Assembly: GCA_021798575.1 (NCBI GenBank)
Contig: JAJZGI010000003.1
Coordinates: forward strand, 1 to 64,000
Direction: 5' to 3'
Source: Pseudomonadota bacterium
GTDB taxonomy: Bacteria > Pseudomonadota > Alphaproteobacteria > Acetobacterales > Acetobacteraceae
DNA: 64,000 bases
Below, one piece after another: positions 1 through 64,000 of the stretch. The notes beneath the pieces were generated by a model, which saw nothing but the letters and a program-made list of their open reading frames with translations, was not told the DNA's origin and ran no database searches. Numbering within the stretch: the stretch's first letter is position 1; each line of letters starts with the position of its first letter. A program made the translations under genes and the position numbers.

Positions 1-76
1 CTTCCAATTTGGCGCGATCCTTGGCGGTAACAGTAAATGTGATCCCATTGCGCATCCCCAAGACTTGCACACCCAA
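1..76 (-). mobile_element. 5' end of an IS630-family transposase gene (partial, runs off the left edge)
   Basis: Minus-strand translation from about position 76 reads LGVQVLGMRNGITFTVTAKDRAKLE, resembling the N-terminus of IS630-type transposases (MRxGIxxxVTAxDRARLE). Confidence 0.7.
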
Positions 77-110
77 GGCATGGGGGGAATCCTAAGCAGG
101 ACTCAAATGT

Positions 111-473
111 ATGATTTTATCCACTAGTTTCGCGCCCAACATCGGCACCACGTCAGACCAGGAATATAACGGCGCGGGCTCGGCCGCCGCCTCGAACGAT
201 ATCTCCGGCCAGGTCGAGGCGGTGATCACAGATGTGGACCCCAACGGCACGCTCGCACTCTCGGGCCAGACGAATGTGAACATCAACGGCAACGTCACCA
301 GCGTGGTGGTAACCGGCTATGCCAGTCCGGATGACGTGACTGCCAACAGCACCATCAGCTCCAACAATGTGGCGGACATGAACGTGCAATATGTCGGCGT
401 CGGGCCGATCACCGGCGGCGCGCACACAGTTCCGTGGCTGCAACAAATCCTCAACCGGGTCTCGCCGTTTTGA
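111..473 (+). pseudogene. flgH: FlgH flagellar L-ring protein, C-terminal remnant (N-terminus and lipobox missing)
   Basis: QVEAVITDVDPNGTLALSGQTNVNINGNVTSVVVTGYASPDDV...ILNRVSPF is the conserved FlgH C-terminal half; upstream sequence is IS-like. Confidence 0.8.
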
Positions 474-1591
474 GCGGCCTGCGGGAAGAGGGTTTGCTCT
501 GGCGCGCGCTGGCAAGCGTGATGCTGCTGGCACTGGCGCATGTGGCGCGGGCGGATACCACCACGATCGGCCAGATCGTCACCGTGGCGGGCGCGCCGAC
601 CAACCAGCTCTATGGCTATGGGCTGGTGGTGGGCCTGCCCGGCACGGGCGACCAAACAACCGAGGTGCCCTATACGCAGCAAAGCATCCTAAACATGCTG
701 CGCAATATGGGTATCGCACTGCCCAACGTCACCTCGATGCAGCCTAATGACGTCGCCGCCGTCATGGTCACGGCGGAGGTCTCCGCCTTTGCTACGGCGG
801 GGCAGCATGTGGATGTCACGGTCTCGGCCTTTGGCAATGCCGCCTCGCTCGCCGGCGGCGTGCTGCTGCCCACACCGTTGCGGGGCGGCAATGGTGTGGT
901 CTATGCCCAGGCGCAGGGGCCGCTGCTGGTGAGCGGCTTTGCCAGTAGCGCCGGCGGCACCTCAACGAGCGTGAACGTGCCCACCGTCGGCTCCCTGCCC
1001 GGTGGCGCGATCATCGCCAATACCATTCCTGCCAGCTACACCATGAACGGCCTGAGCGGCCTGCTCCTGGACACACCCGGCTTCCAGGCGGCGCAGCAGA
1101 TCACCGATGTCATCAACGCCGCCTATGGCGCGGATACCGCAACCGCGGTCTCCCCCGCTGAGGTGGATGTGAACGCGAATGGTGTCGCCCCCATGCGCTT
1201 CATGTCCGGCGTTCTGGCGCTGCCCATCACGCCGCCCGCACAGGCACCCACCATCATCGTGGACGCGCAGAGCGGCACCATCGTCATGAACGCCGGGGTC
1301 ACGCTCGGCCCCGCCGTGGTGAGCCACGGTGACCTCACGGTGAATATCCAAACCCTAACGGGCGTGAGCCAGCCGGGGGCGCTCAGCAATGGCACCACCG
1401 TGGCGGTGCAGAACACCGCCGTTAACGCCAAACAGCCCAAGGCCGATGTCATCAGCCTGCCGCGCGCGGCCACGCTGCAGGATGTCGCGGCGGCGCTGAA
1501 TGCGGTGGGCGCCACGCCATCGGACCTCATCGCGATCATCGAAGCGTTGAAGCAGGTGGGCGCGATCAACGGCACGATCAAGGTGATCTGA
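434..1591 (+). CDS. flgI: Flagellar P-ring protein FlgI (true start may be about TTG 494)
   Basis: Signal peptide followed by NQLYGYGLVVGLPGTGDQ and LTVNIQTLTGVSQPG; FlgI hallmarks and position after flgH. Confidence 0.93.
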   Translation: MAATNPQPGLAVLSGLREEGLLWRALASVMLLALAHVARADTTTIGQIVTVAGAPTNQLYGYGLVVGLPGTGDQTTEVPYTQQSILNMLRNMGIALPNVTSMQPNDVAAVMVTAEVSAFATAGQHVDVTVSAFGNAASLAGGVLLPTPLRGGNGVVYAQAQGPLLVSGFASSAGGTSTSVNVPTVGSLPGGAIIANTIPASYTMNGLSGLLLDTPGFQAAQQITDVINAAYGADTATAVSPAEVDVNANGVAPMRFMSGVLALPITPPAQAPTIIVDAQSGTIVMNAGVTLGPAVVSHGDLTVNIQTLTGVSQPGALSNGTTVAVQNTAVNAKQPKADVISLPRAATLQDVAAALNAVGATPSDLIAIIEALKQVGAINGTIKVI

Positions 1592-2511
1592 TGCTGACCC
1601 AGGCCCTGAAAAACCTCGCGCCGCCTGCGCCGGAAAAATCCGCGCTCACCGCCACGGTAGGGCATATGGAGGGGATGCTCTGGTATGAAATGCTGAGCGA
1701 AATGAACAAGAGTGGCTTCAGCGCGGACGCACTGGGCACCGGCGGCGACAATTTCCAGAGCATGTTTTTGTGGAACGTCGCGCAGCATGATTTCGGCAAA
1801 TATGATTCATCACTCACCGACGCCATGCTGCGCCAGGTCGGTGGCCAGCCCGATGCAGCGGCCAGCGTCGCGCCCGGCGCGCCAGCGGCGCTACCCGACC
1901 TGCCAGGAATTTTGCTCCAGGCGGTGCAGCAGGGCGGCAACGCGGCGGCCATTGGTCCGCAGGTCGTCACCGCGCCGTCCGCCGCTCCGGCGGCATCATC
2001 CTCGCCCGCACATATGCTGCTCCAGGCCGAGAACTTCGGAAAAACGATCTGGCCGCAGCTTAAAGCGGCGGCGCAATTTTTGGGCGTGCCCGCTGTCGCC
2101 CTGCTGGCGCAGACCGCGCTGGAGACCGGGTGGGGGAGCGCGATGCCCGGGCATAATCTGTTCGGCATCAAGGCCACGGATGGCCAGGTCGGCACGCTGC
2201 GCGCCACGCACGAGATGATCGATGGCGTATTAACGCCGCAGACCGCGAGCTTCAGGGATTATCCGAGCATCGTGGCCAGCGTGGCGGATTATGTCCAGCA
2301 GATTCAGGCGGGTTTTCCCGCCGCCGCCGGGCAGCGCAGCGTGCAGGGCTTCGCGCAGGCGTTGCAGCAGGGCGGCTATGCCACGGATACAAACTACGCT
2401 GAAAAAATCGTCCATATTTCGCAGTCCCCGATGATGGCGCAGGTGCTCCAGGCCATTAGCGCCGCACCGCCGCCTACCCCGTCCACAACCAACCCCACAG
2501 GTGCATCATGA
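1591..2511 (+). CDS. flgJ: FlgJ: rod-binding domain plus C-terminal glucosaminidase domain
   Basis: N-terminal rod-binding region (MEGMLWYEMLSEMNKSGF) and LLAQTALETGWG...NLFGIKA glucosaminidase motif. Confidence 0.85.
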   Translation: MLTQALKNLAPPAPEKSALTATVGHMEGMLWYEMLSEMNKSGFSADALGTGGDNFQSMFLWNVAQHDFGKYDSSLTDAMLRQVGGQPDAAASVAPGAPAALPDLPGILLQAVQQGGNAAAIGPQVVTAPSAAPAASSSPAHMLLQAENFGKTIWPQLKAAAQFLGVPAVALLAQTALETGWGSAMPGHNLFGIKATDGQVGTLRATHEMIDGVLTPQTASFRDYPSIVASVADYVQQIQAGFPAAAGQRSVQGFAQALQQGGYATDTNYAEKIVHISQSPMMAQVLQAISAAPPPTPSTTNPTGAS

Positions 2512-4445
2512 GCGGCATCTCCGGCGCGATCAACACGGCTTTGAGCGGCCTAACCTTGTTCGAGGCCGGGATCGCCACCGTTTCCAACAATCTGGCCAAC
2601 CAGTCCACGCCCGGCTATTCGGTGGAGACGGTGAATGCTTCCACCAGCGCCAGCCCGGCCGGGCAGCCCGGCGCCGGGGTGCAGGCGCCGCAGATCATCC
2701 AGGCCAGCAACGGATTTGCTGCCGCCCTGCTACGCAGTGCGAATGCCAGCGCGCAGGCTGCTACCAACCAGGCCAATACGCTCACCACGCTCTCCAACGC
2801 GCTGACCAATAATGGCGACGTGCAGAGCGCCGTTAATCAGTTTTTCCAGGACATCAGCACGCTCGCCGCCAACCCCGCCAGCGCCGCGCAGCGCCAGACG
2901 GTGCTGGCCGATGCGCAGGTCGTCACCAGCAGCTTCCAGAGTGCCGCCGGGACCATCAATGGCGCGATCAACGGTAGTTCGCAAAATTTGCAGCAGAGCG
3001 TGAGCGCCGCGAACAACCTGCTGGGCCAGCTCGCCGCCATCAACCAGGGGCTGCGCCTCGCACCCAACAGCCTCAGCTTGTTGGACCAACAACAGGCAGC
3101 GCTGAATACGCTCTCCAGCCTGCTGCCGGTCAATGCGCTGTCGCAGCCCAATGGCTCGGTGATCATCGCGACCGGCGGCACCGTGCTGCTCGACCAGAGT
3201 GGTGTCCAGCAAATTGCCGTCGTGCCCGGCGTTGGCAATAATGTGCCGCCCACCCTCACGGCGGGCAACAGCGCCACGCCGCTGAGCGCCGGCGAGGGTG
3301 ATGGCGCCATTGGTGCCGCGCTCTCCACCTGGCAGGCGGGCACCACGGCGCTACAAGGGCTGAACGCGCTCGCCGTCGTGTTCGCCGGCGGCGTGAACAC
3401 CGCGCAGGCGCAGGGGCTAACGCAAGCGGGCACGCCGGGCGGCGCGATCTTCTCGGTGCCAACCCCCAGCGTAACGGCGAGCCCCGGCAATACCGGCACC
3501 GCCGCGGTCACCGCGCAGATCAGCAACAGCAGCGCCCTGCCGACCGATGGCGGGCCGTTCCTGCTTTCTTACAGCACCGGCGGGTGGAGCGCGCTCGACC
3601 AGGCCAGCGGCATCACCTACAGCGGCAGCGGCACCCCGCCCAGTTTTGCGGGTATTACGCTCAACATCACGGGCGCTCCGGCCAATGGCGACCAGTTTTT
3701 GCTCAACCCCGCGCCAGGTGCCGCGACCGGGATCAGCGTCGCCGCGACCAGCGCGAGTGCGATCGCCGCTGCCGACCCGTACGTTGCCACCGCGGGTGTG
3801 CTGCATAGCAATGACGCGATCGTCAACAGCAATGCGGGCGCGCTCAACGCCGGGGGGGACAGCGTAACCGCCACGCCCGCCGCCGGGGCCGCCGTGGTCC
3901 CCGCCAGCTATTATGGCCAAAGCCTCCAAATAACGTTCACCTCGACCAGCGCCTACACGGTAGCCAGCACCGCCGCGCCGGGCACCGCCATCGCCACCGG
4001 CACGCTGAGTGCTGGGGCCACCAGCATCGCCGTGGCGTATCCCGCCGGGCCCGCCAGCGGCCAGTATTGGCAGTTACCCATCACCGGCACCCCGGCGGCG
4101 GGGGACAGTATAACCCTCACGCCCGGCGGCAGCGCCAGCGGCAGCAACGCGGCCCGCATGGCTTCACTCTGGACAGCGCCTAGCGCCACGACCGCGGGCA
4201 CGCTCCAACAGGCGATCGTGGGGTTTGGCACCGCGCTCGGGGCCAATGCGCAGCAGGCGCAGCAGCTCGCCAGCGCCGCCACCGGCCAGGTCACCACCGC
4301 CACCACCAATCTGCAAAACATCAGCGGTGTCTCCACGGACCAGCAGGCGGTGACGCTGACCAACTACCAGCAAGCCTATCAGGCCGCGGCGCAGGTGATC
4401 AGCACCGCGCACAGCATGTTCGAATCACTGTTGCAGGCCGTGTGA
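2508..4445 (+). CDS. flgK: Flagellar hook-associated protein FlgK
   Basis: N-terminal SGLTLFEAGIATVSNNLANQSTPGYS and a C-terminal coiled region; overlaps flgJ by 4 nt. Confidence 0.88.
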   Translation: MSGISGAINTALSGLTLFEAGIATVSNNLANQSTPGYSVETVNASTSASPAGQPGAGVQAPQIIQASNGFAAALLRSANASAQAATNQANTLTTLSNALTNNGDVQSAVNQFFQDISTLAANPASAAQRQTVLADAQVVTSSFQSAAGTINGAINGSSQNLQQSVSAANNLLGQLAAINQGLRLAPNSLSLLDQQQAALNTLSSLLPVNALSQPNGSVIIATGGTVLLDQSGVQQIAVVPGVGNNVPPTLTAGNSATPLSAGEGDGAIGAALSTWQAGTTALQGLNALAVVFAGGVNTAQAQGLTQAGTPGGAIFSVPTPSVTASPGNTGTAAVTAQISNSSALPTDGGPFLLSYSTGGWSALDQASGITYSGSGTPPSFAGITLNITGAPANGDQFLLNPAPGAATGISVAATSASAIAAADPYVATAGVLHSNDAIVNSNAGALNAGGDSVTATPAAGAAVVPASYYGQSLQITFTSTSAYTVASTAAPGTAIATGTLSAGATSIAVAYPAGPASGQYWQLPITGTPAAGDSITLTPGGSASGSNAARMASLWTAPSATTAGTLQQAIVGFGTALGANAQQAQQLASAATGQVTTATTNLQNISGVSTDQQAVTLTNYQQAYQAAAQVISTAHSMFESLLQAV

Positions 4446-4487
4446 GCTTGCCTATTTCCGGAGCCTTCTGAAAATGAAAAAATCATT

Positions 4488-4928
4488 TTGTTTGTCGCCA
4501 TCGGCGTGGTGGTGCTGGGCGGGGCGGGTGGTTTCTATGCCTGGTTCACGCTGCACCACAAGCCGCCCAAGGTTACGGTTGCGGCGCCAAAACCCATTCT
4601 GTTCGCCGCCGTTGCAAATGTCGTGGTGAGCGTGCCGGACAACACGGGCGATCCGCCCTCCGCCTTCGTACAATTCGCCGTAGAATTCGCCACGACGGAC
4701 CCTGATGCACTAACCGCTTTTGCTGGCGTCCAGCCGATCATCAAATCCCAGATCATCACCCTTTTGATGAACGAGACGGGCGCATCGCTGCAAAATGCGG
4801 CCAACCGCGCATCGCTCACCCAAAATTGCCTGAAGGACGCCAACGAGGTGCTGGCCCATAGCGCCAGTTACACTGCGCCCAGGGCGTTTACCGCCGCCTA
4901 CATCACCAATCTCGTCGTGCAGGACTAG
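4488..4928 (+). CDS. fliL: Flagellar basal body-associated protein FliL (N-terminus disturbed; see finding)
   Basis: TM segment LFVAIGVVVLGGAGGFYAWF followed by a FliL-like periplasmic domain; the only in-frame start is TTG 4488, while the ATG with an SD at 4474 is out of frame by one. Confidence 0.75.
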   Translation: MFVAIGVVVLGGAGGFYAWFTLHHKPPKVTVAAPKPILFAAVANVVVSVPDNTGDPPSAFVQFAVEFATTDPDALTAFAGVQPIIKSQIITLLMNETGASLQNAANRASLTQNCLKDANEVLAHSASYTAPRAFTAAYITNLVVQD

Positions 4929-4931
4929 AAC

Positions 4932-5207
4932 ATGGGTAGCCCCGGCCTCGCCATGCTCGTATCGTCGTTGGGCTCGCTCGCGGTTATTTTCGCGGTGCTG
5001 TTTGGCGTGGCGTTTGCGCTCCGGCGGCTGCGTGGCACTGGCTGGGGGCAGCGCGCTGGCGCATCATTGCCGATCAGCGTCATCGCCTCGCGCTCGCTGG
5101 GCGGCCAAAACATGCTCGTCATCGCGCAGGCTGAGGGCCAGCGTTTTCTCATCGGGGTGAGCCGCGCCGGAATCGCCTCCATCGGGCGGCTGGATTCCCA
5201 TGAATAG
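4932..5207 (+). CDS. fliO: Flagellar export protein FliO
   Basis: Small single-TM protein with RSLGGQNMLVIAQAEGQRFLIGVS, immediately before fliP. Confidence 0.8.
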   Translation: MGSPGLAMLVSSLGSLAVIFAVLFGVAFALRRLRGTGWGQRAGASLPISVIASRSLGGQNMLVIAQAEGQRFLIGVSRAGIASIGRLDSHE

Positions 5208-5961
5208 GCTGAAACATCTCGCCTGCATCTTGTCATGCGCGGCCGTTCTGCTCGCCCTGGCTGCGCCCGGCGCCTGCGCGGCGACTACCGGGCTGGCGCT
5301 GCTGAGTGAGGTGGCGGGGCCCGGCGGCCAGAGCTACTCGCTGAATGTGCAGACCCTGCTCGTCATCACCGGGCTCGCCTTTCTGCCGGGTATTCTGCTG
5401 CTGATGACCGCCTTCACGCGGATCATCATCGTGCTCTCGGTGCTGCGCCAGGCGCTGGGGCTGCAAAACACGCCGCCCAACATGGTGCTGGCCGCCCTCG
5501 CCCTGGCGATGACCGTGTTCGTGATGCAGAACGTCATCCGGCAGGAACAAACCGCCGCGCTGACACCCTATCTCGCCGGGCAGATCAGCTTCAACCAGGC
5601 GATGCTGGCGGCAAAACCACCCATCCAGAATTTCATGCTGGCACAAACCCGAAAGGCGCCCCTGCATCTCTTCGTGGATCTGAGCGGCGAAAAATACGCC
5701 ACGCCCAAAGCCGTGCCGCTCACCGTGCTCGTGCCCGCTTTCGCCACCTCCGAGCTGGAAACCGCCTTCCAGATCGGCTTCCTGATCTATATCCCCTTCG
5801 TATTGATCGACCTCGCGGTCGCCTCGGTCCTGATGTCGCTGGGCATGATCATGGTGTCTCCCACGCTCATCTCCCTGCCGCTCAAACTGCTCATGTTTGT
5901 CTCCATCCATGGGTGGGTGCTGGTCCTGGGCACGCTGGCAACCAGCTTTTCCACCCATTGA
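5200..5961 (+). CDS. fliP: Flagellar type III export protein FliP
   Basis: LLLMTAFTRIIIVLSVLRQALGLQNTPPN and FQIGFLIYIPFVLIDLAVASVLMSLGMIMV. Confidence 0.96.
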   Translation: MNRLKHLACILSCAAVLLALAAPGACAATTGLALLSEVAGPGGQSYSLNVQTLLVITGLAFLPGILLLMTAFTRIIIVLSVLRQALGLQNTPPNMVLAALALAMTVFVMQNVIRQEQTAALTPYLAGQISFNQAMLAAKPPIQNFMLAQTRKAPLHLFVDLSGEKYATPKAVPLTVLVPAFATSELETAFQIGFLIYIPFVLIDLAVASVLMSLGMIMVSPTLISLPLKLLMFVSIHGWVLVLGTLATSFSTH

Positions 5962-5979
5962 TTCCGGCGGAGACGTGCC

Positions 5980-6252
5980 ATGCCGCTCTATCTTCAGCTT
6001 CTGCATGAAGCACTCGCCACCGAGGTTTCCGCCATCACGCCGATCATCCTCATCCTCCTGTCCATCGGGCTCATAACCGCGGTTCTCCAATCCGCGCTGC
6101 AAATCGAGGACGCGACCTTCAGCCTCCTGCCAAAAACCTTCGCGATGATCGCCGTCGGTCTGTTCGGCGGGTTCGGCGCGATGCGGAGTTTTCAAAATCT
6201 GGCCATCATATTCATCTCGCACGCGCCCATGCTCGTGCGCCAAAACTGGTGA
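5980..6252 (+). CDS. fliQ: Flagellar export protein FliQ
   Basis: 90-aa two-TM protein between fliP and fliR with TAVLQSALQIEDATFSLLPKTFAM. Confidence 0.9.
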   Translation: MPLYLQLLHEALATEVSAITPIILILLSIGLITAVLQSALQIEDATFSLLPKTFAMIAVGLFGGFGAMRSFQNLAIIFISHAPMLVRQNW

Positions 6253-6258
6253 GCGGCC

Positions 6259-7023
6259 ATGCCGATCAACCCGCCGCAAATTCTGTTGTGGTTGGGCCAT
6301 TTTTTATGGCCGTTTCTACGCGTGACCGGCCTGTTCCTCACCGCGCCGGTCTATGGCTCGCAGATGGTGCCTCCGGTTATCAAGGCGGTGATGGCGGCAG
6401 CACTCGCAGCGGCACTCGCGGTATGGCTGCCGGAGCTGCCTGCATTCCCGCTGGACCCGCTCAGCGCCATCTATATGGGGCTAACTCAGATCATCTATGG
6501 CGCGATGCTGGGCATGGTCATGCAGATCATCATCTCCGCCGTCGCCTGCGCAGGCGAGATGGCCGGGCTCGCCATGGGGCTCAGCTTCGCGGAGCTGCAA
6601 TTTCGGGAATCTCCAGGTGTGACACCGGTCCTCTACGATATCATGTTGTGGGCCGGGTTGTTGGGCTTCATGGCCGCCGGTGGGCCCGTCTGGGTGTTCG
6701 CGGCGCTGGCCCACTCCTTCAACCATGGCGTCGGCCTGCCCGGCTTTGGTGCGTGGGGGCTGCTGGCTTCGATGGGCGGCACCCTGTTCAGCGCTGCCCT
6801 GGGGCTCGCTTTGCCGGTTCTGGCGGTCTCGCTCTGCGTTAATCTCACCGTCGGCATCACCACGGTCTTTGCCCCACAGATGAACCTGCTCAGCATCGGC
6901 TTTCCCCTGCTGATCATGGCCGGGCTGTGGATGATGGCGGATACCATGTTCTACGCCGGTGATGTTGTGCACCACCTCATGCTCGGCGGCATGCGCACCA
7001 TCAGCCTCATCCTGCATGGCTGA
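6259..7023 (+). CDS. fliR: Flagellar export protein FliR
   Basis: MGLSFAELQF and multi-TM architecture; gene order. Confidence 0.92.
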   Translation: MPINPPQILLWLGHFLWPFLRVTGLFLTAPVYGSQMVPPVIKAVMAAALAAALAVWLPELPAFPLDPLSAIYMGLTQIIYGAMLGMVMQIIISAVACAGEMAGLAMGLSFAELQFRESPGVTPVLYDIMLWAGLLGFMAAGGPVWVFAALAHSFNHGVGLPGFGAWGLLASMGGTLFSAALGLALPVLAVSLCVNLTVGITTVFAPQMNLLSIGFPLLIMAGLWMMADTMFYAGDVVHHLMLGGMRTISLILHG

Positions 7024-8122
7024 GGGTAGCGGGGAGGAGAAACGCCACGCCCCGTCGCAGCGTCGGCTGCGCCAGGCGGCCGAGCGCGGGGACGCCGCGC
7101 GATCCGTGGATCTCCCAAAGGCCGCCGTCGTCGTCGGCATGACAGCCCTGGCGCTGGGTGCTGCGGCCGGGTTGGGCGCGCAGGTGCAGGCCTACTGTGC
7201 GGCATGGCTGAGCGAGGTTGGCACCGCCCCCGTTGCCGCCGCCGCCGGCTGGGCAGGCGCGCTCGCGGCGCTGTTCGGCCCGCTGCTATTCCTCATCGCC
7301 GCCATCGCGTTCATAGGCAGCCTGCTCCTGGGCGGCTGGGTGTTCAGCCTCGGCCTGTTGAAGCCGGATCTCAGCAAGCTGCTCCCATCCCACGGGCTGG
7401 GGCAGATCATCTCCCAAACCGGCATGACAGACACCGCCAAGGCCTTTCTGAAATTTCTCCTCATCGGCGGGGTGGGGGCGATGCTCATCGTGGCGCACGG
7501 CGCGCAGTTCGCCGCGCTGGCCGGCACGGCGCACGCCCATGCTGGGCCGGTGGTGGCGCTGGTGCTCCGCATCCTGGCCAGCATCGCCCTGGTGTTGTGC
7601 GTGTTGGCGGCGGGCGATGCGGGGCTGCAATTCTGGCTGCACCGAAAAAAGCTGCGCATGACGGACAATGAGGTCCGCGACGAGATGAAGGACGCAGCGG
7701 GCAACCCCCATGTGCGCTCGCGCCAGCGCATGTTGGCCCGCAAACTGGCCCGCGCCCGCCAGATGCACCGCATTGTCGAGGCCTCGGTCATCGTGACCAA
7801 CCCCACGCATTTCGCCGTGGCCATCCGCTACCGGCGCGGGGTGGACCGTGCGCCGCTCCTGCTGGCCAAGGGGGCGGGGCTGTTAGCCCAAGAGATCCTA
7901 AGCCGGGGCCGCGCGCTGGGGATCCCCGTGGTGGAGGCGCCGCCGCTGGCCCGCGCGGTGTACCGCCATGTTGAGCCGGACGAGCCGATACCCGTGGCGC
8001 TGTACCGCGCCTGCGCCGAGGTGCTGGCCTATGTCTGGAAGATGCAGCGTTGGCGGGCCCAGGGCGGGCCACGCCCAATGGTGCCGAAGGTGCAGGGCGG
8101 CGAGATAGAGATGCGCAGTTAG
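7016..8122 (+). CDS. flhB: Flagellar export switch protein FlhB
   Basis: EEKRHAPSQRRLRQAAERGD start; VIVTNPTHFAVAIRY contains the NPTH autocleavage motif. Confidence 0.95.
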   Translation: MAEGSGEEKRHAPSQRRLRQAAERGDAARSVDLPKAAVVVGMTALALGAAAGLGAQVQAYCAAWLSEVGTAPVAAAAGWAGALAALFGPLLFLIAAIAFIGSLLLGGWVFSLGLLKPDLSKLLPSHGLGQIISQTGMTDTAKAFLKFLLIGGVGAMLIVAHGAQFAALAGTAHAHAGPVVALVLRILASIALVLCVLAAGDAGLQFWLHRKKLRMTDNEVRDEMKDAAGNPHVRSRQRMLARKLARARQMHRIVEASVIVTNPTHFAVAIRYRRGVDRAPLLLAKGAGLLAQEILSRGRALGIPVVEAPPLARAVYRHVEPDEPIPVALYRACAEVLAYVWKMQRWRAQGGPRPMVPKVQGGEIEMRS

Positions 8123-8187
8123 CCCATCTGACACACCAGCCTTGCTTGCGCAGCCCCCAGGGCAACCCCTATACAGCGCAGCGGCGC

Positions 8188-8274
8188 GCGGGTGTGGCAG
8201 AATGGTAGACGCACCGGACTCAAAATCCGTTTAGACCTGGTCCTGTGGGGGTTCGACTCCCCCCACCCGCACCA
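8188..8274 (+). tRNA. tRNA-Leu (anticodon CAA), CCA encoded
   Basis: GCGGGTG...CACCCGC acceptor stem, GGTTCGACTCC T-loop, CTCAAAA anticodon loop, terminal ACCA, long variable arm. Confidence 0.9.
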
Positions 8275-8518
8275 TCGCTTAACCCGCCTCCTCTCCAGTT
8301 CCGGAACCGCTACAAGTGGTCCGCCGAACCATTCCACTTCTTCCCGATCCGCTCGAATCACGAACCATCAATCCTTTACCAAAAACCTGCCAAAACACCC
8401 GAATTTCCCCCTCACCATCCCAATTCGTCATGGCAAGCGCAGCGAAGCCATCCATTTTAACAAAACCCCCATCATTTTCCCCTTGACTCTCCCGCCAAAT
8501 GTCATTATAACTAACTTC

Positions 8519-9124
8519 ATGTCCGGCCTCACCATCTCTCAGCGCCTCACCCGCATCGTGGCAAACCTCGCGCAGAGCCTCAACATCTTTGCCCTGCGCG
8601 TCAAAATGCCGGTCTCATTGTGCCAGATACTCTCGCGCCGCTTAACGCGCCTGATGGACCGCCTGCGAACCCTCATCGAGCGCGGGCCGCTCCCACCCCG
8701 CCCGGCGCGCGCCACACCCCGCACGCCGCCCACCAACCCGCCAAAACAGAGTACGGATGAACTCCATCCGCCCAGCAATTTCGGCTGGCTCGCTTTCATG
8801 TTCCCCGGCTCCGATATCAGCGCCATGCGCAGCCATCTGCTCATTTTGCTGGATGAGCCCGAGACCCAATCCCTCATCACCGGCCACCCCATGCTCGCCC
8901 GCAGCATCCGCCCGCTGTGCCACATGCTGGGCATCAAGCCGCCACCCTGCCTCAAGCTACCCTCAAGGCCGCGCATAAAACGCGCGCCAACATTCACCCT
9001 CACGCCACCCCCCAAAAAACCCGCCCGGAACATCTGGCGCCCAACCCCACCCAGAGTGATGACGCCCGCCGAGGCCCAACTCGCCGCCCGGCAATTCTTC
9101 AACCCCCGCGATTTTTACAACTAA
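8519..9124 (+). CDS. Hypothetical protein, Pro/Arg-rich
   Basis: ORF with internal ATG 8519 (MSGLTISQRLTRIVANLAQSLNIFALRVK...AARQFFNPRDFYN); no family recognised. Confidence 0.55.
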   Translation: MSGLTISQRLTRIVANLAQSLNIFALRVKMPVSLCQILSRRLTRLMDRLRTLIERGPLPPRPARATPRTPPTNPPKQSTDELHPPSNFGWLAFMFPGSDISAMRSHLLILLDEPETQSLITGHPMLARSIRPLCHMLGIKPPPCLKLPSRPRIKRAPTFTLTPPPKKPARNIWRPTPPRVMTPAEAQLAARQFFNPRDFYN

Positions 9125-9212
9125 ACGCGGCGGCGTTTACGCACGCTTAAATTATTACGATAACATAACGATTTAGGCTCGATTCACCCCAACCGAATCA
9201 ACCCATCACTTT

Positions 9213-9731
9213 TCAGCGATCGGCTTTCACCCCCGCCTGCGCGCGGCCCATAAACTGCAACGTCGTCGGGCCGATATGCTCGTCAATCCATTTCGCCATC
9301 ATCTCTTCTTCCTTCAGGGACTCTCTTGCCGCCGCCAGGCCCTGCGGGTGGCTCAGCGCCTCCGCCATGGTGATGATCGATTTATACGCCGCCATCTCAA
9401 AATGCTCGAAAGCAAAATTCGCCAGCGTATTCTTCAATACTTCATCGCCCGCGGGCGTATGGGCCATCGCCGCCAAATTTCCCGCCAGGCCGAGCGCGGC
9501 GTCCTTCATCGAGGAATGCGTCTCGGAAAGGCTGGCGAGCGCCTCGTCGATCCGGGTGCGCTGCGTCTCGGACTCCGTGATGTGCTTGCGCATCCGCGCC
9601 TCCATCTCGGGGTGGTTCTGCAGCCGGTCCACCTGGCGGGAGAGCAGCTCAATCGCCTGCGTCTACATGGCGTGCGCATTGCGCAGGCCGGTGACATAGA
9701 TGCCGCGCGCCTTGTTCTCCATCTCGTTCAT
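9213..9731 (-). pseudogene. DUF892 (YciE/YciF-type) ferritin-like protein gene interrupted by TAG at 9663-9665
   Basis: MNEMENKARGIYVTGLRNAHAM-TAG-TQAIELLSRQVDRLQNHPEMEARMRKHITESETQ; both halves lie in one frame. Confidence 0.75.
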
Positions 9732-9747
9732 GGCAATTTGCTCCTTG

Positions 9748-10248
9748 CTAGCGCGCCGGCATGGGTGTGAGGGACTCGGCGACCTTCGTGAGTTTGGCAT
9801 CCGTCGCCTTCTCCTCGGCCAGGGTCGCCTCCAGCGGCCGGATGGCCTCATGGTGCCCAAGCTGCCGGGCGAGCGCGATGAGCGTGCCGTAGCGGCTGAT
9901 CTCATAATGCTCCACGGCCTGCGCGGCGGCGGCCATCGCCGCATCCATCACCTGCGCGTCGCCGATCTCGCCCATGAGCTCCTTCGCCTCGGTGATGATT
10001 CCCTCAATGGCCGGGCATTCCTCGCCTTTGGCCTTTACGCCCAGTTTCTCGAAGATGCCCTCAAGGCGCACGATCTGCTCCTTGGTCTCCTCAAGATGCG
10101 TCTCGAACCCCTCGCGCAGCGCCGGGTTGCTGGCCTTTTTCGCCATGGCGGGAAGCGCCTTGGTGATCTCGTGCTCGGCAAAATAGATGTCCTGCAGGGT
10201 GTGCAGGAACAGATCGTCCATCGTCTTGATCGGTTTGCTCGTAGCCAT
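9748..10248 (-). CDS. DUF892 / YciE-YciF-like ferritin-like protein
   Basis: MDDLFLHTLQDIYFAEHEITKALPAMAKKASNPALREGFETHLEETKEQI; hallmark of the family. Confidence 0.9.
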   Translation of the reverse strand: MATSKPIKTMDDLFLHTLQDIYFAEHEITKALPAMAKKASNPALREGFETHLEETKEQIVRLEGIFEKLGVKAKGEECPAIEGIITEAKELMGEIGDAQVMDAAMAAAAQAVEHYEISRYGTLIALARQLGHHEAIRPLEATLAEEKATDAKLTKVAESLTPMPAR

Positions 10249-10630
10249 GTGAATTCCCCATAGAGTAAAATTGTTGGAGCGCACCCGATATGGATCATGG
10301 ATTTTCCGGCGCAAGAAGTTCAAGCCGCGGGCTTGAAGAATTACAAAAGACAATAGCGCGCGTAATATTCTGCCGCCTCGAAGGTGACCAGTCCGTTAGA
10401 TTCTCGTTACCCAGAGAGGCCGCCGGACATGCAGGCGGCCGCTAGGCAGGCCGATTACCGACCACCTGCACCGCCAACGGGACACGAGGGTTCGGGGCTG
10501 TCGAGTTCCGAAAGTGGGGCCGGAGTGAATTATTTTGCCGGTAGACAGCCCATTTGATGATTTTTCTTTTGACGCGGAGGCTGGTATACATTATTCCAGT
10601 AGAATAAATCATAAACAGGAAAGAAACCCG

Positions 10631-11041
10631 ATGACCCTTGAATCGATTCTGCTTTCTGGCCTATCCATGATGTGCACCGTCCCCATGGCCAATCCCCTCG
10701 GCCGGGCACAGGTGCTCATGAATCGTGAACAAACCGACGTGCTCCTGGTCACCGACCATTGCGGCTCCGAGGGGCAGCATGTGGCTGGTCTTCTGACCAT
10801 TGAAGACGTCGATTCCGGCCTCAAACGCCACGGTCAGCGCGCGCTCGCGATGCCGGTTGAGCGTTTTACGTCCAGATTTTTCATCATGTGCGACAAGGCC
10901 GAGAGCCTGCACGCCGTGCTCGAAAAATCGCAGGAATGGCAGGCGCGCTACGTGGTGGTGATGGATCGCGAGCAGTATATCGGTCTGGTCCCAGTGGACC
11001 AGATCGCATCGGCATATTCCAATGTTCAGTCCGCGGCATAA
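10631..11041 (+). CDS. Putative CBS-domain-like protein
   Basis: Two repeats ending VAGLLTIEDVDSGL and YIGLVPVDQIASAY, CBS-pair style. Confidence 0.55.
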   Translation: MTLESILLSGLSMMCTVPMANPLGRAQVLMNREQTDVLLVTDHCGSEGQHVAGLLTIEDVDSGLKRHGQRALAMPVERFTSRFFIMCDKAESLHAVLEKSQEWQARYVVVMDREQYIGLVPVDQIASAYSNVQSAA

Positions 11042-11191
11042 CCCGTCCCATTTTGCGGGTCGACGTGGCGGCGAGGCATAAAATTCCAGCGTTTTGGATG
11101 TAACAATGAAAAAATTTAATAATTTTGAATACAAAGCACTTCTGTTAGGCCGCCGATCATGGCAGATTGATGCTGGGGGGAAAGAATCGGG

Positions 11192-11947
11192 ATGGAACGT
11201 ACACCAAAAGTGGCACAACTCGTTGTCAGGCCGTTGGACGCCAGCCTTGGGCTGAGGCGCCTGGCATCCGATGCGATCAAGCGCGCCATCACGGAAATGG
11301 ATATCTATGGTCAAAGAGGGGAAATCCGCCTGGACGAGCGTCAGCTCTCGCGGGATCTCGGCGTCAGCCGTACCCCGATCCGGGAGGCGCTGAGCTTGCT
11401 GGAGCAGGAGGGGTTCGTCCGCTCGATACCAAGGCGGGGCATGTATATCGTCCGCAAGACCAAGCAGCAGATCGTAGAAATGATCACCGTCTGGGCGGCG
11501 ATCGAAAGCGTTGCGGCGATGCTGGTGTGTGAGCGGGCGACCGCGGAAGAACTGGCTGAGCTGCGCACGATCGCCGAGTTTCGGAAGGATCCGCATGATT
11601 TCGTTGATGAGTATTCCAACGCCAACATGGTGTTCCATCAGACGATCATTCGGATGAGCGGCAGCGCGCTGATGGTGGAACTGACGGATAATCTGTTCAT
11701 CCATATGCGGGCGATCCGCTCCGTGACGATGCGCCAGGACGATCGGGCGCATCGCTCGCTCATCGACCATTTGAACATCGTGGCCATGCTGGAGGCGCGC
11801 AATGGTGAGCTCGCGGCCAAGCTCGTGCGGGATCACTCCCTGGGGTTGGCCGCGCATATCGAGGCACAGGGCGACTTCCTCAACCCGCTGGAGGTTGAAA
11901 CCACCCCGCGGCACGCGACACGATTATTGCGAACTGTCGCATCCTGA
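11192..11947 (+). CDS. GntR-family transcriptional regulator, FadR/FCD type
   Basis: wHTH: GEIRLDERQLSRDLGVSRTPIREALSLLEQEGFVRSIPRRGMYI; FCD-like C-terminal domain. Confidence 0.92.
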   Translation: MERTPKVAQLVVRPLDASLGLRRLASDAIKRAITEMDIYGQRGEIRLDERQLSRDLGVSRTPIREALSLLEQEGFVRSIPRRGMYIVRKTKQQIVEMITVWAAIESVAAMLVCERATAEELAELRTIAEFRKDPHDFVDEYSNANMVFHQTIIRMSGSALMVELTDNLFIHMRAIRSVTMRQDDRAHRSLIDHLNIVAMLEARNGELAAKLVRDHSLGLAAHIEAQGDFLNPLEVETTPRHATRLLRTVAS

Positions 11948-12002
11948 GGCCCGATGCTGGCGCTGTCAGCGTCAAGAAGACCGGCTTAATAAATCATCAA
12001 CG

Positions 12003-12046
12003 AGCGGCTAGGATTCAAGGGGTTCTTTCTTTGAGTGTTAGCCGCT
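12003..12046. repeat. Imperfect inverted repeat upstream of frc
   Basis: AGCGGCTAGGATTCAA / TTGAGTGTTAGCCGCT (16-nt arms, 3 mismatches, 12-nt loop). Confidence 0.6.
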
Positions 12047-12093
12047 AGAACCAATAACACAGTTTCTGTTCCGACCGTCCAGATCGAGGAAAA

Positions 12094-13371
12094 ATGACAA
12101 AAGCTCTCCACGACGTCCGCATTGTAGATTTCACACACGTGCAATCCGGGCCGACCTGCACTCAGCTTCTCGCCTGGCTCGGCGCTGATGTCATCAAGAT
12201 CGAACGGCCGGGCGTGGGGGACATCACGCGCAGCCAGCTACGCGACGTGCCGGCCGCCGACAGCCTGTATTTTACCATGCTCAATCATAACAAGCGCTCG
12301 CTCACGCTCGACACCAAGACCAAGGAAGGGCTGCATCTCCTGGAGGAGCTGATCCGGATCAGCGATGTGATGGTCGAGAACTTTGCCCCTGGCGTGTTGG
12401 ACCGGATGGGGCTGACCTGGGAGCGCGTACAGGAGCTGAACCCGCGGATCATCCTCGCCTCGATCAAAGGTTTTGGCCCTGGGCCGTTTGAGGAGTGTAA
12501 GGTCTATGAGAACATCGCCCAATGCGTCGGCGGTGCTGCCTCGACGACCGGTTTTGACGACGCGGTGCCCACCGTAACGGGCGCGCAGATCGGCGATAGC
12601 GGCACCGGGATCAATCTGGCGCTCGGCATTGTCGCCGCGCTGTATCAGCGCAAGACCACCGGGCGTGGCCAGCAGGTGATGGCCTCGATGCAGGATGGTG
12701 TGCTCAATCTGTGCCGGGTCAAACTGCGCGACCAGCAGCGGCTGCAACATGGGCCGCTGATGGAATATCCGCAATATCCGCACGGCAGCTTTGGCGATAC
12801 CGTGCCGCGCGCCGGCAACGCCTCAGGCGGCGGCCAGCCGGGCTCCATTTTGAAGTGCAAGGGCTGGGAGAGCGACCCCAATGCCTATATCTATTTCGTC
12901 ACCCAGGCGCAGGTATGGGGCGACATCTGCGACGTGATCGGCAGGCCGGAGTGGCGGACAGACCCCGGCTACGCGACGCTCGAGGCGCGGCTGCAAAACC
13001 AGGACGGCGTGTTCGCGGCGATCGAGGCATGGACGATGACGAAGACGAAGTTCGAGGTCATGGCGATATTGAATCCGCTCGATATTCCCTGCGGCCCGGT
13101 TCTCTCGATGCGTGAGTTGGCCGCGGACCCCGCGCTGCATGCCACCGAGATTCTGGTGGAGGTGGATCACCCCGAGCGCGGCCGCTATCTGACCGTCGGG
13201 ATCCCGGTCAAACTCTCGGACAGCCCCGCCGAGATCACGCGCTCGCCGCTGCTGGGTGAGCATAATGCGGATATTTTGCGCAACGTGCTGAAGCTTGACG
13301 AAGCCGCGATAGAGAAGGCGCTGGAATCCGGCGCGCTGGGGCGCAAACGGAGCACGATGGCGGTATCCTGA
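12094..13371 (+). CDS. frc: Formyl-CoA:oxalate CoA-transferase-like class III CoA-transferase
   Basis: Extensive resemblance to Frc: [63 protein letters not shown]-like [14 protein letters not shown]. Confidence 0.85.
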
Positions 13372-13391
13372 ACGACCGGCGTGACGGCGGC

Positions 13392-13583
13392 CTATAACTC
13401 TGAGCTTACGTTATTGAAGTCCCTGTTCAGATGTGGGGCGATCTTTATGGCGCTGCCGACCACCGCGATGACGATGATGACAGCGATGAGAGCGTATTCG
13501 ACGGCTGTAGCCGCTCGACGATCTCGCCAGACTGCAATGCGGCTGAGAGCCGTTGCCGGTAGCCACCGTGAACCTATGCTCAT
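13392..13583 (-). CDS. Flp/Fap-type (type IVb) pilin-like small protein
   Basis: DRRAATAVEYALIAVIIVIAVVGSA matches the Flp pilin cleavage/TM signature. Confidence 0.7.
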   Translation of the reverse strand: MSIGSRWLPATALSRIAVWRDRRAATAVEYALIAVIIVIAVVGSAIKIAPHLNRDFNNVSSEL

Positions 13584-13754
13584 CCCACCACCCCATGCGA
13601 ATACACAGATTATCTTGCTATAAATTCATGAATCCGACTTATACAGAAACATGTAAAAACCGAAAGCTTTATCACGGAAACGTGTGAAAGCCAAATTTCC
13701 AGCGCGAATTTGACGCCCGGCTTGCATAGAACAGGGCTCCAAACCTACTATATG

Positions 13755-14231
13755 CTATATTTCTGAAAAGAAAGTATAGATCGCCGTGTAGGGCACGGAT
13801 TTTTTCCGGCCATTTTGCGCCGCGGTACACGCTAAGGTCGGCGCGCCGCCGCCCTCGGTGTCTGTGCGCGTTACAAACCTGACATGGGCGAGGATGCCGT
13901 CCCCCTTTTGTACCACAGCGCTCAGGAGCAACCAGGAGACGTTGCGTGGCCCCTGGGGCGAGGCATTGGCGTCCAGAACCGTGCCTTTGATCGTGCTGCC
14001 GTCATTCGCCTGCCAATGCGGCCCGAAATAGTGCCGACCGACGATCTTTCCGCTTGCGCCATACAGGGTCGCATCCGGGCCCTCCAGCGTCCAGCCATAT
14101 TTCCCGACGTTATCCTGGCAAACGTAGATCTGGACGCCGCGGCCAATGAGTTGCAGGGCGGCCGGTGCGGCGGAAGCCAGGTTGGGTAGCGTGGCGGCGC
14201 ATAAGCCGAGCAAAAAAGCGTATATTTTCAT
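13755..14231 (-). CDS. DUF3455-like secreted protein
   Basis: Signal peptide plus YVCQ...WTLEGPDATLY...GRHYFGPHWQANDGSTIKG...VSWLLLSAV pattern. Confidence 0.75.
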   Translation of the reverse strand: MKIYAFLLGLCAATLPNLASAAPAALQLIGRGVQIYVCQDNVGKYGWTLEGPDATLYGASGKIVGRHYFGPHWQANDGSTIKGTVLDANASPQGPRNVSWLLLSAVVQKGDGILAHVRFVTRTDTEGGGAPTLACTAAQNGRKKSVPYTAIYTFFSEI

Positions 14232-14278
14232 TATGGTTTACCTCCGTCCCCCAGCGATAAACCCAATAGATTACGCCG

Positions 14279-15076
14279 TCACTCCCCTGAGAATTTAGGG
14301 CTACGTTTTTCCATGAACGCGCGCCGTCCCTCCCGGTAGTCCGCGCTGTCGAGGCACGATTTAACAGCCGCCTGCACGGACTGCATGTCGCGCTTGTCAG
14401 CATCCTTCAAAAACTCGGAGACGACCATTTTATGCGTCAGCACGGATAGTGGCGCGCAATCGGCGATCGCATTCGCGACCTCCAGGACCTTTTCATGCAG
14501 CGATTCATCCGGCACCGCCTGGTTGATCAGCCCGATGCGCTCGGCCTGCGCGCTGCCTATCCGGTTACCGGTATATAGCATCATCCGGGCGTGCGCCGGG
14601 CCGATGAGCGAGACCAGTTTGCCGGCCATCTCCATGCCGTAGACATTGCCGATCTTAGCCGCAGGCGCGCCAAACTCGGAATGTTCGGCGGCCAGCCGGA
14701 TATCGGCGTTCATGGCGATACCCAGCCCGCCGCCCAGGCAAAAGCCGCGTATTTCGGCGATCAATGGCTTGTTGAACTGCGCCAGTGCGGCGCGGCCCTC
14801 ACCGGTCAGGCGGTCATACTCCTGCTGCGCGTCGGCGTCGCTGCGCATTTTGTCGAACTGGCCGATGTCCGCGCCAGAGACGAACGCCTTGTCCCCCGCG
14901 CCGGTCATCACCACGATCCTGATCGCCGGATCAGCGGCAAAATCCTTCAAAATCGCGGCGAGACCGGACCACATATCGACGGAGATCGCGTTGCGCTTTT
15001 CCGGTTGGTTGAACGTCAGAAAACCGATGCGCCCCTCGGTGTTCGCCAACATTTTTCCACCGGCATACTGCTGCAT
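14279..15076 (-). CDS. Enoyl-CoA hydratase/isomerase family protein
   Basis: NQPEKRNAIS, AFVSGADIGQF, IRGFCLGGGLGIAMNADIRLA. Confidence 0.92.
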   Translation of the reverse strand: MQQYAGGKMLANTEGRIGFLTFNQPEKRNAISVDMWSGLAAILKDFAADPAIRIVVMTGAGDKAFVSGADIGQFDKMRSDADAQQEYDRLTGEGRAALAQFNKPLIAEIRGFCLGGGLGIAMNADIRLAAEHSEFGAPAAKIGNVYGMEMAGKLVSLIGPAHARMMLYTGNRIGSAQAERIGLINQAVPDESLHEKVLEVANAIADCAPLSVLTHKMVVSEFLKDADKRDMQSVQAAVKSCLDSADYREGRRAFMEKRSPKFSGE

Positions 15077-15102
15077 AAAAATTCCATTCTATCTGAATAG
15101 GG

Positions 15103-16083
15103 TTATTTCAACTCGTTTTCCACGACCTGGGCGCGCAGGCAGATCAGCGCGTGGACGATGTCGATGGTCGGTGTCGGCGCATCCAGCATACGGCCGAGCT
15201 CCTGGACCACGGTGATGAGCGGGGCGATCTCCATCTTCCGCCCGCGCTCGAGGTCCTGTAGCATCGAGGTTTTATGCGCGCCGACCTTCTGCGCGCCATT
15301 GATCCGCCGCTCGACATCGACGCGGAAGTGAATCCCCAGCCGGTCGGCGATGTTCTGGGCCTCGACCATCATCGCCCGGGCGACCGACCTCGTGTCGGGG
15401 TCGGTGCAGATGTCTAGCAGCGTCCCGTGGGTGAGCGCGCTGATCGGGTTGAAGGAGAGATTGCCCCAGAGCTTGAGCCATAGTTCATTGCGGATATCAT
15501 CCTGGATCGGCGCCTGCATCCCAGCCGCCGTGAACTTCTCCGAGAGTTTTTCTATCCGGTCGGTGCGCTCGCCACTCGCCTCACCGATGGGGAATTTATT
15601 GCCGTAGATATGTTGGATCACTCCGGGCTCGACCACCTCGGTCGCGGGGTAGACGATGCAGCCGATCGCGCGCTCCGGGCGCAGCAGCTTCCACTGCTTA
15701 CCGCCCGGGTCCACTGCCTCCAACGTGCGGCCTTCCAGATGTCCGCCGTGTTTATAAAAATACCAGTAGGGAATACCGTTCACCGCGGTCACCACGCCGG
15801 TGTCCTCACGGAGCAGGGGCAGCATCTTCTCGGCGGCGTCGCTCATCTGGTGGGATTTGAGACCGACGATCACGTAATCCTGCTTGCCCAGCTCGTGGGG
15901 GTCGTTGGTGCATCGCACGCGCGTGACGGTCTCTTTGTCATCCTTGATCACACGCACGCCATGCATCTGCATCGCCTCCAGATGCGGGCCACGCGCCACC
16001 AGGCTGACATCCACGCCGACCTTCGCGAGCTCGGCGCCGAGATACGCGCCGATCGCACCCGCTCCGAAAATGCAAATTTTCAT
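15103..16083 (-). CDS. 2-dehydropantoate 2-reductase family protein (ApbA/PanE-like)
   Basis: MKICIFGAGAIGAYLGAELAKVGVDVSLVARGPHLEAMQMHGVRV; ELWLKLWGNLSFNPISALT. Confidence 0.88.
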   Translation of the reverse strand: MKICIFGAGAIGAYLGAELAKVGVDVSLVARGPHLEAMQMHGVRVIKDDKETVTRVRCTNDPHELGKQDYVIVGLKSHQMSDAAEKMLPLLREDTGVVTAVNGIPYWYFYKHGGHLEGRTLEAVDPGGKQWKLLRPERAIGCIVYPATEVVEPGVIQHIYGNKFPIGEASGERTDRIEKLSEKFTAAGMQAPIQDDIRNELWLKLWGNLSFNPISALTHGTLLDICTDPDTRSVARAMMVEAQNIADRLGIHFRVDVERRINGAQKVGAHKTSMLQDLERGRKMEIAPLITVVQELGRMLDAPTPTIDIVHALICLRAQVVENELK

Positions 16084-17031
16084 TCAACCCCCGGGTTTTG
16101 ATTGTTATATATATGGTATGGCGATAGTAATTATAGGAAAAGCTGAAGGAATTAAAAGTCCTGCGTCGATTGAACCGAGCTGAAAAGCGCTACCGGGCGG
16201 AGATATGTGTAACCGACAGGGTGAAAGCACCGCGGCACCGCTGCCCAGGCCCGACAGAAGCCGCGCTCTGAAGCACCACGACCTCCATGGCCTCCACGCC
16301 TCAGCACAATATTCTTTGACAATTCCCTCCGTGGCCGATATTTTTAGACGTCACAACAAAAAACAGCAAATACTTCCGGTTTCGTAACATACCGAACTCA
16401 AAAGCGTTACCTCGTTGAAACCTGGTCGTTAGCTCGCTGATCCCACCGTAGATTGTTATGAATCACGATTGATCTATATCTGGCTTTTGGTATACCAGAT
16501 GGATATGCTTTGTCAAATAAATCTCGGGACAAATCTTTCAGCCGAATCGGGGAAAACTTCCGCGTTGATGTCGTCTCCCCGCGCGACAGTTCATCTGCCC
16601 CGGGAGCAAGACGTGTGCATTGCGGCAAAGTGGCTTACCGACGCTGCCGACTTGATAAACAGGCCGAGGTAGACCCTCTGCTTGGGCATTTTTTCGCGAG
16701 GGCTAAAAATAATACGAACAAAAGATATAGCGACTATCTTGACAGACTGTAATGTCTGGTCTACCAAACGCCAAATACTAAACGGATCGTCCAAACAAAA
16801 CGTAAAACATCTTTAGAATATCAAGCTGCGGTTAAATCCGTGGATCGACCGAGTGGGGAGATCTGTTCTCCATTCATTTCATAAGCGTGGTGCGCTCGTC
16901 TGCGGCGCGGGTTGTTCAACCAGGCAGATTTTAATGAGCAGGTCTTTGGGCTCCGGGTTGCAGAGAACATATAGCATTTTGAGACCTCGCCGCGAGGCGA
17001 GTCACGGAGGAAATTATGGAGAATCAAAATC

Positions 17032-18336
17032 ATGGAAAATAGTATGAGTACCCCTGGGGCCGCGGGTTCCGGCAATCTGAGGTGGCGTCAGCTCGCGCTG
17101 GGCGTCGTCTGCATGGTGATGATCGCCAATCTGCAATATGGCTGGACGCTGTTTGTTCTGCCGCTCCACGCCGCCCATGGCTGGACCGTGGCCGATATCC
17201 AATTCTCCTTTGCCCTGTTCATCGCGCTCGAGACCTGGGTGACCCCGCTGGATGGCTGGATCGCCGATACGCTGGGGCCGAAATGGGGTCCGCGCACGGT
17301 GATGGGCGCCGGCGGAATTCTGGTCGCAGTGGGCTGGATGCTGGACGGTGCGGCGACGACCCTGCCGATGCTTTATCTGGGTGGCGCAGTAACGGGCTTT
17401 GGCGCCGGCGCGGTGTACACCACGGCGGTGGGCAACGCGACCAAATGGTTCAAGGATCGCCGGGGCCTCGCCGTTGGCTACACCGCCGCCGGGTTTGGCG
17501 CCGGAGCGGCGCTCACCATCATCCCCATCCGCATGGTTCTGGCGAGCAGCGGTGTCTCCGCGACGTTTTTCTGGTTCGGGCTGATCCAGGGTGGGGTGAT
17601 CCTCGTGGTCTCGCAATTCATTCGCGCGCCATACCCGGGTGAAGCCCCGGCGGTGACGGCGGTCAAGGTGCACCAGTCCACGCACAGCAGAACATCGGCC
17701 GAGATGCTACGCACGCCGTTGTTCTATGTGCTCTACCTGCTGTTCCTGATGATGGCGGCGGGTGGGCTGATGGCATCCGCCAACCTCGCTGCCATCGCCA
17801 AATCCTACGGCGTGTCCAATGCGGTGATCTTCCTCGGCGCGTCCGCGTTGTCGGTCGGGCTCATCTTCGCCAACATCATGAATGGTGTGGCGCGGCCGTT
17901 TTTCGGTTGGGTGTCGGACAATATCGGCCATTCCAACACGATGGCGATCGCGTTCGGCTTGGGTGCCGTCGCCTATTATCTGATGACGGTGTTCGGCCAT
18001 AACCCCTGGGGGTTTGTGTTCTTCGCCGGTCTCATCTTTCTGTGTTGGGGCGAGATATTCAGCCTCTTTCCGGCGATGTGCACGGATCTCTTCGGCCAGA
18101 AGCACGCGACCACCAACCTGTCGTTCCTCTACACCTCGAAAGGCGTGGCCGGATTCCTCGTCCCGGTCGGCACCTACGTCGTGACCAGGACGCATGACTG
18201 GAGCAATGTGCTGCTGCTGGTAATGGCGATCAATATCGTCGCGGTGTTCCTGGTGTTCCTGGTGCTTCGCCCCGCCGAGAAACGCTTCCAGGAGCGGGAG
18301 GAGAGCATGGAGATGAACCAGGGAGTTGCCGAGTAA
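17032..18336 (+). CDS. MFS transporter, OxlT-like (oxalate/formate antiporter family)
   Basis: MFS with MIANLQYGWTLFVLPL, WFKDRRGLAVGYTAAGFGAGA; resembles OxlT, and frc lies in the same locus. Alternative start ATG 17044. Confidence 0.82.
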   Translation: MENSMSTPGAAGSGNLRWRQLALGVVCMVMIANLQYGWTLFVLPLHAAHGWTVADIQFSFALFIALETWVTPLDGWIADTLGPKWGPRTVMGAGGILVAVGWMLDGAATTLPMLYLGGAVTGFGAGAVYTTAVGNATKWFKDRRGLAVGYTAAGFGAGAALTIIPIRMVLASSGVSATFFWFGLIQGGVILVVSQFIRAPYPGEAPAVTAVKVHQSTHSRTSAEMLRTPLFYVLYLLFLMMAAGGLMASANLAAIAKSYGVSNAVIFLGASALSVGLIFANIMNGVARPFFGWVSDNIGHSNTMAIAFGLGAVAYYLMTVFGHNPWGFVFFAGLIFLCWGEIFSLFPAMCTDLFGQKHATTNLSFLYTSKGVAGFLVPVGTYVVTRTHDWSNVLLLVMAINIVAVFLVFLVLRPAEKRFQEREESMEMNQGVAE

Positions 18337-18395
18337 AGTTATAGACTTTTGACCTGGGTGATCGTACCCTGGTCGAGCGCTTAACAAGCCGAGAG

Positions 18396-18439
18396 AGCTC
18401 AATCGCCAGGATTTTTGCCGCGAACGATTGAGCTTTTTT
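18396..18439 (+). terminator. Rho-independent terminator downstream of the MFS gene
   Basis: AGCTCAATCG...CGATTGAGCTTTTTT, 10-bp perfect stem plus T-run. Confidence 0.75.
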
Positions 18440-18497
18440 CGGGACTAACTTCACAGCCCAATCAGGCTGTGTCGAAATTACAACAAACGGGAGAGAA

Positions 18498-19529
18498 ATG
18501 ATGCATAACGTAAAGAAACTTGCCGGTGCCGCGCTGCTGAGCGCGCTGATGTCTGGGGTCGCTTTTGCCAGCCCGTCCTACACCTTCAAGCTCGTCGATA
18601 AAATTCCACTGCCGACCAAGCCTGGCCATGGAGACTGGGTTTCTTTCGATCCGGGCAATAACGATGTGTATGTCTCGCTGAACGGTGCCGGCATGTCGGT
18701 GATCGATACCAAGACCAACAAGGTCATCCACACCTTCATGAATATCGCCTCACCGAACACCATGACGTTCGATGCCAATTATGTTTATGAGACAGCCGCT
18801 GCCGGCCCGGGTGCGGGCATGCAGAACCAGATCATCGTGATCGACAAGAAAACCTGGACGGTTGTGGATCAGGTGACGACCAAAGGCACATCACCGGATG
18901 GTATCTTCATCGATCCGGCGAATAACGACCTCTATGTGGTCTCAGATGATGACAACTGGATCGAGGTCTACACCACCGGCGCCCACCCAACCTTCATCAA
19001 GAAATTTGCGCTCTATCCGTCCAATCCGGTGTCGGGCCCGGATGTCGCCAATCTGTTCAACGGCACGATCTACGCGACGGACGACGCCTGGGTTGTCCAG
19101 GTGAACCCGAATACCGGGGCGATCGGCACCAAGATGAACTACAACTTCAAGCTCAATAAATTTGGCGGCACGAAGGATATGTTCTGGGACAAGATGCATA
19201 ACGCCGTATGGGTTGCGACCACCAACCCCAAGGCGGCGGGCATGATGATCGTGAACCCGACGACTCTCGCGATTGAGAAGAAGCTGCCGGAGACGAGTGG
19301 TGTGGATGCCGTGGCATGGGACAGGAAGCTCGGGCTGGTCTATGCGTTTGAGGGCGCAACGCCGGGCTTCGATGTGTATTCGATCGCCGATGAAAAACGG
19401 ATTGCGACAGTGAAAACCGGCATGAAGAAACCGACACATTCCGGCGCCGTCGATCCAGCCACACACATGATCTACGCCTATGCGGGCGGCGATGCCGCAA
19501 TGTATGTGTATCAGCCCGTCGCGAACTAG
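18498..19529 (+). CDS. Secreted YVTN-type beta-propeller protein
   Basis: Signal peptide and repeats such as NNDVYVSLNGAGMSVIDTKTNKVIHT, PANNDLYVVSDD. Confidence 0.8.
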   Translation: MMHNVKKLAGAALLSALMSGVAFASPSYTFKLVDKIPLPTKPGHGDWVSFDPGNNDVYVSLNGAGMSVIDTKTNKVIHTFMNIASPNTMTFDANYVYETAAAGPGAGMQNQIIVIDKKTWTVVDQVTTKGTSPDGIFIDPANNDLYVVSDDDNWIEVYTTGAHPTFIKKFALYPSNPVSGPDVANLFNGTIYATDDAWVVQVNPNTGAIGTKMNYNFKLNKFGGTKDMFWDKMHNAVWVATTNPKAAGMMIVNPTTLAIEKKLPETSGVDAVAWDRKLGLVYAFEGATPGFDVYSIADEKRIATVKTGMKKPTHSGAVDPATHMIYAYAGGDAAMYVYQPVAN

Positions 19530-19546
19530 ACGACGTTTGAATGCTG

Positions 19547-19582
19547 GCCGACGGCGTGTCTCGTACCCGCCGTCGGCTTTTT
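19547..19582 (+). terminator. Rho-independent terminator after the beta-propeller gene
   Basis: GCCGACGGCG...CGCCGTCGGCTTTTT. Confidence 0.8.
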
Positions 19583-19769
19583 CAAAAACAACGGGTGCAA
19601 ACACCCGGAAGTCCCGGGGAAGAATTGTTGCCGACATGAGAGTTTTGACAACACTACGCGCGGCTGAAAGCCACGCAACATTCCGCTTCAGGGGAAGTTT
19701 TCCTCCCTGTCTCCTCGCTTTGAATGTTAGAGACATGTCGTTTGTCGCGCTGAGAGCGGGGAACTAGCC

Positions 19770-21167
19770 ATGGAAATACGAAATCTTGCGCGTGTAAACG
19801 TGTTTTTGCTGGCCGTAGCCCTCACCGGGTGTGCCACCTACCGGCCCGACCCCCTGGCCACGACCCCCAACCTCGCGCCCAGCGTCGCGGCGCTCGACCT
19901 GTATGTTCCACCCGTTACGGCTGGCGGATCGCCACAAATATTGCACGCCGGACAGGCGTTTTCGATCGATCAGATCGGCCTGCTGGCTATCCTGAACGAC
20001 CCTGATCTCGGGGCGGAATATGGCCAGGCGGAGCAGGCGCGCGCCGCGATGATCACGGCCACGATGCTGCCCAACCCGCAGCTTGGTTTCTCGCCGATGG
20101 CGCTGCTCGGCGGCCCGGCGGTGACGCCGTCCTACGCGGTCTCGCTCTCTGAGGATATCACGTCGCTGATCACCTACCGGCCACGGGCAGCGGCGGCGCG
20201 GGCGGAGTTCGGTTCGGCGAACGCCGAGCTGCTCTGGCAGGAGTGGCAGGTGGCGCAGCAGGCGCGGCTGCTCGCGGTGGATATCTACGGATCGGACCTT
20301 GAAATCCGGGACCGCGCGCAGGAACTCTCATTATTAACCCAGGAGATCGCCCAGGTTAACCAGGCCGCGAATGAAGGTAATCTCGACCTCACGGCCGAGG
20401 CGCCGCTGAATGCGGCTGAGGCCGTCGCGCAATCCACCCTGGCGGCGGCGCGCCTGGCACGCCTGCAATCATGGCAGAGCCTGGACGCACTGCTTGGTTT
20501 GCAGCCCTCTGTCCGGTTTACCATCCTCAGGCCGGAGGTCGCCAGCCTGCCTGCGAATCTGACGCCGTTTATGGCAACGCTGGCGGAGCGCAGGCCGGAT
20601 ATCGTGGCGCTGCAATTTGGCTATCATTCCGCCGATGAGCAGGTGCGTGCCGCCGTGCTGGCGCAGTTTCCCGCCCTCTCGTTCGGGCCGTCATATGGTG
20701 TTGATACGTCAGACGTCAGATCCATTGGGCCGCAACTGACGATGGATCTGCCGATTTTCAACCGCAACCAGGGCGGCATCGCCGCTGCCGATGCGACGCG
20801 TGACGTACTGCACACGCAGTACCAGGCAGAGTTGGACAGCACAGAGGGCACCGTCGCCTCATTGCAGACGAACATCGCCGCACTGCGGGAGGATTTAAAG
20901 CAGGCGCATGCTGCCATGGGCAATGCGCAGCAGACCTCGGCCAGCGCGCAGAATGCCTACGCCCAGGGCAGTCTCGATCAGCTCGCACTGGCGGACTATG
21001 AGACGACGGCGCTCGAGAGGGAGCTGGATGTCATCAGCTACCAGACGCAGATCACAACCGACCAGCTCGCGCTCGAGATCGAGCTCGGGCTTGGTCTGCC
21101 GCAAACACGAATCGCCCCGATTGCAAATTCGGGTAACGCCCCTACTCACCAGGTGATGCACTCATGA
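19770..21167 (+). CDS. TolC-family outer-membrane efflux lipoprotein
   Basis: Lipobox LTGCATY; coiled-coil OMF repeats; adjacent MFP and RND genes. Confidence 0.88.
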   Translation: MEIRNLARVNVFLLAVALTGCATYRPDPLATTPNLAPSVAALDLYVPPVTAGGSPQILHAGQAFSIDQIGLLAILNDPDLGAEYGQAEQARAAMITATMLPNPQLGFSPMALLGGPAVTPSYAVSLSEDITSLITYRPRAAAARAEFGSANAELLWQEWQVAQQARLLAVDIYGSDLEIRDRAQELSLLTQEIAQVNQAANEGNLDLTAEAPLNAAEAVAQSTLAAARLARLQSWQSLDALLGLQPSVRFTILRPEVASLPANLTPFMATLAERRPDIVALQFGYHSADEQVRAAVLAQFPALSFGPSYGVDTSDVRSIGPQLTMDLPIFNRNQGGIAAADATRDVLHTQYQAELDSTEGTVASLQTNIAALREDLKQAHAAMGNAQQTSASAQNAYAQGSLDQLALADYETTALERELDVISYQTQITTDQLALEIELGLGLPQTRIAPIANSGNAPTHQVMHS

Positions 21168-22207
21168 AAACTGGATTTTTATTACCTCTCGCCGCCGGAT
21201 TTCTCCTGAGCGCAGGCGTGGCCGCAACCGCCGATGACGCGCCCAGCGCCCTCGTCAAGCTCACGCCGCTGGTGCGGGGCAGCCTGCCGGAGATTCTCAC
21301 GGTCTATGGCAGCGTCGGCACGGCCTCATCCGCGCGCCAGACGCTCATGGCGCCGATCCAGGCGGAGGTCTCGGATGTCTATGTTCGCAATGGCTCGCTG
21401 GTGCCCGCCGGCGCACCTTTGATGAAGCTGATGCCAAGCCCGGCCAGCCAATCCGCTTATATCCAGGCGGATTCCGCGCTCAACCTCGCCACTCAGCTTA
21501 CGCAGCGGACCCGTTCGCTGGTCGCGGGTCATCTGGCGACCGATGAACAATTGTTTCAGGCGGAGAATAATGAGGCCAATGCCCGCGCGACACTGAACAT
21601 GCTGAAGGCGCAAGGCGCTGAGGGGTCGAATGTATTGAGCGCGCCGTTCCCGGCCATCGTGACGACCGTCAGCGTCACCCCGGGGGCGATCGTCGCGCAG
21701 GGCGACGGGTTGGTCGAGCTCGCGCGCCCTAACCAGCTTCAGCTCCAGGTCGGCGTGATTCCTGATAAAGCGCTGCTGATCAAGCAGGGAGACAAGGTTG
21801 AGCTGACGCCGATCGGCGGAGGCTCATCGATCGCCGGAAAGGTGGTGTTCCGCGGCTCGCTGGTGGATGCGGCGGACGGTCTGGTTCCGGTTGGCGTGAG
21901 CGTGCCAGAGGGTCAGGCGTTGTTGGGCGAGATGTTCGAGGCGGATATCACGATCGCCAAGATCACGGGCTATCTCGTGCCCCATAGTGCGGTTCTCGTG
22001 GATGACACAGGCCAGACCTATATCGTCCAGGACCATGCGATGACGGCGAAGGTGGTGAACGTGAAGGTGCTGGGCTCCAGCGCGAACCACGATATTGTCA
22101 GCGGGCCGCTGCTGGCCGGCGCGCCGGTCATCCTCGCCGGAAATTATCAGTTGAACGATGGCGACGCCATCAGACTTTCCAACTCCAAAGAGGGTAATGG
22201 CCAGTGA
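21164..22207 (+). CDS. RND efflux periplasmic adaptor (HlyD/MFP family)
   Basis: APIQAEVSDVYVRNGSLVPAGAPLMKL and LSAPFPAIVTTVSVTPGAIVAQGDGLVEL lipoyl/barrel motifs. Confidence 0.88.
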   Translation: MKTGFLLPLAAGFLLSAGVAATADDAPSALVKLTPLVRGSLPEILTVYGSVGTASSARQTLMAPIQAEVSDVYVRNGSLVPAGAPLMKLMPSPASQSAYIQADSALNLATQLTQRTRSLVAGHLATDEQLFQAENNEANARATLNMLKAQGAEGSNVLSAPFPAIVTTVSVTPGAIVAQGDGLVELARPNQLQLQVGVIPDKALLIKQGDKVELTPIGGGSSIAGKVVFRGSLVDAADGLVPVGVSVPEGQALLGEMFEADITIAKITGYLVPHSAVLVDDTGQTYIVQDHAMTAKVVNVKVLGSSANHDIVSGPLLAGAPVILAGNYQLNDGDAIRLSNSKEGNGQ

Positions 22208-25200
22208 GTTTCGTTGATTGGGTTGAGCACCATCGCCGTTCACTCATTTTCATCGCGGTCGCGCTGACGCTGGCGGGCATGTACGCCGCCACGGCGATGC
22301 CCGCCGGGTTGTTCCCGGTCGTCAGCTTCCCGCGCGTGCGCATCGAGGTCTCCTCCGGCAACCGGCCGCCACGCCAACAGTTGCTGGATGTCACCGTGCC
22401 GATCGAGGCGACGCTGCGCGGCATTCCCCACGCCACGGACGTCGAATCGACAACGTCGCGCGGCAGCACGGAAATTTTTGTGGATTTTCCGTGGGGTACC
22501 AACATGAACTTCGCCCTGCTGGGAGTGCAGTCGGCGATCTCGCAGATCCTGCCGGACCTGCCCGCGGGCACCTCCTTCCAGGCGATCCAGATGCGGCCGA
22601 ACGTGCTGATGCCGTTCTCCTCATACTCGCTGACCTCCAACACCGTCTCGCAGATCAACCTGCTGAACATCGCGCAGTACCAGATCGCGCCGATGCTCTC
22701 GGGCATTCGCGGAATCTCCGAAGTCGGCACGCTGGGCGGGCAGACAAAGGAGATCGAGGTCAAGCTCGACCCCTCCAAGCTCAAATCATTCGGGCTGACG
22801 CTCGCCGATGTTTCGGCGGCGATTCAGTCCGAGAATACGCTGCAAGCTGTGGGCCAGATGGAGGACAACGACCTGCTCTATTTGATGATCGAGAACAATG
22901 GTTTCACGAGCATCAAGTCGGTTCGCGATGTTACGCTGAAGACGCCGAGCAACGGAATCGTTCGCCTGACGGATCTGGGCTCGGTGACAGAGGGCGTGGT
23001 TCCCCAGCAGTTGCTGGTGGAGGACCAGGGCAAACCGTCGGTTGAGATCAACGTCTACCAGCAGGCGAACGCGAACTCGATCACGCTGCAGAACAAGGTC
23101 GCGGCGGCGTTGGCCAAGTTCATGAAGACACAGCCAAAGTCGGTGCATCTGGTGAAATGGTACGACCAGACCCAGTTGGTGCGGGATTCCGCAACCGCGG
23201 TCGAGGAGGCGATTCTCATCGGCCTGCTCCTGGCGGCGGGCGTGCTGTTGTTCTTCCTGCGCAACTGGCAGGCGACGCTGGTCGCCATGCTGGTAGTGCC
23301 GATGTCCATGCTGATCACCGTGCTGCTGCTCTTTGTCCTTGGCATGTCCTTCAACATCATGACCCTTGGTGGGTTGGCGGCCGCAGTCGGGCTGTTGATC
23401 GACGATGTGATCGTGATGATCGAGCAGATCGCACGGCGTGCGGGTGCGGGCGATCTCGCCAACCCGCAGGCCACCGTGCTGCTCTCGGCGAAGGAATTTT
23501 TGAAACCGCTGACAGGCTCCAGCCTGGCTACCATCATCATCTTCATACCGCTCGCGTTCCTGGATGGTGTCACGGGGGCTTTTTTCCGCTTCCTGTCATT
23601 AACCGTGGCCACGGCCTTGATCATCTCGTTCCTTCTCACGGCCTTCACGGTGCCGCTGCTGGCCCGGTCCCTGATCAATTTCAATAAATGGCACGACCCT
23701 GACCACGGCAAGGAGACGTGGCTGAAGCGCACGCACGGAAACATCCTGAAAAGACTGTTCGCGCGTCCCATTTTCATCGCGGTTGGCGTGCTCTTCATGG
23801 TCTTGATCGGGTATGTCGGCTACGCGCATGTCGGCTCGGGCTTCCTGCCGAGGATGGACGAAGGCGGCTTCGTTTTTAACTATCAGACCAACCCGGGAAC
23901 GTCCCTGGCGGAGAGCAACCGTGAACTGCACCAGGTCGAGCAGATTCTGAAACACGACCCGGATGTCGCGGCCTTCTCGCGCCGCACCGGCGCGGGCCTG
24001 GGTGGCGACCTCAATGAGCCGAACCAAGGGGATATTTATGTTCGCCTGATTCCAGCCAGCAAACGGGTTGGAATCTGGAAGGTGATGGACCGTATCACCA
24101 ATGAGGTTAATGCGCAGGTTCCGGGAGTCGATTTCAGTATCGACCAGCTCCTGGGTGACACGATCGGCGACATGGTGGGCAGACCGTCGCCCGTCGTCAT
24201 CAACCTCAGCGCGGTAGACCCGGCGGTCTTGGGAGACGTCGCCAATGATGTCGCGAACGCCATCAGCAATGTGCGCGGTGTCGATCCATCCTCCGTGAAT
24301 AATGGCGTGGTACCGGCGGGCGACGCGCTGGAGATCCACGTGGACCCGGCAGCGGCGGCGCTGGAGGGCATGACGCCGGCGGATATCGAGACGCAGGCCA
24401 ACGCCTATTTTTATGGGAGTGTTCCCACACAGTATCTCGGCACGGTCCAGGATGTCGGTGTGCGCGTCATGATCAAAACACCGCATGGCATATTGCGCCG
24501 ACGGGATATTCTGAATGTTCCCATCAGCGCGCCCAACGGCCACATCTTCCCCTTGGGCCAGGTCGCGAAGGTGCGGTTCGTGGCGGGTCAGCCTGAGTTG
24601 ACGCGGGATAATCTCGCGCAGATTGTCTCGGTCACCGCGTCGATTTCAGGGCGGGACCTGGGCAGCACCATCGGGGCGATCAAACAGGTGTTGAACAAGC
24701 CGGGCCTGCTGCCCAAGGGCGTCAGCTACACGCTGGGCGGGCTCTATAAACAGCAGCAGATCGCCTTCGAGGGGATGATCAAGGTGTTCGCCGCGGCGAT
24801 GATGGCGGAAATTATTCTGCTGCTGTTTTTATATGAGCGATATATCCTGCCGGTCATCATCCTGGCCACGTCGGTCCTCTCAACCGGGGCGGTGTTCGTC
24901 GGGCTGTGGCTCACCGGAGTCGAGCTCAACATCACCGCCATGATGGGGATGGTGATGATTTTGGGCATCGCAACCGAGATGGCTATTTTCTACGTCTCGG
25001 AATATCAGGAGCTGGAAAAAACGGTCCCTCCCCGTCAGGCGCTCTATGATGCCGCGCTCAACCGGCTCCGTCCCATCGCCATGAGCACGCTGGCGATGAT
25101 CCTGGCGCTCCTGCCGCTGGCGATGGCGATTGGTGGTGCGGGCGACCAGATGCAGCAGCCGTTGGCGATCGCGATCATCGCCGGGATCATCGTGCAGCTG

Positions 25201-25257
25201 CCGATGGTGCTGCTGGCAATGCCGGTTCTCATCAGCTTCACGCTCAAACGGGAGTAG
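22204..25257 (+). CDS. RND-family efflux permease (AcrB/CusA-type)
   Basis: 1017 aa; FPRVRIEV, GLLIDDVIVMIEQIARR, AMMGMVMILGIATEMAIF, RLRPIAMSTLAMILALLPLA. Confidence 0.95.
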   Translation: MSFVDWVEHHRRSLIFIAVALTLAGMYAATAMPAGLFPVVSFPRVRIEVSSGNRPPRQQLLDVTVPIEATLRGIPHATDVESTTSRGSTEIFVDFPWGTNMNFALLGVQSAISQILPDLPAGTSFQAIQMRPNVLMPFSSYSLTSNTVSQINLLNIAQYQIAPMLSGIRGISEVGTLGGQTKEIEVKLDPSKLKSFGLTLADVSAAIQSENTLQAVGQMEDNDLLYLMIENNGFTSIKSVRDVTLKTPSNGIVRLTDLGSVTEGVVPQQLLVEDQGKPSVEINVYQQANANSITLQNKVAAALAKFMKTQPKSVHLVKWYDQTQLVRDSATAVEEAILIGLLLAAGVLLFFLRNWQATLVAMLVVPMSMLITVLLLFVLGMSFNIMTLGGLAAAVGLLIDDVIVMIEQIARRAGAGDLANPQATVLLSAKEFLKPLTGSSLATIIIFIPLAFLDGVTGAFFRFLSLTVATALIISFLLTAFTVPLLARSLINFNKWHDPDHGKETWLKRTHGNILKRLFARPIFIAVGVLFMVLIGYVGYAHVGSGFLPRMDEGGFVFNYQTNPGTSLAESNRELHQVEQILKHDPDVAAFSRRTGAGLGGDLNEPNQGDIYVRLIPASKRVGIWKVMDRITNEVNAQVPGVDFSIDQLLGDTIGDMVGRPSPVVINLSAVDPAVLGDVANDVANAISNVRGVDPSSVNNGVVPAGDALEIHVDPAAAALEGMTPADIETQANAYFYGSVPTQYLGTVQDVGVRVMIKTPHGILRRRDILNVPISAPNGHIFPLGQVAKVRFVAGQPELTRDNLAQIVSVTASISGRDLGSTIGAIKQVLNKPGLLPKGVSYTLGGLYKQQQIAFEGMIKVFAAAMMAEIILLLFLYERYILPVIILATSVLSTGAVFVGLWLTGVELNITAMMGMVMILGIATEMAIFYVSEYQELEKTVPPRQALYDAALNRLRPIAMSTLAMILALLPLAMAIGGAGDQMQQPLAIAIIAGIIVQLPMVLLAMPVLISFTLKRE

Positions 25258-25357
25258 TATCCCGGCCGGAAAATCTTGCCATCGCTCGAACCCTGAAGCA
25301 TGAAGTTTCGGGACCTCACGCGATCGGGCGCTGGGACGAAAATAAGATGGGGTCGGC

Positions 25358-26044
25358 TTGAGGCAGGGGCTGATGTTGGCGGGGTTGATACTGGGGTTGG
25401 CGGCGCAGGCCGCGCGGGGCGATGTTCCGGTACCCATGGCCTGCGAGGCCGCCGGGCGCGCCGCCGAGCGGGCCGCCAATCTACCGACCAATCTGCTGCT
25501 TTCCATCGGCATGGTGGAGAGCGGGCGCGAGGACCCGCTGAGCGGCCAGATCACCCCCTGGCCCTGGACCGTGAATGCGGATGGCGCCGCGCATTATTTT
25601 GACAATGCAGCCGACGCCGAGGCCTTCGTGCGGCTGGCGGAGGCCTCGGGTGCTGCGGATATCGATGTTGGTTGCTTCCAGATCAGCCTGGAGCACCACC
25701 CGGACGCCTTCGCCACGCTGGAGCAGGCCTTCAGCCCGGTGCGCAATGCCGATTATGCGGCGGCATTCCTAGCCCGGCTGAAGGCTCGAACCGGCGCGTG
25801 GGACACGGCCATCGCCGATTATCACTCCGCCCTGCCCGAACTGGGATTACCCTACCAGCGCCGCGTCCTGGCGGCTTGGCACGGGCTGGGGGATGCGCCG
25901 CCGGGCGTGGATATTTCCTTCAGCGTGCCAGACCCGGTGGTGATCATGCAGTCTCCTGAGGCTCGGCTGGTGCATGTCTATACGCTGGACGACCCCGCAT
26001 CCGCCGGGTTGGCCCCTGGCCTGCCGAGGGTCATCTCCCCCTGA
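25358..26044 (+). CDS. Lytic transglycosylase-like SLT protein
   Basis: LLLSIGMVESGRED...DVGCFQISLEHH...AIADYHSALPELGLPYQRRVL; TTG start. Confidence 0.8.
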   Translation: MRQGLMLAGLILGLAAQAARGDVPVPMACEAAGRAAERAANLPTNLLLSIGMVESGREDPLSGQITPWPWTVNADGAAHYFDNAADAEAFVRLAEASGAADIDVGCFQISLEHHPDAFATLEQAFSPVRNADYAAAFLARLKARTGAWDTAIADYHSALPELGLPYQRRVLAAWHGLGDAPPGVDISFSVPDPVVIMQSPEARLVHVYTLDDPASAGLAPGLPRVISP

Positions 26045-26126
26045 CCGTCCCGGCGCCAAGTTGACGAAAGTTTAATAAAGACCCAAGCATAGACGCCGTG
26101 GGGAAGAAATTTCTTAAGAATCAACT

Positions 26127-27563
26127 TTGAGTAGGGAGGTTACTATGAGTGCACCTGCGCGTTCGGGAGAGCGTTTGAAGAAGGATAGTCTGGGGCTGCC
26201 GCAGATCGTGGCCTCCACCCTGGCCAATATCGCACCGGCCATGAGCTTTTTCTTTGGTTTTGGCGTCATCGTCTCCGGCGCTGGAGTCGGCGCGCCGCTC
26301 ACCATCCTGCTCGCCATGGTGGTGGTGCTGTTTCTCACCAATACGCTGGGGGAATTCTCCAAATACCGTCCCAGCACGGGCTCATTCGTCACCTTCATCG
26401 GCATGGGCTTCGGCCCCGTCGCGGGTGCCTCAGCCTCGATCTTCGTGGTGATCGGCTACTGCATCGCCGCTTCCTCGGTCGTGGTCATCGCGGGTGGCTG
26501 GGCGCACACCACGCTGCATCTGTTCCTGGGCGTGAATATTCCCTGGCCCGTGCTCAGCATCATCGTCACCGGCATCGTCGGCCTGCTCGTCTCGCGCGGC
26601 ATCAGCCTCTCCACCACGTGGGCGGCGATCTTCTTTTATTTCGAACTCGTGCTGCTCCTCGTGGGCGCGGTGATCATGCTGGTCGCCAACCATGGGGCGA
26701 TCAGCTGGGCGCCCTTGATGCCGGCCAACATCTCCGGTGGTCTAGCCGGTGTGGGGGCGGGCTTTCCGCTCGCGATCTATCTGTTCATCGGCTGGGAGAA
26801 CTCCGCCATGCTGGCCGAGGAGACGACGAACCCGCGCCGCAACCTGCCACGCGCACTCATCATCGGCACCGTGTCCATCGGCATCCTCTATATGTTCCTG
26901 GCCTATGCCACGGAGATCGCGTTCCATAATAACGCGACCGCCATCGGCAACTCCGCCATTCCGTTCGTGGATGCGTTCAAGGCCTCCGCCGCCGGGCTGA
27001 TCCTGGTCGCCTATATTGCCGGCGTCACGAGCATTTTCTCGAGCCTGATCGGCCTGACCAACGCGCAGGCGCGGATGCTGTTCAGCTCCAGCCGTGAGGG
27101 CCTGGTGCCGGCGTTTTTTGGCAAGATCCACCCGCAGCACAGAACACCCTCCACGGCGATGTGGACCTATATCATCGTCGCGCTGCTGATCGTGCTGGTC
27201 TTCGGCTTGTACTACAAGATCGACCCGGTGACGCTGTTTGGCGATACCGGTACTCTGGGCACCATTCCAGTGATCGTGACCTATCTCATCACGAACCTGG
27301 CGCTGCCGGTCTATATGCTGCGCCACCATCGGGCGGAGTTCAACCCGCTGCGTCACCTCGGCGTCCCGGTGCTGGGCACGGTACTGATGCTGTTCCCGCT
27401 CTACGGCCTGGTCGAGCCCGGCCAGCCCTATCCGTTCAACATCTATCCCTACATGGCGCTTGGTCTGCTGGTGATCTCGGTGATCTACGGCGCGATTCTC
27501 GCCAACCGCAACCCGGAACTGGTGCAGAGCATCGGCTCCTACGTGGCCGATGAAGAGTATTAG
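26127..27563 (+). CDS. APC-family amino-acid permease (start may be ATG 26145)
   Basis: SLGLPQIVASTLANIAPAMSFFFGF, GWENSAMLAEETTNPRRNLPRA. Confidence 0.9.
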   Translation: MSREVTMSAPARSGERLKKDSLGLPQIVASTLANIAPAMSFFFGFGVIVSGAGVGAPLTILLAMVVVLFLTNTLGEFSKYRPSTGSFVTFIGMGFGPVAGASASIFVVIGYCIAASSVVVIAGGWAHTTLHLFLGVNIPWPVLSIIVTGIVGLLVSRGISLSTTWAAIFFYFELVLLLVGAVIMLVANHGAISWAPLMPANISGGLAGVGAGFPLAIYLFIGWENSAMLAEETTNPRRNLPRALIIGTVSIGILYMFLAYATEIAFHNNATAIGNSAIPFVDAFKASAAGLILVAYIAGVTSIFSSLIGLTNAQARMLFSSSREGLVPAFFGKIHPQHRTPSTAMWTYIIVALLIVLVFGLYYKIDPVTLFGDTGTLGTIPVIVTYLITNLALPVYMLRHHRAEFNPLRHLGVPVLGTVLMLFPLYGLVEPGQPYPFNIYPYMALGLLVISVIYGAILANRNPELVQSIGSYVADEEY

Positions 27564-27649
27564 GGTCTGATCGACCCTATCGGTCGCCCGCCTGTTGCCC
27601 GCCCTGGTCCCTTTGGCTAGGGTTGGGTGACACGCGCTGGAGTTGCCCG

Positions 27650-28894
27650 ATGCCTGAGACGCTTTCCGCCGCACCGCTCGATCTGTCCGTGTTTGATAAT
27701 CTGGAGCCGCCACCGGCGCCCGCCCAGGCGCTGACGGCCCAGCCTGCGTCCGCAATAACGATGAGCGACGAACGGCTTGCGGAGCAGCCCAGGCCGGAGC
27801 GGCTGGTGGAGGTCTCGAACCTGCCGCCCGCCGATCTGGCCTCGGCCCAGGCGTCGGCCGAAAAAATCAACTTCTCGGATACCGCCTCGATGCTGGCGCA
27901 TGGCGAGGGTGTTTTGGCGGCGATCGCGGGTGCGTCCCGCCAGTTGCTCACCGGTGTGCGGCTGGGTGACGCAGGTGAGGCCGGGCAGATCGCCGCCTCG
28001 GTGATCGATGGTATCAAAATCCTGCGGATAAAAGACCTTCAGACCGAGGCCAACGGCGGCCAGCCCGCCGTGCGCAAGGGTATCATCGGCCGGATGCTGG
28101 GCGTCGCGGCGGACGCGCGCACCGCCTTCAAGGGCTTTGCCGAGAATCGCGAGCAGTTCCTGACCCTGATGGACAAGGAACAGGCCAAGGCGCGCAAGAT
28201 CAAAGCCGATCTGGCGGTCACCATCGGGCTTTTGGACCAGCAGGCGCTGGCCATCCGCCAGAGCCTGCACGAGCTGAAGATCGCCATCGCCGCCGGGCAG
28301 ATCGCGCTGGACCGCGCGCAGGACGAGTTGGAGACCAAACGCCAGCACGCGATCGCAACCGGCGACGCGGGGGACGCCGCCGACGTATTGGATTTCCGGG
28401 GTGCCATCGCCAATTTCAGGGCTAAAATCGCGGATATGCGGGAGGCCATGGTCGGCTCAGCCATGTTGATCCCCATCATCGGCCAGAATCGTTCAGCCGC
28501 CGAGACCCGGATGATGAAAATCTCCAACGGCATGCTGGTCGTGATCCCGCGCCTGATGGCGGTGGCGAGCCAGGCGGTCGTCCAGGTGGAGATCAAAAAC
28601 GCGGCCGAGGCCTCGGCCAAGCTCGATGAGGCCAACCGGCAGATCACGCTGCTGGCGGCCAAAGGTGCGCATGAGGCGGCGACCTCGGCGGCGCGCTCGC
28701 TGGGCGGGGATACACGCAATATCGACGTGCTGGCGCAGGCCGCGGACGAGGCGATCGCGACCATGAACGAGGTGATCGACATCGAGCGCGAGGTGGCGGC
28801 GGGTGACGCCGCGCGGGAGGCCAAGCTGGCCGAGGTGCGCAGCAAACTCGTGCGCGGGATGCAAGGTGTGAATGCCAGAGCAATCGAGAAATAG
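27650..28894 (+). CDS. TelA/KlaA-family (toxic anion resistance) protein
   Basis: Coiled-coil architecture with IGQNRSAAETRMMKISNGMLVVIPRLMAVASQAVVQVEI resembling TelA. Confidence 0.75.
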   Translation: MPETLSAAPLDLSVFDNLEPPPAPAQALTAQPASAITMSDERLAEQPRPERLVEVSNLPPADLASAQASAEKINFSDTASMLAHGEGVLAAIAGASRQLLTGVRLGDAGEAGQIAASVIDGIKILRIKDLQTEANGGQPAVRKGIIGRMLGVAADARTAFKGFAENREQFLTLMDKEQAKARKIKADLAVTIGLLDQQALAIRQSLHELKIAIAAGQIALDRAQDELETKRQHAIATGDAGDAADVLDFRGAIANFRAKIADMREAMVGSAMLIPIIGQNRSAAETRMMKISNGMLVVIPRLMAVASQAVVQVEIKNAAEASAKLDEANRQITLLAAKGAHEAATSAARSLGGDTRNIDVLAQAADEAIATMNEVIDIEREVAAGDAAREAKLAEVRSKLVRGMQGVNARAIEK

Positions 28895-28920
28895 AGAATT
28901 TTCGGGCGGGAGCCGGTTTG

Positions 28921-29292
28921 ATGGATTTTGATATGCAGGCGGCGTGGCTGCGGCGATTCTCTGGTGATGCGCAGAGCAATCTCGGCGCCTTTGCGTTGCG
29001 GTTGAAGGAGGCGCTGCCCGAACTCGTGCGGGTGCAGGAGCAAAAAAGCCTGTTCGTGAAATCCGGTAAAATCACCGGCGTTACCGTGGAGCTCGGCCAG
29101 AATTTTTACCGGCTGGAGATGATAAATGGACGGCTGTCCGCCAGCATCGGCATGGTCGTGCGCGGCATTACGCTGAACACGAAGACGCTCGACCCCGCCG
29201 AGTGGTTCGCGCGCCTGGCGCAGGAGACGCAGGAGGCCTCCGCCCACGCGCAGGGCCTCAGCCAGTCCCTCCAGCAGTTCATGGCAAGCTGA
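28921..29292 (+). CDS. Hypothetical protein in the TelA-YbjQ cassette
   Basis: ORF tightly spaced between telA-like and YbjQ-like genes; no family recognised. Confidence 0.7.
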   Translation: MDFDMQAAWLRRFSGDAQSNLGAFALRLKEALPELVRVQEQKSLFVKSGKITGVTVELGQNFYRLEMINGRLSASIGMVVRGITLNTKTLDPAEWFARLAQETQEASAHAQGLSQSLQQFMAS

Positions 29293-30224
29293 TGGGTTTG
29301 TTCGACCTCTTCAAAAAACCGACCGCCGAGAGCCAGGCCGCCCAGGCGGAATCCGCGCGTCGGCAGGCTGATATCCAGATGAGCCTGCGCGGCGGGCGCG
29401 TGCCGAGCGGCACGCTGGCGCGCCTCCAAGGTGCCGCCGCTGGCGCCGGCCCGTGGATGGCGACCCTCTCCCCGGCGGAGCTGATGATCGTGCGCTCGCA
29501 TGGCCTCAAACCCATCGCCGCCATTTCATCCACCTGCTGGCTGCATTATGGCTGGTCCTGGACGCAAGGCCACGCGCAGGGCTGGGAGACAGCCCTGCAG
29601 CGCCTCAGCCAGGAGGCCAGGGCCTGCGGCGCCAATGCGGTGCTGGACGTGAAGATGCGCACCATCCCCGTGGGCGAGGGTGAGAGCATGGATTTCTCGC
29701 TCGTCGGTACGGCGGTGCGGGTGGAAGGTCTGGCGGCATCGCCAGACCCGATCATCGCCACCGTGCCGGCGCTGGAATTCGTGAAACTGCTGGAGGCGGA
29801 TGTGGTGCCGACCGGCATCGCCATCGGCGCGCATTATGAATGGCTGACTGACTGGCGGGGCAGCGCGGATGCGCCCTGGATGGGCAACACGGAATCCTGG
29901 CAGCTCTCGAATTTATGGGAGAGCGTGCGCAGCCGCGCCCATGCGCAACTGCGCGAGAGCGCGCGCAACCATGGCAACGGCGTGCTGGCGCATCTGAACT
30001 TCTCCCAGATGTTCGAGCGCGAGCGCGATATCAACGAGCAGAAGGTGAAAGAATATCTGGCCCGCCATATCGTCATCGCCACCACGGTGGATGCCAAACG
30101 CGGCACGCCGCTGCCGCAGGAGTTCAAAATGATGGTGGATATGCACGCGGGCAAAACACCGCTCACCGGCACCTCCCGCCACCACCAATCCTACGCCACC
30201 AACGAACAGGACGGAGCGATATGA
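29292..30224 (+). CDS. Protein with two YbjQ/UPF0145-like domains
   Basis: SSTCWLHYGWSWTQ...ARACGANAVLDVKM...FSLVGTAVRV and a second degenerate copy. Confidence 0.65.
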   Translation: MGLFDLFKKPTAESQAAQAESARRQADIQMSLRGGRVPSGTLARLQGAAAGAGPWMATLSPAELMIVRSHGLKPIAAISSTCWLHYGWSWTQGHAQGWETALQRLSQEARACGANAVLDVKMRTIPVGEGESMDFSLVGTAVRVEGLAASPDPIIATVPALEFVKLLEADVVPTGIAIGAHYEWLTDWRGSADAPWMGNTESWQLSNLWESVRSRAHAQLRESARNHGNGVLAHLNFSQMFERERDINEQKVKEYLARHIVIATTVDAKRGTPLPQEFKMMVDMHAGKTPLTGTSRHHQSYATNEQDGAI

Positions 30225-30225
30225 C

Positions 30226-31041
30226 ATGACGCTAGATTTGCCAACGCACGCGCAGGAACGCCTGAAGGGGTTGCGCTCCTCGGCGCATTCCTCCGGCGTG
30301 TTCACCTCGGATTTTTCCGTCAATGAGTTCTTGCTGGTGCGCAAGGCCGGGTTCGAGCCGATCGGCCTGTGTGTCGGCACCTGCGTCTATCATGTGGGGA
30401 TCCAATACGGCTCCTGGTCGAAAAACCAGGAGATGGATGTGCTCTCCAAGGCGATGTATCATGCGCGCGAGCTGGCGATGTCGCGGATGCGGGCCGAGGC
30501 CACCGCCATGGGCGCGGACGGCATCGTGGGGGTGAAGCTCACTATCAAGCGCCTGGAATGGGATGAGCATTTGCTGGAATTCATCGCCATCGGCACCGGT
30601 GTGGTCCACGGGGAGGGTCATAAGGGCTTCCGCGCGCATGACGGCGGGCCATTCACCTCGGATCTGTCCGGGCAGGATTTCTGGTCCCTGCTGCACGCGG
30701 GCTACCGGCCGGTAGAGATGGTGATGGGCAGCTGCGTCTATCACGTCGCGCATCGCGGGATGCTCTCGGGCCTGGGCACGACAGGGCGAAACGTCGAGAT
30801 GGAGAATTTCACCGCCGCGATGTATGAGGCACGTGAGATCGCCGTCGAGCGCATGCAGGTCGAGGCCGCGGCGGCGAAGGCCGAGGGCGTGGTAGGCGTG
30901 GATATCCACGAGGGCAGCCACGGCTGGCAGACCCATGTGATCGAGTTCTTCGCCATCGGCACGGCGGTGCTGCCGCTCGAGCAGGAGATCGCACCGGAGA
31001 AGATTGCCGACCCGATCATGGTACTCTCCGTCAATGATTAA
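30226..31041 (+). CDS. Protein with two tandem YbjQ/UPF0145-like (putative heavy-metal-binding) domains
   Basis: Two copies: CVGTCVYHVG...ARELAMSRMRAEATAMGADGIVGVKL...FIAIGTGV and VMGSCVYHVA...AREIAVERMQVEAAAAKAEGVVGVDI...FFAIGTAV. Confidence 0.75.
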   Translation: MTLDLPTHAQERLKGLRSSAHSSGVFTSDFSVNEFLLVRKAGFEPIGLCVGTCVYHVGIQYGSWSKNQEMDVLSKAMYHARELAMSRMRAEATAMGADGIVGVKLTIKRLEWDEHLLEFIAIGTGVVHGEGHKGFRAHDGGPFTSDLSGQDFWSLLHAGYRPVEMVMGSCVYHVAHRGMLSGLGTTGRNVEMENFTAAMYEAREIAVERMQVEAAAAKAEGVVGVDIHEGSHGWQTHVIEFFAIGTAVLPLEQEIAPEKIADPIMVLSVND

Positions 31042-31100
31042 CCAGATGAAATGCGGCGGTATGGAGCACGCAGCCGCGCGGTAAAAAGTCTCTTGCTATG

Positions 31101-31152
31101 TTATACTCAAAGTGAGTATAACAGGGGTAAATTATACTCACTTTGAGTATAA
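31101..31152. promoter_or_regulatory. Two perfect palindromic operators upstream of nadA
   Basis: TTATACTCAAAGTGAGTATAA (31101-31121) and its exact reverse complement TTATACTCACTTTGAGTATAA (31132-31152), just before the SD of nadA. Confidence 0.85.
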
Positions 31153-31163
31153 AGGAGACTGCG

Positions 31164-32126
31164 ATGCCGTTCGACCCCGTCTATGACCGTGTCCGCGCCA
31201 TTATTCCGCCGATCGAATGGGCCGACATGGAAGAGGATGTCCTGGCCATCCGCGCGCTTAAGGCGGAGCGCCGCGCCGTCATCCTTGCGCATAACTACCA
31301 GACCCCGGAGATCTTCCACACGGTTGCGGATATCGTGGGGGACAGCCTGTTGCTGGCGCGTGAGGCGGAGCACACGGATGCGGAAGTGATCCTGCTGGCG
31401 GGCGTGCATTTCATGGCCGAGACCGCGAAGCTGCTGAACCCCAATAAAACCGTGCTGATCCCCGATATGCGCGCCGGCTGCTCGCTCGCGGAGTCGATCA
31501 CGCCGGAGGATATCGCGCTGCTGCGCGCCGCCCACCCGGGTGTCCCGGTGGTGGCCTATGTCAACACGTCGGCGGCGGTGAAGGCGGCCTCAGACATCTG
31601 CTGCACCTCGGGCAACGCCAAAAAAATCGTGGAATCGCTCGGTGTGGAAAAAGTGATCATGCTGCCGGATGAATATCTGGCGCAGAACATCGCGCGCGAG
31701 ACCGATGTGAAGATCATCGCTTGGGCCGGCCATTGCGAAGTGCATGAGCGCTTCACGGCGGCTGAGATTCAGGAGCTGCGTCTGCGCCACCCGGGCGTGG
31801 TGATTCTGGCGCATCCGGAATGTCCGCCGGAGGTGGTCGCGGTATCGGATTTCTCGGGCTCGACGGCGGTGATGGCCGATTATGTGAGCCATAACAAACC
31901 GCCGCGCGTGGCGCTGATCACGGAATGTTCGATGAGCGATAACATCGCGTTAATTAATCAGGATGTCGAGTTTATCCGCCCCTGCAATCTGTGCCCGCAC
32001 ATGAAGCGCATCACGCTGAAGAACATCCGCACGGCGCTGGAGATGATGCAGACCGAGGTGTTCATCGATCCCGCTCATTTCGCCCCCGCGCGCGCGGCGG
32101 TGGAGCGTATGCTGGCCGTCAAATGA
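31164..32126 (+). CDS. nadA: Quinolinate synthase
   Basis: [49 protein letters not shown]. Confidence 0.96.
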
Positions 32127-33526
32127 TCATCATCGGCGGCGGCATCGCCGGGCTCATGGCCGCGCTGGCTGCGGCACCCGCGCCGGTGGTGCTGCTCAAC
32201 CCCGTCGCCCCGGGGGAGGGTGCCGCCAGCGTCTGGTCGCAGGGCGGTCTGGCGGCGGCCGTCGGCGCGGATGACAGCCCGGCGCTACATATACGCGATA
32301 CGCTCAAGGCAGGGGCCGGCCTGTGCGCCCCGCAGATGGTGGCGGAGATCATCGCCGCCGGGCCGGGGCTGGTCGATACAATGCTCGGCTACGGCGTGCG
32401 TTTTGACACCGATGGTTCGGGCAGGCTGGCGCTGGGGCTGGAGGCCGCGCACAGCCGCCCGCGTATCCTGCACGCAAATGGCGACCAAACTGGCGCCGAG
32501 ATCATGCGCGCGCTCATCGCGGCCGTGCGGCGCACACCGTCCATCCGTTTTCTGCCCGCCCAGGCCCGGCATATCTGCGTTTCGGGCGGCGCGGTCGCGG
32601 GCGTGCTCGCAACCCAGGGGGATGAGGTTCTGCGCCTGCCCGCGCGCCAGGTGCTGCTGGCCACCGGCGGCATCGGCGCGCTGTTCCGCGACAGCACCAA
32701 CCCGCCCGGCGCCGTCGGCTTTGGTCTCATGCTCGCCGCCGCCGCTGGCGCGCGCCTCAAGGATCTCGAGTTCATCCAGTTTCACCCGACCGCGCTGGCC
32801 GCCAACACACCCTCCCTGCCGCTGATCTCCGAGGCGGTACGCGGTGAGGGCGCGGTGCTGATCGACGAGCATGGGGACGCATTTCTCAATGGCGGAGACC
32901 TCGCCCCGCGTGACACCGTGGCGCGCGCCGTGTTCGCCCACCAGACCGCCGGGCACCAGGTGTTCCTGGATGCGCGGCGGATCGGCGCCCGTTTCGCCAC
33001 GCGCTTTCCGGCAATCTCTGAAATCTGCGCCAAAGCGGGGATCAACCCGCAGAACCAGCCGATCCCCGTGCGGCCCGCCGCGCACTATCACATGGGCGGC
33101 GTCGCGGTGGATGCCAGCGGGCAGAGCAGCGTCCCCGGCCTGTTCGCCGCCGGGGAGGTCGCCTGCACCGGCCTGCACGGTGCCAACCGCCTGGCCAGCA
33201 ACTCCCTGCTGGAGGCCGCGGTGTGCGGCGCCGTCGCCGGTCGTGCGATGGCGGCGCTTCCGGTGGGCAACGCCTCAACCCTGCCCGAGATGGCACTGCC
33301 GCCAGAACCCAATGCCGCCGCCATCCGCGGCATCATGTCCGAGCATCTGGGCGTGCTGCGCACCCCGGCGGGCCTGCAACGCGCCGTCGCCCAGTTGCAG
33401 GCGCTCGCTCCAGGTAATCCCGCCGCTGAGCTTGGCCTGCGCATCGCCCAGGCGGCGCTGGCGCGCAAAACCTCGGTCGGCGCGCACGCCGTCCAGGGCA
33501 CCGCCGCGCTCCATCAGGCTGCCTGA
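32123..33526 (+). CDS. nadB: L-aspartate oxidase
   Basis: [51 protein letters not shown]. Confidence 0.95.
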
Positions 33527-33534
33527 AAATTACC

Positions 33535-34383
33535 ATGCAACTGCCACCCCTGCCCGCCGTGATGATCGAGCCCGCTATCCGCGCCGCGCTGCTGGAGGAC
33601 CTCGGCCGGGCCGGGGATATCACGTCGGATTCGGTCATCGATGTGCACACTCAGGCGGAGGTGGCGCTGATCGCGCGCGAGCCCGGCACCCTCGCGGGGT
33701 TGGATTTCGCGCGCAGCGCCTTTGCGCTCATCGAGCCGCGCATCCGCTTCGTCGCCCATTGCGAGGATGCCGGCCGCCTCACCCCCGGCCAGCGCATCGC
33801 CAGCGTCTCAGGCCCGGCCCGCGCCATCCTCACGGCTGAGCGTGTGGCGCTGAATTTTCTAGGGCATCTGAGCGGCATCGCCACGGCGACCGCCGGCATC
33901 GCCGATTCCATCGTCCACACCAGGGCAAAAATCTGCTGCACACGCAAAACCACGCCCGGGCTGCGCTTTGCCGAAAAATACGCGGTGCGCGCGGGCGGCG
34001 GCGCCAATCATCGCTTCGGGCTGGATGACGCGGTGCTGATCAAGGACAACCACATCGCCATCGCGGGCTCCATCACTACCGCCATCACCCGTGCCCGCGC
34101 TGCCATCGGCCATCTCGTGAAAATCGAGGTGGAGGTGGATACGCTGGCCCAGCTCGAGGAAGCGCTCAGCCTGCACCCGGACGCGATTCTGCTGGATAAC
34201 ATGGCCCCGCCCATGCTGCGGGAGGCTGTGGCGCGCATCGGCGGCCGCGCCATCAGCGAGGCATCGGGGCGGATCACAGCGCAGACCGCGCCGGAGATCG
34301 CAGAAACCGGGGTGGACCTGCTCTCCGCCGGCTGGCTCACCCATAGCGCCCGCGTGCTGGATATCGGGCTGGATTTTACCTGA
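33535..34383 (+). CDS. nadC: Nicotinate-nucleotide pyrophosphorylase (carboxylating)
   Basis: LNFLGHLSGIAT, TRKTTPGLRFAEKYAVRAGGGANHRFGLDDAVLIKDNH. Confidence 0.97.
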   Translation: MQLPPLPAVMIEPAIRAALLEDLGRAGDITSDSVIDVHTQAEVALIAREPGTLAGLDFARSAFALIEPRIRFVAHCEDAGRLTPGQRIASVSGPARAILTAERVALNFLGHLSGIATATAGIADSIVHTRAKICCTRKTTPGLRFAEKYAVRAGGGANHRFGLDDAVLIKDNHIAIAGSITTAITRARAAIGHLVKIEVEVDTLAQLEEALSLHPDAILLDNMAPPMLREAVARIGGRAISEASGRITAQTAPEIAETGVDLLSAGWLTHSARVLDIGLDFT

Positions 34384-34488
34384 CAGCCTCTCGCGGCTAT
34401 GAAATCGCCGTCATTTTCACAACCCATGTCTTGGCCGCCCTGATCCCCTGCACCCATATAATGGACGGAAAATTTTTCCGGACTTCGC

Positions 34489-35208
34489 ATGGTCTGCAAC
34501 TTGCCTATCCGCTGTGTTTTCACCTTCGCCCTGCTGGCGCTTGCAACCGCACCTGCCCAGGCCGACACCAGCGTCATCTCGCGCACTCAGGCGTTGCGCC
34601 GGGATGCGCGATATGTCGCCATTCAGGAGCCCACCCCCGGTAACCCGCGCCTCATTCTGGTGGATATCGCCCGGCAGAAGCTGTATCTGCTCGTGCATGG
34701 GCAGGTGCGGGTGAGTTGGCCGGTTTCCACCGCCTGGCGGGGCGTCGGCAACCTTCTGGGCAGCGACCGTACGCCCACCGGGCTGTTCGAGATTGCCGTC
34801 AAAATGGGTGCCGGGTTGCCGGAATTCGCCATCCTCAACAGCCAGGGGCCAAGCGGCGGCGTCGCCACGCCGGTCTTCGCCTCCCATGATTTAGCAGCAA
34901 GCCGCTTTATCACCACCCGGCTGCTGGTGCTGGAGGGGCTGCAACCAGGGTGGAATGAGGGCGGGGATGTCGATACGCTGGCGCGGCAGATCTATATTCA
35001 TGGCACCGCCAACCTCGGGATGCTGGGCCAGCCGGCATCCCTTGGCTGTGTGCAGATGGCGCCGGGGGCTATTATCGCGCTCTCCCGCGCCGTGCCCATC
35101 GGCACGCTGGTGCTGATCACGCCGAGCCTTGGGAATCCAGAGATTATTCCAGGCCAGCCGCCCGCGCCCGGCACGATTATCGCCAGTAATAGCGATACTC
35201 GGGATTGA
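34489..35208 (+). CDS. L,D-transpeptidase (YkuD domain)
   Basis: LILVDIARQKLYLLVHGQV...IYIHGTANLGMLGQPASLGCVQM catalytic motif. Confidence 0.9.
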   Translation: MVCNLPIRCVFTFALLALATAPAQADTSVISRTQALRRDARYVAIQEPTPGNPRLILVDIARQKLYLLVHGQVRVSWPVSTAWRGVGNLLGSDRTPTGLFEIAVKMGAGLPEFAILNSQGPSGGVATPVFASHDLAASRFITTRLLVLEGLQPGWNEGGDVDTLARQIYIHGTANLGMLGQPASLGCVQMAPGAIIALSRAVPIGTLVLITPSLGNPEIIPGQPPAPGTIIASNSDTRD

Positions 35209-35209
35209 T

Positions 35210-35866
35210 CTACCGCAGGTACTGCGCCAGGAACGCGAGGCTGCGCAGCTCAGCCAATTCCGTATCCTGCGCCTTGTAAGCGGGCCGTTCCGTGCAGCCA
35301 AAACCATGTTCGGCACCGGCATAGGTGAATATCTCCACCTGCGGCTGGGCGCGACCGATCGCTGCCACGTCGGACATGGGGATGCTCTTGTCCGCCTCAG
35401 CAAAATGCAGTTGCACCGGGCAGTTGGGGGCCAATGCGTTGGCCGCGGCGATGCCGCCGCCATACCAACCCACCGCCGCCTTGAATTGGTGGGTCTTCGC
35501 CGCGCCGAGCCAGGCCAGCGTGCCGCCCCAGCAATAGCCGATGATCCCCACCGGTCGCTCGCCAAAACTCGCCGCCACGGCTGTAATATCCTCAATTGAT
35601 GCCACGTCGGGAATCGCCGCGCGCAGCCTCAGCCCTTTCTGGACATCCTCCGGCGTATAGTTGAGTGCCACGCCGCGTTCCGCCCGGTCGAAGAGCGCCG
35701 GGCAGATCACCCGGTAGCCAAATCCGGCCAGCCGCTCCGAGACCCGGCGCATATGCGCGTTCACGCCAAAAATCTCCTGCAACACCACGAGCCCACGCGG
35801 CGCGTTCAGATTCCCGGCCTCGAAACCGGCGAATTCATGTCCATCGGCGGCGGTCAGTTTCATCAT
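35210..35866 (-). CDS. Dienelactone hydrolase family protein
   Basis: RGLVVLQEIFGVNAHMR, GIIGYCWGG nucleophile elbow, TYAGAEHGF. Confidence 0.92.
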   Translation of the reverse strand: MMKLTAADGHEFAGFEAGNLNAPRGLVVLQEIFGVNAHMRRVSERLAGFGYRVICPALFDRAERGVALNYTPEDVQKGLRLRAAIPDVASIEDITAVAASFGERPVGIIGYCWGGTLAWLGAAKTHQFKAAVGWYGGGIAAANALAPNCPVQLHFAEADKSIPMSDVAAIGRAQPQVEIFTYAGAEHGFGCTERPAYKAQDTELAELRSLAFLAQYLR

Positions 35867-35906
35867 TTGCTTTCTCCTGCGTTGCTGGCCTTGCGCCTGG
35901 GCCGAA

Positions 35907-36398
35907 TTACCCGCTTTTGAATTGCGCCACCAGATGCGCGAACTCGCGCGCCAGCCCTTCGTAGATCTGCCGCTTGAACGCTATCGCCAGGCCCGGCAGT
36001 GCGTTCAGCTCCACCCATTTCCAGGCATCGAACTCCGGGTGTGGGTCGCGCTCCAGTACGATCTCGGAATCCTCGCCCAAAAACCGCAGGGCGAACCATT
36101 TCTGGCGCTGCCCGCGATATTTCCCGCGCCAGGATTTGCCGATCAGCCCGGGCGGAAAATCATACTCCACCCATCCCGGCTGCTCGCCGATGATATCCGC
36201 GCGCCGCGTGCCAATCTCTTCCTCCAGTTCGCGCAGCACCGCCGCCCTTGGGTCCTCTCCGGCGTCGATCCCGCCTTGCGGCAGCTGCCAGGCCTCCAGC
36301 CCCACTCGCTTGGCGACCAGCACGCGCCCATCTGGGCCAAAGAGCAATGCACCCACATTCAGCCGGTAGGGCAGCGTCGATATGGCCGCTTCGTTCAA
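35907..36398 (-). CDS. rppH: RNA pyrophosphohydrolase (NUDIX)
   Basis: YRLNVGALLF, WQLPQGGIDAGEDPRAAVLRELEEEIG, FLGEDSEIVL. Confidence 0.93.
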   Translation of the reverse strand: MNEAAISTLPYRLNVGALLFGPDGRVLVAKRVGLEAWQLPQGGIDAGEDPRAAVLRELEEEIGTRRADIIGEQPGWVEYDFPPGLIGKSWRGKYRGQRQKWFALRFLGEDSEIVLERDPHPEFDAWKWVELNALPGLAIAFKRQIYEGLAREFAHLVAQFKSG

Positions 36399-37786
36399 TT
36401 CGCCGCCACGGTGGTGTGCGGTCCCATCGCCGCCACCAGCTTGAGCGCCATCTGGAGCTGGAAGTCGGTCGCCGGATTGCTCGCATCAAAGGCCGGCCAA
36501 TGCGCGGGCGGCTTGCTGGGGATGCTCCGGGCCACGGCGGGCAGCGGCAGGGCGGGCGGCAGCGGCTGGGTGGTCAGCCCGGTCGGGTTGGTGAAGGAGT
36601 TCAGCAGGTTCGTCTCGCGCATCTGCGCAAAGGCATCCGGCGGCAGGTCGGTCTCATGCACCTTCACATTCGGTGTTACGCCATAGCCCTGGATGGACTT
36701 GCCCGAGGGCGTGAAATACAGCGCCGTGGTCAGGCGCAGCGCGCCCTCATTGTCGATCGGCATGATCGTCTGGACCGAGCCCTTGCCGAAGGTGCGGGTG
36801 CCCAGCACCAGCGCCCGGCGGTTTTGCTGGAGCGCGGCGGTCACGATCTCAGCGGCGGAGGCGGTGCCGCTGTTGGTCAGCACCACCATCGGTGCGCCAT
36901 GGGTGATATCATCACCCTGCGCATACCACACCGCGTCATCTTCTGAATGTCTTCCATGGGTCGAGACAATCTCGCCGTTGGTCAGAAAATCATCGCCGAC
37001 CGCCACCGCCTGGTCCAGCAGCCCGCCCGGATTATCCCGCAGATCCAATATATAGCCGTGGATATAGCCATGCGCCTGCGCCTTCAGCCGGGCGACGGCA
37101 CGGGCCACATGCGCCCCGGCTTTTTCGTCGAAACTATCCAGCCTTATATAGCCCACATCGCCCGCAGGCGTGGTGTAGAGCTTCTCCTTCACATCCTGGA
37201 TTTTGATGATCTCGCGCGTCAGCACCACGACGACCGGCGTGGTGATGCCCGCGCGCTTCACCGTGAGGGTGATTTTGGTCCCCGGCTTGCCGCGCATCTC
37301 CGTCACCGCATCGTCCAGGTCTAGCCCTTGGGTGGATTTGCCGTTGATCTCGACGATGATGTCACCCGGCTTCATGCCCGCGCGCGCGGCGGGCGTGCCG
37401 TCGATTGGGGAGATCACCTTGAGCAGCCCGCTGGTCTGCGTCACCTCCAGCCCCAGCCCGCCGAACTGGCCAGAGGTCTGCACCTGCATATCGGCATATT
37501 GCTGCGCGTTCATATAGCCCGAGTGCGGGTCGAGCCCGGCCAGCATTCCGTTCACGGCGTTATAGATCAATTTGTCCGTCGGCGGGTCAAAGACGTAATT
37601 TTCCTTGATCTGCGTCAGAATATCGCCGAACAGCGAGAGCTGCTGATAGGTGCTGTCCTGCGGCGTGTTCTGGCCCATCGCCCGATGCAGCGGCCCGGCT
37701 ACCGTGCCGACCGCCAATCCGGCCATAAAAATACCGCCTAAAAGTAGCCCGTTGCGCAAACGCATCCAAAAATCCTCATGACTCAA
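36395..37786 (-). CDS. ctpA: S41-family C-terminal processing protease
   Basis: PDZ plus GYIHGYILDLRDNPGG, VVLTNSGTASAAEI, RTFGKGSVQTI. Confidence 0.95.
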   Translation of the reverse strand: MSHEDFWMRLRNGLLLGGIFMAGLAVGTVAGPLHRAMGQNTPQDSTYQQLSLFGDILTQIKENYVFDPPTDKLIYNAVNGMLAGLDPHSGYMNAQQYADMQVQTSGQFGGLGLEVTQTSGLLKVISPIDGTPAARAGMKPGDIIVEINGKSTQGLDLDDAVTEMRGKPGTKITLTVKRAGITTPVVVVLTREIIKIQDVKEKLYTTPAGDVGYIRLDSFDEKAGAHVARAVARLKAQAHGYIHGYILDLRDNPGGLLDQAVAVGDDFLTNGEIVSTHGRHSEDDAVWYAQGDDITHGAPMVVLTNSGTASAAEIVTAALQQNRRALVLGTRTFGKGSVQTIMPIDNEGALRLTTALYFTPSGKSIQGYGVTPNVKVHETDLPPDAFAQMRETNLLNSFTNPTGLTTQPLPPALPLPAVARSIPSKPPAHWPAFDASNPATDFQLQMALKLVAAMGPHTTVAAN

Positions 37787-37819
37787 ATCCTCGGGCCATT
37801 AGATAGCATCCGCGCCCGA

Positions 37820-38920
37820 TTATCCAGTGCCAGCACCCGCGAGCCAGGGCTGCGGGTCTACGGGCGCGCCGTTCTGCCTTAATTCGACGTAAAGTACCGG
37901 CTGGCGGGTGGGCTGCGCCGGATTATAGCCCAGCATGGACCCGACAGGCTGGCCATGCGCCAGCCGCTCGCCGGTGGCGACATCCAGATGATGCATCCCC
38001 GCCAGCACCACGCTGGTGCCATCCCCGCAATCAGTGATCACCATCAGCCCATAGGCGGGGAATGCGCCGGCGAACATCACCGTGCCCGCACAGGGGGAAA
38101 TAACACGCGCCCCTGGTGCCGCGCCGTAGCTAACTCCCTCGGCGGGCCCGGCCAGCGTGGCGGCGCCGAACCCCTGGATGATCCGCCCGGCCACCGGCGC
38201 TCCGCCGCTGCCCGCAGGCAGGTTCACCGGCGTGGTGCTTTGTGGGACCAGCCCGGCCACGGCGGCGTTGATGCTCTGCAATTTGTGCTCTGCTGCCAGG
38301 CTGGCTTCCGCCTCACGCGCCTGGATGCTCGCATCGGCCATTTCAGCCGCCTGCGCGACATCTATCTCCTGGTTCAACGCCGCCTCGGCCGTCTGCTGCG
38401 TCGCCACCGCCGCGGCGAGGCGCGTCTGGGTCGCCTGCGCCTGCGCCTGCAAGGCCAGCACGTGGGCGGACTGGGTCTGCACCTGCAACGCCCGCGCCGC
38501 GATGGCGCGCGCCACGCCTTGCAGAATCGCGATGCCCTGCACCGCCTCGCGCGGGGGCAGCGGCGTCGCCAGCAGTGTCTCGGCCGGCTGCGCGGCGAGC
38601 CGTTGCATCGCGGGCAGAAGCTGCTCCAGCGCGGCCTCCGCCGTCGCCAGATGCTGGCTCGCCGTGGCGCACGCCGCGCTCAGGGCGGAGAGCTGCTCTG
38701 CATCGGTGGCCGTCTGCGCCTCCAGCCCGCGCAGGTTGGCGGCGGCCTGCACCTGCCGCTCGGCCAGCAGCGCGGCCCGTGCGGCTTGCGCGCGTCGGTC
38801 CTCCCGCGCCAGCAGCTCGGCGTGGCGGTGCCGGTTGAGCGCCGTGCGCGCCGCATCCGCCAGCCGCTGCGCGCTCGGCGGCACCGCCTGTCCTATCCCG
38901 GGCAGCAGCGCCAGCAGCAC
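37820..38920 (-). CDS. EnvC-like murein hydrolase activator (coiled coil plus degenerate M23/LytM domain)
   Basis: N-terminal coiled coil; GARVISPCAGTVMFAGAFPAYGLMVITDCGDG...LYVELRQNG; LytM-like, lacking typical zinc ligands. Confidence 0.82.
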   Translation of the reverse strand: MLLALLPGIGQAVPPSAQRLADAARTALNRHRHAELLAREDRRAQAARAALLAERQVQAAANLRGLEAQTATDAEQLSALSAACATASQHLATAEAALEQLLPAMQRLAAQPAETLLATPLPPREAVQGIAILQGVARAIAARALQVQTQSAHVLALQAQAQATQTRLAAAVATQQTAEAALNQEIDVAQAAEMADASIQAREAEASLAAEHKLQSINAAVAGLVPQSTTPVNLPAGSGGAPVAGRIIQGFGAATLAGPAEGVSYGAAPGARVISPCAGTVMFAGAFPAYGLMVITDCGDGTSVVLAGMHHLDVATGERLAHGQPVGSMLGYNPAQPTRQPVLYVELRQNGAPVDPQPWLAGAGTG

Positions 38921-38940
38921 GCAAAGCCCATAAAACCAAT

Positions 38941-40455
38941 TTAACAGAGCAAGGATTTCCCGGTCATCGCGCCGGGCTGCGCCACGCCCATCAGCGCCAG
39001 CAGTGTGGGCGCCAGGTCCGCCAGAATCCCATCCGCCAGCCCGCGCCCTTCAGGCCCGCCCGCCAGCAGCACCGGCACCGGGTTGGTGGTATGCGCGGTG
39101 TGCGGCCCACCGGTCTCGGGGTCGCGCATCGTCTCGCAGTTTCCATGGTCGGCGGTCACCAGTAGCGCACCACCCTGTCCCGCCACCGCCTGGGCGATCG
39201 CGCCCAGCCCGGCATCCACCGTCTCAACGGCTTTGATCGCCGCCCGCAACACGCCGGTGTGGCCCACCATGTCCGGATTGGCGAAATTGAGAATGATCAG
39301 ATCATATACCCCGCTCTGTATCGCCGCGACGGCCTTCTGTGTCAGCTCGCGCGCCGACATTTCGGGTTGCAGATCATAGGTCGCGACCTTGGGCGAGGGC
39401 ACCATGATCCGCGCCTCACCGGGATAGGGTTCCTCACGCCCGCCGTTCAAAAAATACGTCACATGCGCATATTTCTCGGTCTCGGCCATGCGCAGCTGGG
39501 TCTTGCCAGCCGTCGCCACCACCTCGCCCAGAATATCGTTGAGATACTGCGGCGCGAACAGCCAGCGCATGTGCGGCGCCAGCGCGTCGGAATAGGCGGT
39601 CATGCCCAGCGCCGCAGCGAACCGAACCGGCGTGCGCTCAAAACCCTCAACAGCCGGGTCGAGCAGGGCGGTCAGAATCTCGCGCACCCTATCGGCGCGG
39701 AAGTTTACGCACAGCAGCCCGTCTCCATCACGCGCCCGCGCGTCATCCCCGATTTTCGCGGCGGTCAAAAATTCATCGGTCACCCCGGCGGCATAGCCCG
39801 CCATGATCGCCGCTCCGGCGCTGGCAAATGCCGTTCCCTTGCCCTGGATGATGAGATCATAGGCCACCTGCACCCGCTCCCAGCGCAGGTCGCGGTCCAT
39901 CGCATAATAGCGGCCGATCACCGTGGCTACCCTGGCGCTCCCCGCCAGCGCCTGCTCGAAATTCGCCATATAGTCGGCACCGGACAGCGGCGGCGTATCC
40001 CTGCCATCCATCCAGGCGTGCACCACCACCTCCAACCCGGCCTGATGCAGAATCCGCGCCAGCGCCACAGCCTGGTCCTGGTGCGCATGCACCCCGCCCT
40101 TTGAGATCAAACCCAGCAGATGCGCCCGGCCACCGGTCTTTTTCAGCGCCGCGATAAAATCGATCAGCGCCGGATTGGCCTTTAGCGTGCCGTCCTCGAT
40201 GGCGGTATCGATCCGCGGCAATTCCTGCATCACCACCCGCCCGGCGCCGATATTGAGATGCCCGACCTCCGAATTGCCCATCTGCCCGTGCGGCAACCCC
40301 ACCACCTGCCCGGAGGTGGTTAAAAACGCATGCGGGCCATCCGCCCATAAACGGTCAAAATTCGGCGTCTCGGCGAGTGCGACGGCATTATGGGCCTGCT
40401 GCTCGCGCCAGCCGAAACCATCCAGAATCACGAGCATAACAGGTTTTTTAGGCAT
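38941..40455 (-). CDS. gpmI: 2,3-bisphosphoglycerate-independent phosphoglycerate mutase
   Basis: VMLVILDGFGWRE, GQMGNSEVGHLNIGAGRVV, NFANPDMVGHTG, TADHGNCETM. Confidence 0.97.
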   Translation of the reverse strand: MPKKPVMLVILDGFGWREQQAHNAVALAETPNFDRLWADGPHAFLTTSGQVVGLPHGQMGNSEVGHLNIGAGRVVMQELPRIDTAIEDGTLKANPALIDFIAALKKTGGRAHLLGLISKGGVHAHQDQAVALARILHQAGLEVVVHAWMDGRDTPPLSGADYMANFEQALAGSARVATVIGRYYAMDRDLRWERVQVAYDLIIQGKGTAFASAGAAIMAGYAAGVTDEFLTAAKIGDDARARDGDGLLCVNFRADRVREILTALLDPAVEGFERTPVRFAAALGMTAYSDALAPHMRWLFAPQYLNDILGEVVATAGKTQLRMAETEKYAHVTYFLNGGREEPYPGEARIMVPSPKVATYDLQPEMSARELTQKAVAAIQSGVYDLIILNFANPDMVGHTGVLRAAIKAVETVDAGLGAIAQAVAGQGGALLVTADHGNCETMRDPETGGPHTAHTTNPVPVLLAGGPEGRGLADGILADLAPTLLALMGVAQPGAMTGKSLLC

Positions 40456-40535
40456 TTTGGTCCTTACGAAGCCATCGTTTGTGGCATATTAGGCTATTCC
40501 CTGCACTCCACCCAAGGGGCGCGTCCCGGAGGAAT

Positions 40536-40997
40536 TCAATCTGGCCGCCCGGCCCGGTGGTAGGGATGCCCGGCCAGGATCATCTGCGCGCGGTAGATCT
40601 GCTCGGCCAGCAGCACGCGCGCCAGCAGATGCGGCCAGGTGAGCGGCCCGAGTGAGAGCGCCACACCGGCCCGCGCCAGCACCCCGGCGCTCAAGCCCTC
40701 CGCACCGCCGATCACAAACGCCAGTTTTTTATGCTCCACAGTCCAGCGGCCCAAATGCGCAGCCAGCGCCACGCTGTCGGGCGCCATTCCACCGCCATCC
40801 AGCGCGATGAGAAACTCACCCGCCGCCAGCGCCGCCAGAATCGCCTCGCCCTCGCGGCGTTTGATCTCGGCGGCGCTGCCGACACCGTCGGCCAGTTCCA
40901 GCAGCCCAAATGCCGGGCGGATACGCGCGGCGTAGCGTTGGAACAATATGGCCTCAGGCGCGGCGCGCCCGGCCCGGCCCACGGCGATCACCCGCAC
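40536..40997 (-). CDS. rlmH: 23S rRNA (pseudouridine1915-N3)-methyltransferase RlmH
   Basis: VRVIAVGRAG start, FLIALDGGG, LAFVIGGAEGLS, LSLGPLTWPHLLARVLLAEQIYRA. Confidence 0.92.
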   Translation of the reverse strand: MRVIAVGRAGRAAPEAILFQRYAARIRPAFGLLELADGVGSAAEIKRREGEAILAALAAGEFLIALDGGGMAPDSVALAAHLGRWTVEHKKLAFVIGGAEGLSAGVLARAGVALSLGPLTWPHLLARVLLAEQIYRAQMILAGHPYHRAGRPD

Positions 40998-41005
40998 GCA
41001 CGCAC

Positions 41006-41443
41006 CTACGCCTCGGCTTCGCCGGGTTCCGCATCCAGCTCGGCGCTCCACATCTTCTCCAGCGCGTAGAGCGTGCGCGCCTCGGGCTTAAACAGATGGA
41101 TGATGATATCGCCCGCGTCGATCAGCACCCAGTCGGTGCCGTTCGCGCCCTCCATGCGGGTTTTTTTGAACCCCGCCTCCACCAGTTTCTCGTTCAGATG
41201 GGTCGCCATCGCGGCGATCTGTCGGTCGGCCAGCCCGGTGGCGATCACCATGCGGTCGGCGAAGCTCGCCCGCCCGGCGAGATCGATGGCGATGATCTCC
41301 TCCGCCTTGTCATCCTCCAGGCTCGCCAGAATCACCTGCTGCATCCGCTCCAGCTCCGGCGGGCTGACCTTAACGCCAGCCTGTTTGCGGCGCGGCCCGG
41401 CGATGCTGGCTTTTTTGCGCGGTGAGCCCGGCATGGCAGGCAA
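41006..41443 (-). CDS. rsfS: Ribosome silencing factor RsfS
   Basis: LEDDKAEEIIAIDLAGRASFADRMVIATG...DWVLIDAGDIIIHLF. Confidence 0.95.
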   Translation of the reverse strand: MPAMPGSPRKKASIAGPRRKQAGVKVSPPELERMQQVILASLEDDKAEEIIAIDLAGRASFADRMVIATGLADRQIAAMATHLNEKLVEAGFKKTRMEGANGTDWVLIDAGDIIIHLFKPEARTLYALEKMWSAELDAEPGEAEA

Positions 41444-41526
41444 GGCCTCGGCCTGGGTTTTGGGCGCGCGTGGGCGGGGCGCGGCAGCGCCGCGCGCGGC
41501 TTGCGGCTTGCGGATCGGGGGGCGGG

Positions 41527-42144
41527 TTATGGCTTCACTCCTTCAGGCTTCTGGTGGGCACGCTGGCGCAGGGCGGTGGCGGAGGCCGGATTCTCGCGCA
41601 CCGGCAGCAGAATCCATGCGGGCGCGACCATCCCGGGCAAGCATAACCCAGCGCGCGCGGGAAGGCGATGCCGCGCAAACCGCGCCGCCGCCAGCCCGGC
41701 CAGCGCGCCGCGCGTCGCCCCCGGCCTGGGCAGCACCAGCATCGGCATCATGTGCATAATCTCCAGCCAGCGCCCCCAGCGCGGCAGCTGGCGCAGATTA
41801 TCCGCCCCCATCAGCCACACAAAGCCCACCCGGCTGAACCTTCGTTGCAGTTCACGCAGCGTGTCGGCGGTGTAGCGCGTGCCCAGGCGCTGCTCGATAT
41901 CCGTGGCGATGATCCGCCTGCCATCGGCGAGGTGCCGGGCAGCGGCCAGGCGTGCCGGGAAGGCCGCCATCCCCAGCGCCGGCTTCAACGGGTTCCCGGG
42001 TGAGACCATGAGCCAGAGCTGGTCCAGGCCCAGATGCGCCATCGCCAGGCGCGCCACATGCAGATGCCCCGCGTGAGCCGGGTTGAAGGAGCCGCCCAAC
42101 AGCCCCACGCGCAGGCGGTAGGGATGCCCGTAGGTGGGGATAAC
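41527..42144 (-). CDS. nadD: Nicotinate-nucleotide adenylyltransferase (start approximate)
   Basis: RVGLLGGSFNPAHAGHLHVARLAM, GTRYTADTLRELQRRF, FVWLMGADNLRQLPRW. Confidence 0.92.
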   Translation of the reverse strand, partial: VIPTYGHPYRLRVGLLGGSFNPAHAGHLHVARLAMAHLGLDQLWLMVSPGNPLKPALGMAAFPARLAAARHLADGRRIIATDIEQRLGTRYTADTLRELQRRFSRVGFVWLMGADNLRQLPRWGRWLEIMHMMPMLVLPRPGATRGALAGLAAARFARHRLPARAGLCLPGMVAPAWILLPVRENPASATALRQRAHQKPEGVKP

Positions 42145-42149
42145 CCCGC

Positions 42150-43418
42150 TCAGGGCCGGACCTGCCCGTTGCCACGCACCACATAGCGGAAGGTCGTCAG
42201 CTGCTCCGGCCCCACCGGCCCGCGCGCCTGCACCCGCCCGGTCGCGATCCCGATCTCGGCGCCGAAGCCGAACTCCCCGCCGTCGCAAAATTGAGTTGAG
42301 GCATTCCACAGGCTCACCGCGCTGCCCACCTGGGCCAGAAAAACCTCCGCCACCGCCACATCTTGCGTGATGATCGCATCGGTATGTTCGCTGCCATGCG
42401 TCGCGATATGCGCGAGCGCTCCCGCTACATCCTGCACGATCGCCACATTCAGCACCGCATCCAGCCACTCGGTGTCGAAATCCTCCGGCTTCGCCGCCGT
42501 TAGCTCGGGCAGAATTTTTTGCGCCGCAGGGTCGAGCAACAGGGTGCAGCCCAACGCGTGCAAATCCGCCGCCAACAGCGGCAACAAGTCCGCGGCAATG
42601 GCGGCATCGAGCAGCAGCGTCTCGGTCGCTCCGCACACCCCGGTGCGGCGCATTTTGGCGTTGGCCAGCACCGCGCGCGCCATCGAAAAATCCGCCGCCG
42701 CATGAACATACGTGTGGTTCAGCCCCTGCGCATGGGCGAGCACCGGCATTCGTGCCTCGCGCTGCACCCGCTCCACCAGCGCCTTGCCACCGCGTGGGAT
42801 CATGAGATCCAACCCGCCCGCCGCCGCCAGCATCGCGCCGACAAAGCCGCGCTCGGCGCTGGGTGCCACCTGGACGCACGCCTCCGGCAATGCGGCGGCG
42901 CGCAATCCCCGCACCATGGCGGTGTGGATCGCTTGCCCTGAGAAAAAACTCTCCGAGCCACCGCGCAGCAAAATTGCATTGCCGGATTTGAGCGCGATGG
43001 CGGCAGCATCGGCGCCGACATTCGGGCGGCTCTCATAGATCATGCCCAGCACGCCGATCGGCTGCGCAATCCGGCAGATCTCGAGCCCGTTCGGGCGGCT
43101 CCAGCGGGCCAGCGTGCGCGCCAGCGGGTCGGGCAGCGCCGCCACCTCCTCCAGCCCCGTCGCCATCGCCGCCACCCGCGCCTGGTTCAGCATCAGCCGG
43201 TCGGCAAAGGCCGGGCTGCCCGAAAAACCGGCCAGGTCACGCGCATTCGCCGCCAGAATTTCGGGCTCCGCCGCGCGCAAGGCCTCAGCGGCGGCGTGCA
43301 GCGCGTGGTTGCGCACCTGCGCCGTCGTGCGCGCCAGAATTTTCGCCGCGGTGCGCGCGCGCGCGCTCACCTCGGCCATCTGCGCGGTAAAATTATCGGT
43401 GGTATTCATGCTTGCCAT
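42150..43418 (-). CDS. proA: Gamma-glutamyl phosphate reductase
   Basis: IAQPIGVLGMIYESRPNVGADAAAIALKSGNAILLRGGSE; RTGVCGATETLL. Confidence 0.97.
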   Translation of the reverse strand: MASMNTTDNFTAQMAEVSARARTAAKILARTTAQVRNHALHAAAEALRAAEPEILAANARDLAGFSGSPAFADRLMLNQARVAAMATGLEEVAALPDPLARTLARWSRPNGLEICRIAQPIGVLGMIYESRPNVGADAAAIALKSGNAILLRGGSESFFSGQAIHTAMVRGLRAAALPEACVQVAPSAERGFVGAMLAAAGGLDLMIPRGGKALVERVQREARMPVLAHAQGLNHTYVHAAADFSMARAVLANAKMRRTGVCGATETLLLDAAIAADLLPLLAADLHALGCTLLLDPAAQKILPELTAAKPEDFDTEWLDAVLNVAIVQDVAGALAHIATHGSEHTDAIITQDVAVAEVFLAQVGSAVSLWNASTQFCDGGEFGFGAEIGIATGRVQARGPVGPEQLTTFRYVVRGNGQVRP

Positions 43419-43469
43419 GGTTGCCCACTCCTGGCGGGAAGATCAACAGCGCGCTAATCTGCGCGAGCC

Positions 43470-44462
43470 ATGCCAGACCTCTTCGATTCGCCCGTGCTTA
43501 ATCCGCCGGAGACCTCGCCGGTGCTCCACACCTCCCGGCTGCGCCTGCGGCCGCTTTTGCCTGGGGACGCCGGCAGCTTCCACCGGCTGATCAACGACTG
43601 GGAGATCTGCCGCCGCCTGCCCGATGCGCCCTTCCCCTATTCCGCCGCCCTGGCGCGTGAGTGGATCGCGGCGGCGGCGGCGGACCGGACCAGCGGACGC
43701 GCCGAGCAGTTCGCGCTGGTGGACGCTTCGAGCGGCGAATTGCTGGGCGCCGCCGGGCTGCGGTTCAGCCGTGATGGAAAATCCGCCGAGCTCGGCTACT
43801 GGCTGGGCCGCGCGCACTGGCGGCAGGGTTTCGCGCTGGAGGCCGCGCGCCGCCTCACCGAGTGGGCCTTCGCGGCGTTGCCGCTCATCCGCATCACCGC
43901 CAGCACGGCTGCGGATAACGACGTCTCCGCCGCCGTGCTGCGCCGGCTGGGCTTCGCCCCATCCGGCAAGGGTACGCAGGTATTTCTCTGCCGCCCGGGG
44001 CAAAAACTCCCCGTCCATCATTTCCAGCTTCCGCGCGAGCCCCCGGCCAATCTCGCCACCCCCGCCGCCACGCTCCTCGTCGTCGCCGCGGCGCTCATCG
44101 ACGCCCGGGGCCATATTCTGCTGGCGCGCCGCCCGGAGGGCAAAAAGATGGCCGGCATGTGGGAGTTTCCCGGCGGCAAGATCGACCCCGGAGAGATCCC
44201 CGAGGCCGCCTTGGTGCGTGAGCTACGCGAGGAGCTGGGAATCGAGGTGTCAGCGTGCGACCTTGCACCCTTCATCTTCGCCTCCCACCCGTATGAAAAT
44301 TTTCACCTCCTGATGCCGGTGTTCCTGTGCCGCCGCTGGCGCGGCATCCCTACCGCGCGGGAGGGCCAGGCGCTGGCCTGGGTCGCACCGGATCGGCTGG
44401 TGGAATATCCGATGCCACCGGCTGACCGCCCGCTCATCCCGATGCTGAGAGATTTTTTATGA
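43470..44462 (+). CDS. Fused GNAT acetyltransferase - NUDIX (MutT-like) hydrolase
   Basis: N-terminal GNAT (LHTSRLRLRPLLPGD...ELGYWLGRAHWRQGFALEAARRLTEWAF) followed in the same frame by a NUDIX box GGKIDPGEIPEAALVRELREELGI. Confidence 0.88.
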   Translation: MPDLFDSPVLNPPETSPVLHTSRLRLRPLLPGDAGSFHRLINDWEICRRLPDAPFPYSAALAREWIAAAAADRTSGRAEQFALVDASSGELLGAAGLRFSRDGKSAELGYWLGRAHWRQGFALEAARRLTEWAFAALPLIRITASTAADNDVSAAVLRRLGFAPSGKGTQVFLCRPGQKLPVHHFQLPREPPANLATPAATLLVVAAALIDARGHILLARRPEGKKMAGMWEFPGGKIDPGEIPEAALVRELREELGIEVSACDLAPFIFASHPYENFHLLMPVFLCRRWRGIPTAREGQALAWVAPDRLVEYPMPPADRPLIPMLRDFL

Positions 44463-45223
44463 GCGAGAATTCCAGCGCTGCCATCCTGATCATCGGCAAT
44501 GAGATCCTCTCCGGGCGGACGCAGGATGTGAACGTCCAGTTCATCGCCCGGCGGCTGGCGGACCTGGGTATAAAATTGCAGGAGGTACGGGTCATCCCGG
44601 ACGTGCCCGAGCGCATTATCGGCGCGGTCAATGAGCTGCGCGCGGCCTATGACGAGCTCTTCACCACCGGGGGTATCGGCCCCACACATGATGATATCAC
44701 CAGCGAGTGCATCGCCGCCGCCTTCGGCGTGCCGTGGGAGCATCATGCGGAGACCTTCACGATGATGCAGGCGCGGCTCGGCGAGAATTTCAATCCCGCC
44801 CGCCAGCGCATGGCGACGATGCCGCGCGGCGCGCGGCCGATCCACAACAGCGCCTCGCTGGCACCCGGTTTTTCAATCGGCAATGTGCATGTCATGGCGG
44901 GTGTGCCGCGCATCATGCAAGCCATGTTCCTGGCGCTGGAGCCGGAGCTGCCGCGCGGCGCGCCCATCCTCATGCGCACGGTCTATGGTATCGGCGTGCA
45001 GGAGGGTGCCATCGCCGCCGGGCTGGAGACGATCCAACGGTACTATCCGGCGCTCGATCTCGGCAGCTACCCGTTCCGCCACGGGGAAGGCTGGGGCGTC
45101 GCCATCGTCGCCAAGGGCACCGACACAGCGGCTATCCTGGCTGCCATCGAGCAGGCCAGCGAATTGATCGCAGCCCAGGGTGTGGCGCCAATTCAGGGTG
45201 AGCCGGAGACGGCGGTCAAATAA
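44459..45223 (+). CDS. CinA-like / molybdopterin-binding domain protein
   Basis: AAILIIGNEILSGRTQDVNVQFIARRLADLGI; FTTGGIGPTHDDITSE. Confidence 0.92.
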   Translation: MSENSSAAILIIGNEILSGRTQDVNVQFIARRLADLGIKLQEVRVIPDVPERIIGAVNELRAAYDELFTTGGIGPTHDDITSECIAAAFGVPWEHHAETFTMMQARLGENFNPARQRMATMPRGARPIHNSASLAPGFSIGNVHVMAGVPRIMQAMFLALEPELPRGAPILMRTVYGIGVQEGAIAAGLETIQRYYPALDLGSYPFRHGEGWGVAIVAKGTDTAAILAAIEQASELIAAQGVAPIQGEPETAVK

Positions 45224-45226
45224 TCA

Positions 45227-46225
45227 TCAGCCCGTCCGGCTCGGTATCTTCATTCCAAAAGCGCGTAACGCGTCCACCGCACCTGGATGAAACGGGATGC
45301 TAGCCGCCAGAATCGCCCCGATATCGGGCCTCTGCGCCGCCGCGGGCACCACGCGCGCCAGCGCTGCGTGGCCCTCCAGCGCCGCTTTGGTGATCTCACC
45401 GGCGAGCGCGCCCGGCAGGCTGGCTGTGGCGATGGCGAAATTTTCGGTCCCGACGCTGGCCACCGCGACACCCTGACCAGGGAACAGCCCTGCGGGCAGC
45501 GTCATCGCGCGTAAGCCGGGCAGGCGCGCCTGCACCCGTGCCTGCTGCTCGGCTGAGAAGCCGATCAGCGCGAATTTTTCTCGCCCAGCCATGCGGGTGA
45601 TGGCGGGCAACGGCGGCGCGCCGATAAAAGCGCAGGCGGCCAGTCTGCCATCATGCAGCGCCTGCATCTGCGGCAGGAAATCCCCGGCGATGACCCGCCC
45701 CGGCCTGATGCCGAGCGCTTTGAGCACCGCCGGCACGGCGCTGGCGCCCGTGCCGCCCATGGGCCCGCTGCCGATGGTCTTGCCCGCCAGTTGCGCCAGG
45801 GTGGTGATGTCCGTGCCCACCGGCGAGATGATCTGTAAAACCGAGGGGAACATCGGGAACAAAGCACGGAAATCCTGCAACTTCACGCCACCCGTCCAGG
45901 CCGCGGAGCCCGCGCGCGCCGCCTGCGCCACCGGCAGGCTGGTCATGCCAAGCTGGGCGGTACCCTGCTCGATCAACAGGATATTCGCAGCGGCCCCACC
46001 CGAGGCAATGAACGCGATATCCACGCCGGTGGCGGCCTGCGCCAGACCACCCCAGGCCGGGCCATAGAGAGAATAATTGCCGCCCACCCGCCCGGTGCCC
46101 ATCAGCAGCGCGCGGCTCCAGGGAACACCGCCAAATGCCCGGCTGGCGGGCAGCGCGAGGGCGATGCTGAGCAAATTCCGCCGGCACGGACTCATGGCAT
46201 TTCTCCCAACCCCAAAAATCCGCAT
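45227..46225 (-). CDS. TAXI-family TRAP transporter solute-binding protein
   Basis: MGTGRVGGNYSLYGPAWG...IAFIASGGAAANILLIEQGTAQLGMT...GKTIGSGPMGGTG. Confidence 0.82.
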   Translation of the reverse strand: MRIFGVGRNAMSPCRRNLLSIALALPASRAFGGVPWSRALLMGTGRVGGNYSLYGPAWGGLAQAATGVDIAFIASGGAAANILLIEQGTAQLGMTSLPVAQAARAGSAAWTGGVKLQDFRALFPMFPSVLQIISPVGTDITTLAQLAGKTIGSGPMGGTGASAVPAVLKALGIRPGRVIAGDFLPQMQALHDGRLAACAFIGAPPLPAITRMAGREKFALIGFSAEQQARVQARLPGLRAMTLPAGLFPGQGVAVASVGTENFAIATASLPGALAGEITKAALEGHAALARVVPAAAQRPDIGAILAASIPFHPGAVDALRAFGMKIPSRTG

Positions 46226-46231
46226 ATCGTT

Positions 46232-47182
46232 CTATGCCAAGTTCTTGCAGCGCTCCAGCGCCGCGATGAGCGCGGTGCGTACGCCGGGCTCCAGGGCCGA
46301 ATGCCCGGCATCCGCCACCAGAGTGAGCCGCGCGCCTGGCCATGCCGCCGCCAGCTCAAAGGCGGATTGCGCCGGGCAGATCATGTCATACCGGCCCTGG
46401 ATGATCTCGCCCGGGATACCGCGCAGCGGCGCCATATGGCTGAGCAGGCCGCCCTCCGGCAGAAACAGCCCATGCGCGAAATAATGCGCCTCGATCCGGG
46501 CGAGGCCCAGCGCGGCGCGGTCCTGCGCAAAAGCCGATACGGCCTCGAAACTCGGCAGCAGGGTGGAACAAGATCCCTCATAGACGCTCCAGGCGCGCGC
46601 CGCCGGGCCGTGTACCTGCGGGTTCGGGTCGGTCAGCCGCCGCAAATAGCCGCCGAGCAGGTCGCCGCGCTCCGCCTCGGGCAGAAATTGCGCAAAGGCG
46701 GCGTGGGCGTCGGGGAACACCCTGGCCATACCATAAAGAAACCACTCCACCTCAGCCGACCGGCCCAGAAAGATGCCACGCAGCACCGCGCCGCTCACCG
46801 CCTGCGGGTGCGCCTGCGCATAGGCCAGCGCCAGCGTGGAGCCCCACGAGCCGCCGAACAGCAACCAGCGTTCCAACCCGAGAAACGCCCGCAGCGTCTC
46901 GATATCCGCCACCAGATGCGCGACGGTGTTGTCCCGCAGGCTGCCCAGCGGCCTGGAGCGCCCGGCGCCGCGCTGGTCGAACAGCACGACGCGCCACACC
47001 GCGGGGTCGAAGAACCGGCGATGCACCGCGCCCGCGCCCGCGCCCGGCCCGCCGTGCAGAAACAGCACCGGCCTGCCGCGCGGGTTGCCCACCTGCTCCC
47101 AGTACATCACGTGCTCATCGGTGAGCGGCAGGTAGCCGGTCTCATACGGGCCGATCTCGGGGAACAGATCGCCGCGAGGCAT
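46232..47182 (-). CDS. pip: Proline iminopeptidase
   Basis: FLHGGPGAGAGAVHRRFFDPAVWRVVLFDQRGAGRS; LFGGSWGSTLALAYAQAHP. Confidence 0.95.
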   Translation of the reverse strand: MPRGDLFPEIGPYETGYLPLTDEHVMYWEQVGNPRGRPVLFLHGGPGAGAGAVHRRFFDPAVWRVVLFDQRGAGRSRPLGSLRDNTVAHLVADIETLRAFLGLERWLLFGGSWGSTLALAYAQAHPQAVSGAVLRGIFLGRSAEVEWFLYGMARVFPDAHAAFAQFLPEAERGDLLGGYLRRLTDPNPQVHGPAARAWSVYEGSCSTLLPSFEAVSAFAQDRAALGLARIEAHYFAHGLFLPEGGLLSHMAPLRGIPGEIIQGRYDMICPAQSAFELAAAWPGARLTLVADAGHSALEPGVRTALIAALERCKNLA

Positions 47183-47187
47183 CGCGC

Positions 47188-48336
47188 TCAGCCGCTCAGT
47201 GCGGCGCGCAGCACGGCGGCCACGCGGCCCGCCTGCGCGTCGGTCAGGTCGGGGTGGATCGGCAGCGCCAAAATCCGCTCACCCAGTCCCTCCGCCACCG
47301 GCAGCGCCACGCCGTCATGGCAGGCTGCATAGGCAGGCTGCTGGTGCAGCGCGCGCGGATAATACACGGCACTCGCGATCCCGGCGGCCTTCAATGCCCC
47401 CTGCGCCGTCGCGCGCTGCGCCGCGTCCGCCAGCAACACGGAATATACCGCCCAGGCGCTGGCCGCTCCGCGCACGCGTGCGGGTGTGGCCAGCACATCG
47501 CCCAGCGCCGCGTCATAAATCCTCGCGATCGCCTCGCGCCGCGCGATCTCAGCCTCGAACACCTCGAGCTTGGCCAGCAGCACCGCCGCCTGCATCGTAT
47601 CCAGCCGCCCATTCATGCCGATGCGCAGGACCTCATAGCGCGTCGTCCCCTCGCCATGCGTGCGCAGGGAGCGGTAGAGCGCCGCGCGCTCAGGTGACTG
47701 CGTGAACAGCGCGCCGCCGTCGCCGTAAGCGCCGAGCGGCTTGGAGGGGAAAAAACTGGTGGCCGTGGCATCCGCCGCCCGGCCCAGCCGCACGCCATCC
47801 TGCGCCGCGCCGAAGCTCTGCGCGCAGTCATCCAGCGTGAACAGCCCGGTCTGCGCGGCGATAGCGCGGATCGCCGCCCAATCCGCCGGCTGGCCGAACA
47901 GATCGACGCCGATGACCGCGCGCGGGCGCAATTTTTCCGCCCGCTGCACCTGGGTGATACGCGCACTCAGGCTGCCGGGGTCGATCTGAAAGCTGCGCGG
48001 GTCCACATCGACGAACACCGGCGTCGCCCCCAGCAGCAACGGCACTTCGGCGGTCGCGGTATAGGTGAAGGCGGGCAGAAACACCCCATCGCCGGGGCCG
48101 ATACCCTCGGCCATCAGGGCGATCTGCAACGCATCGGTGCCCGAACTCACCCCCACGCAGTGCGCCGCGCCACAGAATGCCGCTAGCCCGGCCTCCAGCT
48201 CCGCCACCTCGGGTCCCAGAATATACTGCCCATGCGCCAGCACGGCATCCAGCCGGGTTTTCAGCCCGGGGCCGATCCGCGCCTGCTGCGCGGCGAGGTC
48301 CAAAAACGCGATCGGCGGCGAAGTTTCAATGTCCAT
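47188..48336 (-). CDS. DegT/DnrJ/EryC1/StrS-family sugar aminotransferase
   Basis: FLDLAAQQARI, VGVSSGTDALQIALMAEGIGPGDGVFLPAFTYTATAEV, FFPSKPLGAYGDGGALF. Confidence 0.94.
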   Translation of the reverse strand: MDIETSPPIAFLDLAAQQARIGPGLKTRLDAVLAHGQYILGPEVAELEAGLAAFCGAAHCVGVSSGTDALQIALMAEGIGPGDGVFLPAFTYTATAEVPLLLGATPVFVDVDPRSFQIDPGSLSARITQVQRAEKLRPRAVIGVDLFGQPADWAAIRAIAAQTGLFTLDDCAQSFGAAQDGVRLGRAADATATSFFPSKPLGAYGDGGALFTQSPERAALYRSLRTHGEGTTRYEVLRIGMNGRLDTMQAAVLLAKLEVFEAEIARREAIARIYDAALGDVLATPARVRGAASAWAVYSVLLADAAQRATAQGALKAAGIASAVYYPRALHQQPAYAACHDGVALPVAEGLGERILALPIHPDLTDAQAGRVAAVLRAALSG

Positions 48337-48350
48337 GAGGCACGTTCCTA

Positions 48351-48407
48351 GATCAATATTGGTTTGTATTGAATCGCCAGATTCAATACAAACCAATGAA
48401 ATTGATC
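48351..48407. repeat. 57-bp palindromic element, copy 1 (18-bp perfect stem, 4-nt loop, plus outer GATCAAT/ATTGATC)
   Basis: ATTGGTTTGTATTGAATC-GCCA-GATTCAATACAAACCAAT; related copy at 56663-56719. Confidence 0.85.
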
Positions 48408-48451
48408 GCCAAACAAAGGGCAGAGCATGATTGATGCAAAGCAATCATGCT

Positions 48452-50344
48452 CTAAACCTGAACCGGGGAAACCGCGAGGGTGACGGGTTTTGAGAACTCC
48501 GGCACCATGCGGGCGAGGATCGCCATCGCCCCGGCGGTGTCACCCTGCCGCGCGGCGCTGTCCAGCGCGGCCAGCGCGGCGGCCACCTCGGTCGCGTCAC
48601 TCAGCCGTGGCGTGGCCATAAGCAGGCCGGGGTGTCCGGTCGGGGTCGGCTCCTCGCCGCCGTGGAAGAGCTCCTCGAACAATTTTTCACCCGGCCGCAA
48701 CCCGGTGAACCTGATCTGCACGTCGATCTCCGGCCGCAGCCCGGCTAGGCGGATCATCTGCCGCGCCAGGTCCACGATCTTCACCGGCGCGCCCATATCC
48801 AGCACAAAAATACCGCCATCGGGGATCGCCGCCTCGCCGCTGCCCACGACCGACGCCTGCAACACGAGCCCCACCGCTTCGCGCACGGTCATGAAGTAGC
48901 GCTGCATGTCCGGATGCGTGACCGTGAGCGGCCCGCCCTGGGCGAGCTGGCGGCGGAACAGCGGCACCACCGAGCCGGTCGAGCCCAGCACATTACCAAA
49001 ACGCACCGTCACGCAGCGCATGCGCCCGCCATCGCCGCGCCGCGCCTGCACATCCAGCCCCTGGCAATAAATCTCCGCGAGGCGCTTGCTCGCCCCCATC
49101 GCCGAGCTCGGGTTCACCGCCTTGTCGGTCGAGATCAGCACCATCAGCGCGGCGCCACTGGCCGCGGCGGCATCGGCCACCGCGCGGGTGCCCAGCACGT
49201 TGGTCTGCAACCCTTCCAGCGGGTTGTCCTCCACGATCGGCACATGCTTCAGAGCCGCGGCATGGAACACGAGGTCAGGCCGGAACGTGTCAAACACCGA
49301 GGCTATGCGCGCGCCCGCGCGGACATCGGCGATAATGGTGCGGCAGGGAAGGGCCGGGTGCAATTCGCGGATCTCGAGGTCGATCTGCCAGAGCGCGAAT
49401 TCGCCATTATCCAGCAGCAGAATCTCAGACGGCGCGAACCCCGCGAGCTGGCGCGCTAGTTCCGCCCCGATGCTCCCGCCAGCACCAGTGACCGCGACGC
49501 GCCGCCCGGTGATGAGCCGCGCCATGCCGCTTCGGTCGAGGCTGATCTGCCGACGGTTCAACAGATCCTCGATGGCGATGGGCTGCAACTCGAGCTGCTG
49601 CTCAGCCGGTGCCAGCCGGGTGAGGCTGGGCGCGCGCTTTACCGCTACGCCAGCCTGCTCCGCCGCCGCCAGCAGCCCGGCCAGCGCATCGCCCGCGAGC
49701 GCCGTGGAGGTGATGATCAGCATTTCCGGCTTCTGCGCCAACCGGGCGAGCGCTGCGGGCGCATCCGCCACCGCGCCCAGCACATCCAGCCCGTGCAGCC
49801 TGCGACCGACATGTCGCGCCGAGAGCGCCAGCAACCCGGCCACGCGGTAGGGTGCCGCGCGAGCGCCGCGCTGTGCGGCGAGAAACAATTCGGCGCTGGC
49901 ACCATCGCCCACCAGCACCGCGGTCTGCGTCGCCTGCTCAGCCCCGGCGCTGCGCTGGCGCGCCAGCCGGTACAGCAGTTTCGGCACGGTGAGGGCGAGT
50001 GCGAGTGCGAGCGCCAGAATCGCCGGAAACGCCGGGCTGGGCAGCGCCATCCCCGCTCCTACCAGCAGCAGGCAAAGCATGAGCGCCGCCACCAGCGCGG
50101 CGCCACCCAGCATCGCGAGGTCGGGCAAGGAGATATACCGCCAGTGCAGCCGCGCCAGGCCAAAGGGGATGCCGATGAGCCAGATGGCGATGGCCCCGCC
50201 GAGCGGTAGCAGATGCGGCTGCGGCACCGGCTGCGCCGGGTTGGCCAGCCAGAAGCTCACACCCACGGCGAGTGCCGCCAGCAGCCCATCCAGCACGATG
50301 TTCAGCAGCAGGCGAAGGAAAAATACGCGGCGTTGCGGGCTCAT
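48452..50344 (-). CDS. CapD/FlaA1/WbpM-type polysaccharide biosynthesis protein (membrane-anchored nucleotide-sugar dehydratase/epimerase)
   Basis: N-terminal TM segments; RRVAVTGAGGSIGAELARQLAGFAPSEILLLDNGEFALWQID; MGASKRLAEIYCQ; FTGLRPGEKLFEELFH. Confidence 0.93.
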   Translation of the reverse strand: MSPQRRVFFLRLLLNIVLDGLLAALAVGVSFWLANPAQPVPQPHLLPLGGAIAIWLIGIPFGLARLHWRYISLPDLAMLGGAALVAALMLCLLLVGAGMALPSPAFPAILALALALALTVPKLLYRLARQRSAGAEQATQTAVLVGDGASAELFLAAQRGARAAPYRVAGLLALSARHVGRRLHGLDVLGAVADAPAALARLAQKPEMLIITSTALAGDALAGLLAAAEQAGVAVKRAPSLTRLAPAEQQLELQPIAIEDLLNRRQISLDRSGMARLITGRRVAVTGAGGSIGAELARQLAGFAPSEILLLDNGEFALWQIDLEIRELHPALPCRTIIADVRAGARIASVFDTFRPDLVFHAAALKHVPIVEDNPLEGLQTNVLGTRAVADAAAASGAALMVLISTDKAVNPSSAMGASKRLAEIYCQGLDVQARRGDGGRMRCVTVRFGNVLGSTGSVVPLFRRQLAQGGPLTVTHPDMQRYFMTVREAVGLVLQASVVGSGEAAIPDGGIFVLDMGAPVKIVDLARQMIRLAGLRPEIDVQIRFTGLRPGEKLFEELFHGGEEPTPTGHPGLLMATPRLSDATEVAAALAALDSAARQGDTAGAMAILARMVPEFSKPVTLAVSPVQV

Positions 50345-50391
50345 GCGGCTTTATACGCAGGGAATCCCGGCTGATCTACCATGGCCGGGCT

Positions 50392-50853
50392 TCAACCCAG
50401 CCAGAACAGCCCTTCGACCTCGACCGCCGCATCCAAGGGCAGGGAGGCAACCCCGATGGTCGAGCGCGCGTGCCGCCCGATCTCGCCAAACGCCGCCACG
50501 GCGAGGTCCGACGCGCCATTCATCACCACGGCGTGCTGCGTGAACTCCGGCGCGGCGGCGATAAAACCACCCAGACGGATGATTTTTTTAACGCTGTTCA
50601 GCCCGCCGGGTAGCGCCACGTTCAGCTGCGCCAGCACATTGATCAAACATAGCCGCGCGGCGTGCTGGCCCTCCTCGAGCGAGACATTCAAACCGAGCTT
50701 CCCCGTCACCGCCACCTTGCCGTCGATGGCCGGGAGCTGCCCGCTCACGGTCACCAGCCCGCCCGCGACGCTGACCGGCACATAGGTCGCCACCGGTGGC
50801 ATGGGTGCGGGCAGAATGATGCCGAGGTCGGCTAGGCGCTCCAGCACCTTCAT
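50392..50853 (-). CDS. RidA/YjgF-family protein
   Basis: [12 protein letters not shown]...[24 protein letters not shown]...[17 protein letters not shown]. Confidence 0.9.
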
Positions 50854-52373
50854 GCGTTGCTCACGAGTTTCAGGCCGCGGCGGCGCTCACGGGGTGCGGG
50901 CATCGGCAGGTCGAGCGGCAGCAGCGGCGCGCGGTCAGCCGCGCCATCGCCCACGCTGTCGGCGGGCTCTGGCGTGGCCGGGGCGAGGTTGGTCTGGCCG
51001 AGATAGTTCACGGCGAGGTTCCGGAACACATAATCGATCATCGAGGTGGCGGCGGCCACCGCCGGGTCACCCTCCACGCTGCCAGCCGGGCCAAACCGGG
51101 TGAAGGTAAACGCCTCGACATACTCCTCCAGCCCGACGCCATGTTGCAGCCCGAGGCTGACGGCGATGGCGAAGGCATCCATGAGCCCTCGGAACGCCGA
51201 TCCCTCCTTATGCAGCGCGATGAAAATCTCGCCCAGTCGGCCGTTCGCATACTCGCCGGTGGAGAGGAATAATTTATGCCCGCCGACGCTGGCCTTCTGC
51301 GTGTAGCCGGTGCGTCGCGCGGGCAGCAGCTCGCGGTTGGCGGCGCGCCTGGCCGGCATGGGTGCCGCGGGCCGTGCGGGCATCTGCGCCACCATTGGCG
51401 CCAGCGCGTCATGCATGGCGGCGTGCGCGGCGGGCTTGGGTGCCGGGAATATCATAGCCCCGGCCAGCGTCTGCGCCAATGCGGCCTCAGCGCTCAGCCC
51501 CAGCGCCGCCAGCCGGTGGCTGGCCCACAGGCTGAGCCCGCCAGACTCATCCATGGGCGAGAAAGCAGGCGCGAAGTCTCGGGTCCCGGCACCCAGCAGC
51601 GCCTCCACGGCGGGGCAGTCGGGGAATCCCAGCAGGGTCTCGTGCCGCCTTGTCTGCATCGCCAGCGCGCCGGCCTGCGCCGCTCGGGTGGCGGCGTGCA
51701 GCCCCGGAATAATCCGATCCACGACCGAACCATCGGGCAGTTCCGCCGCCGTAATGGCGTATCCGGGTGCCGCACCACGCGCCAGCAGGCTGGCGGACGC
51801 GAGATCCGCGTGCACGCCGATAAAACCCGTCAGCAGCACGGCGACATCCCGCGCGGCGGCGGAATCATACTCCAGCCCGAGCCGTGCCAGCATCAGATTG
51901 AGATCGGTGAAACCCAGGCTGAGCCGGTGCGCCCCGGGCCGGCCCAGCGTCAGCGCGATCACCGCGAGCTGTACCGCCTCGCCCAAAGCATTCGCATCAA
52001 AATCGCCCACCTGGGTGAAAAACCCATCCAGGTTAAAGATGAACTCCGGCACTCCCGTCTGCTGGTTGCGCCAGATCGCCGGGCCGGGCGCGCCGCGCCT
52101 GGCCGCCAGCAGCGCGTGCAGCTCGGCCCCCAACGCCGGGCGGATGGCCGCGGTGGCGCCCCGCGTGGCGATTGGGCCGATCCACGCCTGCGCCGCCAAA
52201 GCGATATCTAGCCTCTCCACACCGGGCAGAATCGCCGCCAGCGCATTCGCCGCACCCTGGCCCCAGGCGGCGGGAATTTTTACCGCCACCATCGGGGCGT
52301 CCGGCTCCGCGCTCGCCGAAAACACGCTCTGCTTGATGCCATGCCAGGATTTGTCGGTTGAATCTGTGCCCAT
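50850..52373 (-). CDS. Class II (B12-dependent) ribonucleotide-reductase-like protein lacking the catalytic N-terminal region
   Basis: C-terminal half RNR-like: [82 protein letters not shown]; no NPCxE catalytic motif visible in 507 aa. Confidence 0.78.
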
Positions 52374-52511
52374 GCCCGTAACCTAAGACAGCAAAGCCCA
52401 ATGATAAAGTGTATTTAGTAGTATTTTTTGCTCTCACCACAAAATACTGTGGATAGCGTGCCAGGAACATCATTGATGGACCTGCGCCGCGCCATCTCCT
52501 ATATCCGGGGC

Positions 52512-52934
52512 ATGAGCACAAACACCGATGCGAAGGTCTCGATGCGTCAGTTGGGTGGGCTGCGCGGCCTCCTGCGTAACCCCGGCCTCTTCCTCTACAC
52601 GCTGCGCCGGGGCAACCATGTCGGGCGGGACGCGTCCGGCAACGAGTATTACGAGCACCCCGGGCGCGGCATCGTGGCGCACACCCGCCGCTGGGTCGTC
52701 TATGCCGGCGCGCCGGATGCCTCGAGCATCGGGCCGGAGTGGCACGCCTGGCTGCACCACACCACGGAGGAGCCGCTGCCCGACACGGGCGCCAAACCCT
52801 GGCAGCGCCCGCATCAGCCGAACCTCACCGGCACGCCAGCCAGCTATCGCCCCGCCGGGCACGACTATAAAGGTGGCCAGCGCGCCCGCGCCTCGGCGGA
52901 CTATGAATCCTGGACCCCGGAACCACGCGAATGA
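52512..52934 (+). CDS. NADH:ubiquinone oxidoreductase accessory subunit, NDUFA12 family
   Basis: HVGRDASGNEYYEHP...RRWVVYAGAPDASSIGPEWHAWLHHTTEEPLP...KPWQRPHQPNLTGTPASYRP. Confidence 0.93.
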   Translation: MSTNTDAKVSMRQLGGLRGLLRNPGLFLYTLRRGNHVGRDASGNEYYEHPGRGIVAHTRRWVVYAGAPDASSIGPEWHAWLHHTTEEPLPDTGAKPWQRPHQPNLTGTPASYRPAGHDYKGGQRARASADYESWTPEPRE

Positions 52935-53458
52935 CCCGTAAACTGCCCGAGATTTTCACCGGCTTCGCCGTCATCATCATAGCGGTGGCGTTTCTGGCCT
53001 TCGCGCTCAGCCGCGCCGGGGAGGTCAGCAGTGGTGGCTACCCGCTGGTCGCGCAATTCTCCAGCATCGGCGGCCTCACGGTCGGCGCGGACGTCAAAAT
53101 CGGCGGCGTCGTGGTCGGCCATGTCGCCTCCGAGCATCTGGACACCACGACCTACGCCGCCATCGTTGGTTTGATGATGAATGATGACATCAAGGTCCCG
53201 CAGGACAGCAGCGCCGCGATCACCTCGGACGGCCTGCTGAGCGGCGACTACGTCGCGGTCTCGCCCGGCGGGTCGAACAATATGCTCGCAGCGGGCCAGT
53301 CTTTCCCGGTGACCCAATCGGCGATCAATATCGAGGATCTGCTGGGTAAATTCATCTTCAGCATGGGCAGTGGGGGTAAAAGCGCCGCGCCTGGTAAATC
53401 CCCGGCCAAACCAGTCGCGCCGGGCGCCGCCACACCTAGCCCCACCGCGTCGAACTGA
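52931..53458 (+). CDS. mlaD: MlaD-family (MCE domain) phospholipid transport protein
   Basis: SSGGYPLVAQFSSIGGLTVGADVKIGGVVVGHV; SDGLLSGDYVAVSPGG. Confidence 0.92.
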   Translation: MTRKLPEIFTGFAVIIIAVAFLAFALSRAGEVSSGGYPLVAQFSSIGGLTVGADVKIGGVVVGHVASEHLDTTTYAAIVGLMMNDDIKVPQDSSAAITSDGLLSGDYVAVSPGGSNNMLAAGQSFPVTQSAINIEDLLGKFIFSMGSGGKSAAPGKSPAKPVAPGAATPSPTASN

Positions 53459-54033
53459 TGCGCTGGCTGGCTCTGGCCTCGCTGACGCTCCTGGCGGGCC
53501 CGCCCGCCTGGGCTCAGAATAACGAGCCCACCGTGGTGGTACCGTCCGCCCCGGCGATCGTCTCGGCACCCCTAGCACCCGCCGCGGCGCAGCCGAGCTA
53601 CGCATCGCCCCCGCCCGGGCTGGTGCAAACCCCCTCGCCCGGTACGCCCGCCAACAGCGACAGCGCCAATACCAATCCCGGCGCGCCCGTGGGCGCGCAG
53701 ACCGTGCCGCCCGACGTCGCGCCGACATTCGCCAACATTTGGCTTCCCGGCAGCAGCGCCACGCTCGGCGTGCTGGACAAAGTGGGGGGCGGCGTCTCCA
53801 AACTGGTCATTCCCGTCGGCGGCCAGGCGAAGGTGGGGGACTTGCAGGTCTCCGTGCAGTCCTGCGTGAGTCGCCCGCCGGGGCAAATCCCGGATACCGC
53901 GGTGTTTTTGTCCATCCAGGGCAAAGCCGCCAGCAGCCCGCCGGTGTTCCACGGCTGGATGGTCCGCTCCGCGCCCGGTGCCGCGGTGGTGGGGGACGCC
54001 AGCGAGAGTTTCCGCGTCATCTCCTGCAAATAA
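53458..54033 (+). CDS. DUF2155-containing secreted protein
   Basis: ATLGVLDKVGGGVSKLVIPVGGQAKVGDLQVSVQSCVSRPPGQIPDTAVFLSI, downstream of NDUFA12 and mlaD. Confidence 0.88.
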   Translation: MRWLALASLTLLAGPPAWAQNNEPTVVVPSAPAIVSAPLAPAAAQPSYASPPPGLVQTPSPGTPANSDSANTNPGAPVGAQTVPPDVAPTFANIWLPGSSATLGVLDKVGGGVSKLVIPVGGQAKVGDLQVSVQSCVSRPPGQIPDTAVFLSIQGKAASSPPVFHGWMVRSAPGAAVVGDASESFRVISCK

Positions 54034-54167
54034 CTGATCCATACGTTTCGGTGTGTTAAATATACAACAGCCGCAGAATGTTCATCCGCAGGCTGTATTC
54101 GCCCTGTTGAATCTACCGATGAACCTCTAAATAGGCGTCATTATTAACCACAAGTTGGAGTTCAGAC

Positions 54168-55241
54168 ATGAAGTTGCGCCAAGCCCTAGCCGCCGCCACC
54201 TGCATCGCCCTGCCCATGGTCGCCCATGCGCAGGTGATCACCGGCCCCTATGTCAGCCTGGAAGGTGGCACCAGCATCCTGAACCCGGTCAACTACAGCG
54301 AGTCGCTGAAAGGCACGACCGGCAAGCTCCAGTATCGGCCGTCCTACGCCGGCGTGGCCGCCATCGGCTACGGCTTTGGCAACGGTTTCCGGGTCGAGAT
54401 CAGCGGTGACGACCTGCACAACACGCTGCACCGCACGGATTCGAGCCTCGGCTCCTACGCCTCCAGCGGCACCCATACCTCCTTCGGCCCGATGGCGGAC
54501 CTGCTCTATGATATCCCGGTCGGCCTGCCGATCACGCCCTATGTCGGCGCCGGTGCGGGCTACCAATGGGTCCAGGCGAGCACGTTCGGCCCGCTGAACT
54601 ACTCGGACACCAAGGGCGGTTTCGCCTACAACGTCATCGCCGGCGTCTCCTACCCCCTCGCCGCAGTCCCAGGCCTTTCACTCACCGCCGAATATCGGTT
54701 TCAGGATATTGTCAGCGACCTGAAGTTCCGGGACAGCGTGACCGGCGGCTTACCGGCGGGTTCGCCCAAACCTGGCACCTTCAAAATGGGTCACCAGGCC
54801 AGCAACAGCTTCTTCGTGGGGCTGCGCTACGCGATGTTCCAGCCCGCCCCAATGGCTCCGGCACCCGCTCCGGCGCCCGCACCCGTAGCCGCCGCACCGG
54901 CACCCGCACCGGCCCGCACGTACCTCGTCTTCTTCGACTGGAATAAAGCCAGCCTGACCCCGCGCGCCACCCAGATCATCGCGCAGGCGGCGTCAGACAG
55001 CCACAGGGCGCAGACGACAACGCTCGATGTCTCGGGTTACACGGACACCTCCGGCACGCCGACCTACAACATGGGCCTGTCCGAGCGTCGGGCCCAGGCG
55101 GTCGCGGGCCAGCTGGTGGCGGATGGCGTTCCGCAGTCCGAGATCGCGATCCACGCCTATGGTGAGACCCATCTTCTGGTCCCAACCGGTCCCGGCGTGC
55201 GCGAGCCGCAAAACCGCCGCGTCGAGATCGTCCTCCAGTAA
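54168..55241 (+). CDS. OmpA-family outer-membrane beta-barrel protein (paralogue 1)
   Basis: N-terminal barrel, Ala/Pro linker, C-terminal OmpA domain TTTLDVSGYTDTSGTPTYNMGLSERRAQAVAGQLVADGV. Confidence 0.93.
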   Translation: MKLRQALAAATCIALPMVAHAQVITGPYVSLEGGTSILNPVNYSESLKGTTGKLQYRPSYAGVAAIGYGFGNGFRVEISGDDLHNTLHRTDSSLGSYASSGTHTSFGPMADLLYDIPVGLPITPYVGAGAGYQWVQASTFGPLNYSDTKGGFAYNVIAGVSYPLAAVPGLSLTAEYRFQDIVSDLKFRDSVTGGLPAGSPKPGTFKMGHQASNSFFVGLRYAMFQPAPMAPAPAPAPAPVAAAPAPAPARTYLVFFDWNKASLTPRATQIIAQAASDSHRAQTTTLDVSGYTDTSGTPTYNMGLSERRAQAVAGQLVADGVPQSEIAIHAYGETHLLVPTGPGVREPQNRRVEIVLQ

Positions 55242-55322
55242 CCTGAAACCTCAGGGCCTGATCGTTTGAGGTTGGCGCGTTTTGCGCGGCACCCGAAGGC
55301 GTCAATCAGTCTCTAAAAATAG

Positions 55323-55346
55323 TTGAGAGTGCGATCGCACTCTCAA
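55323..55346. repeat. 24-bp perfect palindrome TTGAGAGTGCGATCGCACTCTCAA
   Basis: Direct reading; lies directly 5' of a terminator. Confidence 0.9.
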
Positions 55347-55379
55347 AAACCCCTGGCGGGCGACCGTCAGGGGTTTTTT
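55347..55379 (+). terminator. Rho-independent terminator between the OmpA paralogues
   Basis: CCCCTG...CAGGGGTTTTTT. Confidence 0.85.
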
Positions 55380-55442
55380 ATACACGTACAAGCGCTATAT
55401 GGGCGATATCGTGCGTGATGTCGGCATGAAGGAGTCACCGTT

Positions 55443-56528
55443 ATGAAGTTTCGCGTCGCATTGCTCACCGCCACGGTGCTCGCCGCACCGTTCGCATTCT
55501 CCCACGCCGCATCGGCCCAGCCGGTCACGGGCATGTATGTCGCGGGGGGTGCCGGCTACAATATCGCCGACGGCCAGAAGGGTAAGGACGTCTTCATCAA
55601 CCGCGCGGCCGTGCCCTATGAAGGCCGGCTGATCTTCCATAATGGCTACGCCGGCATGGCCAGCTTCGGCTATGGCTTCGGCAATGGCTTCCGGGTCGAG
55701 ATCGAGGGCGACTACATCCACGATAATCTGGCAAAAACCTCGATCGCGGGGACTGCCTTCAAAAACGGCGGCAACGCCGCGCGCTATGGCGCCTTCGTGA
55801 ACGCCGATTACGACTTCGATATCGACTCGCCCTACCTATACCCCTATGTGGGCGCTGGCGTCGGCTGGCAGGAGAACCGGCTGGACTACCGATCTCCCTA
55901 CGCCAATTTCAACAAAACCAAGGGTGCGCTGGCCTATCAGGGCATCGTCGGCCTCGCCTTTCCGGTCGCCTATGTGCCGGGCCTCTCGGCCACGCTGGAG
56001 TACCGCTTCGTCGCGGTCGCCGGTTCCACCAAATATCATTTCGGCGTCAGCGGCGCCCCGGCGAGCGTGAAACTGGGTCACCAGTATAATAACCAGATCA
56101 TGCTGGGCCTGCGCTATGAGCTCTACACACCGCAGCCTGCGGCACCGGCACCCACGCCCACCGCCGCACCCATGGCGGCGGCCCCGGCGCCCGCACCCGC
56201 GCGCACCTACCTCGTGTTCTTCGACTGGAACCAGGCCAGCCTGACCCCGCGCGCCACCCAGATCATCGCGCAGGCGGCGTCAGACAGCCACACGGCCCAG
56301 ACCACCACGCTGGATGTGTCCGGCTATACGGACACCTCCGGCACGCCCGCCTACAACATGGGCCTCTCCCAGCGCCGGGCCCAGGCCGTCGCCGCGCAAC
56401 TGGTAACGGACGGCGTGCCGCAGTCCGAGATCGCGATCCACGCCTACGGTGAGACGCATCTGCTGGTCCCCACCGGCCCGGGTGTGCGCGAGCCGCAGAA
56501 CCGCCGCGTCGAGATCGTTCTGCAATAG
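55443..56528 (+). CDS. OmpA-family outer-membrane beta-barrel protein (paralogue 2)
   Basis: Same architecture as 54168-55241 with a near-identical OmpA domain. Confidence 0.93.
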   Translation: MKFRVALLTATVLAAPFAFSHAASAQPVTGMYVAGGAGYNIADGQKGKDVFINRAAVPYEGRLIFHNGYAGMASFGYGFGNGFRVEIEGDYIHDNLAKTSIAGTAFKNGGNAARYGAFVNADYDFDIDSPYLYPYVGAGVGWQENRLDYRSPYANFNKTKGALAYQGIVGLAFPVAYVPGLSATLEYRFVAVAGSTKYHFGVSGAPASVKLGHQYNNQIMLGLRYELYTPQPAAPAPTPTAAPMAAAPAPAPARTYLVFFDWNQASLTPRATQIIAQAASDSHTAQTTTLDVSGYTDTSGTPAYNMGLSQRRAQAVAAQLVTDGVPQSEIAIHAYGETHLLVPTGPGVREPQNRRVEIVLQ

Positions 56529-56662
56529 GACTATAACTGCGCGCGTCTCGCGTCGCGCTATCGCCCAGGGCTGATGCCGTGCCCATCCCGAGTCAGTGGC
56601 TCGGGATATAGCTTTGCATTGAAATATTGCTGTTACATTCAGAGCAGTATCATAGCGCACAC

Positions 56663-56719
56663 GATCAATATTGGTTTGGACTGAATCGCCAGACTCCTTC
56701 CGAACCAATAAGATTGATC
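56663..56719. repeat. 57-bp palindromic element, copy 2 (degenerate)
   Basis: GATCAATATTGGTTTGGACTGAATCGCCAGACTCCTTCCGAACCAATAAGATTGATC aligns without gaps to 48351-48407. Confidence 0.8.
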
Positions 56720-56830
56720 GCCAATCACGCTCTGGCCAATGGCCAGTGCGGAAGTGTGAATGGTGGCGTTTTGGTGCTGACGCGTAATGGATTATTCGGA
56801 CTGACGCGGCGGTGCTGAAAGCAGCGGCAT

Positions 56831-58078
56831 ATGCCTAAGCAAACCACACCACAGCCACCCAGTGAGGGCAGCTTGATTCTGGCGCAACTGTTCGACCGGA
56901 TGCGCGAGAGGCTGATCCCCCGTCACACGCGGCGTGAGCGGATGCTACGACTGCTTTATGTGCCGGTATTAAAACGAATAATGAGGACGCAACGGCCGTG
57001 CGCCGTGTCACCTGCGGGGCTTGATGGCAATGTCGAATCTCCCGCGCCTGATTTCAGCCTGTTCCCGGACCGCGCCGTCCCGGGCGAGATGCCGGTTGCC
57101 CCGCCCTTTGCCGCGAGCAGACCACCGGGAAATAGCCAGAATAACTGGTTCGGCCCCGAGCTCGCCACCCGCCTGGTGGAACTTCCAGCCCCAATCGTGG
57201 TCTTCAACAAATCCCACTCGGGGAGCCGCCTGTTGGCGGCGCTGCTGCGCCAACAGGGCATCTTCATGGGTGCCGATCTGAATGAGGCGTTCGATGCCAT
57301 GCCATTTCTGCCGGTCGTCGAATATGTCGTGAAAAACTACCACCCGGATTTCACCAGCCTCTGGCGAATGCCGCACGCGCCGGCGGAATTGCAATCATTG
57401 CTGGCCCAGGCCCTGGATACGCATCTACAGGGTCATCGCCCGGGCTCCCGTTGGGGTTGGAAATTATGTGAGACCACCTTTATTCTGCCACTTCTGAATA
57501 TGATGTTCCCTCACGCCCGTTATGTGCATCTGCTGCGTGATGGCCGGGACGTTGCCTTTTCGGATCATGTCGCGCCGGAGCTGCCTTTCTGGCGGAAAAT
57601 CTACTTCGGGACAGATCGGGTCCAGAGCTGGCACGGCATGGCGCTGGACGATGCAGCCTATCGTCGGTGCAGCCATCTCTATAATGCCTGGCACTGGCGG
57701 GAGATGGTCGGCCTCGGTCGCGCCTACGGCGCCATGCTGGGCAACCGCTATGTCGAGCTGCACTACGAGGCGCTGAGCGCCGATCTCATCGCAACAGGCC
57801 GGGCGCTGCTGCAATGGCTGGGCGTGCCGGTCGATGCTCAGGCCCTGGCAACCTTACAAACCAAAACCCATCGCCGATCCATCGGCAAATACCGGGGCCA
57901 ACCCATGGCGGCCCAGCGCGCGGTGCAGCGGATCATCGAGCCGACCCTGCTCGCCTGTGGCTATACCTGCACACCGCTGCCGCCACATGTGCCTCTGCTG
58001 CGGCGTCTCGCACGCAAAACCCGGCTGGGCAGCGCCTGGCGCCCGGATAAAAACCAGGGTGCGATCGTTTTAAGATAA
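56831..58078 (+). CDS. Sulfotransferase-family protein
   Basis: FNKSHSGSRLLAALLRQQGIFMG (PAPS loop-like), RYVHLLRDGRDVAFS, HYEALSADLIATGRALLQWLGV. Confidence 0.85.
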   Translation: MPKQTTPQPPSEGSLILAQLFDRMRERLIPRHTRRERMLRLLYVPVLKRIMRTQRPCAVSPAGLDGNVESPAPDFSLFPDRAVPGEMPVAPPFAASRPPGNSQNNWFGPELATRLVELPAPIVVFNKSHSGSRLLAALLRQQGIFMGADLNEAFDAMPFLPVVEYVVKNYHPDFTSLWRMPHAPAELQSLLAQALDTHLQGHRPGSRWGWKLCETTFILPLLNMMFPHARYVHLLRDGRDVAFSDHVAPELPFWRKIYFGTDRVQSWHGMALDDAAYRRCSHLYNAWHWREMVGLGRAYGAMLGNRYVELHYEALSADLIATGRALLQWLGVPVDAQALATLQTKTHRRSIGKYRGQPMAAQRAVQRIIEPTLLACGYTCTPLPPHVPLLRRLARKTRLGSAWRPDKNQGAIVLR

Positions 58079-58113
58079 CGCAATCTTGCGTCAACTTAAA
58101 ACGATCGCACCCT
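58056..58113. repeat. Inverted repeat between convergent genes (19-bp perfect arms), candidate bidirectional terminator or cruciform
   Basis: AGGGTGCGATCGTTTTAAG (58056-58074) / CTTAAAACGATCGCACCCT (58095-58113) with inner ACGCAA/TTGCGT. Confidence 0.85.
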
Positions 58114-61100
58114 AAGCCGCTGCCTGAAAATTCGCCAGGCGGCATAAATTTCCGAGTACATCGCGCGCAATCCCCGCGCGCGCGTTCACCTCCATGTCCC
58201 GTGCCACCACCAGCTTCTGGTCCGGCCGCACCTTCAGCGTGCCGCCGCGTGAGGCGATCCACGCGATCAACCCGCCCGGGTTGTTGAACTCATTCCGGCG
58301 GAACGAGATCACCATGCCCTTCGGCCCGGCGTCCAGTTTTTCCACCCCGGCGGCGCGGCAGGCGCGCTTCAGCGCCACCGTCTCCAGCAGGTTTTCAACC
58401 TCTTTTGGCAGCGCGCCGAACCGGTCGACCAGTTCCGCCGCCAGCGCCTCGCTCTCTGCATCGCTGGCAAGCCCGCTCATCCGGCGGTACAGGCCAAGCC
58501 GCACCGGCAGGTCGCTCACATAATCCTCAGGGATCAGTACCGGCAGGCCGAGGTTGATGTTCGGCGTCCAGTCCCGCTCTACCGGCTTGGCATTTCGTTC
58601 ACCGGCGCGGATGGCGTTCACCGCATCCTCCAGCATCTGCTGATACAATTCGATCCCCACCTCGCGGATATGGCCGGATTGTTCATCACCCAGCAGGTTG
58701 CCGGCCCCGCGCAGGTCGAGATCATGCGAGGCGAGCGTGAAGCCCGCCCCCAGCGTATCCAGCGTCTGCATCACCTCCAGGCGCTTCTGCGCCGCAGCGC
58801 TCAACCGATGATGCACCGGCCAGGTGAGGTACGCATAGCCGCGCTGCTTGCCGCGTCCCACCCGCCCGCGCAGCTGGTACAATCCGGCCAGGCCAAACAT
58901 ATCCGCGCGGTGGATGATCAGCGTGTTCACAGCGGGCATATCGAGCCCGCTCTCCACGATATTGGTGGCGAGCAGAATATCATATTTCCCCTCGCCGAAT
59001 TCGGTCATCACCCGCTCCAGCTCGGTCGGCGCCAGCCGCCCGTGCGCCATGATGGTCTTGATCTCAGGCGAGATCTCGCGCAGCCTTGCTGCCATCGGCT
59101 CCAGATCGTCGATACGCGGCACGACGCAAAAAATCTGCCCGCCACGGAATTTCTCCCGGGCGATCGCCTCGCGGATCACGAGGCTGTCGAACGGCATGAT
59201 AAACGTGCGCACGGCCAGCCGGTCCACCGGCGGCGTGGTGATGAGCGAGAGGTCGCGCACACCGGTCAGCGCCAGTTGCAGCGTACGCGGGATCGGCGTC
59301 GCGGTCAGCGTGAGCACATGCACATCGGCCTTCAGCTGCTTCAGCCGCTCCTTGTGCGCCACGCCGAAATGCTGCTCCTCATCCACCACCACGAGGCCGA
59401 GGTCGGAGAACTCGACCGATTTTGCCATCAGCGCGTGCGTGCCGATCACAATCGAAATACTCCCGTCCTTCAGCCCGGCGCGCACGGCGTTGGCGTCTTT
59501 GGCCGTCACCAGCCGTGAGAGCTGGGCCACTTTCACGGGCAGTCCCTCGAAGCGTGTGGTAAAGGCGCGGAAATGCTGCCGCGCCAGCAGCGTGGTCGGC
59601 ACCACCACGGCGACCTGGCTGCCCGCCATCGCGGCAACAAACGCGGCGCGCAGCGCGATCTCGGTCTTGCCGAACCCGACATCGCCGCAGATCAACCGGT
59701 CCATCGGCCGCCCGGCGGCAAAATCCTCCAGCACATCGGCGATCGCCTTTTCCTGGTCCTCGGTCTCGGTATAGGGGAACCGCTCGCAGAATTCGGCGAA
59801 CGCGCCGTCATCGGCGGCGAGCAGCGGCGCCTCGCGCATCAGTCGCTCGGCGGCGATACGGATCAACCCCGCCGCCATGTCCTGGATACGGTTTTTCGCC
59901 CGGGCCTTGCGCGCCTGCCACGCCGCACCGCCCAATTTGTCGAGCGATACGCCATCGGTCTCCTGGCCAAAGCGCGAGAGCGCGTCGATATTCTCCACCG
60001 GCAGGAATAATTTATCGCCGCCATCATAGAGCAGCCGCAGGCAGTCGTGCGCGGCGTTGTTCACATTCACCGTCTCCAGCCCGTCATAGCGGCCGATCCC
60101 ATGGTCCTGATGCACGACCAGGTCCCCCGCGGCGATCTCCGTCGCATCGGCGATAAACTGGTCGGCGCTGCGGCGGCGCTTGGGCGGCCGCGCGATCCGT
60201 ACCCCCAGCAGATCCTGCTCGGCCACCAGCGCCATCCGGTCGGTGATGAACCCGCGCTCGATGCCTAACACCGCCAGGGCAACCGTCCCAGCGGGCAGCG
60301 CGCGCGCCTCATCGGCGCTGGCCACCGGGCGAACCCCTTGTATCCCATGGTCGCGCAGCATCAGTGTGAGCCGCTCGCGCGCGCCAAGGCTCCAGGCCGC
60401 CAGCACGACCGTGCGGCCCCCATCGGCCCATTTGCGCCGCAGTTCGGCGAACCCATCAAACGCCGCCATCGGCTGGCCCGCCAGAATCGGCGCGGGGCGG
60501 CCGCCGATATCCACCCCCACAGCGCCTTCGGGCCTGGTGAACGGCGAGAACACGAATCCGGGTCCGCGCGCCAGCTCCGCCGCCCAACCTTCGCGGTCCA
60601 GATACAACATGGCGGGCGGCAGCGCCCGGTATGGCTGCTCACCGGTGCGCGCCGGGCCGCGCCGCTCGGCATAATGGTCGGCGATCAGCTCCAGCCGCGC
60701 CTCCACGGCGGCTTGCGCCTGCGCGTCGAACGAGACCGACGCACCGGGCAGATAATCGAAGATCGTCTCCATGCCGGGGCTGAACAGCGGCGCATAATGC
60801 TCAACACCCGGGTGCCGGTGGCCCTCGCTGACGGATTGATAGAGCGGGTCTTCGACCGATTTCGGGCCGAACAGCTCGCGCCAGCCGGTGCGGAACCTGG
60901 CGGTGGACGCGGCATCAAACCCGATCTCGGATGCTGGGTGGAAGTCCAGCTGCTGGACGGCCTCGCCACTGCGTTGCGTCTCGGGGTCGAACCGGCGGAT
61001 ACTCTCGATCGTATCGCCGAACAAATCGAGCCGCACCGGCGCCGTCTCACCCGCCGGAAAAATGTCGATAATCCCGCCGCGCAGGCAGAATTCCCCCGGC

Positions 61101-61537
61101 TCCATCACCGTGCCGGTGCGGTTGTAGCCGTTGGCGTCCAAAAACGCGGCGAGGTCCGCGGGGGCGATGGAATCGCCCACCGCCAGCCGCATTCCCGCCC
61201 CCGCCAGCGCCGCGCGCGGCGTGATCCGCTGCAGCGCCGCGTTCACGGTGCTCAGCACGATACGTTTTCTGCCCGGCTCGGCCTGTAGGCGGCTCAGCGC
61301 CGCGATCCGCTCGGCGATAATCGCCCCATTGGGCGAAACCCGGTCATAGGGCAGGCAATCCCACGCGGGAAAACTGATAACCTCCACCTCCGGGCCAAAA
61401 AACCCGATCGCCTCGGCCAGCCCGGCCAACCGGCCGTCATCCCGCGCGATATGCAGCACCGGCCCGGCCTGCTCGCCTAACCGGCGCACCAGCATCAGCG
61501 CATCCAGCCCCTCCGGCACGCCATAAACGGTGATCAT
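58112..61537 (-). CDS. mfd: Transcription-repair coupling factor
   Basis: 1141 aa; DLVVHQDHGIGRYDGLETV, DRLICGDVGFGKTEIALRAAF, DEEQHFGV, TLTATPIPRTLQLALTGVRDLSLI. Confidence 0.97.
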   Translation of the reverse strand: MITVYGVPEGLDALMLVRRLGEQAGPVLHIARDDGRLAGLAEAIGFFGPEVEVISFPAWDCLPYDRVSPNGAIIAERIAALSRLQAEPGRKRIVLSTVNAALQRITPRAALAGAGMRLAVGDSIAPADLAAFLDANGYNRTGTVMEPGEFCLRGGIIDIFPAGETAPVRLDLFGDTIESIRRFDPETQRSGEAVQQLDFHPASEIGFDAASTARFRTGWRELFGPKSVEDPLYQSVSEGHRHPGVEHYAPLFSPGMETIFDYLPGASVSFDAQAQAAVEARLELIADHYAERRGPARTGEQPYRALPPAMLYLDREGWAAELARGPGFVFSPFTRPEGAVGVDIGGRPAPILAGQPMAAFDGFAELRRKWADGGRTVVLAAWSLGARERLTLMLRDHGIQGVRPVASADEARALPAGTVALAVLGIERGFITDRMALVAEQDLLGVRIARPPKRRRSADQFIADATEIAAGDLVVHQDHGIGRYDGLETVNVNNAAHDCLRLLYDGGDKLFLPVENIDALSRFGQETDGVSLDKLGGAAWQARKARAKNRIQDMAAGLIRIAAERLMREAPLLAADDGAFAEFCERFPYTETEDQEKAIADVLEDFAAGRPMDRLICGDVGFGKTEIALRAAFVAAMAGSQVAVVVPTTLLARQHFRAFTTRFEGLPVKVAQLSRLVTAKDANAVRAGLKDGSISIVIGTHALMAKSVEFSDLGLVVVDEEQHFGVAHKERLKQLKADVHVLTLTATPIPRTLQLALTGVRDLSLITTPPVDRLAVRTFIMPFDSLVIREAIAREKFRGGQIFCVVPRIDDLEPMAARLREISPEIKTIMAHGRLAPTELERVMTEFGEGKYDILLATNIVESGLDMPAVNTLIIHRADMFGLAGLYQLRGRVGRGKQRGYAYLTWPVHHRLSAAAQKRLEVMQTLDTLGAGFTLASHDLDLRGAGNLLGDEQSGHIREVGIELYQQMLEDAVNAIRAGERNAKPVERDWTPNINLGLPVLIPEDYVSDLPVRLGLYRRMSGLASDAESEALAAELVDRFGALPKEVENLLETVALKRACRAAGVEKLDAGPKGMVISFRRNEFNNPGGLIAWIASRGGTLKVRPDQKLVVARDMEVNARAGIARDVLGNLCRLANFQAAA

Positions 61538-61821
61538 GCGCGCGCCAGCGCCGCCGCGCGGATGCGCCGCAGCATCGGGCTGTCGGCATGTTCGGGGATA
61601 GTCTGTCGCCCGGTCAGCCAGTCGGCCAGTTCGGCATCGGGGAACTCCATCACCGCCTCCAGCGCATCCAGCTCGCCCGGCGTCATGGCGGCAATATTCG
61701 CCCGCACGAAGTCGCCGATCAGCAGGTCATTCTCATAGGTGCCGCGATGCTGCGCGCGGAAGATCAACCGGCGGCGGCGGTTGTCCTGCAATATGTGGCT
61801 CTCGGGCGGCGATTCAGTCAT
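61534..61821 (-). CDS. sdhE: SdhE/CptB-type FAD assembly factor
   Basis: RRRLIFRAQHRGTYENDLLIGDFVRANI...LDALEAVMEFPDAELADWLTGR. Confidence 0.93.
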   Translation of the reverse strand: MTESPPESHILQDNRRRRLIFRAQHRGTYENDLLIGDFVRANIAAMTPGELDALEAVMEFPDAELADWLTGRQTIPEHADSPMLRRIRAAALARA

Positions 61822-61863
61822 GTCGGGTTGCGGTATAGGCAGGCTTTGGCCAAGAGTCAGCCC

Positions 61864-63918
61864 GTGACCATACAGATTCTCGCACCCCTGCGCGCGCCCA
61901 TCACCACCCTGCCCGGGCTGGGGCCGAAACTCTCAACCCTGCTGGCCCGGCTGGTCGGTGGGCCCAGCATCCGGGACGTGCTGTTTCACCTGCCCGTGGA
62001 TTTTCTGGACCGTCGCGCCAGCCCCAAAATCCGCGACGCCGAGCCCGGCACGCTCGCCACCCTGCGGGTCGAGGTGATCCGCGTCGAGCCGCCGCCCAAA
62101 AAAAACCAGCCGCACCGCGTCATCATCGGCGATGGCACAGGCTTCGCCGAGATCGTGCTGTTCCATGCCGCCCGGCTGACGCAGTTCCCCATCGGCGCGC
62201 GGCTCATCGTCTCGGGCAAACTCGAGCGTTTCGCCGACCGGCTCGTGCTCCCGCACCCGGACTATGTGGCCTCCCAGTTGCAGGAGCAGGAGTTTCCGTG
62301 GGTCGAGCCGGTCTGGCCGCTTGCAGCGGGCGTCGTCTCGCGCATCATGCGCCGCGCCGCGCTCGGCGCCCTGGCGCGCCTGCCGGAGCTGCCCGAGTGG
62401 CACGCACCCACCCTCCTGCAACGTCGTGGCTGGCCGGGCTTCGGCGCGGCGCTGCGGGCAATGCACGCCCCGCAGGAGATCCCGGACGACAAACCCGCCC
62501 AGCGCCTGGCCTACGATGAGTTGCTGGCGCGCCAGATCACCTTCGCCGTGGTCCGCGCCAGGCGCCGCAAGCGGCCAGGGCGCGCACTCACGGGCGATAA
62601 TCGGCTCCGCCAGGCCGCCTTGCAGCGCTTCGGCTTCCCGCCCACCGCCGGGCAGGCGCTGGCGCTGGCCGAGATCGACTCAGACCTTGCCGCGCCGCAC
62701 CGGATGCTACGCCTGCTGCAAGGCGATGTCGGCTCCGGCAAAACCCTGGTCGCGATGCTGGCGATGCTGCGCGCGGTGGAGGCGGGCGCGCAAGGAGCCC
62801 TGCTCGCCCCCACCGAGATCCTGGCCAGGCAGCACTACGCCACCTTCCGTAAATTCTGCGGCGTGCCGGTGGCGCTGCTCACGGGCAATGTCAAAGGCCG
62901 CGAGCGCAGCGCCATCCTGGCGCAACTCGCGGCGGGAACCCTGCCGATCGTGATCGGCACGCACGCGATCTTCCAGAAACATGTGGAATTCCGGGACCTC
63001 GCCCTGGCCGTCATCGACGAGCAGCATCGTTTCGGTGTCGATCAGCGCCTCGCCCTCGGCGCCAAGGGCGCGGTGACAGACCTGCTGGTCATGACCGCAA
63101 CGCCGATTCCGCGCACCCTGCTGCTCACCCATTGGGCCGAGATGGACACGAGCCGGATCATGGAAAAACCCGCCGGGCGGCAGCCGATCACCACCACGCT
63201 GCACAAGTTGGCCGAGCTGGAGAAACTACAGGACGCAATCGCGCGTATGCTGGAGGCGGGCGGCCAGGTCTATTGGGTATGCCCGCTGGTCCATGAGTCC
63301 GAGGCGCTGGACATCACCGCCGCGCAGATGCGCTATGCCGCGCTGCAAGCCCGCTTCGGCGCGCAGGTGGCGCTGGCGCACGGCCAGCAGGAGCCCACCG
63401 TGCGGGACACCGCATTGGCCAACTTCGCCGCGGGCATCTGCAAAATCCTGGTCGCGACCACGGTCATCGAGGTCGGCATGGACGTGCCCCGGGCGAATGT
63501 CATGGTGATCGAGCACGCCGAGCGCTTCGGCCTGGCGCAACTCCACCAGTTGCGCGGGCGTGTGGGCCGGGGCGCCGCGAAAAGCTATTGCCTGCTGCTG
63601 CATGACAATAAATTGGTGGCCAACGCGCGCCAGCGGCTGGCATTATTGCGTGACACCGAGGACGGTTTCGCCATCGCCGATGCGGATTATCAGTTGCGCG
63701 GCGCGGGGGATTATCTTGGCACCAGACAGTCCGGCCTGCCCGGTTATCTGCTGGCGGACGCCAAGCGGGATGCCGAACTCTTGCCGATGGCGAACCAGGA
63801 CGCCACCATGCTTCTGCAAGCCGACCCCAGGCTCGAATCCTCACGCGGCCAGGCGGTGCGGGTGCTGCTCAACCTGTTCGATCAGCGCGAGGCAATGGCG
63901 ACGGTGCGAGCGGGCTGA
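61864..63918 (+). CDS. recG: ATP-dependent DNA helicase RecG (GTG start)
   Basis: ITTLPGLGPKLSTLLARL, LLQGDVGSGKTLVAMLAML, DEQHRFGVDQRL, GRVGRGAAKSYCLLL. Confidence 0.97.
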   Translation: MTIQILAPLRAPITTLPGLGPKLSTLLARLVGGPSIRDVLFHLPVDFLDRRASPKIRDAEPGTLATLRVEVIRVEPPPKKNQPHRVIIGDGTGFAEIVLFHAARLTQFPIGARLIVSGKLERFADRLVLPHPDYVASQLQEQEFPWVEPVWPLAAGVVSRIMRRAALGALARLPELPEWHAPTLLQRRGWPGFGAALRAMHAPQEIPDDKPAQRLAYDELLARQITFAVVRARRRKRPGRALTGDNRLRQAALQRFGFPPTAGQALALAEIDSDLAAPHRMLRLLQGDVGSGKTLVAMLAMLRAVEAGAQGALLAPTEILARQHYATFRKFCGVPVALLTGNVKGRERSAILAQLAAGTLPIVIGTHAIFQKHVEFRDLALAVIDEQHRFGVDQRLALGAKGAVTDLLVMTATPIPRTLLLTHWAEMDTSRIMEKPAGRQPITTTLHKLAELEKLQDAIARMLEAGGQVYWVCPLVHESEALDITAAQMRYAALQARFGAQVALAHGQQEPTVRDTALANFAAGICKILVATTVIEVGMDVPRANVMVIEHAERFGLAQLHQLRGRVGRGAAKSYCLLLHDNKLVANARQRLALLRDTEDGFAIADADYQLRGAGDYLGTRQSGLPGYLLADAKRDAELLPMANQDATMLLQADPRLESSRGQAVRVLLNLFDQREAMATVRAG

Positions 63919-64000
63919 ACCCACGCGCCCGGCGGGACAATCCCTCGACCCGCGCCAGCAATTCGGCGAACGAAAACGGCTTGGCCATATAATCATCCCC
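63869..64000 (-). CDS. C-terminal end of a response-regulator receiver domain (partial, runs off the right edge)
   Basis: Minus-strand reading GDDYMAKPFSFAELLARVEGLSRRARGFSPLAPSPLPRADRTG-stop; KPF motif and alpha-5 of OmpR-type receivers. Confidence 0.7.
   Translation of the reverse strand, partial: GDDYMAKPFSFAELLARVEGLSRRARGFSPLAPSPLPRADRTG

Follow-up and report, generated by a model that had tools for sequence, protein, structure and literature searches.

PspA belongs to the ESCRT-III superfamily and remodels membranes (PMC8281802). In known operons PspA is accompanied by a small CesT/Tir-like partner and sometimes by a glutathionylspermidine-synthase-like ligase (PMC11237479). The YjfI-YjfJ/BacA-BacB operons, which combine a DUF2170 protein with PspA (PMC11237479, PMC10948618), belong to this group, and their larger versions may include the ligase gene. 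YbjQ/UPF0145 proteins have been described structurally as single-domain proteins (PDB 1vr4, 1y2i, 2gtc); five chains are present per PDB entry, which fits a pentamer. YbjQ proteins and the TelA/KlaA proteins (PF05816) are both widespread families with no settled function. We analyzed a locus in which members of these families are encoded together and compared it with the systems listed above.

The window, i.e. the whole 64,000-nucleotide stretch of DNA analyzed, contains at positions 27650-31041 four contiguous, near-overlapping ORFs, all on the + strand. The first (27650-28894, +) codes for a 414-aa TelA-family coiled-coil protein (PF05816, E=1.3e-20). It is followed by a gene for a small protein of an unnamed family, P2 (28918-29292, +), and by genes for two proteins with tandem YbjQ domains, P3 (310 aa; 29292-30224, +) and P4 (271 aa; 30226-31041, +). 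The first base of P3 is the final base of the P2 stop codon (29292), and a 1-nt gap separates the end of P3 (30224) from the start of P4 (30226). The TTG start codon of P2 at 28918 directly precedes an ATG at 28921, and a length of 123 aa is therefore as likely as 124 aa. Inspection of the + strand between the four genes revealed no terminator-like site, and no conserved promoter was seen upstream of TelA in a comparison of 15 relatives. The assembly of the source genome comprises 2.37 Mb in 95 contigs and is 96% complete. An earlier note, made from the letters of this DNA, had described four co-directional, tightly packed genes, of which those starting at 29292 and 30226 overlapped or lay within 2 nt of the preceding end, and had assigned to them a TelA-type protein, an unrecognised small protein and four YbjQ-like domains over two proteins. 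All parts of this description were borne out, the domain count by Pfam and profile comparison together.

Pfam searches with the YbjQ profile (PF01906, curated cut-off 23 bits) identified one domain in P3, in its N-terminal part (35.7 bits, E=1.4e-8), and two stretches in P4 (72.7 bits, E=4.3e-20). In a profile-profile comparison the C-terminal half of P3 matched the C-terminal domain of P4 with 98.6% probability (7e-16) and is thus YbjQ-like, so that the count of four YbjQ domains in P3 and P4 is right. By sequence, then, P3 and P4 are paralogous double-YbjQ proteins. They differ from the single-domain YbjQ/UPF0145 proteins in having two such domains each, in being encoded together as two paralogues, and in the extra conserved CxxH and H residues of P4. 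Given the five chains of the single-domain structures, a heteromeric YbjQ assembly of P3 and P4 is plausible by analogy. In several proteobacteria (loci L180-L183) two adjoining single-domain YbjQ genes coding for proteins of about 110 and 150 aa were observed; such pairs are possibly a precursor of the tandem proteins.

The second YbjQ domain of P4 contains three residues, C170, H173 and H237, that are invariant in 86 P4 proteins from several phyla (with one gap at H237). In the first domain H56 is present in 82 of the 86, and the Cys residues are not conserved. The C170/H173/H237 set may form a metal or catalytic site, and a metal role for the module is possible on this pattern. These residues bear on a reading of the locus as a metal or oxyanion tolerance system, where the YbjQ proteins would bind metal through C-x-x-H...H, TelA would confer tellurite or metal resistance, and PspA, found in other copies (see below), would limit secondary membrane damage. 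The Pfam labels of the two families, 'putative heavy-metal-binding' for YbjQ and 'toxic anion resistance' for TelA, agree with it, as does the invariance of the second-domain residues; the lack of conserved Cys in the first domain of P4 does not. Judging by their names, many carriers are presumably acidophiles or come from acidic, metal-rich sites (Acidocella, Acidiphilium, Alicyclobacillus, Dyella, bog MAGs), which would also fit; the carriers considered (loci L076-L155) were those most similar to a protein of Acidocella.

Searches of P2 against Pfam, NCBIfam and PADLOC gave no family assignment. Its AlphaFold model, of fair quality (pLDDT 80.6), has two helices, five strands and two further helices in that order, and no significant fold match to it was found in the PDB. 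A relationship of P2 to DUF2170/YjfI (CesT/Tir) was considered and rejected at the level of sequence, since 11 members gave no Pfam match and hhalign returned 3.2%. P2 homologues are conserved across several phyla, and by these sequence criteria P2 represents a new protein family, likely an adaptor.

The TelA of the window matches PF05816 over the full length of the profile (positions 3-326 of 332; 74.2 bits against a curated cut-off of 30), and the same profile was matched by 22 of 22 sampled TelAs. Its AlphaFold model is all-helical with long helices (pLDDT 69); comparison with the PDB produced helical-bundle matches, none of them significant (Vipp1 ranked 36th), and no significant membrane-remodelling fold. 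Though a member of the TelA/KlaA family by sequence, it carries at residues 9-13 an N-terminal PLDLS motif that has no counterpart in the other TelAs compared: a motif of this type is carried by 35 of the 37 module TelAs, against 0 of 16 others. Module TelAs of distant genera are ~40% identical to each other, compared with about 21-26% identity to the other TelAs of the order, and thus set themselves apart as a subfamily of their own. A 'PLD' motif common to TelA and the PspA C terminus was also considered and discarded, being missing from half of the PspAs.

Of 150 genomes from this order, an identical set of 11, that of the window included, carries homologues of P3 and of P4, always side by side. 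All ten relatives carrying P3/P4 also carry P2, and in nine of them TelA adjoins P3/P4; two other genera have P2-P3-P4-TelA in place of TelA-P2-P3-P4. In the tenth relative (G149, locus L075) the genes are arranged P4, PspA, P2, P3, with a PspA/IM30 protein (PF04012, 1.1e-23) in the place of TelA. G149 and G068, a carrier of the TelA form, belong to the same genus. Among the sister genera, the module TelA of L033 is followed by a glutathionylspermidine-synthase-family gene (8550-10049; PF03738, 3.8e-106), and what is by eye the same PF03738-type gene lies beside the module in L032 (8414-9685). The module resembles the YjfI-YjfJ/BacA-BacB operons in this ligase-type neighbour and in the small alpha/beta protein that adjoins PspA. 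It differs from them in that P2 is not recognisably related to DUF2170 in sequence, in that two tandem-YbjQ proteins are a constant part, and in that TelA can replace PspA.

When 84,980 species genomes were searched with an alignment of P4, 491 related stretches emerged, of which the best 80 were retrieved with up to 10 kb per side. Alpha-, Beta- and Gammaproteobacteria, Planctomycetota, Bacillota and Cyanobacteriota are represented among these 80; a single record labelled Bacteroidetes belongs to a bog MAG that may be mis-binned. For 51 of the best 80 loci, many of them close relatives and hence not independent, the flank on either side reached 3.2 kb or more. P3 is present in 50 and P2 in 48 of these 51; TelA is the only partner in 26 and PspA in 20, both never occur together, and neither is found in 5. 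The orders in this set are TelA-P2-P3-P4 (26), P2-P3-P4-PspA (16) and P4-PspA-P2-P3 (4), and the module genes are all on the same strand, most junctions overlapping or spanning a few bases. Gene order is permuted while the set is retained, with at least four orders across several phyla. For 22 representative loci, drawn from several phyla, all flanking ORFs within 10 kb of P4 were clustered, and the widely shared families were P3/P4 (22 loci), P2 (21), PspA (10) and TelA (9). No other widely conserved neighbour was found within that distance, the remaining recurrent clusters being antisense or frame shadows of module genes or sporadic families present in 3-4 loci. That unrelated genes became neighbours here by chance is hardly credible, since the same set recurs over several phyla, in at least four orders and with no other widely conserved neighbour. 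The earlier note had proposed a functional linkage of the four genes, to be checked by a gene-neighbourhood survey and to be given up if the families did not co-occur and the genes were transcribed independently; the families do co-occur, and the linkage is well supported by the co-occurrence within the order and by the conserved neighbours in the 22 loci.

Several copies, in Sphingomonas, in two Caulobacterales and on two Streptomyces plasmids, have neither TelA nor PspA nearby; the plasmid order is P3-P4-P2. In all six chromosomes searched whose module copy lacks a nearby partner, PspA is encoded elsewhere. The Sphingomonas copies are reduced to P3-P4 and are adjoined by a convergent membrane protein (L132, 10817-11719; L126, 3317-4135; L124, 11148-11861; all on the - strand). 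One of these proteins matched Rv2743c, the mycobacterial PspM, below the threshold (E=0.0067). A common local replacement gene in the copies with neither partner was sought and rejected, this match beside the Sphingomonas copies being the only one.

The distribution of the module is patchy: a phylum-level sample of 299 genomes contained one full-length P4 beyond that of the window, and the other matches were mostly ordinary single-domain YbjQ proteins. The closest P4 relatives of the window are from Acidocella (96% identity), and P4 proteins of Rhodanobacteraceae (92% and 89%), Bradyrhizobium (89-90%) and Legionella (83%) fall inside the same Acidocella-type clade. P4 proteins ~90% identical in unrelated bacteria show horizontal spread, and there is very little doubt that the four genes form a genuine module that has been passed on horizontally. 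Patchiness and transfer are also what would be expected of an anti-phage defence system, in which a mobile core would sense infection and the coiled-coil protein, fittingly for a membrane-acting partner, would act on the membrane. Such a role appears quite improbable: no PADLOC model matched better than E=0.025, no defence gene is conserved as a neighbour in the 22 representative loci, the proteins have no nuclease or nucleotide-signal domain, and a search for phage copies of the module found none.

The module PspAs, too, are distinct from standalone PspA. With module PspAs from Planctomycetota, Alicyclobacillus and Dyella the G149 protein shares 40-46% identity, and with the standalone PspA encoded in the same genome 26%. 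Less alike are five divergent module PspAs of Bacillota, at about 22-26% identity to the G149 copy. PF04012 was matched by 21 of 21 sampled PspAs. By sequence comparison, module TelA and module PspA are both dedicated subfamilies, and by genome context they fill the same slot; a shared slot does not imply the same activity. No PspA gene was seen in the 96%-complete assembly of the window's genome. Acidiphilium has both a TelA form and a PspA form, in separate P4 clades. On the unrooted P4 tree, the presence of TelA requires at least two changes; several independent TelA/PspA swaps were considered and not retained, as two changes are all that the tree needs.

The occurrence of TelA or PspA, never both, at one locus suggests that TelA has a PspA-like, membrane-protecting job, and the interchangeability of the two points to membrane or envelope protection over the metal and tellurite emphasis. 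We consider with moderate confidence, by analogy to the Psp system, that the module provides envelope protection with an interchangeable coiled-coil membrane component. Complex formation, action at the membrane and the stress sensed are what we infer here. The core would consist of the two paralogous tandem-YbjQ proteins and the small P2, and would work with a dedicated coiled-coil protein, PspA/IM30 in some lineages and TelA in others, including the window. The YbjQ domains of P3 and P4 would form a ring-like scaffold able to retain the coiled-coil protein or let it go, and P2 would serve as adaptor or chaperone. The trigger would be stress on the membrane (low pH, toxic ions or membrane-active peptides), upon which the coiled-coil protein would be set free, or would assemble at the inner membrane, and would seal or stabilise it. 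The window operon differs from the Psp system in containing TelA and no PspA/IM30, while related copies have PspA in 20 of the 51 flanked loci (from the best 80 of 491). More tentatively, TelA could be a second, non-homologous membrane protector that substitutes for PspA, the tandem-YbjQ proteins and P2 being a platform common to both.

Some observations weigh against envelope protection. Remote homology of TelA and PspA was examined and rejected, with hhalign at 0.5% and no detectable relationship, and the TelA model resembles no membrane-remodelling fold significantly. P2 has no detectable sequence relationship to DUF2170, the known Psp partner, and some module copies have neither coiled-coil protein nearby. 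Metal tolerance is the main rival and is compatible with envelope protection. As an account of the module we regard it as rather unlikely, because the conserved neighbours in the 22 representative loci include neither a transporter nor a metal enzyme or metal regulator and because TelA is replaced by PspA, which is not a metal protein. Thus, of the stress/metal module suggested in the earlier note, the stress part is upheld by the conservation of the module, and the emphasis on metal and tellurite is weakened by the exchange of TelA for PspA.

The pairing of YbjQ proteins with TelA or PspA is probably new. In the literature searched, with subscription journals mostly outside, a module that joins YbjQ to TelA or to PspA had not been described; no paper named YbjQ and TelA together, and only a persister-cell proteomics paper named YbjQ and PspA together. 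The main text of PMC11237479 mentions neither YbjQ nor TelA. If TelA does substitute for PspA on a common platform, a role for YbjQ, TelA and P2 would be obtained at once. The presence of two widespread families in one mobile module makes membrane protection a testable hypothesis for both, and P2 gives the Psp field a new family. The exchange of partners in an otherwise constant module amounts to a natural complementation experiment.

Downstream of the module, just upstream of nadA, the palindrome TATACTCANNNTGAGTATA is present in two perfect copies (window positions 31102-31120 and 31133-31151), with none expected by chance. The pair lies outside the module and probably serves as operator for the nadA-nadB-nadC operon located after it.
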